From Falsirhodobacter flavus (GTDB lineage Bacteria > Pseudomonadota > Alphaproteobacteria > Rhodobacterales > Rhodobacteraceae): a stretch of 64,000 nucleotides of DNA. The DNA lies in NCBI GenBank assembly GCA_029846755.1, contig JARWBI010000001.1, positions 62,001-126,000 on the forward strand. Direction: 5' to 3'. Below the pieces are notes generated by a model. The model was not told where the DNA came from, ran no database searches, and saw only the letters and a list, made by a program, of their open reading frames with translations. The position numbers and the translations under genes were made by a program. How positions within the stretch are numbered: the first letter of the stretch is position 1; every line of letters starts with the position of its first letter. This document shows positions 1 through 64,000 of this stretch, in pieces.

Positions 1-1217
1 CGATGGTCGGCGTGGTCGATCTGCAGGGCAACCCGGTGCTTGGCGCAGATGGTCAGCAGACGATGATCACGGCGTTCAACTCGTGGGGCTGGCGGATTCC
101 GTTCCTCGGGTCGATCTTCCTGTTGCTGATCTCGCTCTATATCCGGCTTCAGATGGAAGAATCCCCGGCCTTCAAGAAAATGAAGGAAGAGGGCCGCACG
201 TCCAAGGCGCCCATGCGCGAGGCGTTCGGCAACTGGAAGAACGGCAAGATCGCCCTGATCGCGCTGTTCGGTCTGACGGCGGGGCAGGCGGTGGTCTGGT
301 ATTCGGGTCAGTTCTATGCGCTGTTCTTCGTGCAGAACGTGGTCAAGGTCGACAGCTTCAGCGCCAACGTCTTCGTTGCTTGGTCGCTGATCCTCGGCAC
401 GGGGGGTTTTTTGTTCTTCGGCTCGCTTTCGGACCGGATCGGGCGCAAGCCGATCATCCTTGCGGGATGCCTTCTGGCGGCGATCACCTATTTCCCGGTG
501 TTCGAGCATCTGACCCGCACCGCCAACCCCGCGCTTTACGCGGCGCAGCAGGTGCCGGTGACGGTCACGCACGGAGCGGACGACTGCTCGTTCCAGTTCA
601 ACCCGACGGGCACGGCCAAGTTCACGTCCAGCTGCGACATTGCCAAGGCCTCGCTTGCCAAGGCGTCGGTGAACTATGAATCGGTCGAAGGCTCGGGCGT
701 CACCTCGGTCACCATCGGGGAAACCGTGATCCCGTCCTATGATGCCGCCGCCCTGACGGGCGAGGCATTGGCCGCCGAGAAGGCCCGTTTCGACGGTGCT
801 GTGACGGCAGCCCTGACCGAAGCGGGCTATCCGCTGACCGCAGCCGACAACCAGACCGTCGCCAAGGCGAACAATTTCTTCGACATCTTCACCGGCCAGA
901 AGTTGATGATCGTCATCACGCTGACCTATCTGATCCTGCTGGTGACGATGGTCTATGGCCCCATCGCGGCGGCTCTGGTCGAGCTATTCCCGACGCGCAT
1001 CCGCTATTCTGGCCTGTCGCTGCCCTATCACATCGGGAACGGCTGGTTCGGGGGGCTGCTGCCCGCAACGGCCTTCGCGATTTCCGCGCAGACCGGCAAC
1101 ATCTATGCCGGCCTGTGGTATGCGATCGTGGTAGCGCTGATGACGGTGGTGATCGGCACGATCTTCGTGCCGAACGGCACCCACAAGAAGGACATCTTCG
1201 CCGACGACAAGGTCTGA
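1..1217 (+). CDS. MFS transporter, metabolite:H+ symporter (MHS) type, 3' part
   Basis: The C-terminal 404 residues of a permease whose start lies before the window. The fragment begins just before TM6, has a charged cytoplasmic loop (about 51-80), and shows the MFS loop motif GSLSDRIGRKP at 140-150, which identifies the second half of an MHS/ShiA-like carrier. Odd feature: about 128 hydrophilic residues (171-298) are inserted between TM9 and TM10 on the predicted periplasmic side, with two cysteines (195 and 211) that could form a disulfide. TM10-12 follow and the protein ends in a charged tail. The substrate cannot be told from sequence; MHS carriers usually move organic acids, betaines or shikimate. 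The stop codon abuts the convergent gene at 1218. Confidence 0.85.
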   Translation, partial: MVGVVDLQGNPVLGADGQQTMITAFNSWGWRIPFLGSIFLLLISLYIRLQMEESPAFKKMKEEGRTSKAPMREAFGNWKNGKIALIALFGLTAGQAVVWYSGQFYALFFVQNVVKVDSFSANVFVAWSLILGTGGFLFFGSLSDRIGRKPIILAGCLLAAITYFPVFEHLTRTANPALYAAQQVPVTVTHGADDCSFQFNPTGTAKFTSSCDIAKASLAKASVNYESVEGSGVTSVTIGETVIPSYDAAALTGEALAAEKARFDGAVTAALTEAGYPLTAADNQTVAKANNFFDIFTGQKLMIVITLTYLILLVTMVYGPIAAALVELFPTRIRYSGLSLPYHIGNGWFGGLLPATAFAISAQTGNIYAGLWYAIVVALMTVVIGTIFVPNGTHKKDIFADDKV

Positions 1218-1535
1218 TTATTCGACCTTCACTGCGGTGTAATGCACCAGATCGAAGCTGATGTTCACCGCAAGGGCCGAGGGGGCCGCCACATGAGGGC
1301 GGATCACCTCGGCCAATTTCTTTCCGAGCTCTGCCGCATAGGCGTCGTCGCGGTGCGGTTTTGGCAGCAAGGACAAGCGCAGGAAGACATGGCTGTGATG
1401 CCCGTCCACCGGATGCAGACGGCCCTTGCAGACACCTGCCGCGGTGTCATGGGCGGCGATGGTCGCCTCGATTTCCGCCAGAACGGACTGCGGGACGTGG
1501 CGGTCTTTGGTAAAAAACAGATCGGCTTGGGGCAT
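1218..1535 (-). CDS. 5-carboxymethyl-2-hydroxymuconate isomerase-like tautomerase
   Basis: A 105-residue protein of the CHMI/tautomerase type. Members of this superfamily use an N-terminal proline exposed by removal of Met; the sequence starts Met-Pro-Gln, consistent with that. The centre (DGHHSHVFLRLSLL) and the C-terminal strand (NISFDLVHYTAVKVE) resemble CHMI proteins, which isomerise an intermediate of homoprotocatechuate breakdown. No other gene of that pathway is nearby, so the real substrate is open. The start is supported by AAGGAG 6 nt before the ATG. It lies 3 nt after the stop of truA and is probably co-transcribed with it. Confidence 0.7.
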   Translation of the reverse strand: MPQADLFFTKDRHVPQSVLAEIEATIAAHDTAAGVCKGRLHPVDGHHSHVFLRLSLLPKPHRDDAYAAELGKKLAEVIRPHVAAPSALAVNISFDLVHYTAVKVE

Positions 1536-1538
1536 GGC

Positions 1539-2312
1539 TCACTCCTTGAACGGGGCGACCTTATAGCCGACTCCGGTCAGGTAAAGCCCTTGCGGCGGGC
1601 AGACGGGACCGCATGCGGCGCGGTCCCTGGCCTCCAGCGCGTCCTTCACACGGTCCGGGTGCCATGCGCCAGCGCCGACCCGTTCCAGCGTGCCGACGAT
1701 GGACCGGACCTGATTGTGCAGAAAGCTGCGGGCGCGCAGGCGAAAGCGGTATTCGGTGCCGGAGGGCAGGTCGATTTCCTCGACCGTGATCTCGTCGATG
1801 GTCTTCACCGGCGATTTCGCCTGACACATCGTGCTGCGGAAAGTGGTGAAATCATGCAGGCCGATCAGATGCGCGGCCCCGCGGCGCATCGCATCCGCGT
1901 CCAGCGGGTGCCCGATCTGCCAAGCAAGCCCCCGGTCATGGGTCAGCGGCGCGCGGCGCGCGATCAGGCGGAACAGATACCGCCGTTCCACCGCAGAGAA
2001 CCGCGCATGGAAATCGTCCGGCACGAGGGCACAGCGGGTGATCGCGACGGGCAGAGGCTTCATATGCTGGTTCAGCGCACCCATCAGGCGGAACGGGTCC
2101 CAGTCCTTGACCAGATCGCAATGCGCGACCTGTCCTGTGCCGTGAACGCCCGCATCGGTGCGGCCCGCGGCGGCGATGGTATGCGGCCCCGGCTCCAGCC
2201 GCGCCAGCGCGTCTTCGATGGCAGTCTGGACCGAGGGCTGGCCCTGCGCCTGCCGCTGCCAGCCGTTGAATGGGCCGCCGTCGTAATCCACCATCATTGC
2301 ATATCTGGGCAT
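1539..2312 (-). CDS. truA: tRNA pseudouridine synthase A
   Basis: Converts uridines 38-40 of the anticodon arm of many tRNAs to pseudouridine. The 257-residue protein has the family motif GRTDAGVH at 50-57, with the nucleophilic aspartate at Asp53, and the N-terminal Y-x-G-x-x-F-x-G-W-Q pattern (residues 10-19). I chose the ATG at 2312 (MPRYAMM) over one five codons upstream because homologs begin at this point. Divergent from ycjX; followed after 3 nt by the tautomerase gene. Confidence 0.95.
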
Positions 2313-2393
2313 GGCGCCTGCTACCATGCCGCGCCGGGGCTACACAAGCGCCCGCCGCCCCCCTACATTCCGAGGGCCAAAGGAGAATAGCGT

Positions 2394-3803
2394 GTGGTCC
2401 TGAACACCCTTGCCGACACATTGGGCCGCAGCATCAGCGGCACCGCCGCCAGCGTGGGCGAGCTGTTTTCCGACACCACCATCCGGCTTGGGGTCACCGG
2501 CCTGTCGCGGGCGGGCAAGACGGTGTTCATCACCGGGCTGGTCGCGAACCTGCTGGACCGGGGGCGGATGCCGCAACTGACCGCGAACGGACGGATCGAG
2601 TCGGTGTGGCTGCAACCGCAGCCCGACATGACCCTGCCGCGCTTCGATTACGAAAACCACCTTGCCGCGCTAACGGGCGATGATCCGCGTTGGCCGGAAT
2701 CGACCCGTTCGGTTTCGGAACTGCGGCTGTCGTTCAAGGTGCGCCCGACGGGGCTGCTGGCGGGGTTGCAAGGGGTGCAGACGGTGCATCTGGACATCAT
2801 CGACTATCCCGGCGAATGGCTGCTGGACCTGTCGTTGCTGGAGAAGTCGTTCGAGGAATGGTCAGACGCCACCTTTGCCCGCATCGCGAAACGCGCGCAG
2901 GCGCGGGCGTTTCTGGCACAGGCGCGGGCCGAGGATGGATCGCTGCCACTGGATGAGGGCCGCGCGCAGGCGCTGGCGGCCAGTTTCACGGGTTACCTGA
3001 ACACGGCGCGAAAGGATGGATACAGCGACTGCACGCCGGGGCGATTCCTGCTTCCGGGCGATCTGGCCGGGTCGCCGGTGCTGACCTTTGCCCCCTTGCC
3101 GAAGCCCGCCGATCCGAAACGCGGCAGCCTGTGGCGCGAGATGGAGCGGCGATACGAAGGCTACAAAGACAAGGTCGTCCGCCCCTTTTTCCGCAACCAT
3201 TTTGCGCGGATCGACCGGCAGGTGGTGCTGGTGGACGCCTTGGGCGCGATCCACGCAGGACCGCAGGCGCTGGAGGATCTTCGCCGCACGATGGCCGAGA
3301 TCCTGCACGCCTTCCGCCCCGGCGCGAACAGCTTCCTGTCGCAGATCCTGCTGGGCAAGCGGGTGGAGCGCATCCTGTTCGCGGCGACCAAGGCCGACCA
3401 TATCCACCACACGCAGCACCCCGCGCTGACCGCGATCATGGAGGCGCTTCTGCGCGAGGCGCGGGACCGGGCGAGTTTTGCGGGAGCGCGGACGGCGGCG
3501 ATGTCGCTGGCATCCCTGCGCGCCACGGTCGAGGAGACGGTGACGCGCCACGGCCAAACGGTCGAGGCGGTGCGCGGGCGGCTGCTGGGTTCGGACCGGC
3601 AGGCGGCGATGTATCCCGGCGAATTGCCCAGCGATCCCGCGCGGCTTCTGTCGCCTGCGCGTGAGGGGGCGGAGCGGTGGCTGGATGCCGAGTTCTCGCT
3701 GATGGGTTTCGCGCCTGCGCGGGTGAACTTGCGCCCCGGCGAGGGGCCGCCCCATATCCGCCTTGACCGCGCGGCAGAGTTCCTGATCGGAGACCGGCTA
3801 TGA
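2394..3803 (+). CDS. ycjX: YcjX family nucleoside-triphosphatase
   Basis: A 469-residue P-loop protein of the YcjX/DUF463 family. Walker A is GLSRAGKT at 36-43 and a DxxG-like IIDYPGEWLLDLSLL segment lies near 130, so it is GTPase-like. Family members are linked to phage-shock and heat-shock regulons in enterobacteria, but the cellular role is unknown. The start is a GTG with AAGGAG about 9 nt upstream. It overlaps ycjF by 4 nt (ATGA), so the two are translationally coupled; the same pair occurs in many Proteobacteria. Confidence 0.88.
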   Translation: MVLNTLADTLGRSISGTAASVGELFSDTTIRLGVTGLSRAGKTVFITGLVANLLDRGRMPQLTANGRIESVWLQPQPDMTLPRFDYENHLAALTGDDPRWPESTRSVSELRLSFKVRPTGLLAGLQGVQTVHLDIIDYPGEWLLDLSLLEKSFEEWSDATFARIAKRAQARAFLAQARAEDGSLPLDEGRAQALAASFTGYLNTARKDGYSDCTPGRFLLPGDLAGSPVLTFAPLPKPADPKRGSLWREMERRYEGYKDKVVRPFFRNHFARIDRQVVLVDALGAIHAGPQALEDLRRTMAEILHAFRPGANSFLSQILLGKRVERILFAATKADHIHHTQHPALTAIMEALLREARDRASFAGARTAAMSLASLRATVEETVTRHGQTVEAVRGRLLGSDRQAAMYPGELPSDPARLLSPAREGAERWLDAEFSLMGFAPARVNLRPGEGPPHIRLDRAAEFLIGDRL

Positions 3804-4786
3804 AGAAACCCCTGATCGTCGATTGGGAGGATGCGGCCGATCCGTCCATCGCGCCGCCGGTGCCGGACACGGTGGCCTTGCAGACGGTGATGCGGGTTGG
3901 GGCGAAGCGGCCCTCGCGGCTGTGGAAATTCGCGCTGTGGGCTTTCGGGGCGGCGTTCAGCTTTGTGATCTCGGTCGCGGCCTATGATTTCGTGGCAACG
4001 CTTCTGTCGCGGAACACGGTGCTGGGGGCGGTGGCCTTTGCGGTTCTGGGGCTGGCGGCGCTGGCTGCGTTCATGCTGGCGGGCCGCGAGGCGCTGGCCT
4101 ATCTGCGGCTTGGGCGGCTGGACCATCTGCGCGTGCGGGCCGAGGAGGCGCGGGTGACGGCGGATGTAAAGGCCGCGCGTTCGGTCGTGCAGGGGATCGA
4201 GGCGCTCTATGCCCATCGGGCCGAGATGAAGGGCAGCGTCGCCGCGCTGCGCGAGCGGCAGGCGGATGTGTTCGACGCCGACGCGCTTTTGGCGATGACC
4301 GAAATGGAGTTGCTGTCCCCGCTGGATCAGGCTGCGCGGCGCGAGATCGAAGCGGCCTCGCGGCAAGTGGCGACGGTGACGGCGCTGGTGCCGGTGGCGC
4401 TGGCCGATGTGGCGACGGCGCTTTACGCGAACCTGCGGATGGTGCGCAAGATCGCCGAGATCTATGGCGGGCGGGCAGGGAATGTCGGATCGATCAAGCT
4501 GATGCAGCGGGTTTTCGGATATCTGGTGGCGACGGGCGCGCTGGCGGTGGGGGACGATCTGATCGGGTCGGTCGCGGGAGGCGGGCTCTTGTCGCGCGTG
4601 TCCCGGCGGTTCGGCGAGGGGGTCATCAACGGTGCGTTGACGGCGCGCATCGGGGTGGCGGCGATGGAACTTTCGCGCCCGATGGCGTTCCATTCCGCGC
4701 CGAAGCCGAAGATCCCGAACCTTCTGTCCCGCGCGCTGACCGGGCTGTGGGAGAGGGCGGAAGGGGAGGCTCCCGCCACTCGTTGA
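3800..4786 (+). CDS. ycjF: YcjF family (TIGR01620) inner membrane protein
   Basis: A 328-residue protein with two adjacent transmembrane helices (about 42-66 and 72-95) followed by a long soluble helical domain with the DUF697-like pattern. It is the usual partner of YcjX and probably anchors that NTPase at the membrane; this is inference from gene pairing. The last codons and the TGA stop (4784-4786) lie inside the repeat element at 4771-4837, so the element supplies the C-terminus. Confidence 0.85.
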   Translation: MKKPLIVDWEDAADPSIAPPVPDTVALQTVMRVGAKRPSRLWKFALWAFGAAFSFVISVAAYDFVATLLSRNTVLGAVAFAVLGLAALAAFMLAGREALAYLRLGRLDHLRVRAEEARVTADVKAARSVVQGIEALYAHRAEMKGSVAALRERQADVFDADALLAMTEMELLSPLDQAARREIEAASRQVATVTALVPVALADVATALYANLRMVRKIAEIYGGRAGNVGSIKLMQRVFGYLVATGALAVGDDLIGSVAGGGLLSRVSRRFGEGVINGALTARIGVAAMELSRPMAFHSAPKPKIPNLLSRALTGLWERAEGEAPATR

Positions 4787-4837
4787 CGCGCTGCGCGCAT
4801 CGCCTCGACGTTGGGCCCAGCCGGAGCTTCGCTCCGG
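4771..4837 (-). repeat. Double-hairpin intergenic repeat, copy A
   Basis: Read on the minus strand, this 67-bp element has a hairpin (CCGGAGC-GAA-GCTCCGG, 4821-4837), a conserved core GGGCCCAACGTCGAGG, a second hairpin GATGCGC-GCA-GCGCGTC, and a tail AACGAGTGGCGGGA. It matches copy B at 13191-13256. Stem positions differ between the copies in a compensatory way. It fills the gap between two convergent genes, includes the ycjF stop codon and ends exactly at the stop codon of the gene at 4838. A transcription-terminating or REP-like role is inferred. Confidence 0.8.
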
Positions 4838-5734
4838 TCAGAGGTCGAACTGATAGGTTGCGGGCATGTAGCGGAAGTTGTCCCCATCCCGCGCAACATA
4901 GCCCACAGCGGGGAAGGGCATGTGATAGCCGATGAAGGGCAACCGTTCATCCGCGATCATGCCGAAGATGCGTTTGCGCGTGGCGATGGCGGCGGGTTTG
5001 TCCATGTCGAAGCGCACTTCCCAATCCGGACGGCCCAGCGAGAAGGCGTAGTGGTTCGCGGTGTCGGCGGTCAGGATGAGGCGCTGGCCTTCGGATTGCA
5101 GGTCGAACGCCATGTGGCCGGGGGAATGGCCGAATGCCTCGATCGCGGTGATGCCGGGGGCGACTTCGCCATCGCCGTCCAGCAGGGTGAACTCATCGGC
5201 GAGGGGGCGCACCTTGGCGTCGAAAGTCTCGTTTCCGGCGCCGATCCAGTGCTCCATCTCGACCCGTCCGGTCACGAGGTTGGCGTTCGGGAAGGTCAGC
5301 GTGCCGCCATCCGACAGGCCGCCGATGTGGTCGCCATGCATATGGGTTATGACGACGGTGGTGATGCTGGCGGGGTCGATGGCAGCAGCCTCCAGCGCGG
5401 CCAGAAGGCCTGCGGAGTTCGCGCCGGTGTCGAACAGGATGACCTCGGTTCCCGTTTCGACCAGAACGGGCGTGTAGTAGGACATCGCGCGGTCGGCGGG
5501 CAGGAAGTTTTCGGCGGCAAACGCCTCGAAGTCTTCGGGCGCAGCGTTCAGGGCGAAAGTGCCGACCGGCTCTGACGCCTGCGATCCGGCCAGCAGGGCG
5601 GTCACGCGGAAGCTGCCGAGCGTCAGGCTGCGGGACAGCGCCGGGGGCGGGGCATCCTGCGCGCGGGCGGCCATAGGGGTCAGGGTCGCAAGCGGCATAG
5701 CGGCCCCGGTCAGGATGGCCTGGCGTCGGTTCAT
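4838..5734 (-). CDS. Exported MBL-fold metallo-hydrolase
   Basis: A 298-residue metallo-beta-lactamase-fold enzyme. The N-terminus carries NRRQAIL followed by a hydrophobic stretch ending AARAQDA, a probable Tat signal with cleavage near residue 25. The metal site is HMHGDH at 131-136, His207 in GHSPGH, and Asp224 in LTADT. The general pattern is that of exported lactonase/hydrolase relatives; the substrate is unknown, and quorum-signal hydrolysis is only one possibility. The start is set by AGGAGG upstream of the ATG at 5734 and by the signal peptide. The gene for the small zincin ends 10 nt upstream, so they may be one unit. Confidence 0.82.
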   Translation of the reverse strand: MNRRQAILTGAAMPLATLTPMAARAQDAPPPALSRSLTLGSFRVTALLAGSQASEPVGTFALNAAPEDFEAFAAENFLPADRAMSYYTPVLVETGTEVILFDTGANSAGLLAALEAAAIDPASITTVVITHMHGDHIGGLSDGGTLTFPNANLVTGRVEMEHWIGAGNETFDAKVRPLADEFTLLDGDGEVAPGITAIEAFGHSPGHMAFDLQSEGQRLILTADTANHYAFSLGRPDWEVRFDMDKPAAIATRKRIFGMIADERLPFIGYHMPFPAVGYVARDGDNFRYMPATYQFDL

Positions 5735-5744
5735 GTCGTTCCTC

Positions 5745-6140
5745 CTATTCCCACCACGGGTCGATTGCGGCGATGTCATCATCGCTCCATCCGAAATGAT
5801 GCGCGAATTCGTGAACGGTGACATGGGCGACCAGTTCCCGCAGGGTCACGTTTCCGCGATCCACCCATTCGTCAAGAATCGCTCGGCGGAACAGCCAAAC
5901 CGTGTCCGGCCCCATCGGCTGGTCCATCACCGATTTTTCCGTCAGCGGGATGCCGTCGTAAAGGCCGGTCAACTCGAACGGGTCTTCGATGCCAAGGCCC
6001 GCCAGCATCTCCTGCGGTGCGAAGTCTTCGACGCGCAGGACGACCTTCGCTGCCTGTGCCTGCCACGGGGCGGGCAGGGCGGCCACGGTTTCATGGGCAA
6101 GGGTTTCGATCGTGGAGAGGTCGGGCGCTGTCTGATCCAT
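5745..6140 (-). CDS. Small zincin-like metallopeptidase (PF06262 type)
   Basis: A 131-residue cytosolic protein with the extended zinc motif HEFAHHFGWSD at 110-120, typical of the Zincin_1 family (HExxHHFGxxD). Family members are minimal metallopeptidase folds of unknown substrate. I chose the ATG at 6140; an upstream ATG at 6176 adds poorly conserved residues and would overlap the glpD promoter region. Downstream is the exported MBL hydrolase at 10 nt distance. Confidence 0.85.
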   Translation of the reverse strand: MDQTAPDLSTIETLAHETVAALPAPWQAQAAKVVLRVEDFAPQEMLAGLGIEDPFELTGLYDGIPLTEKSVMDQPMGPDTVWLFRRAILDEWVDRGNVTLRELVAHVTVHEFAHHFGWSDDDIAAIDPWWE

Positions 6141-6169
6141 GCCGCCAGAGATAGCGGCGCGGCGGGCGC

Positions 6170-6198
6170 TTGTCATCAAAGGGTCACGACCCTAGGCT
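6170..6198 (+). promoter_or_regulatory. Candidate sigma-70-type promoter of glpD
   Basis: TTGTCA (6170-6175), a 17-bp spacer, then TAGGCT (6193-6198). The -35 matches 5/6 and the -10 matches 3/6 of the consensus. The spacer holds the palindrome AGGGTC-AC-GACCCT (6180-6193), which could be an operator. Predicted initiation would be about 20 nt before the glpD ATG. Confidence 0.3.
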
Positions 6199-6226
6199 TA
6201 TCGGGGGCGAAAAACGAAAGTTTCCC

Positions 6227-7786
6227 ATGGACGTGGCAGATATCTTCATCATCGGTGGCGGGATCAACGGCACCGGAATCGCGCGCGACGCGGCGGGGCG
6301 GGGGCTGCGCGTCGTCCTCGCCGAACAGGGCGATCTGGCGCAGGCGACCTCGTCATCCTCGACCAAGCTGTTCCATGGCGGGCTGCGGTATCTGGAATAT
6401 TTCGAGTTCCATCTGGTGCGCGAGGCCCTGCGCGAGCGTGAAACGCTGCTGGTCGCCATGCCGCATATCAGCTGGCCGATGCGGTTCGTGCTGCCCTATA
6501 GCGAGGGGATGCGGTTCGAAGGGACGACCCCGACCTCGCGCCTGATGCCATGGACGAAGGGGCGGCGTCCGGCTTGGCTGATCCGGCTGGGCCTGTGGCT
6601 GTATGACAATCTGGGCGGACGAGAGATCCTGCCGGGGACGCGGCGGGTGGATCTGCGGACCGACCCGGTGGGCGCGCCGCTGAAGGACGAATTCAAACTG
6701 GCCTTCGAATATTCCGACGCATGGGTGGACGATGCGCGCCTGGTGGTGCTGAACGCCCGCGATGCGGCGGCGCGGGGGGCGCAGGTGCTGACGCGGACGC
6801 GCGTGACCCGTGCGGCTCGCGAGGGCGGCGTCTGGCGGGTGGAGACCGAGGCGGGCACCTTCCACGCTCGGGCGCTGGTAAATGCGGGTGGGCCTTGGGT
6901 GGACAAGGTCATCGCGGATACGGGGGTTGCGACCACCGAGCGCATCCGTCTGGTGCGCGGCAGCCATATCGTCGTGCCGAAGCTGCACGATCACGACCGC
7001 GCCTATTTCTTCCAAGGCGAGGATGGGCGGATCATCTTCGCGATCCCCTATGAACAGGACTTCACCCTGATCGGCACCACGGATCAGGAACATCGCGGCG
7101 ATCCTTCGGCGGCGGTCTGCACGCCCGAGGAGCAGGAGTATCTGTGCGCCTTCGCCTCGCGCTATTTCAAGGTGCCGGTGACGCGGGATCAGGTCGTCTG
7201 GACCTATTCCGGGGTGCGCCCGCTGTATGACGACGGGGCGAAATCGGCCACGGCGGCGACGCGGGAATATGTGCTGTCGCTGAACGAGGATGGGCCGCCG
7301 CTGCTGAACGTGTTCGGGGGCAAGATCACCACCTATCGCCGGCTGGCGGAAAATGCGCTGGCGAAGCTGGCGCCGTTCTTTCCCCACGCGACGGGCGACT
7401 GGACGGCCAAAGTTGCGCTGCCCGGTGGCGATTTCCCGGTGAGCGAGGTGGCCGAACTGCGCGAGGTGATCCGCCGCCGTTACCCCTTCCTGTCGGCGGC
7501 ATGGGCGGCGCGGCTGACCCGCACCTATGGCACCGAGGTCTGGCAGGTCTTGGGCGACGTAGCCGAGGCGGCGGAACTGGGCCGCGATTTCGGCGGAACG
7601 CTGACCGAGGCGGAGGTGCGCTGGCTGATGACCCGCGAATATGCACGCACCGCCGAGGATGTGATCTGGCGGCGCACGAAGCTTGGGCTACGGTTGGAAG
7701 CGGCGCAGGTGGAGGCGCTGAGGGAGTTCATGGATGATACTGGCAATCGATCAGGGCACGACATCGACGCGGTCCATCGTCTTTGA
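6227..7786 (+). CDS. glpD: Aerobic glycerol-3-phosphate dehydrogenase
   Basis: FAD-dependent membrane-associated enzyme oxidising sn-glycerol-3-phosphate to dihydroxyacetone phosphate and passing electrons to quinone. The 519-residue protein begins with the dinucleotide-binding motif [17 protein letters not shown] (10-26) and has the GlpD signature [16 protein letters not shown]. The C-terminal DAO_C domain carries [22 protein letters not shown]. The start at 6227 places the Rossmann glycine motif at its normal position. The 3' end overlaps glpK by 53 nt, an unusually long overlap suggesting tight translational coupling. glpK and glpD together convert glycerol to DHAP; no glycerol facilitator gene is present here. 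Confidence 0.96.
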
Positions 7787-9179
7787 CGAAAGGCTCCGGC
7801 CTGTTGCCACGGCGCAGGCCGAATTCCCGCAGCATTTCCCGCGCCCCGGCTGGGTCGAACACGACCCCGACGACATCTGGCGCACCGTTCGGGAGACGGC
7901 GCGCAAGGCGGCGGAAGGTCACCGCATCGGCGCTATCGGCATCACCAACCAGCGCGAGACGGTGCTTCTGTGGGACCGCAAGACGGGCGAGCCGCTGCAC
8001 AACGCCATCGTCTGGCAGGACCGACGCACGACCGAAATCTGCGATGGGCTGCTGGAGCACGAGGCGCTGATAACCGAGCGGACGGGGCTGTTGGTCGATC
8101 CGTATTTCTCGGGCACCAAGCTGAAATGGCTGCTGGATACCGTGCCGGACGCCCGCGCGCGGGCGGCGCGGGGCGAGCTGGCCTTCGGGACGGTGGATTG
8201 CTTCCTGATCTGGAAGCTGACGGGCGGCAATCATGTGACCGATGCCACCAATGCCGCGCGGACGATGCTGTATGACATCGGGCGTGGCGCGTGGGACGAC
8301 GAGATTTGCGCCTTGCTGGACATTCCCATGGGCCTGCTGCCCGAGGTGCTGGACTGCGCTGCGGAGTTCGGGGTGACCGATCTGCTGGGATATGAGGTGC
8401 CGATCCTTGGCGTTGCCGGGGACCAGCAGGCGGCAACTCTGGGGCAGGCGTGCTTCCAGCCGGGGATGATGAAATCGACCTATGGGACGGGGTGTTTCGC
8501 GCTGCTGAACACCGGGACCGAGCGGGTGGCCAGCAAGCACCGTCTGCTGACGACTATCGCCTGCCGGTTGGACGGGCGCGTGACCTATGCGCTGGAAGGG
8601 TCGATCTTTGTTGCCGGAGCGGTGGTGCAATGGTTGCGCGACGGTCTGGGCGTCATCGCGGATTCGGCCGAGACTCAGGCGCTGGCCGAACGGGCGGACC
8701 CGGCGCAGGATCTGGTGCTGGTTCCGGCCTTCACCGGCCTTGGTGCGCCTTGGTGGAAGCCCGATGCGCGGGGGGCGGTGTTCGGGCTGACGCGCAACTC
8801 GGGCCCTGCGGAGCTGGCGCGGGCGGCGCTGGAAAGCACGGGGTTCCAGACGCGCGATCTGCTGGCGGCGATGCGCGCCGATTGGTCGGGCGAGCCGGAC
8901 GTGCTGCGCGTGGATGGCGGGATGGCGCGATCCGACTGGGCGATGCAGTTTCTGGCCGATGTGATCGGTGCGCCGGTCGATCGGCCGGTGGTGACGGAGA
9001 CGACGGCGCTTGGCGCGGCATGGCTGGCGGGGATGCGCGCGGGGATCGGGCCGGATGCGGATGCCTATGCCAAGGGATGGGCGCTGGACCGACGGTTCGA
9101 GCCGCAGATGGACCCGGGCCTGCGCGATGCCCGCCACGCCCGCTGGTCGCGCGCCGTGCGGGCGGTGATCGACGTCTGA
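7734..9179 (+). CDS. glpK: Glycerol kinase
   Basis: ATP-dependent phosphorylation of glycerol to glycerol-3-phosphate. The 481-residue protein is a FGGY kinase: N-terminal DQGTTSTRS at 6-14, VWQDRRT and the [14 protein letters not shown] phosphate loop in the middle, and [16 protein letters not shown] near 390-405. It is slightly shorter than the roughly 500-residue E. coli enzyme. The ATG lies within glpD, 53 nt before its stop, and there is no clear independent Shine-Dalgarno, consistent with coupled translation. Confidence 0.96.
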
Positions 9180-9221
9180 GCCATTCGCGCTACCTTCGGC
9201 GCAGCAGAGGAGGGCTGTTCG

Positions 9222-9572
9222 ATGTATGTCGATGGTTTCGTGATTCCCGTGCCGACCGAGCGGATCGAGGATTACCGCAAGATGGCCGAACTGGGCGCAA
9301 CGGTGTGGATGGAGCATGGCGCGCTGAGCTATGTCGAGGCCTGCGCCGACGATGTGCCGCAGGGCGAGGTCACGTCCTTTCCCATGGCGGTGAAGCTGGA
9401 ACAGGGCGAGGTCGTGTTCTTTTCCTGGATCACCTATCGCGACCGGGCGCATCGGGATGAGGTGAACCGCAAGGTCATGGAAGACCCGCGCATGAATTGC
9501 GAACCCGCCACGGCACCTTTCGAGGCGAAACGCATGATCTATGGCGGGTTCACGGCGATGGTGCAGCACTGA
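9222..9572 (+). CDS. DUF1428 family protein (YbaA-like)
   Basis: A 116-residue protein of the DUF1428 family, a dimeric alpha/beta barrel fold related to ferredoxin-like monooxygenases. Recognisable segments are YVDGFVIPVP at the start, FSWITYRDRAHRDEVN in the centre and KRMIYGGFTAMV at the end. Function is unknown. AGGAGGG lies before the ATG. It is 42 nt after glpK in the same direction and may be read through from the glp promoter. Confidence 0.85.
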   Translation: MYVDGFVIPVPTERIEDYRKMAELGATVWMEHGALSYVEACADDVPQGEVTSFPMAVKLEQGEVVFFSWITYRDRAHRDEVNRKVMEDPRMNCEPATAPFEAKRMIYGGFTAMVQH

Positions 9573-9666
9573 ATGTCGGAAAGCGCGGCGTGGATGTCGC
9601 GCGATGTGATTGCACATGGCGGCGCCCGGCGGCATGGTCCGCAGCGGAGTTGACCAAGGATAGCCG

Positions 9667-10551
9667 ATGACCCGCCATGTCTTGACCGTTCAGTGCCCGT
9701 CCCGCCGCGGGATCGTTGCCGCCATCTCGGGCTTTCTGGCCGAGCAGGGCTGCAACATCACGGATTCGGCGCAGTTCGACGACGAACTGACGGGGATGTT
9801 CTTCTGCCGCGTCAGCTTTGTGCCGGAAACGGGCGTGGGCCTTCCGGCGCTGCGCGACGGCTTTGCGCCGGTGGCGTCGGATTTCGACATGGAATGGGCG
9901 ATCCATGATGGCGCGCACCGGATGAAGGTGCTGCTGATGGTGTCGAACTTCGGCCACTGTCTGAACGATCTTCTGTATCGCTGGCGAATCGGTGCGCTGC
10001 CGATCGACATCGTGGGCGTGGTGTCGAACCACATGACCTATCAGAAGGTGGTGGTGAACCACGACCTGCCCTTCCACCACATCAAGGTGACGAAGGAAAA
10101 CAAACCCGAGGCGGAGGCCCGCCTTCTGGCGCTGGTCGAGGATTCGGGGGCGGAACTGGTCGTGCTGGCCCGCTATATGCAGGTGCTGTCGGATGCGTTC
10201 TGCGAGAAGATGTCGGGGCGGATCATCAACATCCACCATTCCTTCCTGCCGTCGTTCAAGGGGGCCAACCCCTATAAACAAGCGTTCGAGCGGGGGGTGA
10301 AGCTGATCGGCGCGACGTCGCATTACGTCACTGCCGATCTGGACGAAGGCCCGATCATCGAGCAGGACATCGTGCGGATCACCCATGCGCAATCGGCCGA
10401 AGATTACGTGTCCTTGGGCCGGGATGTGGAGGCGGCGGTGCTGAGCCGCGCGATCCACGCGCATATCCACCATCGGGTGTTCATGTCGGGCAACAAGACG
10501 GTGGTTTTTCCGGCGTCGCCCGGCAGCTATGCGTCGGAACGGATGGGGTAG
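9667..10551 (+). CDS. purU: Formyltetrahydrofolate deformylase
   Basis: Hydrolyses 10-formyl-tetrahydrofolate to formate and tetrahydrofolate, balancing one-carbon pools. The 294-residue protein has an N-terminal ACT domain (about 4-80) and a C-terminal formyltransferase domain (about 86-285). The catalytic motif NIHHSFLP is at 188-195 and the essential aspartate lies in the TADLDEGPIIEQD segment. Length is normal for the family. A strong nested stem-loop follows the stop codon (10553-10597). Confidence 0.95.
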   Translation: MTRHVLTVQCPSRRGIVAAISGFLAEQGCNITDSAQFDDELTGMFFCRVSFVPETGVGLPALRDGFAPVASDFDMEWAIHDGAHRMKVLLMVSNFGHCLNDLLYRWRIGALPIDIVGVVSNHMTYQKVVVNHDLPFHHIKVTKENKPEAEARLLALVEDSGAELVVLARYMQVLSDAFCEKMSGRIINIHHSFLPSFKGANPYKQAFERGVKLIGATSHYVTADLDEGPIIEQDIVRITHAQSAEDYVSLGRDVEAAVLSRAIHAHIHHRVFMSGNKTVVFPASPGSYASERMG

Positions 10552-10552
10552 G

Positions 10553-10597
10553 GGCGCGGCCCTCAAGCCCCCCTTCCGGGGGCCATCGGGCCGCGCC
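10553..10597. terminator. Nested stem-loop between convergent purU and ychF
   Basis: GGCGCGGCCC (10553-10562) pairs perfectly with GGGCCGCGCC (10588-10597) and encloses a smaller CCCCC-TTCC-GGGGG hairpin. It starts 2 nt after the purU stop. There is no uridine run, so it may act as a Rho-assisted terminator or RNA 3'-end stabiliser. Further down, GCTGCC/GGCAGC and GATGCC-CTTC-GGCATC (near 10666-10681) form small hairpins that could serve the opposite strand. Confidence 0.5.
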
Positions 10598-10715
10598 GCT
10601 GCCGCGGTCCTGTGGCAGCGGTCATTCTTCCCGGGATCGGCCTGTCCTGCCGCTTCGCGTTGCGCGATGCCCTTCGGCATCCAGCGCGGGGGTATGTGTT
10701 CCGGGCGATCTCGGG

Positions 10716-11813
10716 TCAGCCGTTGAACAGGAAGTGCAGCACGTCGCCGTCCTTCACCTCGTAAGTCTTGCCCTCTACGCGGAACTTGCCGGCTTCCTTC
10801 GCGCCCGCTTCGCCTTTGCCCGCGATATAGTCGGGATAGGCGATGGTCTCGGCCCGGATGAAGCCCTTTTCGAAATCGCCGTGGATGACGCCTGCCGCCT
10901 GCGGGGCGAGCATGCCTTTGTTGATCGTCCACGCCCGCGCCTCTTTCGGGCCGACCGTGAAATAGGTCTGGAGCCCCAGCAGCGCATAGCCCGCGCGGAT
11001 CAGACGGTCGAGGCCCGCTTCCTCCAGCCCCATCTCGCTCAGGAACATCTCGGCTTCCTCGGCATCCAGCTGGCTGATCTCCTCCTCGATCCGGGCGGAG
11101 ATGACGACGCTGCCCGCGCCCTGTTTCGCCGCCATTTCCGCCACGCGGGCGGATTGGCTGTTGCCTTCCGCCGCCGAGGATTCCTCGACGTTGCAGACAT
11201 ACAGCACGGGTTTGGCGGTCAGCAGTTGCAGCATGCGCCACTGCTTCTGGTCATCCTCGGACACCTGCACGGTGCGGGCGGGCTTGCCGTCATTCAGCGC
11301 CGCAAGTGCCGCGCGCAGCAGGCGGTCCTGATCCAGCGCTTCCTTGTCGCCGCCCTTCAGCTTGCGGGCGAGGTTGGCCAGCCGCTTCTCGATACTTTCC
11401 AGATCGGCCAGCATGAGCTCGGTCTCGATCGTCTCGGCATCGGCGACGGGGTCGATCCGGCCTTCGACATGGGTGATGTCGCCATCCTCGAAACAGCGCA
11501 GGACGTGGGCGACGGCGTCGCATTCACGGATGTTGGCAAGGAACTGGTTGCCCAGACCTTCGCCCTTGGACGCGCCGCGCACGAGGCCTGCGATGTCCAC
11601 GAAGGTCATCCGCGCCGGGATGATCTGTTTCGATCCGGCGATTTCCGCCAGCTTATCCAGGCGCCCGTCGGGAACTGCGACCTCGCCCACGTTCGGTTCG
11701 ATCGTGCAGAAGGGGAAGTTCGCGGCCTGCGCCGCCGCCGTCCGGGTCAGCGCGTTGAACAGGGTCGATTTGCCCACGTTCGGCAAGCCGACGATACCCA
11801 TGCGAAAGCCCAT
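10716..11813 (-). CDS. ychF: Redox-regulated ATPase YchF (Obg-like)
   Basis: A universally conserved P-loop protein of the TRAFAC class that prefers ATP, binds ribosomes and is tied to oxidative-stress responses. The 365-residue protein has Walker A GLPNVGKS at 9-16, a [20 protein letters not shown] switch segment near 70-90, a coiled-coil arm, and a C-terminal TGS domain ([15 protein letters not shown] onward). The start was moved to the ATG at 11813 because the G1 motif should lie within the first 20 residues; AAGGGGA precedes it. Confidence 0.95.
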
Positions 11814-11930
11814 GCCATTCCCCTTTTGCTGCACGCGCGTTCATCTAGGCGGGAAACCCCTTGCGTGCAAGCCGCGCTTGCTTTTCCGCGCCCCTGTGGC
11901 ACCCTTCGAGACAGGAGAAGGAGGACGCGA

Positions 11931-12335
11931 ATGAGCTTCGATCCCTACCTGATGTTCAAAGGCGACTGCCGCGAGGCGCTGAGCTTCTACAAGGACGTGT
12001 TCGGCGGCGATCTTTACCTCATGACCTATGCCGAGGCGCCCGAATCCCCGGGCATGCCCAAGGTGGACAGCGATCTGGTCATGCATGGCTGCCTGACGGT
12101 GGCCGGGCGGATGCTCATGGCCTCGGACTTTCCACCGGGGATGGAGGGCGAGTCGCAGCAGGCCGTCTCCGTCAGCCACGGCTGCCCGACGCGAGAGGAG
12201 GCGCAGGCCATCTTCGAAAAGCTGGCGGGAGAGGTGATCATGCCCTTCGGCGACGTGTTCTGGTGCGACGGTTTCGGCATGACCAGGGACCGTTTCGGCA
12301 CGCATTGGTTGATCGGCGGCCCGTCGAAGATGTGA
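11931..12335 (+). CDS. VOC family protein, PhnB-like
   Basis: A 134-residue protein of the glyoxalase/3-demethylubiquinone-methyltransferase-like (PhnB) group. It shows the paired beta-alpha-beta-beta-beta pattern: [18 protein letters not shown] near the start and [12 protein letters not shown] near the end. Substrate and metal dependence are unknown; members range from isomerases to resistance proteins. The ATG is supported by GAAGGAGGA 6 nt upstream. It is divergent from ychF and 63 nt before trpA. Confidence 0.82.
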
Positions 12336-12398
12336 CCCGGCGGCATTGCTTTTCCGGCCCGTATCCGCCAAGGAGAAGCATTGCTGCACGAGGACGCC

Positions 12399-13187
12399 AT
12401 GACCCGCATCGACGCCAAGTTCGCCGCCCTGAAAGCCGATGGAAAGAAGGCCTTCGTTGCCTATCTGATGGCGGGCGATCCCGATGTGGAAACCTCGCTG
12501 GCGGTGATGCGCGGGATGCCCGCCGCCGGGGTGGACGTGATCGAGTTGGGAATGCCCTTCACCGACCCGATGGCCGATGGCGGCACGATCCAGCTGGCCG
12601 GACAGCGCGCGCTGGAGGGCGGGCAGACGCTGCAGAAGACGCTGGATCTGGTCGCCGCGTTCCGCAAGGACGATCAGGTCACGCCCATCGTGCTGATGGG
12701 CTATTACAACCCGATCTATTCGCGCGGTGTGGACCGCTTCCTTGCCGATGCCAAGGCAGCGGGGATCGACGGGCTGATCGTCGTGGACCTGCCCCCGGAG
12801 GAGGATGTGGAGCTTTGCATCCCGGCACAGGCGGCGGGGCTGAACTTCATCCGGCTGGCGACGCCGACCACGGATGCGGCGCGGCTGCCGCGCGTTTTGC
12901 AGAACACCTCGGGTTTCGTCTATTACGTCTCGATCACCGGGATCACCGGCGCCGCCGCGCCCAAGGCCGCCGATGTCGCGCCCGAAGTTGCCCGCATCAA
13001 GGCGGCGACCGATCTGCCCGTGATCGTCGGTTTCGGCATCACGACGCCCGATGCCGCGCGTGACATTGCAGCGATTGCCGATGGCAGCGTGGTCGGCACC
13101 GCGATCGTCAAGGCGATCAATGAAAAGCCGGTGGCCGAGGTGCTGGAGATGGTGGCGGCCCTCGCCGCCGGTGCTCATAGCGCGTAA
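12399..13187 (+). CDS. trpA: Tryptophan synthase alpha subunit
   Basis: Cleaves indole-3-glycerol phosphate to indole, passed to the TrpB subunit. The 262-residue TIM barrel has the catalytic pair Glu49 (VIELGMPF) and Asp60 (DPMADGG), the same numbering as the Salmonella enzyme, which supports the ATG at 12399. A TTG at 12381 with its own AAGGAG is an alternative start adding six residues. trpB and trpF are not in the window; separation of trpA from trpB is seen in other Rhodobacterales. The repeat element at 13191 follows directly. Confidence 0.95.
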
Positions 13188-13190
13188 CCG

Positions 13191-13256
13191 CCGGGGCGCA
13201 GCCCCGGCTTGGCCCAACGTCGAGGAGATGCCGAAGGCATCGACGAGTGGCGGGAG
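13191..13256 (+). repeat. Double-hairpin intergenic repeat, copy B
   Basis: Hairpin CCGGGGC-GCA-GCCCCGG (13191-13207), core TTGGCCCAACGTCGAGG, hairpin GATGCC-GAA-GGCATC (13227-13241), then CGACGAGTGGCGGGA. It aligns over its whole length with copy A (4771-4837, inverted). It lies 3 nt after the trpA stop and 2 nt before the stop of the convergent gene. Both stems are kept although several paired bases differ from copy A. Confidence 0.8.
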
Positions 13257-13258
13257 AG

Positions 13259-14020
13259 CTACGGCCTGATCAGCCGGAAGATGGTGGACGCGCCCCATCC
13301 TGCCAGCACCGCCAGCGCCAGCGACAACAACCCATACAGCGCCGACTGTTCGCGCGACATGGTATAGAGGAACCGCTCCAGCCCCGCCTTGCGCACGAAG
13401 ATGGTGCGGTCGATGGTGTCAACCACCCGCCCGTCACGCGTCAGGAAGATGCGCACGCGGTAATCGCCTTCGGTCAGGTCGGCAGGAAGCTCCACATCCG
13501 CACGAAACAGCGTCTGCTCGTCCAGATCGACGGCGTGTTCGTTGACGCGGTATCGCCCCTCGGACTGACGGATGCGCATCAGCGCCTCGACGAATTGCGG
13601 GGCGTCTTCGGCTTCGGAACTGATGCCTATTGCGCGGATGACGGATGGAATGGTGATGCGGTGGCGCAGATCCTCGGTTTCCGAAAGGATGTCGCCCAGC
13701 GCCCCGGTCGTCGCAATGGCATAGAAGGTGGGCGCGCTGCCGATGCGGACCTTGTCGCGGTTGATCCAGATGCCGACGCGGCGTTCCTTCTTCCGCACGA
13801 TGATCGGCGTCGCCGGACCTTCGACGGTGACGATCACCTCCAGCGGATCTTCGGTCGGGGCGGGGGCGTCGCGGCGCACCGCGCCATAGACCAGAATCTC
13901 GGACCCCACGAAATCCGTGGTGATCGACACCGACGACTGCGACAGGCCGACGACGATGCTTTCCTCCTGCGCAGCGGCGGGCAGGGCAAGCGCGATCAGG
14001 ATGGCAAATGCGCGGATCAT
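13259..14020 (-). CDS. TIGR02186 family protein, exported with C-terminal membrane anchor
   Basis: A 253-residue protein with a signal peptide (about 1-18, ending LPAAAQEE), a beta-rich periplasmic region and one C-terminal transmembrane helix (about 228-248) followed by FRLIRP. It matches the alphaproteobacterial TIGR02186 family of unknown function that is regularly paired with a TauE/SafE-type exporter. The ATG overlaps the upstream exporter gene by 4 nt, so the two are made together; a role as accessory subunit for sulfonate or sulfite export is inferred from this pairing only. Confidence 0.78.
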   Translation of the reverse strand: MIRAFAILIALALPAAAQEESIVVGLSQSSVSITTDFVGSEILVYGAVRRDAPAPTEDPLEVIVTVEGPATPIIVRKKERRVGIWINRDKVRIGSAPTFYAIATTGALGDILSETEDLRHRITIPSVIRAIGISSEAEDAPQFVEALMRIRQSEGRYRVNEHAVDLDEQTLFRADVELPADLTEGDYRVRIFLTRDGRVVDTIDRTIFVRKAGLERFLYTMSREQSALYGLLSLALAVLAGWGASTIFRLIRP

Positions 14021-14937
14021 TCGGCCCCCATCACCTGAAGCGAGAACGGCTCGTTCGGTGTCAACACCAGTTCCGTGCCGACCTTGACGCTGACGGCGAT
14101 GACCAGCAGCGCCAACAGGATGCGAAGCTGTTCCGCCCGCAGGCGCACCCCGATCCGCGCGCCGAACTGCGCGCCCACGACCCCGCCAAGGATCAGCAGC
14201 AGCGCCAGCATGATATCGACCGTCCCCGAGGTCATCGCATGCGCCAGCGTGGTGAAGGCCGACACGAAGATGATCTGGAACAGCGAGGTTCCGACCACCA
14301 CCTTGGTCGGCATCCCCAAAAGGTAAATCATCGCCGGCACCATGATGAACCCGCCGCCGACCCCCATGATCGCCGACAGGAACCCCACGCCCGCCCCGAT
14401 CATCATCGGCGGCAGCACCGAGATATACAGACCCGAGGCGCGGAACTTCATCTTGAACGGCAGGCGGTGGACCCATGTATGCACATGCGCGCGTTTGATC
14501 GGCGCGCCGGGCTTCTTGGCGCGGCGCAGGGCGCGGATGCTTTCCTGAAGCATCATCGCCCCGATGGTCCCGAGGAACAGCACATAGGACAGCTGCACGA
14601 ACAGATCGACCTGCCCCAAAACCGCAAGCCGCGCAAAGACCCAGATCCCGACGGCGGAGCCGATCAGTCCCCCCGCCTGCAAGACCATCCCCATGCGGAA
14701 ATCGACCGCCTTGCGCTTCATCTGCGCCAGAACGCCGGAAACCGACGATGCGACGACCTGATTGGCCCCGGTCGCCACCGCAACCGCAGGCGGGATGCCG
14801 ATGAAGAACAGCAAGGGGGTGATGAGGAACCCGCCGCCCACGCCGAACATGCCCGACATGAAGCCCACGATGCCGCCCAGCCCCAGCACCAGCAGGGCGT
14901 TTATCGAAACCTCGGCGATGGGAAGATACATCTGCAT
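14017..14937 (-). CDS. Sulfite exporter TauE/SafE (TSUP) family permease
   Basis: A 306-residue inner-membrane carrier made of two repeated halves, each with the family motif: MFGVGGGFLITPL (30-41) and IMGVGGGFIMVP in the second half. About eight hydrophobic helices and an internal hydrophilic loop (RALRRAKKPG) are visible. TSUP members export sulfite, sulfonates or sulfoacetate, or take up organosulfur compounds; the specific substrate is not readable. The coupled TIGR02186 gene follows with a 4-nt overlap. Confidence 0.85.
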   Translation of the reverse strand: MQMYLPIAEVSINALLVLGLGGIVGFMSGMFGVGGGFLITPLLFFIGIPPAVAVATGANQVVASSVSGVLAQMKRKAVDFRMGMVLQAGGLIGSAVGIWVFARLAVLGQVDLFVQLSYVLFLGTIGAMMLQESIRALRRAKKPGAPIKRAHVHTWVHRLPFKMKFRASGLYISVLPPMMIGAGVGFLSAIMGVGGGFIMVPAMIYLLGMPTKVVVGTSLFQIIFVSAFTTLAHAMTSGTVDIMLALLLILGGVVGAQFGARIGVRLRAEQLRILLALLVIAVSVKVGTELVLTPNEPFSLQVMGAE

Positions 14938-14978
14938 TGGCTTACCGGCTGCAAGGGGTTGGTCGGCGGTCTAGACCC

Positions 14979-15770
14979 TCATCGCAGGTGGCGCAACGTC
15001 TCGCGGATCACCTTTTCCAGCTTGGCCGCGCCAAGGGGGGCCATGGCCTTGGTATGCTCGTGGCTGAGCCGTTCGTCCGACAGCCCCGCGCCCATGTTGG
15101 TGATGGTGGAGATCGCCGCCACCTTCAGCCCGAGGAACCGCGCAAGGATCACCTCCGGCACGGTGGACATGCCCACGGCGTCGATGCCCAGCACCTTCGC
15201 CATCCGAATCTCGGCCGGGGTTTCGAAGCTGGGGCCGGAGAACCAGGCATAGACGCCTTCGGGCAACTTCACCCCCGCCCGCGCCGCAGCGGCCTTAAGC
15301 TGCCCCCGCAGGCCTTCGTCATGCGCGTCGGTCATCGGCACGAAGCGCGCGTCGGTCTTCTCGCCGATCAGGGGGTTGGTGCCCGACATGTTGATGTGGT
15401 CCGACAGCAGCATCAGATCGCCCGGCGGAATGTCGGACCGCAGGCTGCCCGCCGCATTGGTCAGGATCAGGCTGTCCGCGCCAAGGCCGCGCAGAACCTC
15501 CAGCGGCAGGCGCATCGCGGCGGGGTTGCCGGATTCGTAGTAATGCATCCGCCCGCCGAAGACCGCGACGCGAACGCCCTCAAGTTCGCCGATCACCAGT
15601 TTCGGGTTGTGGCCCGACACGCCCGCATGGGGAAAGCCGTCCAGATCGGCATAGGGGATCGCAACACCGTCGACGCCTTCCGCCAGATGCCCGAGGCCCG
15701 ATCCCAGCACGAGGCCGATGCGAACCGGCGCATCGCCCGCCAGCCGTTTGATATGCGCGACCAGATCCAT
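14979..15770 (-). CDS. Purine-nucleoside phosphorylase (trimeric type)
   Basis: Phosphorolysis of purine nucleosides to free base and ribose-1-phosphate. The 263-residue protein has the class I PNP motifs GLVLGSGLGHL (19-29), GGRMHYYE near 73-80, LTNAAGSL near 104, GPSFETPAEIR near 180 and the base-binding STITNMGAGLS near the end. The asparagine there fits 6-oxopurines (guanosine, inosine, xanthosine). It is the last gene of the nucleoside ABC operon and overlaps the upstream permease by 1 nt, so imported nucleosides are probably cleaved at once. Confidence 0.92.
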   Translation of the reverse strand: MDLVAHIKRLAGDAPVRIGLVLGSGLGHLAEGVDGVAIPYADLDGFPHAGVSGHNPKLVIGELEGVRVAVFGGRMHYYESGNPAAMRLPLEVLRGLGADSLILTNAAGSLRSDIPPGDLMLLSDHINMSGTNPLIGEKTDARFVPMTDAHDEGLRGQLKAAAARAGVKLPEGVYAWFSGPSFETPAEIRMAKVLGIDAVGMSTVPEVILARFLGLKVAAISTITNMGAGLSDERLSHEHTKAMAPLGAAKLEKVIRETLRHLR

Positions 15771-16741
15771 CAGCGTTCCTTCACATAGGGCTCGCCCCCC
15801 GCGCGGGGCGGGATGGCCTTGCCGACGAAGCCCGCCAGCACAAGCACGGTCAGCACATAGGGCAGCGCCTCCAGCGCAGGGACAGGGATGTCCAGCGTCG
15901 TCACCCGCGTCACCACGTCAGGCCGCAGCGCCAGCGCCTGGAAGAAGCCGAACAGCAGCGTGGCATAGAGTGCGGCCCAGGGCTTCCATTTGGCGAAGAT
16001 CAGCGCCGCCAACGCGATATAGCCGCGCCCGGCCGTCATCTCGCGCCCGAAGCCCGCTTGCAGTGCCGTCGCCATATAGGCGCCCGCGATGCCGCAAAGA
16101 ACGCCCGCGATCAGCACGGCGGCAAACCGCAGCCGCGTGACGGAAACGCCCGCCGTGTCGACCGCCGCCGGGTTTTCACCCACCGCACGCAGCCGCAGAC
16201 CGAAGCGGGTGCGGAACAGCACCCACCATGTGAGCGGCACGCACAGCGCGGCGACATAGACCAGCAGCGGATGGCCCGAGATCACCTCGAAATAGAGCGG
16301 GCCAAGGATCGGCACATCGCGCAGCGCCTCGGCGAAGGGCAGGGTGATTGCCCCGAACCGCGCATTGCCCGACAAGGGCGGCGTGCGCCCGCCCTGACCG
16401 AAGGCCGCCTGCGCCACCAGAACCGTGATCCCCGAGGCAAGGAAGTTCAGCGCCACGCCCGAGATCAGCTGGTTCCCCCGGAACGTGATTGACGCGATCC
16501 CATGCATCAGCGCCCAGACCAGCGACGCGCCGATCCCCGCCGCCAGCCCGATCCAGACCGACCCGCTGATGGCCGCGACCGCGCCCGAGGTCATGGCTGC
16601 GATCAGCATCTTGCCTTCAAGCCCGATGTCGAAGACGCCCGCACGTTCCGAAAACAGCCCGGCAAGGCAGGCCAGCAGCAGGGGGGTTGCCAGCCGCACG
16701 GTCGAATCCAGCAGTTGCAGCAGCGTTGCGTAATCCATCAC
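15770..16741 (-). CDS. Nucleoside ABC transporter permease 2
   Basis: A 323-residue BPD_transp_2-type permease with about 8-9 hydrophobic helices. The EAA-like coupling segment sits around RTRFGLRLRAVGENPAAVDTAG. It resembles the second permease (NupQ/RnsD type) of BMP-dependent nucleoside importers. It overlaps the first permease by 4 nt and the phosphorylase gene by 1 nt. Confidence 0.88.
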   Translation of the reverse strand: MMDYATLLQLLDSTVRLATPLLLACLAGLFSERAGVFDIGLEGKMLIAAMTSGAVAAISGSVWIGLAAGIGASLVWALMHGIASITFRGNQLISGVALNFLASGITVLVAQAAFGQGGRTPPLSGNARFGAITLPFAEALRDVPILGPLYFEVISGHPLLVYVAALCVPLTWWVLFRTRFGLRLRAVGENPAAVDTAGVSVTRLRFAAVLIAGVLCGIAGAYMATALQAGFGREMTAGRGYIALAALIFAKWKPWAALYATLLFGFFQALALRPDVVTRVTTLDIPVPALEALPYVLTVLVLAGFVGKAIPPRAGGEPYVKER

Positions 16742-17820
16742 GCAGCCCTCCGCCGGAAGAACAGGCCAAGCAGCATCCGCACCATATGGTCAAGCGCCCC
16801 GGTGAACAGGATCACGAGGCCCTGCACCACGACCCGCAGGTCGATCGGGATCTGGGTCCAAAGCCCGATCTCGGCCCCGCCCTGATAGAGAAAGCCGAAC
16901 AGGAGCGCCGCCAGCACCACGCCGAACGGGTGGTTCCGGCCCATCAGCGCAACCGCGATGCCGATGAAGCCCGCACCCTCGGACGCGTTCTGCAAAAGCC
17001 GCCCGCTTTCGCCCATGACGTTGTTGATCGACATCATCCCCGCCAGCGCCCCCGAGATCATCATCGTCACGATGATGATCTTCGTCGGGTTGATCCCCGC
17101 GTAACGCGCAGCGGATTCCGATTTGCCGAAAGCGCGGATCTCGTATCCCAGTGGGGTGCGGAACAGCAGCAGCCAGACCGCGAAGCAAGCTGCCAGCGCC
17201 ACGAACAGCGACACGTTGGCGGGCACCTGATCGGTGAAGATCGCGGACAGGCCCGGAATCTCTGTCAGGGTCGGCAGGCCCAGATGTGCGGGAAACCGCG
17301 CCGTTGCCGGTTCCGCCTGCCCCGCGGGGCGCAGCACGTCGACCAGCACCCAGACGATCAACGAATAGGCGATGTAGTTGAACATGATCGTCGTGATGAC
17401 GATATGGCTGCCGCGCTTCGCCTGAAGATATCCCGGGATCGCCGCCCAAAGCGCGCCGAAGGCTGCGGCCCCAAGCGTCGCGGCCAGAAGCGCCACCGAC
17501 CAATGCGGCCACGGGATGAACAGCAGCACCAGCGCAACGCCAAGGCCGCCGATCTGGGCCTGTCCCTCGCCGCCGATGTTGAACAGGCCCGCGTGGTAGG
17601 CGACCGTGACAGCCAGCCCGGTAAAGATGAAGCTGGTCGCGTAATAGAGTGTGTAGCCCCAGCCGTAGGCCGAACCCAGGGCACCGACCACCATCGTATT
17701 CAGCGCCTCCATCGGGTCCTGTCCGATGGCGAGGATCACACCCGCCGCGCAGATGGCGGCCAGAGCCAGCGAGATGATCGGCACCAGCACCACATCGGCC
17801 CAGCGGGGAATGCGTTGCAT
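16738..17820 (-). CDS. Nucleoside ABC transporter permease 1
   Basis: A 360-residue permease of the NupP/RnsC type. The family features are visible: a G-E-G-Q segment (NIGGEGQAQIGGLG) after TM2-3, and the coupling helix RTPLGYEIRAFGKSESAARYAGINP. About ten membrane helices; the C-terminus is basic (FFRRRAA). It pairs with the permease downstream to form the channel of a BMP-type importer. It overlaps the ATPase gene by 1 nt. Confidence 0.88.
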   Translation of the reverse strand: MQRIPRWADVVLVPIISLALAAICAAGVILAIGQDPMEALNTMVVGALGSAYGWGYTLYYATSFIFTGLAVTVAYHAGLFNIGGEGQAQIGGLGVALVLLFIPWPHWSVALLAATLGAAAFGALWAAIPGYLQAKRGSHIVITTIMFNYIAYSLIVWVLVDVLRPAGQAEPATARFPAHLGLPTLTEIPGLSAIFTDQVPANVSLFVALAACFAVWLLLFRTPLGYEIRAFGKSESAARYAGINPTKIIIVTMMISGALAGMMSINNVMGESGRLLQNASEGAGFIGIAVALMGRNHPFGVVLAALLFGFLYQGGAEIGLWTQIPIDLRVVVQGLVILFTGALDHMVRMLLGLFFRRRAA

Positions 17821-19322
17821 CAGGCGGCCTCGTCGTTCACGCCGGCCATCAGCAGGCCAAGCTCTTTTTCATTCGTCGTCGCGGGGTCGCGTTCCCCCAC
17901 GATCCGCCCGCCGCACATCACCGCGATGCGGTCCGACAGCGACATAATCTCGTCCAGCTCGACCGAGACCAGAAGGATCGCCTTGCCCTGATCGCGCAAG
18001 GCGACGATCTGCTTGTGGATGAACTCGATCGCGCCGATGTCCACGCCGCGCGTCGGCTGGCCGATCAGCAGGAGGTCGGGGTTTCGCTCGATTTCCCGCG
18101 CGACGACGATCTTCTGCTGGTTCCCGCCCGAGAAGTTCTTGATCGCAAGGTCCGGCAGCAGGGGGCGCACGTCGAAGCGTTTCATCGCCTCGGCCGTTTC
18201 GTCGCGCAGGGTGCGGTTGTCCATCAGCGCGCCCTTGGCGAAATGGCGGTGATAGCCGAAGGCCATGTTCTCCCACGCCGAAAAGTCCATGATGACGCCA
18301 AGATGCTGGCGGTCTTCGGGGACATGGGCGATCCCGGCCTCGCGCGGATCGGTGAAGGAATGGCCGTTCATGGTGATGGTCCCTTCGGCGCGGGCGATGC
18401 CGCCCAGCACCTCCAGCAGTTCCGATTGCCCGTTCCCGGCCACGCCCGCCAGCCCGAGGATCTCGCCCCGCCGGATGGTCAGATCGACCCCTTTCAGCAG
18501 TTCGACGCCGCCGCGCATGAGGCGCAGGCCCTTGGCCTCCAGCACCGTCTTGCCGGGTTTTGCAGGTGTCTTTTCCACCCGCAGCAGCACCTTGCGGCCC
18601 ACCATCAGCTCCGCGAGCGCGGGGGGCGAGGTTTCCGCCGTCTTGACCGTTCCCACGATCTCGCCCCGCCGCATGACGGATACGTTGTCGGTGATCGCCA
18701 TGATCTCGCGCAGCTTGTGGGTGATGAGGATCACCGTCTTGCCCTGCTCGCGCAGGCCGGACAGGATGCGGAACAGATGGTCCGCCTCGGCCGGGGTCAG
18801 AACGCCGGTCGGCTCGTCAAGGATCAGGATCTCGGCCTGACGATACAGGGCCTTCAGGATCTCGACCCGCTGCTGGTGACCGACGGACAGATCCTCGACC
18901 ACGGCATCGGGGTTCACGTCCAGCCCGTATTCCTTGGACAGCCGCGCCAGTTCCTTGCGTGCCTTGGACAGCGAGGGGCGCAGCAGCGCGCCATCCTCGG
19001 CCCCGAGGATCACGTTTTCCAGAACGGTGAAGTTCGGGACCAGCTTGAAATGCTGGAACACCATCCCGATCCCGGCGCGGATCGCGCTTTGGCTGTCGGG
19101 GATCGCAGTCTCGCGCCCCCCGATCAGGATCTGGCCGCTATCGGCGCGATAGAAGCCATAGAGGATCGACATCAGCGTCGATTTCCCGGCCCCGTTCTCG
19201 CCGATGATGCCGTGGATCGTGCCCCTGGGCACCGTGATCGTGATGTCCTTGTTCGCCTGCACCGTCCCGAACGCCTTCGAGATGCCGCGCAGTTCGATCG
19301 CAGGCGAAGCCGTCTGGGTCAT
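17820..19322 (-). CDS. Nucleoside ABC transporter, duplicated ATPase
   Basis: A 500-residue protein with two ATP-binding cassettes. The first has Walker A GENGAGKS at 41-48, signature LSVGHQQRVEIL and Walker B LILDEPTGVLTP. The second has the degenerate Walker A GLAGVAGNGQSEL, signature FSGGNQQKIVVARE, and a GQPTRGVD in place of DEPT, which is normal for the second half of sugar/nucleoside cassettes. It energises the two permeases encoded next. It overlaps the binding-protein gene by 1 nt. Confidence 0.92.
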   Translation of the reverse strand: MTQTASPAIELRGISKAFGTVQANKDITITVPRGTIHGIIGENGAGKSTLMSILYGFYRADSGQILIGGRETAIPDSQSAIRAGIGMVFQHFKLVPNFTVLENVILGAEDGALLRPSLSKARKELARLSKEYGLDVNPDAVVEDLSVGHQQRVEILKALYRQAEILILDEPTGVLTPAEADHLFRILSGLREQGKTVILITHKLREIMAITDNVSVMRRGEIVGTVKTAETSPPALAELMVGRKVLLRVEKTPAKPGKTVLEAKGLRLMRGGVELLKGVDLTIRRGEILGLAGVAGNGQSELLEVLGGIARAEGTITMNGHSFTDPREAGIAHVPEDRQHLGVIMDFSAWENMAFGYHRHFAKGALMDNRTLRDETAEAMKRFDVRPLLPDLAIKNFSGGNQQKIVVAREIERNPDLLLIGQPTRGVDIGAIEFIHKQIVALRDQGKAILLVSVELDEIMSLSDRIAVMCGGRIVGERDPATTNEKELGLLMAGVNDEAA

Positions 19323-20305
19323 CAGAAACCGGGGACCGGGCAGGTGTCGTCGCTCATGTAGTCATGCACCGACACTTCGCCCGAGGCGATCTGCGCCGTG
19401 GCGGCTTCCACCGCCGCCGTCATCTCCGGCGTGACCAGCGCCTGGTTCGCCTCGTCCACGGCGACGGAAACGCCGCCATCGGCAAGGCCCAGAACGACCG
19501 TTCCCGGCTCCACCGCGTCGCCTTGGGTGAAGGCGTCGAACACGGCATTGTCCACACGTTTGACCATCGAGGTCAGGACCTGTCCCGGATGCAGGTGGTT
19601 CTGGTTGCTGTCCACGCCGATGGACAGGATATTCTCATCCGCCGCTGTCTGCAGGATGCCGATGCCCGTGCCGCCCGCCGCGGCATAGATGACGTCCGCA
19701 CCTTGGGAAATCTGCGCGCGGGTCAGCTCGCCCCCGCGCACCGGATCGTTCCATGCGGCAGGGGTCGATCCGGTCCACGACACCAGCACCTTGGCGTCGG
19801 GTTTCGTCGCCAGCACGCCTTGGGCATAGCCGCAGCCGAACTTGCGGATCAGCGGGATGTCCATGCCGCCGATGAAGCCGAGCGTATCGGATTTCGACGC
19901 CATCGCCGCCATGATGCCCGCCAGATACGACCCTTCCTGTTCCGAGAAGACGACCGAGCGGATGTTCGGCCCCTCGACCACGCTGTCGATGATGACGAAT
20001 TTCGTATCGGGGAAATCGGGCGCAACCTGCGTCAGCACATCCGAGAATGCGAAGCCCGTCATCACGATGGGGTTCGACCCCGACTGCGCCAGCCGCCGCA
20101 GCGCCTGTTCGCGCTGGGCCTCGGACTGCATCTCCAGCTCGCGATAGGTGCCGCCCGTCTCGGTGGCCCAGCGTGCCGCGCCGGCATAGGCGGCCTCGTT
20201 GAAGGATTTGTCGAACTTGCCGCCCAGATCGAAGATCAGCGCCGGATCGGCATGGGCCGCGCCCGCCGAAAGCGCAAGCGCGCCGAGGATGGTCTTGAGG
20301 GTCAT
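19322..20305 (-). CDS. BMP-family periplasmic nucleoside-binding protein
   Basis: A 327-residue PBP1-like binding protein. The mature region opens with DPALIFDLGGKFDKSFNEAAYAGA, the hallmark of BmpA/Med proteins that bind purine nucleosides. The signal peptide is about residues 1-20 (AGAAHA before Asp-Pro). There is no lipobox cysteine, so unlike Gram-positive homologs it is a soluble periplasmic protein. I chose the ATG at 20305 (GGGAG upstream) over one at 20323, which lacks a ribosome site. First gene of the five-gene operon ending in the phosphorylase. Confidence 0.9.
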   Translation of the reverse strand: MTLKTILGALALSAGAAHADPALIFDLGGKFDKSFNEAAYAGAARWATETGGTYRELEMQSEAQREQALRRLAQSGSNPIVMTGFAFSDVLTQVAPDFPDTKFVIIDSVVEGPNIRSVVFSEQEGSYLAGIMAAMASKSDTLGFIGGMDIPLIRKFGCGYAQGVLATKPDAKVLVSWTGSTPAAWNDPVRGGELTRAQISQGADVIYAAAGGTGIGILQTAADENILSIGVDSNQNHLHPGQVLTSMVKRVDNAVFDAFTQGDAVEPGTVVLGLADGGVSVAVDEANQALVTPEMTAAVEAATAQIASGEVSVHDYMSDDTCPVPGF

Positions 20306-20342
20306 CGCGATACTCCCGTTCATGCCGCCGCGCAGCTTGCTT

Positions 20343-20357
20343 TTTATCTTAGATAAA
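20343..20357. promoter_or_regulatory. Palindromic candidate operator before the nucleoside operon
   Basis: TTTATCT-T-AGATAAA, a perfect 7-1-7 palindrome in otherwise GC-rich DNA, 38-52 nt upstream of the binding-protein ATG. Position and AT-rich symmetry fit a repressor site controlling the nucleoside operon. The cognate regulator is not in the window. Confidence 0.45.
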
Positions 20358-20395
20358 GCGCGGGGGCGTGGCGCGGCAACAGCTTTTTCCGCAGC

Positions 20396-20785
20396 TTAAA
20401 GGTCGCGGCGCATCACGATGGCATCCGTGCCCGCATAATAGCCGCGCCTTCGGCCGACCTCTGCGAAACCTGCCGCGACGTAAAGGCGGATCGCGGCGGC
20501 ATTGTCTGCGGCAACCTCCAGAAACGCGGTCTCGGCATCTTGAGCGGCGCGGGCAAGAAAGGCTGCGACCAGCCGCGCGCCGATCCCCTGACCACGCGCG
20601 TCGGGGTGGGCGGCAAGGGTCAGCAGTTCCGCCTCGCCCGCGATGGCGCGGCCAATGAGGAAGCCCTGCGGTTGCTGCAGCAGAAAACCGCCCGCGCCTG
20701 TTGCCGATGCTTGCAGATCCTGCGCGGACCATGGGGGCGGGTTGGTGAAGCTGGCGGCATGGATCGCCGCAAGATCATTCCACAT
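20396..20785 (-). CDS. rimI: Ribosomal-protein-alanine N-acetyltransferase-like GNAT protein
   Basis: A 129-residue GNAT acetyltransferase. The acetyl-CoA loop is HPDARGQGIGARLVAAFL (motif A) and the C-terminal part has the RimI pattern NAAAIRLYVAAGFAEVGRRRGYY. RimI acetylates the N-terminal alanine of ribosomal protein S18. The ATG at 20785 overlaps tsaB by 11 nt; tsaB-rimI adjacency is common in bacteria and supports the assignment. Confidence 0.9.
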   Translation of the reverse strand: MWNDLAAIHAASFTNPPPWSAQDLQASATGAGGFLLQQPQGFLIGRAIAGEAELLTLAAHPDARGQGIGARLVAAFLARAAQDAETAFLEVAADNAAAIRLYVAAGFAEVGRRRGYYAGTDAIVMRRDL

Positions 20786-21347
20786 CGAGGATGACGGGCG
20801 GTGGGTCGGAAGGCGGGGCCGCATCCGCGCCGCGCAGATAGAAGGGTGCAGGGCGCGGGCCGGGTTCACGCAGCGCCGCTTCGCGTACTATGGCCTCGGC
20901 CAGCGGGAACAGGGGGGCGGGACGGGAGCCTTCGGGGATTTCGGCGGCCAGACGCGCCTCGCCGGGAAATTTCTGCACGTAATGCTCGCCCCGTTTCGCA
21001 TCCAGCGCTACGACCAGCGGGCGGGGCAGGCCGTGGGCCATCGCCTCCAGCGTGGTGATGCCGATGGCGGGGATGCCGAGCCCGAGCGACAGCCCCCGCG
21101 CCGCCGAGACCGAAATGCGAACGCCGGTGAAGTTGCCCGGTCCGGTGCCGACCGCGATGGCGTCCAGGTCGGACCACTTGCGACCCGCCGAGGCCAGCAC
21201 CTCCTCCAGCAGCGGCATCAGACGTTCGGCCTGACCCTTCTGCATCGGTTCTTCCACCATGGCCAGCAAGGTGCCGCCCGACAACAAAGCGGCCGCGCAA
21301 TGCGCGGCCGATGTGTCGAAGGCCAATATCAGCGCGTCAGGCCGCAA
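20775..21347 (-). CDS. tsaB: tRNA t6A biosynthesis protein TsaB
   Basis: Non-catalytic partner of TsaD in the complex that adds threonylcarbamoyl to A37 of ANN-decoding tRNAs. The 190-residue ASKHA-fold protein begins LILAFDTSAAHCAAAL and contains VGTGPGNFTGVRISVSAARGL, the family signature. It overlaps rimI downstream by 11 nt and the nfu gene upstream by 11 nt. Confidence 0.93.
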   Translation of the reverse strand: MRPDALILAFDTSAAHCAAALLSGGTLLAMVEEPMQKGQAERLMPLLEEVLASAGRKWSDLDAIAVGTGPGNFTGVRISVSAARGLSLGLGIPAIGITTLEAMAHGLPRPLVVALDAKRGEHYVQKFPGEARLAAEIPEGSRPAPLFPLAEAIVREAALREPGPRPAPFYLRGADAAPPSDPPPVILDVE

Positions 21348-21900
21348 CCGGACGCACCTCCAGCACTTCGGGAATGTAATGGCGCAGCAGGTTCTCGATC
21401 CCCATCTTCAGCGTCAGGGTCGAGGACGGGCAGCCCGCGCAGGCCCCTTGCATGTGCAGATAGACGATGCCCCGGTCGAAGCCGTGGAAGGTGATGTCGC
21501 CGCCATCCTGCGCGACGGCAGGGCGCACGCGGGTATCCAGCAGTTCCTTGATCTGGCTGACGATGTCACCATCCTCGCCGGTATGCTCGGCGTGACCGCC
21601 GGCGGAGCGGGCCTCGCCCTCCATCACCGGGATGCCGGACTGGTAATGTTCCATGATCGCGCCAAGGACGGCGGGCTTCACATGATCCCAAAGGGCGGCA
21701 TCGGCCTTGGTCACGGTCACGAAGTCATGGCCGAAGAACACGCCCGTCACGCCGTCCACCGCAAAGACGCGGCGGGCCAGCGGCGATTTGTCCGCCGCCT
21801 CGACCGAGGGGAAGTCCGCAGTCCCGATCTCCAGCACCGTCTGGCCGGGCAGGAACTTCAGCGTCGCGGGGTTCGGGGTGGATTCGGTCTGGATGAACAT
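21337..21900 (-). CDS. NifU-like Fe-S scaffold/carrier protein
   Basis: A 187-residue protein with an N-terminal Nfu_N domain (about 1-88) and a C-terminal NifU domain (about 112-180) carrying the cluster-binding Cys154-x-x-Cys157 (GACAGCPSS). Such proteins deliver [4Fe-4S] clusters to apo-enzymes. The ATG at 21900 has GGAGG upstream and gives the canonical Nfu_N start (FIQTESTPNPATLKFLPG). An Irr-type iron box lies 56-72 nt upstream, implying iron-responsive control. It is the first gene of nfu-tsaB-rimI. Confidence 0.93.
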   Translation of the reverse strand: MFIQTESTPNPATLKFLPGQTVLEIGTADFPSVEAADKSPLARRVFAVDGVTGVFFGHDFVTVTKADAALWDHVKPAVLGAIMEHYQSGIPVMEGEARSAGGHAEHTGEDGDIVSQIKELLDTRVRPAVAQDGGDITFHGFDRGIVYLHMQGACAGCPSSTLTLKMGIENLLRHYIPEVLEVRPVAA

Positions 21901-21955
21901 GGGCGGCCTCCGGGGTTGGGCACCGATATGCGCCCGAAAGGCCGTCATGTCAAGT

Positions 21956-21972
21956 TTTGGAACGGTTCTAAA
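21956..21972. promoter_or_regulatory. Irr-type iron control element upstream of the nfu gene
   Basis: TTTGGAA-CGG-TTCTAAA matches 13 of 14 arm positions of the alphaproteobacterial Irr box as I know it (TTTAGAA-N3-TTCTAAA). It lies between the divergent nfu (start 21900) and MFS (start 22044) genes. Fe-S assembly genes are known Irr targets in this class, so the location fits. Which of the two genes is controlled is inferred. Confidence 0.6.
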
Positions 21973-22043
21973 TTGCCGTGCCGCCTTGCAGGATTGGAAC
22001 GGCGGCGCAATAAGGCCTGCGATTGCCGTCAGGGGGACACGAG

Positions 22044-23342
22044 ATGACGACCGATGCAAGACCGCTCAACCGCAGCGACATGCGCGTGCTGGGGCTTTCG
22101 GCCCTTGGTGGCGCGTTGGAGTTCTATGACTTCATCATCTTCGTCTTCTTTGCGACGGTGATCGGCCATCTGTTCTTTCCGCCCGACATGCCGGACTGGC
22201 TGGTGACGATCCAGACCTTCGGCATCTTTGCCGCCGGATACCTCGTGCGGCCCCTGGGCGGGATCGTCATGGCGCATTTCGGCGATAAGGGCGGGCGCAA
22301 GCGCGTCTTTGCGCTGTCGGTGTTCCTGATGTCGATTTCGACCCTCGCGATGGCGTGCCTTCCGACATACGAGACGCTGGGCGTCTGGGCACCGATCCTG
22401 CTGGTGCTGTTCCGCATGCTGCAAGGCGCGGCCATCGGCGGCGAGGTTCCGGGCGCGTGGACCTTCGTGGCCGAACATGTGCCCGCGAACCGCGTGGGGA
22501 TGGCTTGCGGGTTCCTCTGTTCGGGACTGACCTTCGGCATCCTGCTGGGATCGCTGATCGCGGCGGGGATCAACTGGATCTTCACGCCGGAACAGGTGTC
22601 GGGCTTCGCTTGGCGCATCCCGTTCCTGATCGGCGGCGTGTTCGGGCTGATCGGCGTTTACTTGCGCCGCTGGCTGGCCGAAACGCCGATCTTCACGCAG
22701 ATGAAGAACAGCGACCTTTTGCAGAAAAGCCTGCCGCTGAAAACAGTGCTGCGCGACCATCTGCACGGGGTCATCATCTCGGGTCTGCTGACATGGGTGC
22801 TTTCGGCGGGGATCGTAGTGACGACGCTGATGACCTCGACGTTCCTGCAAAAGCTTTATGGCTATTCGGCGCTGGAATCGCTGCTGGCGACCAGCTTCGG
22901 GTCGCTGTTCCTGATCTTCGGCACCGTGTCGGCGGGGATGCTGGTGGACCGTTTCGGCAGCGGGCGATTCTTTGCGGTGGCCGGCGTGCTGTTCGGCGCG
23001 GTGACCTTCACCTTCTACAGCTTTGCGGGCCATTCGCTGCCGGTGCTGTTCGGGCTTTACGCGCTGATGGGGTTGGTCGTGGGGCTGGTGGGGGCAACGC
23101 CTTATGTGATGGTGCGAGCGTTCCCGGCGCAGGTGCGGTTCACGGGGCTGTCCTTCTCCTACAACGTCGCTTATGCGATCTTCGGCGGGCTGACCCCGCT
23201 GGCGGTCAGCTCGCTTCTGCGGGTGAACCCGATGGCCCCGGCATGGTATCTGCTGTTCATCGCGGCGCTGACGACCTGCATCGGGCTTTACCTGATGGCG
23301 AACGGGCGCAAGGTCGAAGGGGTCATCGGCCTCGCCCCCTAG
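22044..23342 (+). CDS. MFS transporter, MHS family
   Basis: A 432-residue 12-helix carrier. The N-terminal ALEFYDFIIF and the loop motif HFGDKGGRKRVF identify the metabolite:H+ symporter group (ProP/ShiA/KgtP relatives); a second motif, LVDRFGSGRFF, is in loop 8-9. Unlike the MHS gene at the start of the window, it has no large periplasmic insertion. Substrate unknown. The ATG at 22044 follows a GGGGG tract. Divergent from nfu, with the Irr box between them; ends 4 nt inside the convergent gene. Confidence 0.85.
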   Translation: MTTDARPLNRSDMRVLGLSALGGALEFYDFIIFVFFATVIGHLFFPPDMPDWLVTIQTFGIFAAGYLVRPLGGIVMAHFGDKGGRKRVFALSVFLMSISTLAMACLPTYETLGVWAPILLVLFRMLQGAAIGGEVPGAWTFVAEHVPANRVGMACGFLCSGLTFGILLGSLIAAGINWIFTPEQVSGFAWRIPFLIGGVFGLIGVYLRRWLAETPIFTQMKNSDLLQKSLPLKTVLRDHLHGVIISGLLTWVLSAGIVVTTLMTSTFLQKLYGYSALESLLATSFGSLFLIFGTVSAGMLVDRFGSGRFFAVAGVLFGAVTFTFYSFAGHSLPVLFGLYALMGLVVGLVGATPYVMVRAFPAQVRFTGLSFSYNVAYAIFGGLTPLAVSSLLRVNPMAPAWYLLFIAALTTCIGLYLMANGRKVEGVIGLAP

Positions 23343-23602
23343 TCGCCCGCGACGAACTTGTTGAACCGGCTGGTGCCGCCGTCCGCGACCTTGTCCTGAT
23401 AGAGGAAGTCCAGCCCGCTGTCATCGAAGATGGCGAAGAACTCGTCCCAGTCGATGCGGGTCAGGGTCTCCTCCGGTTCTCCGAAGTCGATGCGCAGGAT
23501 GCCGCCCTTGCCCTTGGTCTCGACCTTGGCGGGGTGGCCGTCGCGGGCTTCGGCCCATTTGCGGATGGTGTCGTGGTCGCGGGTGGTCTTGGATTCTGAC
23601 AT
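23339..23602 (-). CDS. Conserved 87-residue hydrophilic protein
   Basis: A small charged protein with segments RDHDTIRKWAEARDGHPAKV, GILRIDFG and TSRFNKFV. I recognise the type as a widely conserved proteobacterial small protein often mislabelled as a glucan-branching enzyme; its function is unknown. GGAGG precedes the ATG at 23602. A GGAAC-N16-GGTT promoter-like element lies 22 nt upstream, so it may belong to the same stress regulon as the 43.6-46.9 kb block. The 3' end overlaps the convergent MFS gene by 4 nt. Confidence 0.78.
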   Translation of the reverse strand: MSESKTTRDHDTIRKWAEARDGHPAKVETKGKGGILRIDFGEPEETLTRIDWDEFFAIFDDSGLDFLYQDKVADGGTSRFNKFVAGD

Positions 23603-23624
23603 CGGTGCCTCCGTTTCCGGGGGC

Positions 23625-23649
23625 AACCAAGGGACGCGCGCGATGTTCC
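23625..23649 (-). promoter_or_regulatory. Candidate ECF (EcfG-like) promoter of the 87-residue protein gene
   Basis: On the minus strand GGAAC (23649-23645), 16 nt, then GGTT (23628-23625), with 22 nt between the -10 and the ATG. Same layout as the sites at 43620, 44870, 44896 and 46089, with G instead of C in the first -10 position. Confidence 0.45.
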
Positions 23650-23651
23650 CG

Positions 23652-24776
23652 TCAGCGCGCGACGGCGCGGGCCGACAGGGGCAGCAGGACCAGCAGCGCC
23701 GCCAGCATCCAGAAGGCGATGGGCAGGCTGGTGTGCTGCGAGACGAACCCGACCGTCGCAGGCCCGGCCAGCACGCCCGCATAGCCGACGGTGGTCACTG
23801 CCGCGATGGCAAGGCTGGCGGGCATGACGCTTTGCCGTCCCGCCGCGCTGAACAGCACCGGCACGATGTTCGCGGCCCCAATGCCGATCAGGCCGAAGCC
23901 CGACAGGTTCGCGATGGGCGATCCGGCGGTCTGGATGATGACGAAACCCGCGATCGCCAGCACCGCGCCCAGCGTCAGCACGCGGAACGGGCCCAGAAGC
24001 GCGGTGATGCGGTCCCCCGCCAGCCGCCCCACCGTCATCGCGACCGAGAACATCATGTAGCCCATGCCTGCCTGTTCCGCAGCCAGCACTCGCCGCTGCT
24101 GCATCAGCAGCGCGCCCCAGTCCAGCATCGCCCCTTCGACCAGAAAGGTGATCCCGGCCAGCACGGCGATCAGCAGCACGATTCCGCGCGGCAGCACGAA
24201 GGCCGGGGGTTCGCCCGCCACGATCAGCGGCAGGCGCGGCATCGCGACGGCGATGGCCAGCACGGCAAGAACGGCGGCAAAGACCGATGCGGGAAGCGGC
24301 GGCAGCCCCAGCGTCAGCAGCAGCGTCATCCCGCCCGCACCCGCAACGCCGCCAAGGCTGAACATCGCGTGAAAGCCGGACAGCATCGGTCGCCCGGCGG
24401 CCTTTTCAACCTCGATCGACTGGATGTTCATCGCGACGTCGATGGTGCCCAGCGATGCGCCGAAGACCAGAAGCGCCGCGCCCAGCGAAAGCGGGCTGCC
24501 CGCAAGTGCCAGAACGGGCAGGATCAGCGCCAGCGCAAAGCCGCCCAGCAGGATCATCGGCTTGGCCCCCGTCCGGGCGCTGACCATCCCGGTGACGGGC
24601 ATCGCGATCAGCGATCCGACCCCGAGACACAGCAGCAGCAACCCCAGCTGCCCTTCGTCCGCGCCGACGCGGGCCTTGGCAAAGGGCACCAGCGGCGCCC
24701 AGCAAGCCATGACGAAGCCGGCGACAAAGAACGACAGCCGCGTGGCAAGCCGCGAGGAGGGCGATGCGATCTCCAT
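23652..24776 (-). CDS. MFS transporter, YbjJ-like
   Basis: A 374-residue 12-helix MFS protein with little soluble sequence. LFFVAGFVMACWAPLVP-type start, GASLGTIDVAMNIQSIEVEK in helix 4 and SGFHAMFSLGGVAGAG in helix 5 resemble the E. coli YbjJ group of drug/sugar-exporter-like proteins of uncertain substrate. The gene ends 50 nt before the small conserved gene and starts 1 nt after the stop of the universal stress protein gene, so it is probably co-transcribed with that. Confidence 0.8.
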   Translation of the reverse strand: MEIASPSSRLATRLSFFVAGFVMACWAPLVPFAKARVGADEGQLGLLLLCLGVGSLIAMPVTGMVSARTGAKPMILLGGFALALILPVLALAGSPLSLGAALLVFGASLGTIDVAMNIQSIEVEKAAGRPMLSGFHAMFSLGGVAGAGGMTLLLTLGLPPLPASVFAAVLAVLAIAVAMPRLPLIVAGEPPAFVLPRGIVLLIAVLAGITFLVEGAMLDWGALLMQQRRVLAAEQAGMGYMMFSVAMTVGRLAGDRITALLGPFRVLTLGAVLAIAGFVIIQTAGSPIANLSGFGLIGIGAANIVPVLFSAAGRQSVMPASLAIAAVTTVGYAGVLAGPATVGFVSQHTSLPIAFWMLAALLVLLPLSARAVAR

Positions 24777-24777
24777 T

Positions 24778-25233
24778 TCAGGTGATCGCCTCCAGCCGTT
24801 CCTTGGACATCTCGCCCGGAACGATGGTGACGGGGATCGGCAGGTTGCCGGAATTGCGGCTCATCTGCGTGACCAGCGGCCCGGGGCCGGATTTGTCGCT
24901 GCCCGCGCCAAGGACGAGGATGCCGATCTCCGGATCCTCATTCACGACGGCAAGGATCTCCTGCACCGGGTCGCCCTCGCGGATCAGCAGTTCGGGGTTC
25001 ACGTTCTGCCGGTCGCGCATCCATTTGGCGAAGACCTCGAAATGGGCCTCGATCCTCTCGCGCGCTTCGGCCCGCATCAGGTCGGCAACGCCCATGAAAT
25101 GCTGGAACTCCTCGGGCGGGATGATCGACACGATCACCACCCCCGCGCCGGTATGCGATGCGCGAAACGCGGCATAGCGCATCGCGTTCAGGCATTCGCG
25201 GCTGTCGTCCAGAACCACCAGAAACTTACGCAT
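24778..25233 (-). CDS. Universal stress protein (UspA family)
   Basis: A 151-residue Usp domain: N-terminal KFLVVLDDSRECLNAMRYA with the conserved DDS at the nucleotide edge, and C-terminal ILVLGAGSDKSGPGPLVTQM followed by IPVTIVPG, resembling the G-x2-G-x9-G(S/T) ATP-binding loop. It therefore may bind ATP. Start at 25233 chosen because the beta-1 strand must begin there. Located 19 nt after the aminotransferase gene and 1 nt before the MFS gene. Confidence 0.88.
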   Translation of the reverse strand: MRKFLVVLDDSRECLNAMRYAAFRASHTGAGVVIVSIIPPEEFQHFMGVADLMRAEARERIEAHFEVFAKWMRDRQNVNPELLIREGDPVQEILAVVNEDPEIGILVLGAGSDKSGPGPLVTQMSRNSGNLPIPVTIVPGEMSKERLEAIT

Positions 25234-25252
25234 GCGATGTCCCCCCGAAACC

Positions 25253-26107
25253 TTATGCCGAATGGGCGAAGTCCATGTAAAGCGCGCGGGCACGTTTCGT
25301 GACTGGGCCATGCGCGTATTCGGTATCGTCGAACCGCGCAACGGGCGTCACCTTGGCGAAGTTCCCCGACAGGAACACCTCGTCCGCCGCGTGGAAATCG
25401 TCGAAGGTCAGCACGGCCTCGCGCACCTCGATCCCATCGGCGCGCAGGTTGGCGATGTGGCGGGCGCGGGTGATGCCCGACAAAAAGGTGCCGTTGGCGA
25501 TAGGCGTGAAGACGACGCCGTCCCGCACCATGAAGACGTTGGCGGTGGCTGTCTCGGCCACGTTGCCCATCGCATCGGCCACCAGCGCGTTGCCGAAGCC
25601 CTTGCGCTTCGCATCGACCAGCATCCGGGCGTTGTTGGGATAAAGCGCGCCGGCCTTGGCGTTGCAGACCGCATCCTCCAGGACGGGGCGGCGGAAGCGG
25701 GTGCGGGTCAGCGTCGTCATCGCGCCTTCGTCCGGCATCGGCACCTCTTCGAGGCTGATGGCGAAGGCGGTCGAATCCTCCTTGGGCGCGACGCCAAGCT
25801 CGGACCCGTCCACGGCCCAATACATCGGGCGGATATAGACGGCGTTCTCGTAACCCTTCAGCCCCTCACGCACGATCTCGACCATGTCCGCCGGATCGAC
25901 GGTGGGCGTGATCATCAGCGCCTCGGCCGAGCGGTTGAGGCGGGCGCAGTGCAGGTCCAGATCCGGGGTCACCCCATCGAACAGCCGCGCCCCGTCGAAG
26001 ACGTTCGAGCCTTGCCACAACCCATGGTCGGCGGCGCGCATGACCGGGATATCGCCCTCGTGCCATTTGCCGTCGAAAAAGGTGCGGATGTTCTTGCCGA
26101 ATGCCAT
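25253..26107 (-). CDS. Class IV aminotransferase, probably branched-chain
   Basis: PLP enzyme that most likely moves amino groups between glutamate and branched-chain 2-oxo acids. The 284-residue protein has ADHGLWQGSNVFDGARLF (26-43), the PLP lysine at Lys151 (NAKAGALYPNN) and the phosphate-binding GNVAETATANVFMV. The fold is shared with D-amino acid transaminase and aminodeoxychorismate lyase, so IlvE is probable rather than certain. The ATG at 26107 follows AAAGGAAG. Its upstream gap holds a 10-bp direct repeat 40 bp apart. Confidence 0.85.
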   Translation of the reverse strand: MAFGKNIRTFFDGKWHEGDIPVMRAADHGLWQGSNVFDGARLFDGVTPDLDLHCARLNRSAEALMITPTVDPADMVEIVREGLKGYENAVYIRPMYWAVDGSELGVAPKEDSTAFAISLEEVPMPDEGAMTTLTRTRFRRPVLEDAVCNAKAGALYPNNARMLVDAKRKGFGNALVADAMGNVAETATANVFMVRDGVVFTPIANGTFLSGITRARHIANLRADGIEVREAVLTFDDFHAADEVFLSGNFAKVTPVARFDDTEYAHGPVTKRARALYMDFAHSA

Positions 26108-26180
26108 GGTCGTGCCCTTCCTTTGCGCGGGTGTTAGATCATCCGCGGGCGGGATGGGCAAGATGCGCCCCCGGGCAGTC

Positions 26181-26243
26181 TTGGGGGACATGAGAACCCG
26201 GAGGCGCCGATTCTGGCCGGTTGGGGGACAGGTTGGCCGACCT
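26181..26243. promoter_or_regulatory. Direct repeats and half-palindrome upstream of the aminotransferase
   Basis: The 156-bp gap between the 335-residue protein gene and the aminotransferase contains TTGGGGGACA twice (26181-26190 and 26221-26230), exactly 40 bp apart (about four helical turns). The near-palindrome AGGTTGGCCGACCT lies at 26230-26243. This arrangement fits a regulator binding on one DNA face. Confidence 0.35.
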
Positions 26244-26263
26244 CAGGGTGCCGCGATTCGGAA

Positions 26264-27271
26264 TCAGCTTCGTGACAGGCGGCGCAGAAGCCAGGATTGC
26301 ACCGCGCTGCCGACCATGCCCGCGATCGCCATCGCCATCCCCATGATCCCCGCCAGAAGCGACCACGCAACGTTCGACACCCGCCATGTCGCGCGCAGGA
26401 ATCGCGATTTGCCCAAGACCTCCATCCGGCCCACGGTGCGGGGGCCAAGCGCCTCGGATGCGTTGGCGATGCGGCGGGCGTCGGCGGGGCTGTCGATATG
26501 GCGCATCAGGTGCAGCGTCTGCGCGGGGGGCAGGGCGGTACCGATGCGGCCCACGCCGCGTGCGATGTCGGTAACCGGAGCCAGCACCGCGGGGCGCAGC
26601 AGGCGCGCCAGATCGTCCGTGCCGCGAACGGCGGGCAGGCGTGCCCAGTCGATCCCCTCGCGCGCGGCACGGGTCAGGGTGGCGGTCATCGGCGGCGACA
26701 GAAGGTTCATGCGCCGCGCGATCTTCACCGTCGCCGCCCCCGCCTTCACCGCCGCGCTGCTGCCGCCGGATGCGACGACCAGCACCGTCGCCCCAAGGCC
26801 CACGGCCGACAGCGCCACGTCCAGCGTGTCGATCTCGGTCCCCATGACCCAGGCCTGGCCGCCCCGCGCCAGTCCAGCGACATCGCCCAGAACGGTCAGC
26901 GCGACGGGGGCCTGACAGATCAGCACGGGCGACAAGGTGCAGGCGGCGGGATCGTAGGCGCAGGCGGCGCAATCGACGGCGCTGTCCAGCATGGACGGAC
27001 GGGGGATATCGGCCACCGGGATGCCGCGCTCTGCCGCCACCTCGGCCACGGCATCGATGGCGACCCAGTTGCGCGGGTCCTCGGCCAGAAGCGCGTCCAG
27101 CCGCGCGGTGATATCCTCGGGGGCGGTCGCGGCCATCTCCCGCTCCACCGCCGCCTCGATCTCCTGCGCCCCGCGGTCGAGGATGGGGCGCAGGGTGGGG
27201 TCGCGCGCGATGCGCAACCCGGCGGCCAGCGTCAGGCACATCGACAGCGCCAGAACCGCCAGCCGCAGCAT
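26264..27271 (-). CDS. Unknown 335-residue protein with terminal membrane segments
   Basis: I do not recognise this family. The N-terminus is a signal peptide or anchor (LRLAVLALSMCLTLAAGLRIA), followed by an acidic helical region, a cysteine-rich patch (AVDCAACAYDPAACTLSPVLIC, about residues 96-118), a glycine/alanine-rich hydrophobic stretch near 150-175, and a C-terminal membrane helix (about 300-325) ending in basic residues. Its start overlaps the trpS stop by 1 nt, so the two are co-expressed. The four clustered cysteines could bind metal or form disulfides in the periplasm. Confidence 0.7.
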   Translation of the reverse strand: MLRLAVLALSMCLTLAAGLRIARDPTLRPILDRGAQEIEAAVEREMAATAPEDITARLDALLAEDPRNWVAIDAVAEVAAERGIPVADIPRPSMLDSAVDCAACAYDPAACTLSPVLICQAPVALTVLGDVAGLARGGQAWVMGTEIDTLDVALSAVGLGATVLVVASGGSSAAVKAGAATVKIARRMNLLSPPMTATLTRAAREGIDWARLPAVRGTDDLARLLRPAVLAPVTDIARGVGRIGTALPPAQTLHLMRHIDSPADARRIANASEALGPRTVGRMEVLGKSRFLRATWRVSNVAWSLLAGIMGMAMAIAGMVGSAVQSWLLRRLSRS

Positions 27272-28314
27272 CAGACCTGACGCGAGCGGATCATGCCGAC
27301 GATATCCTTCACATCTTCAAGGATCGGGCGGGCGATGGCGTCGGCACGCTCGGCCCCGCGGCCGAGGATCGCGTCGATCTCATCCGGCTCGGCCATCAGG
27401 CGGTTCATCTCGGCCGTGATCGGTCCCAGCTTTTCCACCGCAAGATCGGCCAGCGCGGGCTTGAACGTGCCGAACTGCGCGCCCGCATATTGTGCCATGA
27501 CCTGCGCCGGAGTGATGTCCGCCAGCGCGGCATAGATGTTCACGAGGTTCTTGGCATCCGCGCGGCCCTCCAGCCCCTCGACCGTTTCGGGCAGGGGTTC
27601 GGGATCGGTCTTGGCCTTGCGGATCTTTTTCGCGATCGTGTCGGCATCGTCGGTCAGGTTGATGCGGCTGGCGTCCGAGGGATCGGATTTCGACATCTTC
27701 TTCGTGCCGTCGCGCAGGGACATCACGCGCGTCGCGGCGCCTTCGATCAGCGGCTCCGGCACGGGGAAGAACTTCACCCCGTAATCGTGGTTGAACTTGT
27801 TCGCGATGTCGCGCGTCAGCTCCAGGTGCTGCTTCTGATCCTCGCCCACCGGGACATGCGTGGTCTTGTAGGACAGAATGTCGGCGGCCATCAGCGATGG
27901 ATAGGCAAGCAGGCCCAGCGAGGAGTTTTCGCTGTTCGCGCCCGCCTTGTCCTTGAACTGGGTCATCCGATACATCCAGCCGATCCGCGCGGTGCAGTTC
28001 AGCACCCACGCCAATTCGGCATGGGCGGACACCTGCGACTGGTTGAACAGCACCGACCGTTTCGGGTCGATCCCCGATGCGATGAAGGCGGCGGCAATCT
28101 CGCGCGTCTGCTGGCGCAGCTTGGCAGGCTCCTGCCAGACGGTGATCGCGTGCAGGTCGACCACGCAATACAGCGTCTCGATCCCCTCGTTCTGCTTTTG
28201 GGCAAAGCGTTTCAGCGCACCGAGGTAGTTGCCAAGCGTAAGGCTTCCCGAGGGTTGGATGCCCGAGAAGACGCGCGTGGGAAAGACCTGAGGCGTTTGG
28301 ACCGGCTCGGTCAT
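27271..28314 (-). CDS. trpS: Tryptophanyl-tRNA synthetase
   Basis: Charges tRNA-Trp. The 347-residue class I synthetase has the HIGH-equivalent [14 protein letters not shown] (21-34) and KMSKS at 206-210, with SDPSDASRI downstream. The ATG at 28314 is preceded by GGAGAA at 5-6 nt; a second ATG at 28326 overlaps that ribosome site and is unlikely. Divergent from the rhomboid-like gene. Confidence 0.96.
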
Positions 28315-28387
28315 GATGTTCTCCATCTGGAAAGTTTCAGGCTTTCGGCTTAACGCTGGCGGCAAGCCCGAAGCAAGAGGAACCCGC

Positions 28388-29059
28388 ATGAAAGAAGCCC
28401 CGATCAACCCGCTTCCGCTTGTCGTCTGGGCGCTGGCCCTGCCGATGATCGCGATGGAACTGGTCATGTCGCTGGGGGCGACGGGCCTGACCTCGGACCC
28501 TGCCGCGATCGGCTGGCGGCTTTCGGCGGTGGAAGGCTTCGGCTTTTTCCCCGGCATTCTGCGGGCGATGGTCGAACAGAACGTCTGGCCGTGGCAGCAT
28601 GTGATCCGTCTTGTGACCTATCCGTTCATCCACGGGTCCATCACCCACGCGCTGTTCGCGGTCGTGATCCTGCTGGCCCTGGGCAAGATGGTGGCCGAGG
28701 CGTTTCGGGCATGGGCCGTGCTGGCGGTGTTCTTTTCATCGGCCATCGTCGGGGCCTGCGTCTATACCCTGATCCCGTGGGCCGAGCAGCCGATCTTCGG
28801 GGCCTATCCGCCGGTCTATGGCCTGATCGGGGCGTTCACTTTCCTTTTGTGGGTGAAGCTGGCGGGCAGCGGCGCGCAATATCGCGCGTTCTCGCTGATC
28901 GGGCTGCTTCTGGGCGTGCAGCTTCTGTTCGGGGCACTGTTCGGCGGGACACTCGAATGGGTCGCGGACCTTGCGGGGTTCGCGACCGGGTTCCTGATGT
29001 CCTTCGTCGTCAGCCCCGGCGGGGCGTCGCGCGTGATGGAAAAGATCCGTCAGCGCTGA
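28388..29059 (+). CDS. Rhomboid-fold protein without catalytic residues
   Basis: A 223-residue polytopic protein with six hydrophobic helices of rhomboid layout. The serine motif (GxSG in active enzymes) reads [12 protein letters not shown] at 138-149, with Tyr140 at the serine position. The histidine motif (AHxxG) reads ADLAGFATG, with Asp194 in place of His. His87 of the helix-2 motif remains but the oxyanion Asn is Ala91. So it is a predicted pseudoprotease that may bind or retain membrane clients, as iRhoms and derlins do. Its 3' end overlaps the convergent murJ by 10 bp. Confidence 0.8.
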
Positions 29060-30576
29060 CGCCGCAGCGCGGTCTTCAGGTCCGAAGGCCGCAGCGCACC
29101 CAAGACATAGGCACTGCCGAAATAGCTGGCGATGCCAAGCGCGACCAGCCCCGCCAGCGCGGCATAGCGCAGACCGCCCGTGGTCAGCGCATCCGCCAGC
29201 AGCCATGACGCCCCCCACAGCACCGCCCCCATGAAGGCCGAGGCCGCGACGATCCGCGGCAGTCTTGCGCGCAGCCGGTCGTCGATGCGGACCGCCTCGC
29301 CCATGCTGCGCGCGCCCCACCAAAGCTGGGCCACCATGACCCAGCCCGAGACCGTGGTGGCCAGCGCTGCCGCCAGAAACCCGATCACCGGCATCATCAG
29401 CACCGCAAAGGCGACGTTCACCACCATCGACCAGACGGCGAAGCGAAACGGGCTGCGCGTATCCTCGCGTGCGTAATACAGCGGCTGGAACAGCTTGTGC
29501 AGCACGAAGGCCGGAAGGCCGATGCCATAGGCCCCAAGCGCCAGCGCGGTGTTGAAACTGTCATGCGCGTCGAACTGCCCGCGTTCATACAGCACCTGCG
29601 TCAGCGGCAGCGCGATCACCACCAGCGCCACGGCGGCGGGCAGGGTCAAGAGCAGCGCGAACTCCATCCCGCGGTTGAAGCTGTGGCGGCCGCCGTCTGT
29701 ATCGCCCGCCCGCAGGCGGCGCGAAAGCTCGGGCAGCAGGACGGTGCCGATGGCGATGCCCACGACGCCCAAGGGCAGTTGATAGAGACGGTCGGCATAG
29801 GACAGCCAGCCGACCGCGCCTTCGGTGAAGGACGCGACCTGACGCCCGACCAGCAGGTTGATCTGCACGACGCCGCCCGCCAGAACCGCCGGCCCCGCGA
29901 TGACGATCAGGCGGCGCAGGTCAGGCGTCAGGCGCGGCAGCCCCGGCAGGAACGTGTATCCCATCCGCCGCGCCGCCCACCATGTGAACGCAAATTGCGC
30001 CACCCCTGTCACCGGCACGGTCCATGCCAGCGTCATCCCCATGTCCCAGCCCTGCCAATCGGCCAGCAGCATCGCGATGATGAAGATGATGTTCATCAGC
30101 ACCGGCACCAGCGACGCCTCGGTGAACGAGCCATGCGCGTTCAGAACGCCCGACATCAGCGCGACAAGCGAGATGAACAGGATATAGACGAACCCGATCT
30201 GCCCGTATTCCACCGCCAGCCCGAAGCGTTCGTCCCCCACGAAGCCCGAGGCCATCGCCCAGACCAGCCAGGGCATCGCCAGCGTGCCGATCAGCGTCAC
30301 CAGCAGCAGGATCGACCCCAGCCCGTTGAAAGCGTCGCGGGCGAAGCCGTGCGGGTCCTCGCGCCCCTCGACCTTTTTCGCGAACATGGGCACGAAGGCC
30401 ATGTTGAACGCGCCCTCGGCAAAGAAACGGCGGAACATGTTGGGCAGCGAGAAGGCGACAAGGAACGCCTCGGCAGTCGGCCCCGCGCCCAGGTAGGCCG
30501 CCATCATCACATCCCGGGTGAACCCCGCCAGCCGCGAGCCGAAGGTCCAGCCCCCGACCGTCAGAAAACCGCGCAT
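29050..30576 (-). CDS. murJ: Lipid II flippase MurJ
   Basis: A 508-residue MVF-family membrane protein with about 14 helices, flipping the peptidoglycan precursor lipid II to the periplasmic face. Family marks: GSRLAGFTRDVMMAAYLGAG at the start, FRRFFAEGAFNMAFVPMF, and YADRLYQLPLGVVGIAIGTVLLPELSR in the middle. The ATG at 30576 lies 5 nt after the glnD stop; a TTG at 30585 would overlap glnD. glnD-murJ adjacency is common in alphaproteobacteria. Confidence 0.94.
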   Translation of the reverse strand: MRGFLTVGGWTFGSRLAGFTRDVMMAAYLGAGPTAEAFLVAFSLPNMFRRFFAEGAFNMAFVPMFAKKVEGREDPHGFARDAFNGLGSILLLVTLIGTLAMPWLVWAMASGFVGDERFGLAVEYGQIGFVYILFISLVALMSGVLNAHGSFTEASLVPVLMNIIFIIAMLLADWQGWDMGMTLAWTVPVTGVAQFAFTWWAARRMGYTFLPGLPRLTPDLRRLIVIAGPAVLAGGVVQINLLVGRQVASFTEGAVGWLSYADRLYQLPLGVVGIAIGTVLLPELSRRLRAGDTDGGRHSFNRGMEFALLLTLPAAVALVVIALPLTQVLYERGQFDAHDSFNTALALGAYGIGLPAFVLHKLFQPLYYAREDTRSPFRFAVWSMVVNVAFAVLMMPVIGFLAAALATTVSGWVMVAQLWWGARSMGEAVRIDDRLRARLPRIVAASAFMGAVLWGASWLLADALTTGGLRYAALAGLVALGIASYFGSAYVLGALRPSDLKTALRRQR

Positions 30577-30581
30577 GAGTT

Positions 30582-33362
30582 TCAAACGGCAGCCCTCGCC
30601 GCGCCTTCGGAGATTGCCTGGCGCAGCTTCTTCTCAAGGCTCTCCTGCCTCGATTTCGTGTGAAGTTTCAAACCGAACATGTCTTTCACATAGAAGGTAT
30701 CGACCACCTGCGCGCCATAGGTCGCGATGACGGCGGATGCGATATAGATGTTGTCGGCCGCCAGCGTCCGCGTCAGGTCATACAGAAGGCCCGGACGGTC
30801 GCGGGTGTCCACCTCGATGATCGTATAGATTTCGGAGCCTTCGTTGTCGAAGGCGATATGGGTGGGGAAGCGGAAGGCGCTTTGGCGCTTGGGCAGCTTG
30901 TCGCGATCCTTCAGCGCCTCGCGTGCGACGACCTCGCCCTTCAGGGTCTTGTCGATCATCTGGCTGAGGCGGGGCAGGCGGCTCGCCTCATAGGCTGCGC
31001 CGTCGGCGTCCTGTATCCAGAACACCGCGGTGGCATAGCCGTCTTTGGATGTATAGGTTCGCGCATCCACCACGTTCGCCCCGACCAACGCCAAGGCCCC
31101 TGCAAGGCGAGAGAAGATGCCCGGGTGGTCGGCCAGCGCGAAACAGGCGCGAGTGGCATCGCGATCCGGCTCGGGCGACAGGTCGATCCGGATTTCGTCA
31201 TCGCCAAGCCCGCGCAGAAGGCCAGCGAAGACCACATGGGTCGCGGTCGGCAGGCCCTGCCAATAGGTCGGGTAATGACGTGCCATCTCGGCCCGCAGGT
31301 CCTTGGCGTCCCAGCCCGCCAGCGCCTCGCGCAGAGCGCGGCGGCCCTCGCCCTCGCGGTGTTCGCGGTTCAGCGTCTCCAGCCCTTCCTCCAGCGCGGT
31401 GCGGGTGTCGCGGTAAAGCTGGCGCAGAAGCTGGGCCTTCCAGTTGTTCCATGTGCCCGGCCCCACCCCGCGGATGTCGCAGACCGTCAGCACCGTCAGC
31501 AGGTCCAGCCGCCGCCGCGACTTCACCGCCTTGGCAAAATCGCGCACCGTGCGGGGGTCGGAGATGTCACGCTTCTGCGCGACGTCGGACATGACCAGAT
31601 GGTTGCGGACCAGCCATTCGACCGTCTCTGCTTCCTCGGGGGTCAGGCCAAGGCGCGGGGCGACGCGGCGAGCGATGCGGGCGCCGACGATGGAATGATC
31701 CTCGGGGCGGCCCTTGCCGATGTCATGCAGCAGAAGCGCGATATACAGAACGCGGCGGTTCACCCCTTCGGTCAGGATGGCGCTGGCGATGGGCAGATCG
31801 TCGGCCAGCTCCCCGCGCTCGATCTCGGCCAAGGTCGAGATCGTCTGGATCGTGTGTTCGTCCACGGTGTAGTGGTGATAGACGTTGAACTGCATCATCG
31901 CCACGATCCGTTCGAAATCGGGGATGAAGGCGCCCAGCACGCCCACCTCGTTCATGTGGCGCAGCGCGCGTTCGGGGTTGCCGTGTTTCAACAGCGTATC
32001 GAGGAAGATGCGGTTCGCCTCGCGGTCGGTCTGCATCTCGTCGTCGATCCGGTCGAGGTTCAGCGCCACAAGCCGCATCGCGTCGGGGTGGATCAGGTAT
32101 CCCGTCCGCAGCGATTCCTCGAAGATCCGCAGCAGGTTCAGCTTGTCGGCCAGAAAGGCGTCCGCATCCACGACCGAGATGCGCCCCTGCACCGGCCGGT
32201 ATTCCGGGCGCAGCTTGCGGCGGCGCGGAAGCGAGAACAGCGGCTCGCGTTTCGCGTGGCGGGCTTCGAGCTCGGCCAGGAAGATGCGCGTCAGCTCGCC
32301 CACCTTGGTGGCGTGGCGGAAATAGTCCTGCATGAACAGTTCGACCGCACGGCGTCCCGCCCGGTCGGTATATCCGAGGCGGGCTGCCACCTCGACCTGC
32401 ATGTCGAAGGTCAACTGATCGGCGGCGCGGCGGGCGATGTAATGCAGATGGCAGCGCACGCACCACAGGAAATCCTCGGCCCGGCGGAAGGTCTCGTATT
32501 CCTCCTGCTCCAGCAGCCCTGCGGCCACGAGGCCTTGTGCGCGGGGAACGCGATGCAGGTATTTGCCGATCCAATACAGGGTTTGCAGATCGCGCAGCCC
32601 GCCTTTGCCCTCTTTCACGTTCGGCTCCAGCACATAGCGCTGGTTGCCCTGTCGCTTGTGGCGGGTCGCGCGTTCGACCAGCTTCGCCTCGATGAACTCC
32701 GGGCCGGATTTGCGGAACAGATCATGCCAGAGCCGGTCGTCCAGCTCCAACGCCAGCGCCTTGTCTCCGGTCAGGAACCGCTGTTCCAGCAGCGCGGTGC
32801 GGATGGTGATATCCTCGCGACCAAGGCGGAGGCAATCCTTGATCGACCGGGTGGAATGGCCGACCTTCAGCTTCAGATCCCACAGGATGTAAAGCATCGC
32901 CTCGATCGCGGCCGCAGGCCCGTCCGCCGCGCCCGACGGGACGAGGAACAGCAGGTCCACGTCCGAATGGGGCGCCATCTCGGCCCGGCCATAGCCGCCG
33001 ACGGCGATGACCGCCATGCGCGCGGCGGTGGGATGAAGATGCGTCACCGCCACGTCGAACGCGGTCATCACAAGCGCATCGACCAGCAGCGACTGGCTGG
33101 TGATGAGCGCACGGGCGGCGCGGGGCGTTTCAAGGAACGCCTCGGCCAGCCGCTGTTCGCCGCCGGTCCGGGCGGCGGCCAGGTGGCGCACGGCGATGTC
33201 GCGGATTGCGCGGGCGTCGGTCGCGCCCTCGGCCCGGATCGCATCGGTGATGGCGGCTGTCAGAGCCCCCGCCTGAGCGATCCGTTCGGGCGGGAGGATG
33301 GGATGTTCGTGCGTGGTCGGCTCAGAAGCCGGCACCGCCGAAGCTGCGCGGAGCAGGGTCAA
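30582..33362 (-). CDS. glnD: Bifunctional [protein PII] uridylyltransferase/uridylyl-removing enzyme
   Basis: Nitrogen sensor that uridylylates PII when glutamine is low and removes UMP when it is high. Domains in order: nucleotidyltransferase with GGYGRAEMAPHSDVDLL (about 120-136), an HD phosphohydrolase with LLHDIGKGRPEDHS (about 540), and two C-terminal ACT domains (about 735-800 and 845-915) that sense glutamine. The start is uncertain: TTG at 33362 has AGGTGA upstream, GTG at 33335 has no good site. Either overlaps the LpoA-like gene, by 41 or 14 nt. Confidence 0.93.
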   Translation of the reverse strand: MTLLRAASAVPASEPTTHEHPILPPERIAQAGALTAAITDAIRAEGATDARAIRDIAVRHLAAARTGGEQRLAEAFLETPRAARALITSQSLLVDALVMTAFDVAVTHLHPTAARMAVIAVGGYGRAEMAPHSDVDLLFLVPSGAADGPAAAIEAMLYILWDLKLKVGHSTRSIKDCLRLGREDITIRTALLEQRFLTGDKALALELDDRLWHDLFRKSGPEFIEAKLVERATRHKRQGNQRYVLEPNVKEGKGGLRDLQTLYWIGKYLHRVPRAQGLVAAGLLEQEEYETFRRAEDFLWCVRCHLHYIARRAADQLTFDMQVEVAARLGYTDRAGRRAVELFMQDYFRHATKVGELTRIFLAELEARHAKREPLFSLPRRRKLRPEYRPVQGRISVVDADAFLADKLNLLRIFEESLRTGYLIHPDAMRLVALNLDRIDDEMQTDREANRIFLDTLLKHGNPERALRHMNEVGVLGAFIPDFERIVAMMQFNVYHHYTVDEHTIQTISTLAEIERGELADDLPIASAILTEGVNRRVLYIALLLHDIGKGRPEDHSIVGARIARRVAPRLGLTPEEAETVEWLVRNHLVMSDVAQKRDISDPRTVRDFAKAVKSRRRLDLLTVLTVCDIRGVGPGTWNNWKAQLLRQLYRDTRTALEEGLETLNREHREGEGRRALREALAGWDAKDLRAEMARHYPTYWQGLPTATHVVFAGLLRGLGDDEIRIDLSPEPDRDATRACFALADHPGIFSRLAGALALVGANVVDARTYTSKDGYATAVFWIQDADGAAYEASRLPRLSQMIDKTLKGEVVAREALKDRDKLPKRQSAFRFPTHIAFDNEGSEIYTIIEVDTRDRPGLLYDLTRTLAADNIYIASAVIATYGAQVVDTFYVKDMFGLKLHTKSRQESLEKKLRQAISEGAARAAV

Positions 33363-34485
33363 TCACGGTCACCTGGTTGTTGGTAATCTGCGCGACGGCA
33401 AGGCCGCGTTCGTTGCTGCCGTCGCGCAGCAGACGGAAGACGCCGCCGACGCCGGCAAAGCCCGACCCTTGGGTCAGCGCCTGCGCGGTGGGCGCGTCGC
33501 CGCGTTTGGCCAGCGCGCCGATGGCCGCGATCCCGTCATAGGCAAGGCCCGAGATCGGGTGCGGCGCGACGCCATAGGCGCCCTGATAGCGCGACACATA
33601 CTGGCCATAAAGGCCGGGATCGGGCTGTGCGAACCAGCCGCCCTGCACGCCCGGAAGCGACAGCGTGGCAGCCGGGATGTCCCAGCGGGTCAAGCCGATG
33701 AAACGTTCGTTGCTCAGGCCGTTTTCGCGCAGAAGCTGGCTGACCAGCGGCAAAGCGCCGTCCGACCCGGCGGTCAGAAAGACGGCGTTCGCCCCGGCAT
33801 CACGCGTGGCCTGCGCGATGCGCGGCGCAGCTTGAGTGATTCCGTTCTGCGAGAATTCGTAGCCCTGCGCTCCGGCGACCGTTCCGCCCGCCTGACGCAC
33901 GCCCGCCTCGATCGCGGCGCGGCCGGTGTTCCCGGCGGCGTTCTGGTCATAGACGACCATGATCTGCCCGGCATTGTTGCGCACCGCATATTGCGCCAGC
34001 CGCGAGGCGGTGTTGCGGAAGGTCTGGCCCAGCACGAAGACGTTGCCGCCCGCGATGTCGGTGTTGTTGGAGAAGGACAGCACGTTCACCCCGCGCTGCG
34101 CCACGGCGACGCCCGCCGCATTCGCCTCGGCGGCGAAGACGGGGCCGAGGATGACCTGCGCGCCCTCGTCCACGGCGCGGGCGGCTTCGACGGCGGCGCG
34201 GGACGGCTGGCCCGCGGTGCGATAGACGCGCAGGTCGATGGCACCGGGGCCAAGGTCGGCAATCGCCAGACGGGCCGCGTTTTCAAGGCTTCGTGCCAGC
34301 GCCTCGTCATTGGCCTGACCGGATCCTGCGGGCACCAGAAGCGCCACGGGAACCGGGCCGCCGCGCGATGCGCCGGGGCCGGTGCCGGACAGTGCCACAG
34401 GCTCGCACGCCGCAAGGGCAAGGGCGGAAAGGGCGATGACTGTGCGGCCCAGCGACTTGCGGGCCAACCTGAAAACGGACAACAT
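33322..34485 (-). CDS. LpoA-like penicillin-binding protein activator lipoprotein
   Basis: A 387-residue lipoprotein: signal with lipobox LAAC and acylated Cys27, then a periplasmic-binding-protein type I fold (VALLVPAGSGQANDEALARSLENAARLAI, about 48 onward), as in the C-terminal domain of LpoA. LpoA activates PBP1a from the outer membrane; amino-acid-binding receptors share the fold, so the role is probable only. ATG at 34485 chosen because GAGGAA lies 9 nt upstream; the ATG at 34500 has a ribosome site too close. Overlaps glnD; divergent from rsmI. Confidence 0.8.
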   Translation of the reverse strand: MLSVFRLARKSLGRTVIALSALALAACEPVALSGTGPGASRGGPVPVALLVPAGSGQANDEALARSLENAARLAIADLGPGAIDLRVYRTAGQPSRAAVEAARAVDEGAQVILGPVFAAEANAAGVAVAQRGVNVLSFSNNTDIAGGNVFVLGQTFRNTASRLAQYAVRNNAGQIMVVYDQNAAGNTGRAAIEAGVRQAGGTVAGAQGYEFSQNGITQAAPRIAQATRDAGANAVFLTAGSDGALPLVSQLLRENGLSNERFIGLTRWDIPAATLSLPGVQGGWFAQPDPGLYGQYVSRYQGAYGVAPHPISGLAYDGIAAIGALAKRGDAPTAQALTQGSGFAGVGGVFRLLRDGSNERGLAVAQITNNQVTVIDPAPRSFGGAGF

Positions 34486-34572
34486 ACGGAGATTCCTCAT
34501 CCCTTGGGGCGCAGCAGACTGCTCGAACCTATGCCGATCACGGGGTGTTGGCAACTTTTTGAAGGATGACCG

Positions 34573-35400
34573 ATGCTCGCGCCGGGACTGCACTTCGTCG
34601 CCACGCCCATCGGGGCGGCGCGCGACATCACCTTGCGGGCGCTGGATATCCTGCGCGACGCCGACGTTCTGGCCGCCGAGGACACGCGCACCTTGCGCCA
34701 CCTGATGGAGATCCACGGCATCCCGTTGGGCGGACGTCCGCTTGTCGCCTATCACGACCACAATGGCGAGTCTGCCGGCCCGCGCCTGATCGCCGCGATG
34801 AAGGACGGCAAATCCGTCGCCTATGCGTCCGAGGCAGGAACGCCGCTGGTTTCCGATCCGGGGTTCGAATTGTCGCGCGAGGCGATTGCGGCGGGGCTGA
34901 CCGTTCTGACCGCGCCGGGGCCGTCGGCGGTTCTGGCGGCGCTGACCATCGCGGGGCTGCCCAGCGATCGGTTCCTGTTCGCGGGGTTCCTGCCCAGCAC
35001 GTCATCCGCCCGCAAGAAGGCGCTGGCCGAGGTTGCGCCCATTCAGGCGACGCTGGTTTTCTACGAATCCCCCAAGCGCATCGCCGCTACCCTGCGCGAC
35101 ATGGCCGAAGTCTGGCCAGACCGCCGCGCCGCCGTCTGCCGCGAATTGACCAAGAAGTTCGAGGAAACCACGCGCGGCACCGTCGCCGAACTGGCCGAGG
35201 CTTTTGCCGACCGCAGCGTGAAGGGCGAGATCGTGCTGCTGGTGGATCGCGGAGAGCCGGAAGTCGCATCCGAGGAGGATGTCGAAGCCGCCCTGCGCCG
35301 CGCGCTGGAGACGCTGTCGGTCAAGGACGCCGCCGCCGATGTGGCGCAGCGGCTTGGCCTGCCCAAGCGCGACGTCTATCAGATGGCGCTTAAGCTGTGA
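34573..35400 (+). CDS. rsmI: 16S rRNA (cytidine-1402-2'-O)-methyltransferase
   Basis: Methylates the ribose of C1402 in the ribosomal P site using SAM. The 275-residue protein has the tetrapyrrole-methylase fold with FVATPIGAARDITLRALDIL (8-27), the LAAEDTRTLRHL segment, the glycine-rich YASEAGTPLVSDPG loop and FYESPKRIAATL. A GAAGGA site precedes the ATG. The next gene starts in the overlapping GTGA. Order rsmI-yraN-gshB is common in Proteobacteria. Confidence 0.95.
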   Translation: MLAPGLHFVATPIGAARDITLRALDILRDADVLAAEDTRTLRHLMEIHGIPLGGRPLVAYHDHNGESAGPRLIAAMKDGKSVAYASEAGTPLVSDPGFELSREAIAAGLTVLTAPGPSAVLAALTIAGLPSDRFLFAGFLPSTSSARKKALAEVAPIQATLVFYESPKRIAATLRDMAEVWPDRRAAVCRELTKKFEETTRGTVAELAEAFADRSVKGEIVLLVDRGEPEVASEEDVEAALRRALETLSVKDAAADVAQRLGLPKRDVYQMALKL

Positions 35401-35738
35401 GCCTGATGAACCACCACGCGGGGCTGGCGGCGGAAGACATCGTCGCGCGGCACTATGCGCTGCCCGTCGCCGCAAAACGCTGGAAAGGGCCGGGGGGCGA
35501 GATCGACTTGATCCTGCGCGACGGGGCAACGGTTGTTTTCGTCGAGGTGAAGAAATCCCGCAGCCATGCCGCCGCCGCGCTGCGCCTGACCCCGCGCCAG
35601 ATCGCCCGCATCCATGCCAGCGCATCCGCCTTTCTTGGCACCGAGCCGCAGGGCCAGCGCACCGATTGCCGTTTCGACGTGGCGCTGGTCGATGGGGCGG
35701 GGCGGGTGGAGGTCATTGCCAACGTCCTTGCCGCCTGA
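35397..35738 (+). CDS. YraN/UPF0102 family endonuclease-like protein
   Basis: A 113-residue protein with a restriction-endonuclease-like core: GGEIDLILRDGATVVFVEVKKS carries the E-D-E-x-K residues of the PD-(D/E)xK fold. Function of the family is not established; a role in DNA processing is presumed. The GTG at 35397 overlaps the rsmI stop by 4 nt; an ATG at 35406 is an alternative. Confidence 0.88.
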   Translation: MSLMNHHAGLAAEDIVARHYALPVAAKRWKGPGGEIDLILRDGATVVFVEVKKSRSHAAAALRLTPRQIARIHASASAFLGTEPQGQRTDCRFDVALVDGAGRVEVIANVLAA

Positions 35739-35765
35739 CACAAAAGCGCCAAAAGGAGAAGACGC

Positions 35766-36698
35766 ATGAAGGTCGCATTCCAGATGGACCCCATCGGGTC
35801 GGTCAATATCGACGGCGACAGCACCTTCCGCATCGCGCTGGAGGCGCAGGCGCGGGGACACAAGCTGTTCCACTATCACCCCCAGCATCTGGCCTATGAC
35901 GAGGGGCGCATCACCGCGCGGGGCCAGTGGATGACCCTGCGCCGCGAAAAGGGCAACCATGTCGATCACGGCCCGGACGAGGTGGTGGACCTGAGCGATT
36001 TCGACGTGGTCTGGCTGCGTCAGGACCCGCCTTTCGACATGGGCTATATCACCACGACGCATCTTCTGGACATGCTGCCGAAGTCGGTGCAAGTCGTGAA
36101 CAACCCGTTCTGGGTGCGGAACTTCCCCGAAAAGCTGCTGGTGCTGCGCTTCCCCGAACTGACGCCGCCGACGATGATCGCCCGCGATCTGGCGACCATC
36201 CGTGAATTCAAGGCCAAGCATGGCGACATCATCCTGAAGCCGCTTTACGGCAATGGCGGTGCGGGCGTGTTCCGGCTGGACCCGAACGACCGCAATTTGG
36301 CGTCGCTGCACGAGCTTTTCACCAGCATGTCGCGCGAGCCGCTGATCGTGCAGAAATACCTGCCCGCCGTGTCCAAGGGCGACAAGCGCGTGATCCTGGT
36401 CGATGGCGAGCCTATCGGCGCGATCAACCGCGTGCCGCAGGCGGGCGAGACGCGGTCGAACATGCATGTCGGCGGGCGGGCGGAAAAAATCGAGTTGACC
36501 GACCGCGACCGCGAAATCTGCCGCATCATCGGCCCGACCCTGCGTGACAACGGCCAGATCTTCGTCGGCATCGACGTGATCGGCGACTGGCTGACCGAGA
36601 TCAACGTGACCTCGCCCACCGGCCTTCAGGAGCTGGAGCGGTTCGACGGCACCAATGGCGCCGAGATCATCTGGCAGGCGATCGAAGCGAAAGCCTGA
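35766..36698 (+). CDS. gshB: Glutathione synthetase
   Basis: ATP-dependent joining of gamma-glutamylcysteine and glycine. The 310-residue ATP-grasp protein has VAFQMDPIGSVNIDGDSTF at the start, PKSVQVVNNPFWVRNFPEKLL in the middle, the ATP-binding ILKPLYGNGGAGVFRL and the C-terminal INVTSPTGLQELERFDG metal/phosphate loop. AAGGAG precedes the ATG. The last 32 bp overlap the convergent comM gene. Confidence 0.95.
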   Translation: MKVAFQMDPIGSVNIDGDSTFRIALEAQARGHKLFHYHPQHLAYDEGRITARGQWMTLRREKGNHVDHGPDEVVDLSDFDVVWLRQDPPFDMGYITTTHLLDMLPKSVQVVNNPFWVRNFPEKLLVLRFPELTPPTMIARDLATIREFKAKHGDIILKPLYGNGGAGVFRLDPNDRNLASLHELFTSMSREPLIVQKYLPAVSKGDKRVILVDGEPIGAINRVPQAGETRSNMHVGGRAEKIELTDRDREICRIIGPTLRDNGQIFVGIDVIGDWLTEINVTSPTGLQELERFDGTNGAEIIWQAIEAKA

Positions 36699-38178
36699 AG
36701 CTGACGGCTTCGGCCACATGCGGCTGGCGGACCTCGTCTTCGCCCGCCAGATCGGCAATGGTCCGCGCCACCCGCAAGATGCGGTGATAGGCGCGGGCCG
36801 ACAGCCCGAACCGTTCCGCCACCTTCGACAGTAGGGCACGCCCCGCGTCGTCGGGGGTGGCGATGGCTTCCAGCAGATCGCCCTCGGCCTCGGCATTCAC
36901 GCGGGCGCGGGTGCCGTCGTAACGGTCTGCCTGAATGGCGCGCGCTGCCGCCACCCGCGCCGCGATCTGCGCCGATGTATCGCCCGTCGAGGGGCGATCC
37001 AGATCGGTATAGGCCACCGGCGGCACGTCCACGCGCAGATCGAACCGATCCATCAAAGGCCCCGAGATGCGGCCAAGGTAATCCTCGCCGCAGACCGGCG
37101 CGCGCGAGCAGGCCTGCGACGGGTCGGACAGGTATCCGCATCGGCAGGGGTTCGCCGCCGCCACCAGCAGAAACCGGCAGGGATAGCGGATATGGGCATT
37201 GGCGCGGGCGACCATGATCTCGCCCGTCTCGATCGGTTGGCGAAGGGTTTCCAGCACGTTGCGCGGAAATTCCGGGAATTCGTCAAGAAACAGAACGCCG
37301 TTATGGGCAAGGCTGACCTCGCCCGGTTTTGCGCCGCGCCCGCCGCCGGTGATCGCGGTCGGCGAGGCGGTGTGGTGCGGTTCGCGGAAGGGCCTTGCGC
37401 GGCTGATCCCGCCTTGCAGCAGGCCCGCGACGGAGTGGATCATCGACGTCTCCAGCGCCTCGGCTGCCGACAAGGGCGGCAGAATGCCCGGAAGGCACGA
37501 GGCAAGCATCGATTTGCCCGACCCCGGCGTTCCGACCATCATGACGTGATGCCGCCCGGCCGCTGCAATCTCCAGCGCGCGTTTGGCACGCTCCTGCCCT
37601 TTCACTTCGCGGAAGTCGCGTTTGGCGGCCGACGAGACGGCCTCTCCCGGATCGACGGGGGGCAGGGGGGCTTGTCCGGTGAAATGGCGCACCACATCGG
37701 CCAACGAGGCGGCGGCCAGAACCTCGGTCGCGCCGACCCATGCGGCTTCGGGACCGCAGGCCTTGGGACAGACCAGTGCGCGGTCTTCTTCGGCTGCGGT
37801 CATGGCGGCGGGAAGGGCGCCCAGAACCGGGGTGAGGCGCCCGTCCAGCGACAGCTCGCCCAACGCGACGACGCCTTCGACCTCGTCCCGCGGGATGATG
37901 TCCAATGCCGCCAGAAGCGACAGCGCAATCGGCAGGTCGAAATGCGAGCCTTCCTTCGGCAGATCGGCGGGCGACAAGTTGATCGCTACCCGTTTCGAAG
38001 GCAGCGCAATGGACATTGCATCCAGCGCGGCGCGGACCCGCTCTCGCGCCTCGGACACGGCCTTGTCGGGCAGGCCGACGATGGTGAAGGCCGGAAGGCC
38101 GGAGGAGACGGCACATTGCACCTCGACCAGCCGCGCCTCCACGCCTTCGAATGCGACCGTGAAGGCGCGCGCGACCAT
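36667..38178 (-). CDS. comM: YifB/ComM family AAA+ ATPase (Mg-chelatase-like)
   Basis: A 503-residue protein with an N-terminal Lon-protease-like S5 fold domain (no catalytic function expected), a Mg-chelatase AAA+ domain with Walker A GTPGSGKS near 215-222, the zinc-type CRCGYLSDPSQACSRAP loop and a C-terminal helical domain. ComM is a hexameric helicase that promotes branch migration in natural transformation; whether this organism is competent cannot be told from here. Convergent with gshB (32-bp overlap). Confidence 0.92.
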   Translation of the reverse strand: MVARAFTVAFEGVEARLVEVQCAVSSGLPAFTIVGLPDKAVSEARERVRAALDAMSIALPSKRVAINLSPADLPKEGSHFDLPIALSLLAALDIIPRDEVEGVVALGELSLDGRLTPVLGALPAAMTAAEEDRALVCPKACGPEAAWVGATEVLAAASLADVVRHFTGQAPLPPVDPGEAVSSAAKRDFREVKGQERAKRALEIAAAGRHHVMMVGTPGSGKSMLASCLPGILPPLSAAEALETSMIHSVAGLLQGGISRARPFREPHHTASPTAITGGGRGAKPGEVSLAHNGVLFLDEFPEFPRNVLETLRQPIETGEIMVARANAHIRYPCRFLLVAAANPCRCGYLSDPSQACSRAPVCGEDYLGRISGPLMDRFDLRVDVPPVAYTDLDRPSTGDTSAQIAARVAAARAIQADRYDGTRARVNAEAEGDLLEAIATPDDAGRALLSKVAERFGLSARAYHRILRVARTIADLAGEDEVRQPHVAEAVSFRLSLRSPAR

Positions 38179-38217
38179 ATCCCACCTCGTTTTGGTTAAT
38201 GGGTATGGGGCGGGGGT

Positions 38218-39066
38218 TTAGGAAAGGTTAACGATCCTCATGAAGGCGGGCCATGCCTCGGGGTCGGCCATCGTCTTGTCGCGGCAGAACGGGTTGCAGA
38301 AACCATAGACCCGGCCGTCGAATTCAAGGAAATCCGTCACGGGTTTTCCGGAATAGGGGCAGGCGTCGTTCACGGCCGGCCCCTCGCAGGCAGTGGCAGG
38401 CTTGACCGGCATCGGCCAGTCCTTCTGCGGCCAGTCGCGGGCATAGGCGGCCTGGTCCGCACCATCCACCATCCCCATCGCCCGCCAGCGCCGGAAGGAC
38501 GGATGCGCCAGATGTGCGGCGACGTATTCGGGATGCGCGGTGGGCAGCGAATGGCCCGCGATCCGCGCGGCGACCGGGGCGAAGAACACGTCCGCCGCCG
38601 AGTATTCGCCGCAAAGCCACGGCCCGCCGGAGCGCGCCATCGCATGCGTCCAGATCGCGTCGATCCGTGCCAGATCGGCCAGCACTTCGGCCCCCGGCGC
38701 GCAATCGGCGTAGGCCACCCGCAGGTTCATCGCGCAATGCGAGCGCAGGGCCGAAAACCCGGAATGCATTTCCGCCGCCAGGGACCGGGCGATGGCGCGC
38801 AGGGGCGGATCGGAAGGCCAGATGCCGCCCTCGCGGCTTGCCAGTTCCTCGGCGATGGCAAGGCTGTCGGTGACCACCGCGCCATCCACGGCCAACGCAG
38901 GAACCGTCCGGGCGGGCGCGAAATCCGCCAGCACCCGCGCCAGATCGTCCGAGTAAAGCCGTGCCGTCACGACCTTGACCGGAATGCCAAACGCATCGAA
39001 CAGCAGCCAGCCGCGCAGGCTCCAACTGGAATAGGCACGGTCGCCGATGGCAAGGGTATAGGTCAT
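38218..39066 (-). CDS. Glutathione S-transferase with C-terminal cysteine-rich domain
   Basis: A 282-residue fusion. Residues 1-80 form a thioredoxin-like GST N-terminal domain (AYSSWSLRGWLLFDAFGIPVK; TVPALAVDGAVVTDSLAIAEEL) and about 90-215 the helical C-terminal domain. The remaining 60 residues are an extra module with Cys227, Cys236, Cys257 and Cys261 (ACPYSGKPV ... YGFCNPFCRDK), resembling a treble-clef zinc site. Substrate unknown. The extra module sets it apart from ordinary GSTs. Divergent from rpoHII with a 213-bp gap. Confidence 0.82.
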   Translation of the reverse strand: MTYTLAIGDRAYSSWSLRGWLLFDAFGIPVKVVTARLYSDDLARVLADFAPARTVPALAVDGAVVTDSLAIAEELASREGGIWPSDPPLRAIARSLAAEMHSGFSALRSHCAMNLRVAYADCAPGAEVLADLARIDAIWTHAMARSGGPWLCGEYSAADVFFAPVAARIAGHSLPTAHPEYVAAHLAHPSFRRWRAMGMVDGADQAAYARDWPQKDWPMPVKPATACEGPAVNDACPYSGKPVTDFLEFDGRVYGFCNPFCRDKTMADPEAWPAFMRIVNLS

Positions 39067-39141
39067 CGCAATCTCTCTGTCGTTTCGAACAGAGGATCAT
39101 CGCCGGGCACAAAGAAAAAGCCCCTTGCCGAATATTTTTCG

Positions 39142-39167
39142 GGAACTAGCGGGCGGGCACGCTCGTT
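39142..39167 (+). promoter_or_regulatory. Candidate ECF (EcfG-like) promoter upstream of rpoHII
   Basis: GGAAC (39142-39146), 17 nt, CGTT (39164-39167): an exact match to the alphaproteobacterial general-stress consensus GGAAC-N16/17-CGTT. It lies 112 nt before the chosen start and 37 nt before the first in-frame ATG (39205). The rest of the 213-bp gap shows only a small CCGAA-TATTT-TTCGG hairpin overlapping the -35 region. Confidence 0.5.
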
Positions 39168-39279
39168 AGGACGGCAGAACCCCGGTGGGCACCGACGCTG
39201 TTAGATGTGGCTGTGCACCCGAAGGTCAAGCGCGATGGCAACGACCATCACGATGGCTAAGAACATGAGGGAGTGCCGA

Positions 39280-40155
39280 ATGCCACTTGATGCTTTCAGT
39301 GACCAGACGATGTCCCGCAAGGCGATGAAGGCCGAACTGCTGGACGCCGAAACCGAGCTTCGCCTTGCCTATGCATGGCGCGACAAGCGAGACGAGGCCG
39401 CGCTGCACCGCCTCATCACCGCCTATATGCGGCTTGCGATCTCGATGGCGTCGAAGTTCCGCCGTTACGGTGCGCCAATGAACGACCTGATCCAGGAGGC
39501 GAGCCTTGGCCTGATGAAGGCCGCCGACAAGTTCGACCCGGATCGCGGCGTGCGGTTCTCGACCTATGCCGTGTGGTGGATCAAGGCTTCGATCCAGGAC
39601 TACGTCATGCGCAACTGGTCGATGGTCCGCACCGGGTCCACTTCCAGCCAGAAGGCGCTGTTCTTCAACCTGCGCCGCGTTCAAGCCAAGCTGGAGCGCG
39701 AGGCCGAAAGCCGGGGCGAGACGCTGGACGCGCACCAGCTGCGCCACATGATCGCCGCCGAAGTCGGCGTGCCGCTGGCCGATGTGGAGATGATGGAAGG
39801 CCGTCTTTCGGGCACCGACTTCTCGCTCAACGCCACCCAGTCTGCCGAGGATGAGGGCCGCGAATGGATCGACGCGCTGGAAGACGACAGCGCGCAGGCT
39901 GCCGAAACGGTCGAGGGCGCGCATGACGCCGCACATCTGCGCAACTGGCTGATCGTGGCCATCCAGGGGCTGAACCAGCGCGAGCGGTTCATCGTGACCG
40001 AACGCAAACTGCGCGAAGCACCCCGCACGCTGGAATCGCTGGGCGAGGAGCTTGGACTGTCCAAGGAACGCGTCCGCCAGCTTGAAGCCGCTGCCTTTGG
40101 CAAGATGCGCCGCAGCCTTGAAAGCCAGAGCCGGGAGGTGCATCACTTCCTGTGA
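39280..40155 (+). CDS. RNA polymerase sigma-32 factor, RpoHII type
   Basis: Alternative sigma factor of the RpoH family directing heat and oxidative-stress genes. The 291-residue protein has region 2 (LITAYMRLAISMASKFRRYG; DLIQEASLGLMKAADKFDP; STYAVWWIKASIQDY), the RpoH box (QKALFFNLRR, about 126-135) and region 4 (LGLSKERVRQLEAAAFGKMR). Rhodobacterales carry two RpoH paralogs; this acidic, shorter one resembles RpoHII. GAGGGAG precedes the ATG at 39280, but in-frame ATGs at 39205, 39235 and 39253 could extend it. chaN-like gene overlaps its stop. Confidence 0.88.
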   Translation: MPLDAFSDQTMSRKAMKAELLDAETELRLAYAWRDKRDEAALHRLITAYMRLAISMASKFRRYGAPMNDLIQEASLGLMKAADKFDPDRGVRFSTYAVWWIKASIQDYVMRNWSMVRTGSTSSQKALFFNLRRVQAKLEREAESRGETLDAHQLRHMIAAEVGVPLADVEMMEGRLSGTDFSLNATQSAEDEGREWIDALEDDSAQAAETVEGAHDAAHLRNWLIVAIQGLNQRERFIVTERKLREAPRTLESLGEELGLSKERVRQLEAAAFGKMRRSLESQSREVHHFL

Positions 40156-40901
40156 TGCGTATCCTTGCACTTCTTTTGCTTGCCACCCCGCTCCGGGCCG
40201 AGGAAATCGGGCCGGAGCGTTTGCATTCTCTGCCCGCCGCCGATGTAGTGATCCTGGGCGAGGTGCATGACAACCCCGTCCATCACCAGCATCAGGCCAT
40301 TGCGGTCGCAGCTTTGAACCCGTCCGCGCTGGTGTTCGAGATGCTGACCCCCAAGCAGGCCCGCGCCTATGACGGCACTTGGGACAGCCTTGGCTGGACA
40401 TGGCCGCACCCTGAAATGTATCGCCCGATCTTCGAGGCATCCGACGCGCCCATCTTTGGCGGCGATCCGGGGCGCGAGGTGATCCGCCGCGCGATGACCG
40501 AAGGCGCGGTGGCGGTGTTCGGTGCCGATGCTGCGCGGTTCGGCCTTGCCGACGCGCCCGAGGATCAGGCGGCGCTGGAGGCGGAACAGCAGGCCGCCCA
40601 TTGCAACGCTTTGCCGGAGGCGGCGCTGCCCGGCATGGTCGAGGCGCAGCGCCTGCGCGATGCCGAACTTGCCCGCGCGGTGATCGCCGCCCATGCCGAA
40701 ACGGGCGGGCCGGTGGTGCTGATCGCGGGGTCCGGTCATGCCCGGCTGGATGCGGTGCCAGCGGTTCTGGCAAAGGCCGCGCCGGATCTGCGCGTGCTGT
40801 CCATCGGGCAGGTCGAGGGCACGGGCGCGCAGCCGTTCGATCTGTGGCTGACCGCGCCCGCGCCGGACCGAGAGGACCCCTGCGCTGCCTTTGGCGGTTG
40901 A
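40155..40901 (+). CDS. ChaN-like haem-binding family protein (PF04187)
   Basis: A 248-residue exported protein: short signal peptide (MRILALLLLATPLRA) and the ChaN/Tiki-like core VVILGEVHDNPVHHQHQ, ALVFEMLTPKQARA and a C-terminal VVLIAGSGHARLDAVPA. The GEVHDN and GSGHAR histidines match conserved residues of this family, which binds haem in Campylobacter ChaN. No lipobox, so probably soluble in the periplasm. The ATG overlaps the TGA of rpoHII (TGATG), so it may be co-expressed with the sigma factor. Confidence 0.82.
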   Translation: MRILALLLLATPLRAEEIGPERLHSLPAADVVILGEVHDNPVHHQHQAIAVAALNPSALVFEMLTPKQARAYDGTWDSLGWTWPHPEMYRPIFEASDAPIFGGDPGREVIRRAMTEGAVAVFGADAARFGLADAPEDQAALEAEQQAAHCNALPEAALPGMVEAQRLRDAELARAVIAAHAETGGPVVLIAGSGHARLDAVPAVLAKAAPDLRVLSIGQVEGTGAQPFDLWLTAPAPDREDPCAAFGG

Positions 40902-40947
40902 AGCGCCGCTGCGCCGCGCCTACACCTTGTGAAAACGAGAGGCCCTC

Positions 40948-42132
40948 ATGCGCGGCAAACGCATCCTTCTGGTGATCGGCGGCGGCATCGCGGCCTTCAA
41001 GGCGCTGGACCTGATCCGGCGGCTGCGCGAACGCGGCGCGTCGGTTACCCCCGTGCTGACCCGCGCGGCCGAGGAATTCGTGACCCCGCTGTCGGTGTCA
41101 GCATTGGCAGCAAACAAGGTCTATCGCGATCTGTTCGATCTGACGGACGAGGCCGAGATGGGCCATATCCAGCTTTCGCGCTCCGCCGATCTGATCGTGG
41201 TGGCTCCGGCGACGGCGGACCTTCTGGCAAAGATGGCGCAGGGGCGGGCGGACGATCTGGCCTCGACCCTGCTGCTGGCGACGGACACGCGCGTGCTGGT
41301 GGCTCCGGCGATGAATGTGCGGATGTGGAACCATCCCGCGACGCAGCGCAATCTTGCGATCCTCCGCGGCGATGGCATCCTGTTCACCGGCCCGAACGAG
41401 GGCGACATGGCCTGCGGCGAATACGGGCCGGGGCGGATGTCGGAACCGCTGGAAATCGTCGCGGCGGTGGAGGCGGCTTTCGCATCGGGTCCGCTGGCGG
41501 GGCGGCATGTGCTTGTCACCTCCGGCCCGACGCACGAACCGATCGACCCGGTGCGCTACATCGCCAACCGATCCTCGGGGGCGCAGGGGACGGCGCTGGC
41601 GCGGGCGCTGTTGGCCTTGGGCGCGCGGGTGACCTTCGTGACCGGCCCTGCCGCCGTGCCGCCGCCCGACGGCGCGGATGTCGTGCGGGTGGAGACGGCG
41701 GCGCAGATGCTGGCGGCGGTCCAGGCGGCGCTGCCTGCGGATGCGGCGGTCTTTGCGGCGGCCGTGGCGGACTGGCGTGTCGCCAATGCCAGCGGCTCCA
41801 AGATGAAGAAACAGGCAGGCCAAGCCCCGGCGCTGGAGTTTGCGGAAAACCCCGACATCCTCGCCACCATTTCCAAGGGGCCGAAGCGGCCCGCACTGGT
41901 CGTGGGGTTCGCGGCGGAAACCGATGACGTGATCGCCCATGCTACCGCCAAACTGGCCCGCAAGGGGTGCGACTGGATCGTGGCCAATGACGTGTCGCCC
42001 GAAACCGGGATCATGGGCGGGGCCGAGAATGCTGTGACGATCATCCGGCAGGACGGGTCGGACACATGGCCGCGCATGTCCAAGGATCTGGTTGCCCGCC
42101 GCCTTGCCGAAGAAATCGCAAAGACATTGTAA
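40948..42132 (+). CDS. coaBC: Bifunctional phosphopantothenoylcysteine decarboxylase/phosphopantothenate-cysteine ligase
   Basis: Two consecutive steps of coenzyme A synthesis. Residues 1-180 are the FMN-dependent CoaC domain ([20 protein letters not shown]; the EMGHIQLS histidine; APAMNVRMW substrate clamp). Residues 185-394 are the CoaB ligase ([21 protein letters not shown] near the join; [14 protein letters not shown] near the end). Length is normal for the fusion. Followed after 10 nt by dut, a frequent arrangement in bacteria. Confidence 0.95.
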
Positions 42133-42142
42133 GGAGATGACG

Positions 42143-42610
42143 ATGGCACCGCTGCTGCGCGTGATGTGGGACGAAGGCGCGGACCGCGCGATCCCGCTGC
42201 CGGAATATGCCACCCATGGCGCGGCGGGGGCGGACCTGCGCGCGAACCTTGCGCCCGAATTGCGTCACGGCGGCATCTTCCTTGCACCGATGCAGCGCGC
42301 ACTGATCCCAACCGGGCTGCGGTTGGAAATCCCCGAAGGATTCGAGGTCCAGATACGCCCGCGTTCCGGCCTGGCGCTGAAATACGGCATCAGCCTGCCG
42401 AACACGCCGGGCACGATCGACCACGACTATCGCGGCCCGCTTGGGGTGATCCTCATCAACCTTGGCCATGAGCCCTATACCGTCGCGCATGGCGAGCGGA
42501 TTGCGCAGATGATCGTCGCCCCCGTGGTGCAGGCCCGGTTCGAACTGGTGGACAGCCTTTCGGAAACGGTGCGCGGCGCGGGCGGCTTCGGGTCCACCGG
42601 AACGAAATGA
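42143..42610 (+). CDS. dut: dUTP diphosphatase
   Basis: Trimeric dUTPase that hydrolyses dUTP to dUMP and pyrophosphate. The 155-residue protein shows all five motifs: [33 protein letters not shown] (catalytic Asp), [10 protein letters not shown] and the C-terminal [10 protein letters not shown]. The ATG at 42143 has AAGGAG at 6 nt; the ATG two codons earlier is too close to it. Overlaps moeB by 4 nt. Confidence 0.95.
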
Positions 42611-43647
42611 TCGCCGTCATCGCCCTTGCTGCGGCGCTTTGGGGCATTGGCCGGGTGGTCGGTGCCCCGCCACGGCTGCGCTGGGCGATGGTCGGGGCGG
42701 TCTGGCTGGGTGCGGTGCTTTTGCATCTGGTGCTGCCGCCGGACGCGCCGCTGCGATCGGCGACGGGCGGCGATGCACGGGTCTGGCTGGCGCTGGGCGT
42801 GGTGGGGGCGAGTATCGCCGGATACCGCGCACTGCTGCTGCGCCTGTGCGATCGGGCGCGGCCTGTGGAAGCGCCGCGCCGGGGGCTGTTCTCGGACACG
42901 GAACTCGACCGCTATTCCCGCCACATCCTGCTGCGAGAGATCGGCGGCCCCGGCCAGCGCGCTTTGAAACAAGCCAATGTGCTGGTCGTGGGCGCAGGGG
43001 GGTTGGGATCGCCCTTGCTGCTTTACCTTGCGGCGGCGGGGGTGGGACGGATCACCGTGATGGATGGCGACGCCGTGGAGAATTCCAACCTGCAGCGGCA
43101 GATCATCCACAGCGATGCGCGGATCGGGACGAACAAGGCCGAATCCGCGGCGGTGGCGATGCGGGCGCTGAACCCTTTCGTCGCGGTTACGGCGCTGGCG
43201 CGGCATCTTGGCCCCGACGACGATGTGGGGCCTTATGATCTGATCCTTGACGGAACGGACAATTTCGACACGCGCTATCTGGTCAACCGCCTGGCGGCGC
43301 GGGCAGGGCGTCCGCTGATTGCCGGTGCGATCACGCAATGGGAAGGGCAGATCGGCCTTTACGATCCGGCGCGCGGGACGGCCTGTTACGAATGCGTCTT
43401 TCCCGTGCGGCCCGCGCCGGGTCTGGCGCCCTCTTGCGCCGAGGCTGGGGTGGCTGCGCCGCTTCCGGGCATCATCGGCGCGATGATGGCGACGGAGGCG
43501 ATCAAGCATCTGACCGGGGCGGGGCAGGGGTTGGCGGATCGCCTGATCCTGCACGATGCGCTTTATGCCGAGACGCGGTCGATAACCGTGCACCCGCGCG
43601 CGGATTGCCCAATATGCCGGGAACATCGAACGGTTTCGCGCAGTTGA
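42607..43647 (+). CDS. moeB: Membrane-anchored MoeB/ThiF-family adenylyltransferase
   Basis: A 346-residue E1-like enzyme that adenylates the C-terminus of a ThiS/MoaD-type sulfur carrier. The catalytic domain starts near residue 96 ([19 protein letters not shown]), with ATP loop GAGGLGSP (129-136), the [13 protein letters not shown] arginine segment and zinc cysteines in CYECVF and CPIC. Unusual: residues 1-82 contain three hydrophobic segments (about 1-18, 25-44, 58-80), so the enzyme should sit in the inner membrane. There is no rhodanese domain. The last codons contain the topoisomerase promoter-like site. Confidence 0.9.
43620..43645 (+). promoter_or_regulatory. Candidate ECF (EcfG-like) promoter of the topoisomerase IB gene
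   Basis: GGAAC (43620-43624), 17 nt, AGTT (43642-43645), ending 26 nt before the ATG at 43672. It lies in the last codons of moeB. The -10 has A instead of C in the first position. Layout matches the neighbouring sites. Confidence 0.45.
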
Positions 43648-43671
43648 GGGGCTGCAAGTAAGGAGCCCCCG

Positions 43672-44670
43672 ATGACCGATATCGCCGTTCCCGAAGGTCT
43701 TGTCTATGTCGAGGATCGGATGCCGGGAATCCGGCGAAAGCGGTCGGGACGGGGGTTCACCTATATCGGGCCGAATGGTCGCCGCATCGACGAGGCGGAA
43801 AGGGTCCGTGTGCTGGCGCTTGCCGTGCCGCCCGCCTATGAGCGGGTCTGGATCTGTCCGCTGCCGAATGGCCATCTTCAGGCGACGGGATACGATGTGC
43901 GCGGGCGCAAGCAGTATCGCTATCACCCCGATTGGGGGCTATGGCGGTCGGAGGCGAAATACGGTCATCTGTCGCAATTCGGCCATGGGCTCGGCCGCCT
44001 GCGCCGCCGCGTGCAGCGCGACCTCAAGGGTGAGGCGGGCGATCTGGAATTCAGCCTTGCCGCGATGACCATGCTGATCGACCGCGCTTATCTGCGCGTC
44101 GGGACCCCAGCCTATACGCTGGAGAACAAGACCTTCGGCGCCACGACGCTGTTGCCGCGCCATGTCTCGCTGTCCGACGGGGCGGTGCGGCTGAAGTTCA
44201 AGGCCAAGGGCGGCAAACCGGTCACGCAAATCCTGCGCGACAAGCGGCTGCACCGGATCATGCAGGAGATCGGCGATCTGCCTGGTCGGCACTTGTTCTC
44301 GTGGATCGACGAGGAGGGCGAGCCGCGCCCCGTCTCCTCGCAGCATCTGAACAGCTATATTGCCGAAGGGTCGGGCGTGGTCGGCGCGACGGCGAAGACG
44401 TTCCGGACATGGGGCGGATCGCTGGCAGCCTTCGGTGCCGCGCGGGGCGCCGAAGGGGCACTGCCGATCCGCATGATGGCGAACGCCGCTGCCGAGGTTC
44501 TGGCAAACACCGCCGCCATCGCGCGCAAATCCTACATCCATCCGCGCATCCTCGCGCTTTCGACGCTGACCTCCGAGGACCGCATCGCCCTGCTGGAAAG
44601 CGTAACCCCCGAAGGCGATGCGGAATTGCGGGCCGAGGAACGGCGGATGCTGGGCTTCCTTACTTCTTGA
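43672..44670 (+). CDS. DNA topoisomerase IB (poxvirus-like)
   Basis: Relaxes supercoils by a transient 3'-phosphotyrosyl link. The 332-residue protein has the N-terminal bacterial TopIB domain (SGRGFTYIGPNGRRI; GRKQYRYHPDW), the catalytic domain with TFGATTLLPRHV and KTFRTWGGSLAAF, and the active-site Tyr288 in ARKSYIHPRIL. Bacterial TopIB genes are accessory and patchily distributed. It starts the stress block and has its own promoter-like element; its 3' end overlaps the convergent DUF3008 gene by 11 bp. Confidence 0.93.
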   Translation: MTDIAVPEGLVYVEDRMPGIRRKRSGRGFTYIGPNGRRIDEAERVRVLALAVPPAYERVWICPLPNGHLQATGYDVRGRKQYRYHPDWGLWRSEAKYGHLSQFGHGLGRLRRRVQRDLKGEAGDLEFSLAAMTMLIDRAYLRVGTPAYTLENKTFGATTLLPRHVSLSDGAVRLKFKAKGGKPVTQILRDKRLHRIMQEIGDLPGRHLFSWIDEEGEPRPVSSQHLNSYIAEGSGVVGATAKTFRTWGGSLAAFGAARGAEGALPIRMMANAAAEVLANTAAIARKSYIHPRILALSTLTSEDRIALLESVTPEGDAELRAEERRMLGFLTS

Positions 44671-44845
44671 CGTGATCGGGTTTGCCCTTGCGGCTGGTCG
44701 AAGCGATGTCCTCCAGCTCCTTCTCGGACATGGACTGCGCCATCTGCTTCGACGCGCCCTTCAGATCGCCCTTCTTCGTGTCGCCGCGTTTTGCAGACAA
44801 CGCGGCCCCGGCGGCCTTCTGCTGTGATTTCGATTTTGCTGGCAT
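44660..44845 (-). CDS. DUF3008 family small basic protein
   Basis: A 61-residue lysine-rich protein: PAKSKSQQKAAGAALSAKRG, then KGASKQMAQSMSEKELEDIA and a KGKPDHVKK end. It matches the DUF3008 family of small proteobacterial proteins of unknown role. AAGGAG precedes the ATG. Its promoter-like element (44870-44894) is back to back with that of the divergent gene. Confidence 0.85.
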   Translation of the reverse strand: MPAKSKSQQKAAGAALSAKRGDTKKGDLKGASKQMAQSMSEKELEDIASTSRKGKPDHVKK

Positions 44846-44869
44846 GATGCGCTCCTTTCGCGAGGGATC

Positions 44870-44894
44870 AACTTCGGGCATCGCACGGTGTTCC
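44870..44894 (-). promoter_or_regulatory. Candidate ECF (EcfG-like) promoter of the DUF3008 gene
   Basis: On the minus strand GGAAC (44894-44890), 16 nt, AGTT (44873-44870), with 24 nt to the ATG. Its -35 is separated from the opposing -35 (44896-44900) by a single base, forming GTTCC-G-GGAAC. Confidence 0.5.
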
Positions 44895-44895
44895 G

Positions 44896-44920
44896 GGAAC
44901 CCCCGCTGCCGCGCGGCGTT
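44896..44920 (+). promoter_or_regulatory. Candidate ECF (EcfG-like) promoter of the single-pass membrane protein gene
   Basis: GGAAC (44896-44900), 16 nt, CGTT (44917-44920): exact consensus, 24 nt before the ATG at 44945. Confidence 0.6.
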
Positions 44921-44944
44921 GATCGGCAAAAGGGGAGAAGAACC

Positions 44945-45289
44945 ATGAGCCAGCCCGAATCAGACCTCGACCGCCAGAAGAAACGTCATGCGGGGCCGCT
45001 GATCGGCATCACGGCGGTTCTGATCTTCGTTGCCATAATCCTGACATGGTGGTTCGGCCACGAGGCGACCGAAGGCAATGCCCCCGCCGGGGCCGAGACG
45101 CAGATCGACGGGCGCACCGGAGTCGAAGAGCCGCAAAGCGGCGGTCCGGCAGGTGCGCCGCAGGTCACGCCCGAGGCCGAGGTGACGCGGCCCGAAACGA
45201 ATTCCATCGAGCCCGCCGCACCGAACGCGATATCGCCAAACAGCCCGCCCGATGCAGATACGCCGCCTGCGGGCAGCACCAGCCCGTAA
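44945..45289 (+). CDS. Single-pass membrane protein with Pro-rich periplasmic tail
   Basis: A 114-residue protein: a short basic cytoplasmic N-terminus (DLDRQKKRHAG), one transmembrane helix (about 17-37, GPLIGITAVLIFVAIILTWW) and a low-complexity acidic, proline/alanine/threonine-rich tail of about 75 residues. No recognised domain; the pattern suggests a cell-envelope stress protein. A ribosome site (AGGGGAGAA) precedes the ATG. Its tail composition resembles that of the PD-repeat protein encoded convergently. Confidence 0.75.
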   Translation: MSQPESDLDRQKKRHAGPLIGITAVLIFVAIILTWWFGHEATEGNAPAGAETQIDGRTGVEEPQSGGPAGAPQVTPEAEVTRPETNSIEPAAPNAISPNSPPDADTPPAGSTSP

Positions 45290-45294
45290 TGAAA

Positions 45295-45317
45295 GGCGCG
45301 CCCGCAAGGGGCGCGCC
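45295..45317. terminator. Bidirectional stem-loop terminator
   Basis: GGCGCGCCC (45295-45303) pairs with GGGCGCGCC (45309-45317) in the 33-bp gap between convergent genes. On the minus strand it is followed by TTTCATT, a short U-rich tract; on the plus strand by ATTCG. Confidence 0.6.
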
Positions 45318-45322
45318 ATTCG

Positions 45323-45481
45323 TCAACCGTGGATCGGGGGGATCACCTCGCCCGGCTGGGGCAGGTCGGGGTCCTCGCCCGGTGGGATCGGATCGGGGTC
45401 CGGCATCGGATCGGGATAGGTGTCGGGGTCCGGTCCGGGTGCCGGATCGCCGGGTTGGACGGGGTCGCGCGGGCCTGTCAT
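45323..45481 (-). CDS. 52-residue Pro/Asp repeat miniprotein
   Basis: A very small gene with AGGAGG 6 nt before its ATG (45481) and a TGA stop at 45323-45325. The product is dominated by Pro-Asp units (GPDPDTYPDPMPDPDPIPPG in the centre) with a net acidic charge and no membrane segment; it should be disordered. Function unknown. It starts 24 nt after the glycosylase stop, so the two are probably one transcript. The ribosome site, operon position and long in-frame repeat argue that it is real. Confidence 0.65.
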   Translation of the reverse strand: MTGPRDPVQPGDPAPGPDPDTYPDPMPDPDPIPPGEDPDLPQPGEVIPPIHG

Positions 45482-45505
45482 TGGGGCCTCCTTTCCTTGT
45501 CAGGA

Positions 45506-46066
45506 TCAACGGGCGGTCAGGCTGCTATGTTCCCGAAACGGACGGCTGAGAAAGGGCGAGCCGTCCTCGCCGAAGCGCCAGGGAACATCAACCGCGCGGG
45601 TGATGCCGATGCGCGGCCCGGCGATGACCGCACTAGGGGCGCCCGCTGCGATGCAAAGATCGCCGCCGTCATCCTCCGGCCCGATGCCAAGCGCCTGTCC
45701 CAGCTTCCCCGGACCGGAGCAAAGCGCGCGCGGAGCCGACATGCCGCGCCGCGCCGCCATCAGCCCCAGCCCATGCGTCGGTTCGATGGCGCGGATCAGC
45801 ACTGCCTCTCCGCTGCGGCAGACGACGTTCAGGCACCAGTGGATGCCATATGACCGATAGACATAGGCGCGCCCGGGCGGCCCGAACATCGACCGATTGC
45901 GCAGCCCCGGCCCGCGAAAGCTGTGCGAGGCGGGATCGGTCTGCGTATAAGCCTCCGTCTCAACGATCCGGCCGCCCGCGCCGCGCAGGGACAGAACGGT
46001 GCCGACAAGGTCGCGTGCCACGGCGGGGGCGTCACGGTCGAACCAGTCGGGCGTAAGGCAGGTCAT
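45506..46066 (-). CDS. DNA-3-methyladenine glycosylase (AAG/MPG type)
   Basis: Base-excision repair enzyme removing alkylated purines. The 186-residue protein has the AAG fold marks DLVGTVL, GRIVETEAYTQTDPASHSFRG (catalytic Glu), NRSMFGPPGRAYVYRSYGIHWCLNV and ALCSGPGKLGQALGI. ATG at 46066 chosen with AAAGGAT upstream. Divergent from the BON gene through a 75-bp gap that holds a symmetric pair of promoter-like sites; followed by the PD miniprotein gene. Confidence 0.92.
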   Translation of the reverse strand: MTCLTPDWFDRDAPAVARDLVGTVLSLRGAGGRIVETEAYTQTDPASHSFRGPGLRNRSMFGPPGRAYVYRSYGIHWCLNVVCRSGEAVLIRAIEPTHGLGLMAARRGMSAPRALCSGPGKLGQALGIGPEDDGGDLCIAAGAPSAVIAGPRIGITRAVDVPWRFGEDGSPFLSRPFREHSSLTAR

Positions 46067-46088
46067 CGGGTATCCTTTGCAACCGGGG

Positions 46089-46114
46089 GGAACAAGAAAG
46101 GCGGCATCGTTGTT
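46089..46114 (+). promoter_or_regulatory. Candidate ECF (EcfG-like) promoter of the BON-domain gene
   Basis: GGAAC (46089-46093), 17 nt, TGTT (46111-46114), ending 27 nt before the ATG at 46142. The -10 has T instead of C. It occupies the same bases as the opposing site for the glycosylase gene. Confidence 0.4.
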
Positions 46115-46116
46115 CC
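46091..46116 (-). promoter_or_regulatory. Candidate ECF (EcfG-like) promoter of the glycosylase gene
   Basis: Minus strand GGAAC (46116-46112), 17 nt, TGTT (46094-46091), 24 nt before the ATG at 46066. Together with the plus-strand site it forms the inverted repeat GGAACAA ... TTGTTCC. Confidence 0.4.
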
Positions 46117-46141
46117 CTCGGCAGCGCAAGGAGGATGTGCC

Positions 46142-46633
46142 ATGGCCCATACGCATGACAGGGAGGAAGCACCGCTTTACCGGGGCGAACGGCTTCGGAT
46201 CGGTGGATACGACGATTTCGGCACCAGTCGTATCGCGGATTACGGCGACAGGCGGGCGGGGTATGGCGCATATCACAACGAACGCGATGCTTTTGCCGCG
46301 CGCCACCCGCGCAAGGACCGCGGGATGATCCAGCGCGCGGCGGACGAGATCGCGTCGTGGCTGGGCGATCACAATGCCGAGTTGCGGCGCGTGGACGATG
46401 TGGCGCCGGCCGGGGCGCGGGATTCGGCATTGCTGGACGCCGTCGCAGCGCGGCTGGCCGCACCGGGCGGGATCGCGGTTGACGGTGTGGAGATCCGTGC
46501 CGACCGGGGCATCGTGACGCTGACGGGGCGGGTCGCGAACCTTGCCGAACGCGAGCGGGCCGAGCGTCTGCTGGCGGGGCTGCACGGCCTTCGCATGCTG
46601 CGCAACGAGCTTTCCGTCGGGCCTGCGGTGTGA
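46142..46633 (+). CDS. BON-domain stress protein (OsmY-like)
   Basis: A 163-residue soluble protein. The N-terminal half is charged and glycine/tyrosine-rich and contains RAADEIASWLGDHNAE, similar to the SWFGD motif of BON proteins. The C-terminal half (about 92-160) is a BON domain: VDGVEIRADRGIVTLTGRV and ERAERLLAGLHGLRMLRNEL. BON proteins bind phospholipids or envelope components and are commonly induced by osmotic stress. No signal peptide seen. AAGGAGG precedes the ATG. Coupled to the next gene (TGATG). Confidence 0.85.
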   Translation: MAHTHDREEAPLYRGERLRIGGYDDFGTSRIADYGDRRAGYGAYHNERDAFAARHPRKDRGMIQRAADEIASWLGDHNAELRRVDDVAPAGARDSALLDAVAARLAAPGGIAVDGVEIRADRGIVTLTGRVANLAERERAERLLAGLHGLRMLRNELSVGPAV

Positions 46634-46890
46634 TGCGGGCCTTGCTTGTCTTTCTGCTGACCTCGGGCGGTGCCGCCGCTGCGGAATGGCCCGAATCGAT
46701 CACGACCGCGCTGTTCGCCGATGCTGATTTCACCACCCTGCGCCCTGCAGAGGAAATCGCGCAGAACTGGGCGCTCCTGACCGAGGAAGACCGGGCCACC
46801 CTGCGCCGTGACTGCGCTGCCGAGCCGGTGGAAGGCACCCCCGGCCCCGATGCCGTTGCCCGCGCCTGCGAAGCCCTGCCCGCCGAGTGA
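46633..46890 (+). CDS. Small exported protein of unknown function
   Basis: An 85-residue protein with a signal peptide (RALLVFLLTSGGAAAAEW) and a mature acidic helical part containing two cysteines (in RRDCAAEP and ARACEALP). No recognised family. Its ATG shares one base with the BON stop codon, so it is translated with that gene. Confidence 0.6.
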   Translation: MRALLVFLLTSGGAAAAEWPESITTALFADADFTTLRPAEEIAQNWALLTEEDRATLRRDCAAEPVEGTPGPDAVARACEALPAE

Positions 46891-46904
46891 TGTCAGAAAC
46901 GGAC

Positions 46905-46925
46905 GCCGGAATGTCGAGTTCCGGC
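46905..46925. terminator. Inverted repeat after the BON operon
   Basis: GCCGGAA (46905-46911), 7 nt, TTCCGGC (46919-46925), 15 nt after the stop at 46890. No U run follows. It could end the BON operon or be an operator for the oxygenase genes downstream. Confidence 0.35.
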
Positions 46926-46979
46926 ACTTCGCCCCCTGTGTTCCGCATATCCTGACCCGATCCACCGCGGGGCTTTCGC

Positions 46980-47015
46980 GGCACATGTCGCGTCCCGACC
47001 GGCAAATGTCGCCCC
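46980..47015 (+). promoter_or_regulatory. Tandem direct repeats upstream of the Rieske oxygenase
   Basis: GGCACATGTCGCGTCC (46980-46995) and GGCAAATGTCGCCCC (47001-47015) repeat with a 21-bp period, two helical turns. A third ATGTCG is at 46911. This phasing is typical of AraC-family activators, and betaine demethylase genes are controlled by such a regulator (GbdR) in Pseudomonas; applying that here is inference. The rest of the 219-bp gap (46891-47109) shows no gene. Confidence 0.4.
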
Positions 47016-47109
47016 AAAGCGCAAGTCCAGACGCGGCCCGGATTATGTCAGGCGAAAGGCTATCGCCTGCTGCAACCCACTTCGGCCCTCGCGGCCTTCG
47101 GAGGCAAAG

Positions 47110-48348
47110 ATGCTGGACGGACATGAGATGCTTTCGGCCCTGAACCGGCGCAAACCGGCCCATGCGCTGGAACGGGACCTCTATTGCGATCCCGGCGTGT
47201 TCCAACTGGACATGGAGAACATCTGGTATCGCGACTGGCTGTTCGCCATTCCCGCCTGCGAGATCCCGAAGACCGGCAATTTCGTGACGCTTCAGGTCGG
47301 TGCCTATCCGGTGGTCATCACGCGCGGTTCGGACAAGCAGCTGCGCGCCTTCCACAACGTCTGCCGTCATCGCGGTCAGCGTCTATGCTCCAAACTGGTC
47401 GGATCGACGCCGAAACTGGTCTGCCCCTATCACCAGTGGACCTATGAACATGACGGGCGGCTTCTGTTCGCGCGCGACATGGGGCCGGATTTCGACCCGT
47501 CCAAATACAGCCTGAAGCCGATCGCACTGCGCGAAGTGGGGGGCATGGTCTTCATCTGCCTGAACGATACCCCGCCCGAGTTCGACACTGTCGCAGGCAA
47601 GCTGGCGGATTACGCGGCGCCCTCGGGCCTGGCGGATGCCAAGGTGGCGTTTTCCTCCACCATCGTGGAAAACGGCAACTGGAAACTGGTGCTGGAGAAC
47701 AACCGCGAATGCTATCACTGCGGCGGATCGCACCCGTCGCTGTGCCGCACCTATTCCGACAATCCCAACATGACGGCGATGGACGGCCCGGATTCGGCCA
47801 GCCCCGACATTCTGGAACATTGGCAGCGCTGCGAGGCCGCTGGTCTGCCGTCGCGCTTCGTCAACGATCCGGGCTTCCAGTGGCGTCTGGCGCGCATTCC
47901 GCTGCTGAACAACGCGGAAAGCTATACCATGAGCACCAAGGCGGCGGTGAAGAAGCGGATGGGCTCGATCCCCTTCAACGATGCGGGCAGCCTGCTGTTC
48001 TATCATTACCCCAACACCTGGAACCACTTCCTTGGCGATCACGCCATCGTCTTCCGCGTGCTGCCCATCAGCCCCACCGAAACCGAGGTGACGACCAAGT
48101 GGCTGGTGCACAAGGATGCGGTCGAAGGGGTGGATTACGATCTGACCGACCTGAACACCGTCTGGATGAACACCAATGACGAAGACCGCCAGGTCGTCGA
48201 GGAGAACCAGAAGGGCATCCTGTCGCCCGCCTATGAACCCGGTCCCTACTCCAAGCTGCAGGAGGAAGGGGTGATCCAGTTCATCGACTGGTATGCGAAC
48301 ACCATGACCGACCGTCTGACCCCGCGCACGGCGATGGCAGCAGAATGA
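47110..48348 (+). CDS. gbcA: Rieske-type oxygenase alpha subunit, probable glycine betaine demethylase
   Basis: A 412-residue ring-hydroxylating-type oxygenase. The Rieske [2Fe-2S] site is Cys85-x-His87 and Cys105-x2-His108, and the mononuclear iron site includes His203 and His208 (ENNRECYHCGGSHPS). With the reductase encoded next it matches GbcAB, which demethylate glycine betaine to dimethylglycine. Stachydrine and carnitine oxygenases have the same architecture, so the substrate is probable only. GGAGG lies 8 nt before the ATG. No dimethylglycine or sarcosine oxidase genes are in the window. Confidence 0.78.
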   Translation: MLDGHEMLSALNRRKPAHALERDLYCDPGVFQLDMENIWYRDWLFAIPACEIPKTGNFVTLQVGAYPVVITRGSDKQLRAFHNVCRHRGQRLCSKLVGSTPKLVCPYHQWTYEHDGRLLFARDMGPDFDPSKYSLKPIALREVGGMVFICLNDTPPEFDTVAGKLADYAAPSGLADAKVAFSSTIVENGNWKLVLENNRECYHCGGSHPSLCRTYSDNPNMTAMDGPDSASPDILEHWQRCEAAGLPSRFVNDPGFQWRLARIPLLNNAESYTMSTKAAVKKRMGSIPFNDAGSLLFYHYPNTWNHFLGDHAIVFRVLPISPTETEVTTKWLVHKDAVEGVDYDLTDLNTVWMNTNDEDRQVVEENQKGILSPAYEPGPYSKLQEEGVIQFIDWYANTMTDRLTPRTAMAAE

Positions 48349-49424
48349 ACGCGACCTTCGGCCCCGCCCGCACCGCGCCGTGGCGCGACAGCGAACCCCT
48401 GGAATGCGTGATGGTGGTGCCGGAGGCGCCGAATGTCGCGACCTTTGTTTTCCGCGCGCCCTCGGGGGCGTGGTTCGATTACCTTCCGGGCCAGTTCCTG
48501 ACGCTGGAGATTCCGGCGGAATCGGGAACGGTCTGGCGGACCTATACGATCTCGTCCTCTCCCTCGCGGCCGCTGTCGATCTCCATCACCGCCAAGGCGC
48601 AGCCGAACACCAGCATCGGCACGCGCTGGATGCTGGACAACCTCGCGCCGGGGGTGCGGCTGAAGGCGGTGGGGCCGGGGGGGCTGTTTTCGACCGCGCA
48701 TCACCCGTCGCCGAAATACCTGTTCATCAGCGCCGGGTCGGGCGTGACGCCGATGTATTCGATGTCCACCTTCCTGTGGGATCAGGGAACCGAGCCTGAC
48801 ATCGTCTTCATCAACGCAGCCAAACGCCCGTCCGAGATCATCTTCCGCGAACAGCTTGAACATATGGCGACGCGGGTGCCCGGCTTCGTCGTGCGGTTCG
48901 TGGTCGAGGAACCGGACCGCTGGCGGGCATGGACCGGGTATCGCGGCTTTTTCAACCAGCTGATGCTGGGTCTGATGGCCCCCGACTATCTGGAACGCGA
49001 GGTGTTCTGCTGCGGCCCCGAGCCGTTCATGCAGGCCGTGCGCGACATGCTGAACGCGCTCGGCTATGACATGAGCCGCTATCATCAGGAAAGTTTCCAG
49101 GCCCCGATCGAGACGGACGGCGATTCGCCGCTGCTGGACGATGTGGTGCCTGATGCCGAAACAAGCGCCGAAATCACGTTCAGCGCCTCGGGCAAGGTCG
49201 TGGCGTGCACGCAGACCGATACGGTGCTGGCGGTGGCGCGGGCCAACGGGCTGAACATCCCGTCCGGCTGCACCTTCGGGCTGTGCGGCACCTGCAAGAT
49301 CATGAAGACCGAAGGCGAGGTCCACATGGTCCACAATGGCGGCATCTCGGACGAGGATATAGAGGAGGGCTATATCCTCGCCTGCTGTTCCAACCCGCTG
49401 GGCAAGGTCGTGGTCGAGGTCTGA
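48345..49424 (+). CDS. gbcB: Oxygenase reductase with FAD, NAD and [2Fe-2S] domains
   Basis: A 359-residue electron-transfer protein. It has an FAD-binding barrel (LPGQFLTLEI; WRTYTISSSPSRP), an NAD(P) domain (FISAGSGVTPMYSM; FCCGPEPFM) and a C-terminal plant-type ferredoxin with Cys309, Cys314, Cys317 and Cys347. It passes electrons from NAD(P)H to the Rieske centre of the coupled oxygenase (4-nt ATGA overlap). The gene stop abuts the convergent membrane-protein gene at 49425. Confidence 0.85.
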   Translation: MNATFGPARTAPWRDSEPLECVMVVPEAPNVATFVFRAPSGAWFDYLPGQFLTLEIPAESGTVWRTYTISSSPSRPLSISITAKAQPNTSIGTRWMLDNLAPGVRLKAVGPGGLFSTAHHPSPKYLFISAGSGVTPMYSMSTFLWDQGTEPDIVFINAAKRPSEIIFREQLEHMATRVPGFVVRFVVEEPDRWRAWTGYRGFFNQLMLGLMAPDYLEREVFCCGPEPFMQAVRDMLNALGYDMSRYHQESFQAPIETDGDSPLLDDVVPDAETSAEITFSASGKVVACTQTDTVLAVARANGLNIPSGCTFGLCGTCKIMKTEGEVHMVHNGGISDEDIEEGYILACCSNPLGKVVVEV

Positions 49425-50090
49425 TCACTCGGCCGCGATGGCTTTCGGATGCAGGATGGCGGCGTATTTCACCGCCGTCATCCGCGCGATGGCGATACAC
49501 AGCATCCAGTAGCACAGAAGCTCCAGCGCTTCTTCGGCGCGCCCTGCGAACATGTCGATGTTCTGCGGCACAGCGACGCCCAGGGGTTCCAGCTTGCGCG
49601 CCAGACCGTCCAGCCCCTTTGCCAGCACGCCGGTCAGGAAAGCGCAAAGGATCAGCAGCGCATCGGCGTGCATTCCGCGCAGCCGTGCCCACCAGAAGGG
49701 CAGATTGCGGCGCAGCAGGCGATAGCTGGCGACCAGCACCAGCAGGATGATCGCCCCGCCCACCAGTTTGGTCGTCATCGGCGCATCCCCGGTATAGGTG
49801 CGCAGCTTCAGCAGGCCCGCATCGGTGAAGCGTTTGTCGAAATCCAGCTCTCGGGCGGCCATCAGGGTCAGCAGCACCGGGATTTGCCATTCGCGCAGCG
49901 CATGACGCCCCGCCAGCGTGAACCACAGCACCACGCCCAGCACCAGAAGCACGACCGAGACGACCTCGATGGAATGGTCTTCCTTGAAGATCAGGGCGAT
50001 GTCGTCCAGTCGCGACGCGTCCCAGATCAGCAGAGCCAGCGGAAGGATGACAAGAAATATGGCGAGCGAGCGAAAGCTGGGGCGTGGCAT
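49425..50090 (-). CDS. Unknown polytopic membrane protein
   Basis: A 221-residue inner-membrane protein with about five hydrophobic helices (near 8-24, 42-60, 108-124, 140-158 and 186-205) and short loops. Acidic and basic residues cluster in the loops (LMAARELDFDKRF; GLARKLEPLG). I do not recognise a family. Its upstream divergent region with the CbiX-like gene contains a perfect 14-bp palindrome. Confidence 0.7.
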   Translation of the reverse strand: MPRPSFRSLAIFLVILPLALLIWDASRLDDIALIFKEDHSIEVVSVVLLVLGVVLWFTLAGRHALREWQIPVLLTLMAARELDFDKRFTDAGLLKLRTYTGDAPMTTKLVGGAIILLVLVASYRLLRRNLPFWWARLRGMHADALLILCAFLTGVLAKGLDGLARKLEPLGVAVPQNIDMFAGRAEEALELLCYWMLCIAIARMTAVKYAAILHPKAIAAE

Positions 50091-50127
50091 GGGGCGGCGA
50101 TCCTGATGGTTGAGGATCTAAGATATA

Positions 50128-50141
50128 TCCGAACGTTCGGA
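50128..50141. promoter_or_regulatory. Perfect 14-bp palindrome in a divergent promoter region
   Basis: TCCGAACGTTCGGA, centred in the 137-bp AT-richer gap between the membrane-protein gene (start 50090) and the CbiX-like gene (start 50228). The flanks AGATATA and AATTAATTCTGTTAC could supply -10 elements. It resembles a TetR- or MarR-type operator; no regulator gene is adjacent. Confidence 0.45.
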
Positions 50142-50227
50142 CTGCAATTAATTCTGTTACATTTCCGACATGGTGTTGTCATCCTGCCACGGCTGGCATC
50201 GCCCGACAGCGTCGCTATGCTTGGGGC

Positions 50228-50884
50228 ATGAACCGCGCACTCATCATCGCCCATGGGCAGCCCTCGGACCCCGGACCCGCTGCGGCAGAGATCGCCGTGC
50301 TTGCAAGCAAGGTGCAGGACCATCTGCCGGGCTGGGAGGTCCGCTCGGTCACGCTGGCCGAAGCGGCGGCGCTGCAGGATGCCGTTTCGGGGACAGGGCT
50401 GGTCTATCCGCTGTTCATGGCGGGAGGCTGGTTCACGCAGGTCCATCTGCCGCAGCGGTTGCGCGATGCCGGGGGCGAGGGCTGGCGTATCCTGCCGCCC
50501 TTCGGCACCGATCCGGCGATCGAGGCGCTGACTCTGGACCTTGCGCGCGGCGCGGGGCGTCCGATCCTTCTGGCCGCCCATGGCTCTTTCCGCAGCAAGG
50601 CTCCGTCGCAGATCGCCCATGACATTTGCGAAAAGATCGGGGCGATGGGCATTCCCGCCCGCGCCGCCTTCATCGACCAGCAGCCGCAGATCGCTGAGGT
50701 CGCTGCGGCGATGCCGGATGCTGCCTGCCTGCCCTTCTTCGCCGCGCGGGGCGGGCATGTGATCGAGGATCTGCCGAAAGGTCTGGCGGCTGGCGGCTTC
50801 CGCGGTCCGCTGATGAACCCGGTCGGGCTGCACCCATCGGTGCCGGGGATTATCGCGGCGGCGCTAGACCGTGTGAAGGTATAG
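50228..50884 (+). CDS. CbiX/sirohydrochlorin-chelatase-like protein
   Basis: A 218-residue protein with two chelatase-like halves: ALIIAHGQPSDPGP at the start and ILLAAHGSFRSKAPS near residue 115-130, each with the metal-ligand histidine of CbiX. A further LPFFAARGGHV histidine follows. It could insert Co, Fe or Ni into a tetrapyrrole, but no cobalamin or sirohaem genes are near, so the substrate is open. The 3' end overlaps the convergent ligase gene by 21 bp. Confidence 0.7.
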   Translation: MNRALIIAHGQPSDPGPAAAEIAVLASKVQDHLPGWEVRSVTLAEAAALQDAVSGTGLVYPLFMAGGWFTQVHLPQRLRDAGGEGWRILPPFGTDPAIEALTLDLARGAGRPILLAAHGSFRSKAPSQIAHDICEKIGAMGIPARAAFIDQQPQIAEVAAAMPDAACLPFFAARGGHVIEDLPKGLAAGGFRGPLMNPVGLHPSVPGIIAAALDRVKV

Positions 50885-52210
50885 GTCGAAATCCAATTCC
50901 GGGACCGTGCGCGACACGCGCCCCAGTTCCGCCGCCTTGATGGCGGTGAAGGTGCGGTGCATATCCTCGCCCAGCGCGTCCCGAAGGAAGGCCGAGGCCT
51001 GCGCGGCATGGATCGCCTCGCGCCAGTCGGTCGGCATGGTCGGATCGGGCGCGGTGTCATAGCCGTTACCGATCGTTTCCGCCCCCGGATCAATACGGTT
51101 CGCGATGCCGTGGCGGATGCCCGCCAGCACCGTCGCCGCCACCAGATAGGGGTTCGCATCCACCCCAGCGGGCCGATGCTCGATCCGCCGCGCGCGCACA
51201 TCGCCCGCAGGAATCCGAAGCGCGACGGATCGGTTGTTCACCCCCCAGGTGGGCGAGACGGGCGCATAGCTTTGCGAGGAAAACCGCCGCCACGAATTGG
51301 CATGGGGTGCAAAGACCAGCATGGACTCTGCCATCGTCGCCCGCAGCCCGCCGATGGCGTGCAGGATCGTGTCGGACCACCCTTCGCCGGTTTCGGCAAA
51401 GACGTTGCCGCCATCCCCCTGAAGCGAGACGTGAAAATGCATCCCCGATCCCGCGAACTGCTCGAAGGGTTTCGCCATGAAGCAGGCGGTCACGCCATGC
51501 GCCCGCGCCTGCGCCCGCACGATGCGTTTCAGCCGCACCAGATCGTCGGCGGCCTGCATCACGTCGTCGCGGTAATGCAGCGTCAGCTCGTACTGCCCCG
51601 GCGCGAATTCCGAGATCATCGTCTCGGCCCGGATGCCCGCCTTGGCCGCCCCGGCATAGATGTCGTCGAACAGCGGCAGCATCCCGTGCAGGTGATCGAC
51701 GGAATAAACCTCGGTCCGGGTGGTGCTGCGCCCATCCAGAACGTCGCGGGCGGGCTGGATGCGGCCATGCGCGTCACGCTCGTTCGCCAGCAGAAAGAAC
51801 TCCAGCTCGAACGCGCCTGCGGGGCGGAGGCCATCGGCGGCGAAGGCATCGACCTGCCGCTGCAGCGCATGGCGCGGATCGGACCCGGCGGGCGTGCCGT
51901 CCAGCTCGTGCACCGACATCAGCAGCTCGGCCCGGTTCGTGCCGTGCAGGGGAACCAGCGTGCCGGGAATTGGCCATGCGCGCTGATCGCCATCACCCTT
52001 GTCCCAGATTAGGCCCGTCTCGTGCACATCCTCGCCGCAGATATCCAGCCCGAGGATCGAGACCGGAAGGTGCCGCCCCTGTTCGTAAAGCCCCGCCAAC
52101 TCGTGCCGCCGGATGATCTTGCCGCGACCGACGCCGTTCGCGTCGTGCAGGACGATGTCGATGGCCTCCACCTCGGGGTGGGCGGCAAGGAAGGTTTCGG
52201 CTTCGCTCAT
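50864..52210 (-). CDS. Glutamine-synthetase-like gamma-glutamyl ligase
   Basis: A 448-residue protein of the GS family, not the housekeeping enzyme: similar to PuuA (gamma-glutamylputrescine synthetase) and related amine ligases. It retains EFELEF-type metal residues (GAFELEFFLL), SEFAPGQYEL, the ATP segment GSGMHFHVSLQ and the RIEHRPAGVDANPYL substrate loop. There is no clear adenylylation loop. Such enzymes begin amine or polyamine breakdown. It is co-translated with the cation-efflux gene upstream (4-nt overlap). Confidence 0.82.
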   Translation of the reverse strand: MSEAETFLAAHPEVEAIDIVLHDANGVGRGKIIRRHELAGLYEQGRHLPVSILGLDICGEDVHETGLIWDKGDGDQRAWPIPGTLVPLHGTNRAELLMSVHELDGTPAGSDPRHALQRQVDAFAADGLRPAGAFELEFFLLANERDAHGRIQPARDVLDGRSTTRTEVYSVDHLHGMLPLFDDIYAGAAKAGIRAETMISEFAPGQYELTLHYRDDVMQAADDLVRLKRIVRAQARAHGVTACFMAKPFEQFAGSGMHFHVSLQGDGGNVFAETGEGWSDTILHAIGGLRATMAESMLVFAPHANSWRRFSSQSYAPVSPTWGVNNRSVALRIPAGDVRARRIEHRPAGVDANPYLVAATVLAGIRHGIANRIDPGAETIGNGYDTAPDPTMPTDWREAIHAAQASAFLRDALGEDMHRTFTAIKAAELGRVSRTVPELDFDLYLHTV

Positions 52211-53079
52211 CTGGCGACATCCTTGTGGATGATGACATCGGCCTGCGGGTAGGCCAGCAGGATCGTGCGTTTCAGCCCTGCGCCGATCTCATGCGCCTCG
52301 CGCAGGGTCAGATCGCCGTCCAGTTCGATATGCAGGTTTATGAAGACGCGGCTGCCAGCAGTGCGGCTTTTCAGATCATGAAAGCCTCGCACGCCGGGCC
52401 AGTTGTCCGCCAGCGTGTGGATGCCGCGCAGCAATTCGGGATCGGCCTGCCGGTCCATCAGCGCGTCGAACGCCCCGCGCCCGATCCGCAGCGCGCCGAT
52501 GGCCAGCATCGCCGCCGCGCCCAGTGCGACGACGCTGTCGATCTGCGCAAGGCCCAGGCGGCTGGCCGCGAACAGCGACACGATGGCCCCGATATTCGGC
52601 ACCAGATCGCCCAGATAGTGCAGGCGGTCCGCGGCCACGACCTTGCTGCCGGTGGCCCGCGCGATGCGCCCCTGCCACCAGACCAGCGCCAGCGTCAGCA
52701 GGATCGAGGCGCCCATGACGGCCATCCCGCGCGCCTCGGATTGGATCAGGGCGGGATCGTCCGACAAGAGCCGCAGCACGGCGGCGACCGCGATCACGGC
52801 GGCCGAGATCAGGATGAAAACCGCCTGGCCCAGTGCCGCGATATCCTCGGCCGAGGAATGGCCGAAAGCGTGGTCGTCATCGGCGGGGCGGGCGGCATAG
52901 AAGATCGCCGCCATCGCGCCCAGCGACATCATCAGATCCATCGCGCTGTCGGCCAGCGACGCCGCGATCGACAGCGCCCCGGTTTCCCCCATCGCCCAGA
53001 GCTTCAGCCCCACCAGCGTGGAGGCGACCAGAAGCGAGGCCAGACCGGCCTGAAGGTTCAACTTTGTGCGCGATTCCAT
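52207..53079 (-). CDS. Cation diffusion facilitator (FieF-like)
   Basis: A 290-residue metal-proton antiporter with six helices. The zinc/iron site residues are visible as SLADSAMDLMMS (helix 2, Asp-x3-Asp) and HYLGDLVPNIGAI (helix 5, His-x3-Asp), giving the DD-HD set typical of FieF. The cytoplasmic C-terminal domain has HDLKSRTAGSRVFINLHIELD. It probably exports Fe(II) or Zn(II). Located 9 nt after the SH3-protein gene and overlapping the ligase gene by 4 nt. Confidence 0.88.
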   Translation of the reverse strand: MESRTKLNLQAGLASLLVASTLVGLKLWAMGETGALSIAASLADSAMDLMMSLGAMAAIFYAARPADDDHAFGHSSAEDIAALGQAVFILISAAVIAVAAVLRLLSDDPALIQSEARGMAVMGASILLTLALVWWQGRIARATGSKVVAADRLHYLGDLVPNIGAIVSLFAASRLGLAQIDSVVALGAAAMLAIGALRIGRGAFDALMDRQADPELLRGIHTLADNWPGVRGFHDLKSRTAGSRVFINLHIELDGDLTLREAHEIGAGLKRTILLAYPQADVIIHKDVAR

Positions 53080-53088
53080 GGCGGCAGG

Positions 53089-53628
53089 TTACTCGACGAT
53101 CTCGCCCGGATCGACACCCCAAAGCGCCGCCTTGCGGACCCAGCCGCGCGTGCCTTCGATGTTCAGGCGGCACCAGTCGGGGTCGCATTCCATCAGCCGC
53201 GCCAGCACGTTGTGTTCGGCCTTCATCACCACCGGGGCATCGTCGCCGGGGCGGGAATGCAGCTCTGCCAGATCGACCGCGATCAGCACCGACCGCACCC
53301 CCGACAGCAGGGCGTAATGCATCCAGCCGCCCGCGCCCTCGGCATCCTCGACCCTCCGCCAGTGGCCGTGTTCGGCGGTCAGCTTCAGGGGCATGCCGTC
53401 GCGTTTGAACACCCAGTCGATGCGGTGGGTCAGGCCGGGGCCGCGCCGGGCATTGCCCTCGCTGGTCTTCAGCGTGACATAGCGCGGCAGCGGCAGGTTG
53501 GTGACGGCGCCCCGGTTGGGATCGTGCTGCGCACCTTCGGTCGGCGGATCCTCGGCCCCGGTTTCCTGCGCCAGCGCGGCGCTGCCCATCAGCGCTGCCA
53601 GTGCCGCGATGCGAAGAAAGCGTTTCAT
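53089..53628 (-). CDS. Exported protein with two bacterial SH3-like domains
   Basis: A 179-residue protein: signal peptide (KRFLRIAALAALMGSAALAQ), then two SH3-type repeats, the first around VTLKTSEGNARRGPGLTHRIDWVF (about 51-110) and the second around AELHSRPGDDAPVVMKAEHNVLARL (about 120-175). Such periplasmic SH3 proteins often bind peptidoglycan. ATG at 53628 chosen from the signal peptide. It lies downstream of the rod-shape operon terminator. Confidence 0.8.
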   Translation of the reverse strand: MKRFLRIAALAALMGSAALAQETGAEDPPTEGAQHDPNRGAVTNLPLPRYVTLKTSEGNARRGPGLTHRIDWVFKRDGMPLKLTAEHGHWRRVEDAEGAGGWMHYALLSGVRSVLIAVDLAELHSRPGDDAPVVMKAEHNVLARLMECDPDWCRLNIEGTRGWVRKAALWGVDPGEIVE

Positions 53629-53679
53629 CCGTCTGCCCTTTGCCTTCGCGGGTCTTGTGCCCGCCTTTCGCGCGTAACT

Positions 53680-53698
53680 AATCACCCTGCGGGTGATT
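53680..53698 (-). terminator. Stem-loop terminator after the rod-shape operon
   Basis: AATCACCC (53680-53687), TGC, GGGTGATT (53691-53698): an 8-bp stem starting 8 nt beyond the dehydrogenase stop. On the plus strand it is followed by TTT; on the minus strand by AGTTACG, a weak U tract. Confidence 0.5.
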
Positions 53699-53706
53699 TT
53701 TCCAGA

Positions 53707-54621
53707 TCAATACCCGCGCGAACGATCCACCAAATGGAGGAACGGCTCGCCCGCCTCGCCGCGCCGGATGTTTTCGGCAATGCTGTGCGCCACGCCCGAG
53801 GCGCGGGTCGATGCCGCGACATGCGGCGTCACGGTGACGCTCGGATGGTGCCAGAACGGGTGATCCGCCGGCAGCGGTTCCTGCCGAAAGACGTCCAGCG
53901 TTGCGTGCGCGATCTGTCCGCTGTCCAGCGCGGCCAGCAGCGCGTCATCGTCGATCAGCGGCCCGCGACCGGGGTTGATGACCGCCGCCCCGGGGGCAAG
54001 CCGCGCCAGCGTTTCGGCATTCAGCACGTTCTGCGTGCCGGGCGTGTTCGGAAGCAGCAGCACGACCACCTCCGCCCCGTCCAGCGCGTCGCCGACATCG
54101 CCCGACAGGCAGCGGATGCCCGGCACGTCTCGCGGGGAGCGCGACCAGCCCGTCACAGGAAAGTTCAGCGCCGCCAGCGCCCGCCCGCAGGCCGCGCCAA
54201 GCTCTCCCATCCCCAGCACCGTCACGGGGCGTTCCCGTGCCAGCGGCGGGACGTGCCGGTCCCAATGGGGGCTGCGCCCGATGAAACGGTCCAGCCCCAG
54301 ATGAAAGCGCAGCACTTGCCCGGCGACCCATTCCACCATCCCCTCGGTCAGGGACGGGTCCACCATTCGGCACAAAGGCTGCGTCAGCGTCGGGTTGCCC
54401 ACGATCCGTTCGACCCCTGCCCAAAGGTTCAGGACCGCCTTCGCGCGGGAGAACGGGCTGAAATCCTCGATATCGCCGCCGGGGGCGAAGACGATGTAGT
54501 CCACCGCCGAGGGGTCGGGCGCCTCGGTCACGATGGTCGCGCCGGTTCCCGCCAGCGCCTCGGTCAGCGGCTGTTCGTATTCGGGCCAGAGCCGAGCCCC
54601 TGCTGCGAAATAGACGATCAT
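53707..54621 (-). CDS. Glyoxylate/hydroxypyruvate reductase A-like 2-hydroxyacid dehydrogenase
   Basis: A 304-residue NAD(P)H-dependent enzyme. The nucleotide motif is LGMGELGAACGRALAAL, and the catalytic Arg-Glu-His set lies in NPGRGPLID (with the Arg of AGVERIV nearby), FRQEPLPADHPFWHHP and TPHVAAST. Its compact catalytic domain matches GhrA rather than formate dehydrogenase. It is the last gene of the mre-mrd operon, overlapping rodA by 4 nt, an unexpected metabolic companion for cell-shape genes. Confidence 0.88.
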   Translation of the reverse strand: MIVYFAAGARLWPEYEQPLTEALAGTGATIVTEAPDPSAVDYIVFAPGGDIEDFSPFSRAKAVLNLWAGVERIVGNPTLTQPLCRMVDPSLTEGMVEWVAGQVLRFHLGLDRFIGRSPHWDRHVPPLARERPVTVLGMGELGAACGRALAALNFPVTGWSRSPRDVPGIRCLSGDVGDALDGAEVVVLLLPNTPGTQNVLNAETLARLAPGAAVINPGRGPLIDDDALLAALDSGQIAHATLDVFRQEPLPADHPFWHHPSVTVTPHVAASTRASGVAHSIAENIRRGEAGEPFLHLVDRSRGY

Positions 54622-55757
54622 CTTGGCCTGTGGACATGGGCGCTCTGCACGATGCCGAACGCGGTCAGAAGCACCATCATGGCCGATCCGCCATAGCTTA
54701 CAAGCGGCAGCGGCACGCCCACGACCGGAGCGAAGCCCATCACCATCAGCATGTTCACCGCGAACAGAAAGAAGAAGCTGGCCGCGATGCCCAACGTCAC
54801 CAAAGACGCGAAACGGTCCTTGTTCTGGATCGCGGACGAGATGCAGAAGGCGATGATGAGTGCATAGAGCGCCAGAAGCGAGCAGGCACCGACAAATCCG
54901 AACTCCTCGGCCAAGGAGGTGAAGATGAAGTCCGTGTGCTTCTCGGGCAAAAAGTTCAGCCGGCTTTGCGTGCCCTGCATATAGCCGCGCCCCGTCCAGC
55001 CGCCGGACCCGAGCGCGATCTTCGCCTGGCTGATATGGTATCCCGCACCAAGCGGGTCGGTCGAAGGGTCGAGGAAGGTGTCGATCCGCTTGTATTGGTA
55101 ATCGCGCAGCATCTGCCATGGCGTGCCCCGGCTGGCCAGCACCGCCGCGATCAGCGCCGCGCCCCCGCCGATGACCACCGCGAAATAGATCCAGCTGACC
55201 CCGGCGCAGAACATCACCACCGCGCCGCCGCCCATCAGCAGGATCGCGGTCCCAAGGTCGGGCTGCACCAGAACCAGCGCCACGGGGATCAGGATCAGCA
55301 GCACCGGGATCAGCACCCAAAGCGGGCGCGAGGTGCGCTTGACGTCCAGCCAGTCGTAATAGGCCGCCAGCATCATCACCAATGTGATCTTCATCAGTTC
55401 CGACGGTTGCAGCATGATGAAGCCAAGGTTCAGCCAGCGCTGCGCCCCCATCCCCACATGGCCCATCAGGTCCACCGTGACCAGCAGCCCGACCGAGATC
55501 AGATAGGCCACGGCCGAGATGTTGCGCCAGAACCAGATCGGCACGAAGCCGACCGCGATCATGATGGTCAGCCCGACGGCGAACCGCTTCATCTGCGGCT
55601 CGGCCCATGTCGAAAGATCGCCGCCCGCGACGGAATACAGCATCAGCCAGCCGACCGAGCAGACGGCGGTCAGCAGCAGGATCAGCGCCCAGTTCAGGTG
55701 CAGCACCTTGCGCAACCCCGTCGGAACGGTCTGGAGGCGGTATTCGAGAAAGCTCAT
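54618..55757 (-). CDS. rodA: Rod shape-determining glycosyltransferase RodA
   Basis: SEDS-family peptidoglycan polymerase of the elongasome. The 379-residue protein has ten helices and the family marks RWLNLGFIMLQPSELMKI, VLVQPDLGTAILL (including the catalytic-region Asp), and PEKHTDFIFTSLAEEFGFVG. The end carries VVGVPLPLVSYGGSAMM. The ATG lies 1 nt after the mrdA stop. Confidence 0.95.
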   Translation of the reverse strand: MSFLEYRLQTVPTGLRKVLHLNWALILLLTAVCSVGWLMLYSVAGGDLSTWAEPQMKRFAVGLTIMIAVGFVPIWFWRNISAVAYLISVGLLVTVDLMGHVGMGAQRWLNLGFIMLQPSELMKITLVMMLAAYYDWLDVKRTSRPLWVLIPVLLILIPVALVLVQPDLGTAILLMGGGAVVMFCAGVSWIYFAVVIGGGAALIAAVLASRGTPWQMLRDYQYKRIDTFLDPSTDPLGAGYHISQAKIALGSGGWTGRGYMQGTQSRLNFLPEKHTDFIFTSLAEEFGFVGACSLLALYALIIAFCISSAIQNKDRFASLVTLGIAASFFFLFAVNMLMVMGFAPVVGVPLPLVSYGGSAMMVLLTAFGIVQSAHVHRPR

Positions 55758-55758
55758 C

Positions 55759-57711
55759 TCACGCCCGCGAATTGGAGGCGACGGTGGCCAGAGGCCCGCC
55801 GAAATCGCGCAGTTTCAGTTCAGACAGCGCCGTCTCTATCCGCGCCCGCTGGCTTTCGGGATAGGCGGTCAGGGGGGGCATCTTTCCGGCCAGAATGCGG
55901 ATCAGCACATCGCGCACGATGGGGCCCGCCACGGTGGACCCGCCGCCGCCATGTTCCACCACGCAGGCCACCGCGACCTTCGGGTTGTCATAGGGGGCAT
56001 AGCCGACGAACAGCGCATGGTCGCGCCGGTTCCACGGCAGCTGGTCGTTCGAGATCACCCCTCGCGCCCGTTCGGCTGCGGTGATGTTGCGGACCTGACT
56101 GGTGCCCGATTTCCCCGCCATGATCATCGCAGGGTCGACGATCCGGTTGGAATATCCGGTCATGTGCTGCTTGTTGGATACGGTGTGCATGCCCTCGCGC
56201 ACGGCACGCAGCCATGCGGGGTTGATGTCCAGCGGCGCGGCCTCGGCCACCGGAACCTCCTGATCGCCGATCGACCGCACCAGACGCGGCAGCACCTGCC
56301 GTCCCGACGCGATCCGCGCCGTCATCACCGCAAGCTGCAAGGGCGAGGCGAGCACATAGCCCTGACCGATGGAGGCGTTGATCGTGTCCCCGATCCGCCA
56401 TTCCTGACCATAGCGTTCCGACTTCCACGCCTTGTCGGGCATGATGCCTTCGGTGATCGCGGACATGGGCAGATCGTGCCGTTCGCCCAGACCCAGCTTG
56501 CGGCCCACCTCGGCCATCTTGTCGATGCCGACCTTCTGCGAGATGTCGTAGAAATACACATCGCAGCTTTTGCCCAGCGCGGTGTCGAGGTTCACATGCC
56601 CGTGCCCGCCGCGCGAATGGCAGTGGAACCGCCGCCCGCCAAGCTCGTAATAGCCGGGGCAGTAGACGGTGGTGTTCGCATTGATGATCCCCGCCTCCAT
56701 CGCCGCGATGGCGGTGACCATCTTGAAGGTCGATCCCGGGGGATAGGCGCCCTGCACCGATTTGTTCGACAGCGGGCGGTGATCGTTCTCGGTCAGGACG
56801 GCATAGTCTTTGTAGCTGATCCCGCGCACGAACAGGTTCGGATCGAAGGACGGCGCCGAGGCGACGGCCAGCAGATCGCCATTGGTCACGTCTATGGCCA
56901 CGACAGAGGCGCTTTCGCTGCCCAGACGCGCCTGACAGAAGTTCTGAACCTCGGCGTCGATGGTCAGGCGCAGGTCCGCCCCGGCCTGACCTTCGATCCG
57001 CTCCAACTCGCGCATCACGCGGCCGACGGCGTTTACTTCGATCCGGCGGTTCCCGGCGGACCCGCGCAGCGTGTCCTCCATCCACGTCTCGACCCCGATC
57101 TTGCCGATCTGGAATTGGGGGATCTGAAGCAGCGGATCAGGGGTTTCCTGCGCCGCAAGGTCGCGGTCGGAAACCGGGCCGACATAGCCGACGATATGAG
57201 CGAAATCGGTATCCAGCGGATAGGCGCGCGACAAACCCACTTCGGGCGTGACGCCGGGCAGGGACGGCGCGTTGATCGCGACCTTGGACATGTCATCCCA
57301 GGAAATACGGTCGGCCACCACGATGGGCACGAAGGCCGACCGCTTCTTCGATTCCTCGATGCTGTGGCGGATGCTTTCGGGGGGCAGGGGGATGACCTGC
57401 GCCAGACGGTGCATGACCTCCTCGACATCGCCCGCATCCTCGCGCGTGATGACGACGCGGTAGTTCTGCTCGTTCCCCGCGATCAGCCGCCCGTTGCGGT
57501 CGAAGATCTGGCCCCGGTTCGGCGGGATCAGCCGGATGGAAACCCGGTTCTCCTCGGCCAGCATGCGGAACTGGTCGGCCTGGTCCACCTGCATATAGCG
57601 CAGACGTGCGCCCAGCACGGCCACCACGGCGGACATCGCACCCCCCATGAACAGGGCGCGGCGGGTGATCGTGCGGGCACTGTCGTCGGTGTCGCGGGCG
57701 CTGCGTTTCAC
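55759..57711 (-). CDS. mrdA: Penicillin-binding protein 2
   Basis: Transpeptidase partner of RodA. The 650-residue protein has a cytoplasmic tail, one membrane helix (about 18-38), a pedestal domain (PNRGQIFDRNGRLIAGN at 64-80) and the transpeptidase domain with catalytic Ser327 in STFK (327-330). The second motif is Ser-x-Asn/Cys around GKSCDVYF and the KSGTS box near 535. Overlaps mreD by 4 nt. Confidence 0.95.
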   Translation of the reverse strand: MKRSARDTDDSARTITRRALFMGGAMSAVVAVLGARLRYMQVDQADQFRMLAEENRVSIRLIPPNRGQIFDRNGRLIAGNEQNYRVVITREDAGDVEEVMHRLAQVIPLPPESIRHSIEESKKRSAFVPIVVADRISWDDMSKVAINAPSLPGVTPEVGLSRAYPLDTDFAHIVGYVGPVSDRDLAAQETPDPLLQIPQFQIGKIGVETWMEDTLRGSAGNRRIEVNAVGRVMRELERIEGQAGADLRLTIDAEVQNFCQARLGSESASVVAIDVTNGDLLAVASAPSFDPNLFVRGISYKDYAVLTENDHRPLSNKSVQGAYPPGSTFKMVTAIAAMEAGIINANTTVYCPGYYELGGRRFHCHSRGGHGHVNLDTALGKSCDVYFYDISQKVGIDKMAEVGRKLGLGERHDLPMSAITEGIMPDKAWKSERYGQEWRIGDTINASIGQGYVLASPLQLAVMTARIASGRQVLPRLVRSIGDQEVPVAEAAPLDINPAWLRAVREGMHTVSNKQHMTGYSNRIVDPAMIMAGKSGTSQVRNITAAERARGVISNDQLPWNRRDHALFVGYAPYDNPKVAVACVVEHGGGGSTVAGPIVRDVLIRILAGKMPPLTAYPESQRARIETALSELKLRDFGGPLATVASNSRA

Positions 57712-58247
57712 ATCCGTCTCCCATAGGCGTCAACCTCGCCGGTGGCGGGCTTGTGGAGTTTGAGGACCATGACCGAAATCCAGACGACGAAAGGATAGCA
57801 CAGGATGGACGCCACGACCTGCATCATCGCAAAGCCGAAGGGCGGCTGCGGCAGAAAGGCGATGCCGAAGGCGAACCGATAGGCCAGCGCGGCGGCGATC
57901 ATCGTGCCGGACATCAGCACCCATTCGGCGGGAAAGGTCAGCTCGCGCGTGAATGCGGTGCGGCTGCGCAGGAATTCGGTCGCCAGCACCACGACCGCAG
58001 TCCAAAGCCCCGGCGGGCGCATCAGCAGCAGATCCTCGGCCAAAACGACCAGCGCGATCAGCCATGGCGCCATGTAATCGGGGCGGCGCAGCATCCATGC
58101 CAGCGTGAAGCACAACAGCACGTCCGGCCCCGGCCACGCCCCCGGCGCCTGTCCCAGCGGCAGCAGGCGGGCCAGCACCAGCACCAGCGCGATCACGACA
58201 TAGGCCGACCGGAATAGCCAGAGCCTTGCGCGCGCGCCCTCAACCAT
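57708..58247 (-). CDS. mreD: Rod shape-determining protein MreD
   Basis: A 179-residue integral membrane protein with five or six helices, part of the elongasome. Poorly conserved family; recognised from position and from PGAWPGPDVLLCFTLAWMLRRPDY, the common MreD pattern of alphaproteobacteria. The ATG at 58247 overlaps the mreC stop by 8 nt. Confidence 0.88.
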   Translation of the reverse strand: MVEGARARLWLFRSAYVVIALVLVLARLLPLGQAPGAWPGPDVLLCFTLAWMLRRPDYMAPWLIALVVLAEDLLLMRPPGLWTAVVVLATEFLRSRTAFTRELTFPAEWVLMSGTMIAAALAYRFAFGIAFLPQPPFGFAMMQVVASILCYPFVVWISVMVLKLHKPATGEVDAYGRRM

Positions 58248-59124
58248 TTCCCGCCTCGGCGGTGACGGGCGGGGCGACAAGACTGCCCGGATCGGTCAGG
58301 GGCTGAAGTTCATGACTGCGCAGCACCCGCAGGAATTCCAGCCGCCCGTAATCGGCGGCAAGGCGCACGCGCAGCCGGCGGTCGGGGGATTGCGCCACCT
58401 CGCCCACCAGCAGATCGGCGGGCAGCACCTCGCCATCGCCCGAGGTTACGACTCGGTCGCCCGGACGGACGAGGTCCGGCTTGTCGAGGAATTCCAGAAG
58501 CGGCCCGGTGGAATTGTCCCCCGTCAGCAGTGCGCGCTGCCCCGAGGGCTGCACCACCACCGGCACGCGGCTGTTGCTGTCGGTCAGCAGGATCACGCGG
58601 CTCGTCTGGCCGCCCACGCCCGCGATGCGGCCCACAAGGCCGATCCCGTCCATAGTTGCCCAGCCGTCGCGGATGCCGTCGCGCTGGCCGACGTTCAGCA
58701 GAACCGACTGGCGAAAGGGCGAGCCTGAATCGGCCAGGACCACGCCCGTCACATGCGTCAGCTTGGCATCCAGACGCACCTGATTCAGTTCCAGCAGCCG
58801 CGCGTTCTGCTGCTCCAGCTGCAGCGCAGCTTCCTTCCACGCGCGCATCTGCTGCAATTCGCGCCGGAGTTCCTGGTTCTGCTCATAGATGCGGGTGTAG
58901 GACTGGAAATTGTCCACCATGTCCGTGACCTTGGTCACCGGCACCATGACCCAGCCGAAGCCCGGCACGAAACGGTCGATCAGGGCCGCGCGCAGCTGTT
59001 CCACGCGCGGGCTGTCGATCCGCCAGACCATGAAGATCGCCAGAAGCAGAAGAACCATTCCGCCGACAAGGATGCGTCGCAGCGGGCGGGTGAACTGTTC
59101 CGGTCCGTTGCGGTCCCTTGCCAC
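58240..59124 (-). CDS. mreC: Rod shape-determining protein MreC
   Basis: A 294-residue bitopic protein: one membrane helix (about 15-35), a coiled coil (about 70-110, NQELRRELQQMRAWKEAALQLEQQNARL), then two beta-barrel domains (LLNVGQRDGIRDGWATMDG; GDRVVTSGDGEVLPADLLVG). It organises the periplasmic side of the elongasome. Lies 9 nt after mreB. Confidence 0.94.
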   Translation of the reverse strand: MARDRNGPEQFTRPLRRILVGGMVLLLLAIFMVWRIDSPRVEQLRAALIDRFVPGFGWVMVPVTKVTDMVDNFQSYTRIYEQNQELRRELQQMRAWKEAALQLEQQNARLLELNQVRLDAKLTHVTGVVLADSGSPFRQSVLLNVGQRDGIRDGWATMDGIGLVGRIAGVGGQTSRVILLTDSNSRVPVVVQPSGQRALLTGDNSTGPLLEFLDKPDLVRPGDRVVTSGDGEVLPADLLVGEVAQSPDRRLRVRLAADYGRLEFLRVLRSHELQPLTDPGSLVAPPVTAEAGNG

Positions 59125-59133
59125 AGTGGCCCC

Positions 59134-61994
<2,861 letters not shown>

Positions 61995-62008
61995 GATGCT
62001 TCTCTCTC

Positions 62009-62067
62009 TCAGCGGTAGGTCGGGCGCTGATACCTCTGAGCGTTCGCGCCCGGGGGCACGCTCAGAG
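62009..62067 (-). promoter_or_regulatory. Leucine attenuator region with competing RNA stems
   Basis: On the minus-strand RNA, segment A (62067-62058, covering the last leader codons and stop) pairs perfectly over 10 bp with B (62043-62034). Segment C (62014-62009), next to the leuA ribosome site, pairs with D (62030-62025) in a 6-bp stem. A also matches 62014-62006 at 8 of 9 positions. So leader translation can decide which stem forms. No U-rich terminator is evident, so control may act on leuA translation or by Rho. Confidence 0.6.
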
Positions 62068-62142
62068 CAGAGTAAGAAGAAGCAGGCCGCGGGTGCGGAT
62101 CAGGGCGCTTGCGCCGAATGCGATATGTTGGTCCCGTGCCAT
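62062..62142 (-). CDS. leuL: Leucine leader peptide
   Basis: A 26-codon reading frame ending 67 nt before leuA. It ends Gly-Leu-Leu-Leu-Leu-Thr-Leu-Leu, with seven leucine codons in 26 (CTG CTT CTT CTT ACT CTG CTC TGA at the end). This is the classic shape of an amino-acid attenuator peptide. No Shine-Dalgarno is present; a -10 element (TATAGT) lies 7 nt upstream, so the mRNA should begin at or next to the ATG, as reported for leaderless trpL in Sinorhizobium. Starvation for leucyl-tRNA would stall ribosomes here. Confidence 0.85.
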   Translation of the reverse strand: MARDQHIAFGASALIRTRGLLLLTLL

Positions 62143-62149
62143 AGGGCGG

Positions 62150-62177
62150 ACTATAGGCGGCGCGAAACCCGGCGCAA
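62150..62177 (-). promoter_or_regulatory. Promoter of leuL-leuA
   Basis: Minus strand: TTGCGC (62177-62172), 16 nt, TATAGT (62155-62150). The -10 matches 5/6 and the -35 3/6 of the sigma-70 consensus. The leuL ATG begins 8 nt after the -10, where initiation is expected. Confidence 0.6.
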
Positions 62178-62204
62178 CCCCAAATAAAGGACAGCTTTTC
62201 TGCC

Positions 62205-63194
62205 CTACAACCATTTCTTGCGGCGGAACCAGATATAGGGAAGCAGCGCCGACAGCACCATCGCCCCTATGGCCAGCGGATAGCCGTAGCGCCAGTCGAG
62301 TTCGGGCATGTTGTGAAAGTTCATGCCATAGATGGTGCCGACCAGCGTGGGCGGCAGAAACAGGGCGGTCGCGACGGACAGGACCTTGATGATCTGGTTC
62401 TGCTCGACCCCGATCAGGCCGATGGTGGCGGAATGCAGGAAGGTCAGCTCCTGCTCCACCTGCGATTCATAGGCTGAAAGGGAGCGCAGGTCGCGCTCGA
62501 TCCCCTTCAGGCGCGCGGCCTTGGGGGTAAGCGGCAGCGGCCCGCTTTCCCGCGCCCCGGCGGTGCGCAGGAACGGGATCAGCCGGTCGAGCGAGAGCAT
62601 GCTTTCGCGCAGGATCGACAGGGTGCGGCTTTTTCGTCCAAGGCGGCGGACCAGCGATTGCAGGTCGTGGCCGGGCTTGGGTTTGCGGGCGCTCTCCTCC
62701 TCGGTAAAGAAGATTGAGTCGGACAGGTCCGACAGGTCGGCCGAGGTCTGCTCCAGCACGTCGGCAATCCGTTCCACCACCGCTTCCAATATCGTCGCCA
62801 TCAGGCGCGGGGCGGTGTCGCATTCATGCGGCGCGCGGGCGATGCGGGCGGCGACGGTCCGCAGCGGCAGCGGGTTGGTGTATCGCACGGTGATGAGCAC
62901 ATGCGGCAGGAGCACGAAGGTCAGCTGCGCGCGCTTGGGGCGGCCGTCCTGCACGCCCTCGATCACGACGGCGGTCATCACCAACGCGTCGCCGTCGGTG
63001 TAGAGACGCGATGAATCCTCGATATCGGCCATCTCGGCGCGGGTGGGGACCTGCACGCCCATCCGGTCCTCGATCAGCTTTTCTTCCCAGCGGGTGGGGT
63101 TGCACAGATCGACCCAGAGGACGCCTTCGGGCGAGGGCGGGGCGCCTTCGACGGATTTGAGGCCCTGCGGCGTCAGGAAATGGTGTTCGATCAT
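62205..63194 (-). CDS. corA: CorA-family magnesium/divalent metal channel
   Basis: A 329-residue pentameric channel subunit: a cytoplasmic alpha/beta and stalk-helix domain (1-265), then two transmembrane helices with the GMN selectivity motif (IYGMNFHNMPELDWRYGYP) and a basic tail (RRKKWL). The acidic residues after GMN fit a CorA-2 type carrying Mg, Co or Zn. A strong stem-loop ends 4 nt before the ATG and no separate Shine-Dalgarno is visible. Confidence 0.92.
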   Translation of the reverse strand: MIEHHFLTPQGLKSVEGAPPSPEGVLWVDLCNPTRWEEKLIEDRMGVQVPTRAEMADIEDSSRLYTDGDALVMTAVVIEGVQDGRPKRAQLTFVLLPHVLITVRYTNPLPLRTVAARIARAPHECDTAPRLMATILEAVVERIADVLEQTSADLSDLSDSIFFTEEESARKPKPGHDLQSLVRRLGRKSRTLSILRESMLSLDRLIPFLRTAGARESGPLPLTPKAARLKGIERDLRSLSAYESQVEQELTFLHSATIGLIGVEQNQIIKVLSVATALFLPPTLVGTIYGMNFHNMPELDWRYGYPLAIGAMVLSALLPYIWFRRKKWL

Positions 63195-63198
63195 GCCA

Positions 63199-63226
63199 AA
63201 GCCCCCGCAGGTGTTTGCGGGGGCTT
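63199..63226 (-). terminator. Stem-loop between the sugar dehydrogenase and corA genes
   Basis: AAGCCCCCGCA (63199-63209) and TGCGGGGGCTT (63216-63226) form a perfect 11-bp stem with a 6-nt loop, followed on the minus strand by T-T-T-G-G. It lies between the dehydrogenase stop and the corA ATG, so it probably terminates the upstream gene; its 3' arm also holds the only G-rich stretch before corA. Confidence 0.65.
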
Positions 63227-63257
63227 CAGACCGTGTCGCGCAGATTCGCGCAAGGGG

Positions 63258-64000
63258 TTATCCCTTGGTGATGCGCACGATCTCGGACGATCCGGTGTCG
63301 CGATCCTCGGTCACGGCATAGATCGCGCCGTCCGGTCCGACGCGCACGTCGCGCACGCGGGCATCGAGCGGGATGCGCTCCTCGTAGGCCACGCTGTCGC
63401 CGTTCAGGTGCAGAACGACCACGCCGGTGGAGACGAGGCCGCCGACAAGGGCCGCGCCGTTCCACTCCGGGAACTCCTCGCCCTCATAGAAAGCCATGCC
63501 CGAAGGCGCGATGACGGGGTCCCAGTAGTAGATCGGTTGCTGGGTGCCTTCGCGCTGCGTGATGCCTTCGCCCACGGGATCGCCGGAATATTCGATGCCA
63601 TAGGTAACTTCGGGCCAACCGTAGTTGAGCCCGGCCTCGGGGCGGTTCAGCTCGTCCCCGCCCTTGGGGCCGTGTTCGACCATCCAGAAACGACCCTCGC
63701 TGTCCAGCGCAGCAGATTGGGTGTTGCGGTGGCCGAGCGACCAGATTTCGGGCATCGCGCCTTCTTCGCCCGCGAACGGGTTGCCCTCGGCGGGGGTGCC
63801 GTCGGTGTTGATGCGGATGACTTTGCCGAAGTGGCTGCCGAGATCCTGCGCCTGCACGCGCGGCTCCTCGTCCGACCGCTCGCCCACGGTGAGCCAGATC
63901 ACGTCGTTTTCGTCGATGTTGATGCGGCTGCCGAAATGCTTGTCGCCGTCATAGGTGGGGCGCTGGCTGAAGATCACCTCGACGTCTTCGAGGCTGGCAT
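63258..64000 (-). CDS. PQQ-type soluble sugar dehydrogenase (GSDH family), C-terminal part
   Basis: The 247 visible residues of a six-bladed beta-propeller; the reading frame runs off the window at 64000. Family marks include RINIDENDVIWLTVGERSD, GKVIRINTDGTPAEGNPFAG, EIWSLGHRNTQSAALDSEGRFWMVEHGPKGGDELNRPEAGLNYGWPEVTYG and a closing VGPDGAIYAVTEDRDTG. These match the glucose/sorbosone dehydrogenase (YliI/Asd) family, periplasmic oxidases of aldose sugars that use PQQ. The signal peptide, if any, is outside the window. Confidence 0.85.
   Translation of the reverse strand, partial: ASLEDVEVIFSQRPTYDGDKHFGSRINIDENDVIWLTVGERSDEEPRVQAQDLGSHFGKVIRINTDGTPAEGNPFAGEEGAMPEIWSLGHRNTQSAALDSEGRFWMVEHGPKGGDELNRPEAGLNYGWPEVTYGIEYSGDPVGEGITQREGTQQPIYYWDPVIAPSGMAFYEGEEFPEWNGAALVGGLVSTGVVVLHLNGDSVAYEERIPLDARVRDVRVGPDGAIYAVTEDRDTGSSEIVRITKG

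Follow-up and report, generated by a model that had tools for sequence, protein, structure and literature searches.

The window, a 64,000-nt stretch of a Falsirhodobacter flavus contig (JARWBI010000001.1), contains a block of genes accompanied by promoter-like sites of the form GGAAC-N16/17-NGTT. The features of the block, with promoters predicted from the motif, are as follows.

43620..43645, + strand: predicted EcfG-type promoter of topIB, GGAAC-N17-AGTT, at the 3′ end of the thiF/moeB gene
43672..44670, + strand: topoisomerase IB (TopIB), 332 aa (Top1B_N_bact 3.3e-21, Topoisom_I 4.4e-19)
44660..44845, − strand: DUF3008 protein, 61 aa (PF11450 7.5e-31)
44870..44894, − strand: predicted EcfG-type promoter of the DUF3008 gene, GGAAC-N16-AGTT (motif match)
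44896..44920, + strand: predicted EcfG-type promoter of the membrane protein gene, GGAAC-N16-CGTT, exact (motif match)
44945..45289, + strand: single-pass membrane protein, 114 aa (no Pfam family; span read from sequence)
45323..45481, − strand: proline/aspartate-rich (PD) miniprotein, 52 aa (homologues in the genus)
45508..45533, − strand: predicted EcfG-type promoter of the PD miniprotein gene, exact match GGAAC-N17-CGTT, located within the MPG gene at its 3′ end
45506..46066, − strand: methylpurine-DNA glycosylase (MPG; PF02245 3.8e-56, NF002003 above cut-off)
46091..46116, − strand: predicted EcfG-type promoter of MPG, GGAAC-N17-TGTT, weaker −10 (motif match)
46089..46114, + strand: predicted EcfG-type promoter of the BON gene, GGAAC-N17-TGTT, weaker −10 (motif match)
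46142..46633, + strand: SWFGD and BON domain protein, 163 aa (PF04972 1.9e-11, NF033157 4.3e-12)
46630..46890, + strand: small putative secreted protein, 86 aa from GTG (no Pfam family)

The promoter-like sites of the DUF3008 and membrane protein genes stand back to back, with GTTCCGGGAAC common to both. Those of MPG (−) and the BON gene (+) interlock on GGAACAA-N14-TTGTTCC, each strand of the overlap bearing a full set of promoter elements. The ORF of the small secreted protein overlaps the BON stop codon and is presumably co-transcribed with the BON gene.

Six GGAAC-N16/17-NGTT sites were located in 43620-46116, every one 24–27 nt 5′ of an ATG. The distance from GTT to ATG was 26 for TopIB, 24 for DUF3008, 24 for the membrane protein, 26 for PD, 24 for MPG and 27 for BON, the last measured to the ATG, where the start-codon filter used below had picked a GTG at 22 instead. 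The original prediction had placed the motif correctly, and its range of 24–27 nt to the start codon was borne out for all six sites, but its number of motif-bearing units, five, was too low. The glycosylase and PD miniprotein, which it had joined in one unit, have separate promoters, that of PD lying within the MPG gene. The sites have the form of EcfG-type promoters at a short and regular distance, with a −10 of CGTT for the membrane protein and PD, AGTT for TopIB and DUF3008, and TGTT for MPG and BON. Compared with the C/GGTT consensus given for Methylobacterium EcfG in the available part of PMC4814048, the first −10 base matches in only two of the six, and MPG and BON are the weakest promoter calls because of their TGTT.

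On both strands of the window, the motif was matched 12 times at spacers 16/17, whereas 16 other spacers averaged 1.69 matches each (Poisson P 2e-4). When a Shine–Dalgarno-like stretch and a start codon were required, nine matches were obtained at spacers 16/17 and one over 17 other spacers, while the identical filter applied to 400 kb of the same contig gave six and 18, respectively. Six of the nine filtered matches in the window were the block sites; two of the three outside the block, 5838 and 56033 (both − strand), look like chance. Of 20,000 dinucleotide shuffles of the six 80-nt upstream regions, 19,724 contained no site, 273 a single site and 3 two sites. The shuffle maximum was therefore two regions with the motif, against six observed, and the comparison with shuffled upstream sequence that had been named beforehand came out far in favour of the motif. 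The nearly constant spacing to the ATG also speaks for the sites. The genome was scanned with the exact pattern and the start-codon filter in place of a position-weight scan. Bare GGAAC-N16/17-CGTT showed no genome-wide excess, with 78 matches versus 90 for its reversed form. Of these 78 exact matches, 36 were suitably spaced from a start codon, a count for which the 400-kb other-spacer control serves as the only reference. The signal emerges only at the correct start-codon distance.

In one genome of the same genus (G004), all six promoters were kept. Motif bases were changed at 0 of 48 positions and spacer bases at 27 of 106 (Fisher 1.7e-5), with the overlapping MPG and BON sites tallied separately and the N of NGTT counted as spacer. 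Three other genomes of the genus (G002, G003 and G006) contained TopIB, DUF3008, PD and MPG in conserved order. Each of the three has motifs at TopIB and PD, and two of them, G003 and G006, also have one at a BON-type gene. The strict MPG motif was absent in all three other genus members tested; the results otherwise fit promoters that persist in related species as their spacers drift. Three further species of the genus likewise have a motif at the 3′ end of MPG, and PD homologues of 52–60 aa, with substitutions mostly at third codon positions, occur in four other species. The whole block near topIB was not found among 80 loci outside the genus. By tblastn, MPG and the PD miniprotein were each detected in none of these loci, a silence that says little about PD because the PD miniprotein of three loci (L042-L044) was also missed. 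Distant homologues of the membrane protein were detected in L091 and L094 only, both with the motif.

DUF3008 is uncommon, occurring in 8 of 61 relatives and in 15 of 289 of the class. The motif was present within 200 nt in 15 of 27 DUF3008 loci, with 3 matches over 20 control spacers, so that a class-wide link between DUF3008 and the motif is only partial. The 27 loci were those that tblastn hit, among them loci of the own genome and genus; the remaining 2 of 29 (L050 and L051) were left out for want of a hit, and both have the motif. Three loci scored as misses (L042-L044) have DUF3008 downstream of a motif-bearing PD ORF. A search of the available literature for DUF3008 by that name found no paper.

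Of 80 other topIB loci, 49 had the motif 5′ of the gene, with a spacer of 16 in 16 loci and of 17 in 33; the 22 other spacers together gave 5 matches, and the opposite strand gave 3 at spacers 16/17. In 31 of the 80 the strict motif was missing from the scanned stretch, which began 150 nt upstream of the match and extended 15 nt into it. Of the 79 topIB genomes searched, 75 had a NepR match above cut-off. The other four, two with a sub-cut-off match (L094, L124) and two with none (L100, L106), also lacked the topIB motif (Fisher 0.018). Among 198 Rhodobacteraceae, NepR was present in 38 of 39 topIB genomes versus 51 of 159 others (Fisher 7e-15, uncorrected for phylogeny or genome size). The sole topIB genome without NepR in this sample is 64 % complete, and topIB lies less than 10 kb from nepR in 6 of the 38 genomes having both. 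Both its promoter and its co-occurrence with NepR tie topoisomerase IB to the general stress response. The accessible part of PMC6599016 already tabulates topoisomerase IB of Sphingomonas melonis Fr1 among the putative direct targets of EcfG; there, GGAAC...CATT precedes the CDS by 24 nt and the log2 ratio is −3.5.

A genome search for ecfG, nepR and phyR, proposed with the original prediction, found all three outside the window, in a canonical phyR / nepR-ecfG locus on another contig (C22, L031). This locus has EcfG-type promoters of its own and Pfam matches to PhyR_sigma2, NepR and sigma regions 2 and 4. A second EcfG-type sigma gene (contig C44, L190; 166 aa, Sigma70 regions 2 and 4) has its own GGAAC-N16-CGTT promoter. 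The regulators, the shuffles, the conservation of the motif across species and the co-occurrence of topIB with NepR support the earlier reading of the block as part of a general stress regulon; it is very probably a small island of the alphaproteobacterial regulon, with predicted EcfG promoters. Under stress, phosphorylated PhyR would bind NepR and free the sigma factor EcfG. EcfG-RNA polymerase would then recognise GGAAC-N16/17-NGTT and transcribe six units: topIB, DUF3008, the single-pass membrane protein, the PD-rich miniprotein, MPG, and SWFGD-BON with the small secreted protein. Binding of EcfG to these sites and their induction by stress are expected from established knowledge of the pathway, and annotation of the products suggests that they may protect DNA and the envelope.

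Lack of genome-wide enrichment of the bare pattern would fit an explanation of all the sites as chance matches in GC-rich DNA, but the shuffles, the other-spacer controls and the conservation are all contrary, making this extremely improbable. A narrower reading, in which only the TopIB, DUF3008, membrane protein and PD sites are EcfG promoters and the MPG/BON element is another GC-rich inverted repeat such as an operator, draws on the TGTT −10 and the missing MPG motif in three genus members. The symmetric element GGAAC-N17/18-GTTCC also shows no genome excess (8 places versus 12 for the reversed control). However, the MPG/BON spacer and ATG distance are correct in both directions, both sites are kept in G004, and G003 and G006 each have a separate EcfG site at a BON-type gene, so this reading appears unlikely. 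It is similarly doubtful that the second sigma factor mainly drives the block, or that both do. Its gene carries an EcfG-type promoter, and several EcfG factors contribute to common targets in Methylobacterium, according to the portion of PMC4814048 available; against this, the topIB link tracks NepR.

Within the regulatory locus, a single inverted repeat of 32/33 bp, GGAACCNAAC-N12/13-GTTNGGTTCC, is common to nepR and phyR, and predicted EcfG promoters of both strands interlock on it. The exact repeat was found in 36 of 198 Rhodobacteraceae genomes, at nepR/phyR only, with 21 repeats of 32 bp and 15 of 33 bp (the search pattern admitted just these lengths). Complete, overlapping promoter elements of both strands were present at nepR/phyR in 24 of 31 loci examined. 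The 1-bp difference between the two repeat lengths is one that EcfG promoters tolerate; for the binding site of a dimeric repressor, such variation would be unexpected. The chances seem evenly balanced that a symmetric EcfG promoter with interlocked elements underlies the Rhodobacteraceae stress switch, with nepR-ecfG and phyR read from one repeat. Because each arm combines a −35 on one strand with a −10 on the opposite strand, a single EcfG-polymerase at the repeat would have to choose its direction, towards sigma/anti-sigma or anti-anti-sigma. This would provide a simple testable model of a switch that balances its own parts. In the window, promoters are paired in two further geometries, that of MPG/BON and that of DUF3008/membrane protein. 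A literature search, covering sources available in part, found no paper linking EcfG to a bidirectional promoter, or phyR/nepR to a divergent palindrome.

The predicted regulon shares its promoter consensus, spacing, regulators and target type with the EcfG / SigT / RpoE2 regulon of Alphaproteobacteria, governed by the PhyR-NepR-EcfG partner switch. It differs in packing six promoters into 2.5 kb, among them two divergent pairs that overlap or abut, and in including DUF3008 and the PD miniprotein among its predicted targets, which gives both a regulatory context. The related organism Rhodobacter sphaeroides has the same layout of PhyR (RSP_1274), RSP_1273 and EcfG (RSP_1272), with nepR-like and ecfG genes opposite phyR. 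Its phyR mutant was impaired in membrane and UV stress and not in oxidative, heat or osmotic stress (PMC5830050, available part); 'general' may therefore be too wide a term for this response. The same part of that paper names no EcfG regulon, whereas a target list is predicted here. The gene set and its paired, interlocked promoters offer a concrete, compact and conserved list of targets for a family with a poorly understood stress response. Bidirectional promoters of Escherichia coli, as described in the accessible text of PMC12825309, consist of pseudo-symmetric DNA on which RNA polymerase takes two mutually exclusive orientations. Pseudo-symmetry and two orientations are common to these and the nepR/phyR element, in which, by contrast, an inverted repeat at an autoregulatory locus carries interlocking −35 and −10 elements for an ECF sigma factor.

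Pfam and NCBIfam assignments gave the following gene order at the block (window 43620–46142) of the Falsirhodobacter flavus genome (G000; 4.02 Mb, 51 contigs, 99.8% complete; window at C11:62001–126000):

ThiF/MoeB-type protein
topoisomerase IB (topIB)
DUF3008 protein
membrane protein, single-pass, no family
PD-rich miniprotein, no family (window 45323–45481, minus strand)
methylpurine-DNA glycosylase (MPG)
SWFGD-BON protein
small putative secreted protein, no family
glycine betaine oxygenase-like gene

GGAAC-N16/17-NGTT matches 12 times in the window, with six matches inside the block. The original prediction of such a promoter at every block unit, 24–27 nt from the ATG, stood as to presence and distance (26, 24, 24, 26 and 24 nt, and 27 nt for BON) and was corrected from five sites to six. 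The DUF3008 and membrane protein promoters lie back to back and share GTTCCGGGAAC, those of MPG and BON are interlocked on GGAACAA-N14-TTGTTCC, and that of the PD miniprotein sits inside the end of the MPG gene. Elsewhere in the window (23625–23649, minus strand), GGAAC-N16-GGTT stands 22 nt ahead of an ORF of 87 aa with no Pfam family (23342–23602, minus strand) and is likely a seventh promoter of the EcfG type.

Within the window, GGAAC-NGTT matches at spacers 16/17 exceeded those at 16 other spacers (P 2e-4) and, when a start codon and a Shine–Dalgarno-like stretch were required, numbered nine versus one over 17 other spacers; over 400 kb of the same contig, the same filter gave six at spacers 16/17 versus 18 over other spacers. 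Shuffled upstream regions carried the motif in at most two of six cases over 20,000 rounds. Speaking against an excess, the bare exact form, GGAAC-N16/17-CGTT, was no commoner genome-wide than its reversed control (78 matches versus 90). All six sites are kept in the same-genus genome G004 with changed spacers, where 0 of 48 motif bases differ versus 27 of 106 others.

The order TopIB, DUF3008, PD miniprotein, MPG is preserved in three further genomes of the genus (G002, G003 and G006). The motif was present at TopIB and at PD in all three and at a BON-type gene in two; MPG had no strict motif in any of them, and the block membrane protein, present in G000 and G004, was not found there. The PD miniprotein (52–60 aa, conserved end EDPxLPxPGxxxPPI, five species of the genus) looks like real coding sequence because third codon positions change most in all ten pairs compared; nonsynonymous changes are frequent between more distant species. 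Outside the genus none was found by tblastn of nearby loci, a search that is not sensitive.

The genome search for ecfG-nepR-phyR proposed with the original prediction found PhyR (PhyR_sigma2, PhyR_sigma-like and receiver), NepR (C22:361594–361689) and an ECF sigma factor encoded together at one locus (L031) on contig C22. A second, EcfG-like ECF sigma gene (L190, contig C44) has its own EcfG-type promoter (C44:79594–79618). NepR was present in all seven genomes of the genus searched and, above cut-off, in 75 of 79 searchable genomes from a topIB set (the best 80 of 553 loci from one genome scan, by titles mostly Rhodobacteraceae and rhizobia). In this set the motif stood at topIB in 49 of 80 loci (spacer 16, n=16; spacer 17, n=33), with 22 other spacers together giving five. 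Four genomes had no NepR above cut-off, two of them giving a weak match and the other two nothing, and the topIB motif was missing from each of these. L094 is among these four, yet its locus holds six EcfG-type sites, so its NepR is probably merely divergent. In a family sample of 198 genomes, NepR occurred in 38 of 39 with topIB versus 51 of 159 without (Fisher 7e-15, uncorrected for genome size or phylogeny), and topIB lay <10 kb from nepR in six of the 38 with both. The regulators at L031, the sites kept in G004 and the co-occurrence of topIB and NepR favour a general stress (EcfG) regulon, as predicted from sequence, and both the earlier observation and its interpretation hold.

Eleven topIB loci outside the genus were listed with the start-codon filter, from which L091 and L094 (both Rhodobacteraceae) were picked for their membrane-protein homologues. 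Around topIB each of these two has six EcfG-type promoters, and the other nine (L052–L058, L060, L066) have 0 to 3; predicted dense clusters beside topIB are thus seen elsewhere too, with different genes in them, yet are not a general rule. Both L091 and L094 carry a set of small stress-type genes that differs from that of the block. Products at L091 include Hva1_TUDOR, CsbD, a mechanosensitive-channel helix and PLDc_N by Pfam. Those at L094 look similar by appearance.

Among the 78 exact matches, 36 stand ahead of a start codon that is plausible. Two slightly different filters gave 11 distinct sites and 25, and a few of these, L026 for one, appear to be chance hits. Pfam, run on selected products of these 36, gave ferritin (a Dps-like protein), CsbD (n=2), PRC-barrel (n=2), DUF3309, baeRF12/host attachment, fasciclin, a pyridoxamine-oxidase-like protein, TspO, an AI-2E family transporter, a zinc metallopeptidase, a transglycosylase-associated protein and a DUF3008 paralogue; L029 had no family and L168 only a sub-cut-off match. 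Such families are typical EcfG targets. The table of putative direct EcfG targets of Sphingomonas melonis Fr1 includes a PRC-barrel protein, a host-attachment protein, general stress protein 26 and Topoisomerase IB (PMC6599016). A weak second DUF3008 homologue of 64 aa (C11:290772–290885) starts 36 nt after an EcfG-type promoter of exact sequence.

The element between nepR-ecfG and phyR (L031 1674–1705, or C22:361767–361798) is one inverted repeat common to both units, on which the EcfG-type promoters of the two strands interlock. Complete EcfG-type promoters on both strands, overlapping by 18–19 bp in one inverted repeat, were found in 24 of 31 nepR loci with a pattern accepting GGAAT besides GGAAC (genus 7/7, best family matches 3/4, chosen named genomes 14/20), and both -35 arms were kept in 29. 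The exact form, GGAACCNAAC-N12/13-GTTNGGTTCC, occurs in 36 of the 198 Rhodobacteraceae genomes, at a single place in each and always 67–148 bp upstream of the NepR match (32 bp, n=21; 33 bp, n=15); it is absent in the remaining 53 of 89 NepR genomes, and the reversed control gave no match. EcfG control is reported as usual for both nepR-ecfG and phyR (PMC4814048). No earlier description of interlocked nepR/phyR promoters was found in the open-access literature searched, and this hub promoter is a candidate new design. The EcfG regulon is itself of a kind already known, and the block would be a further member of it, with a predicted dense promoter cluster.
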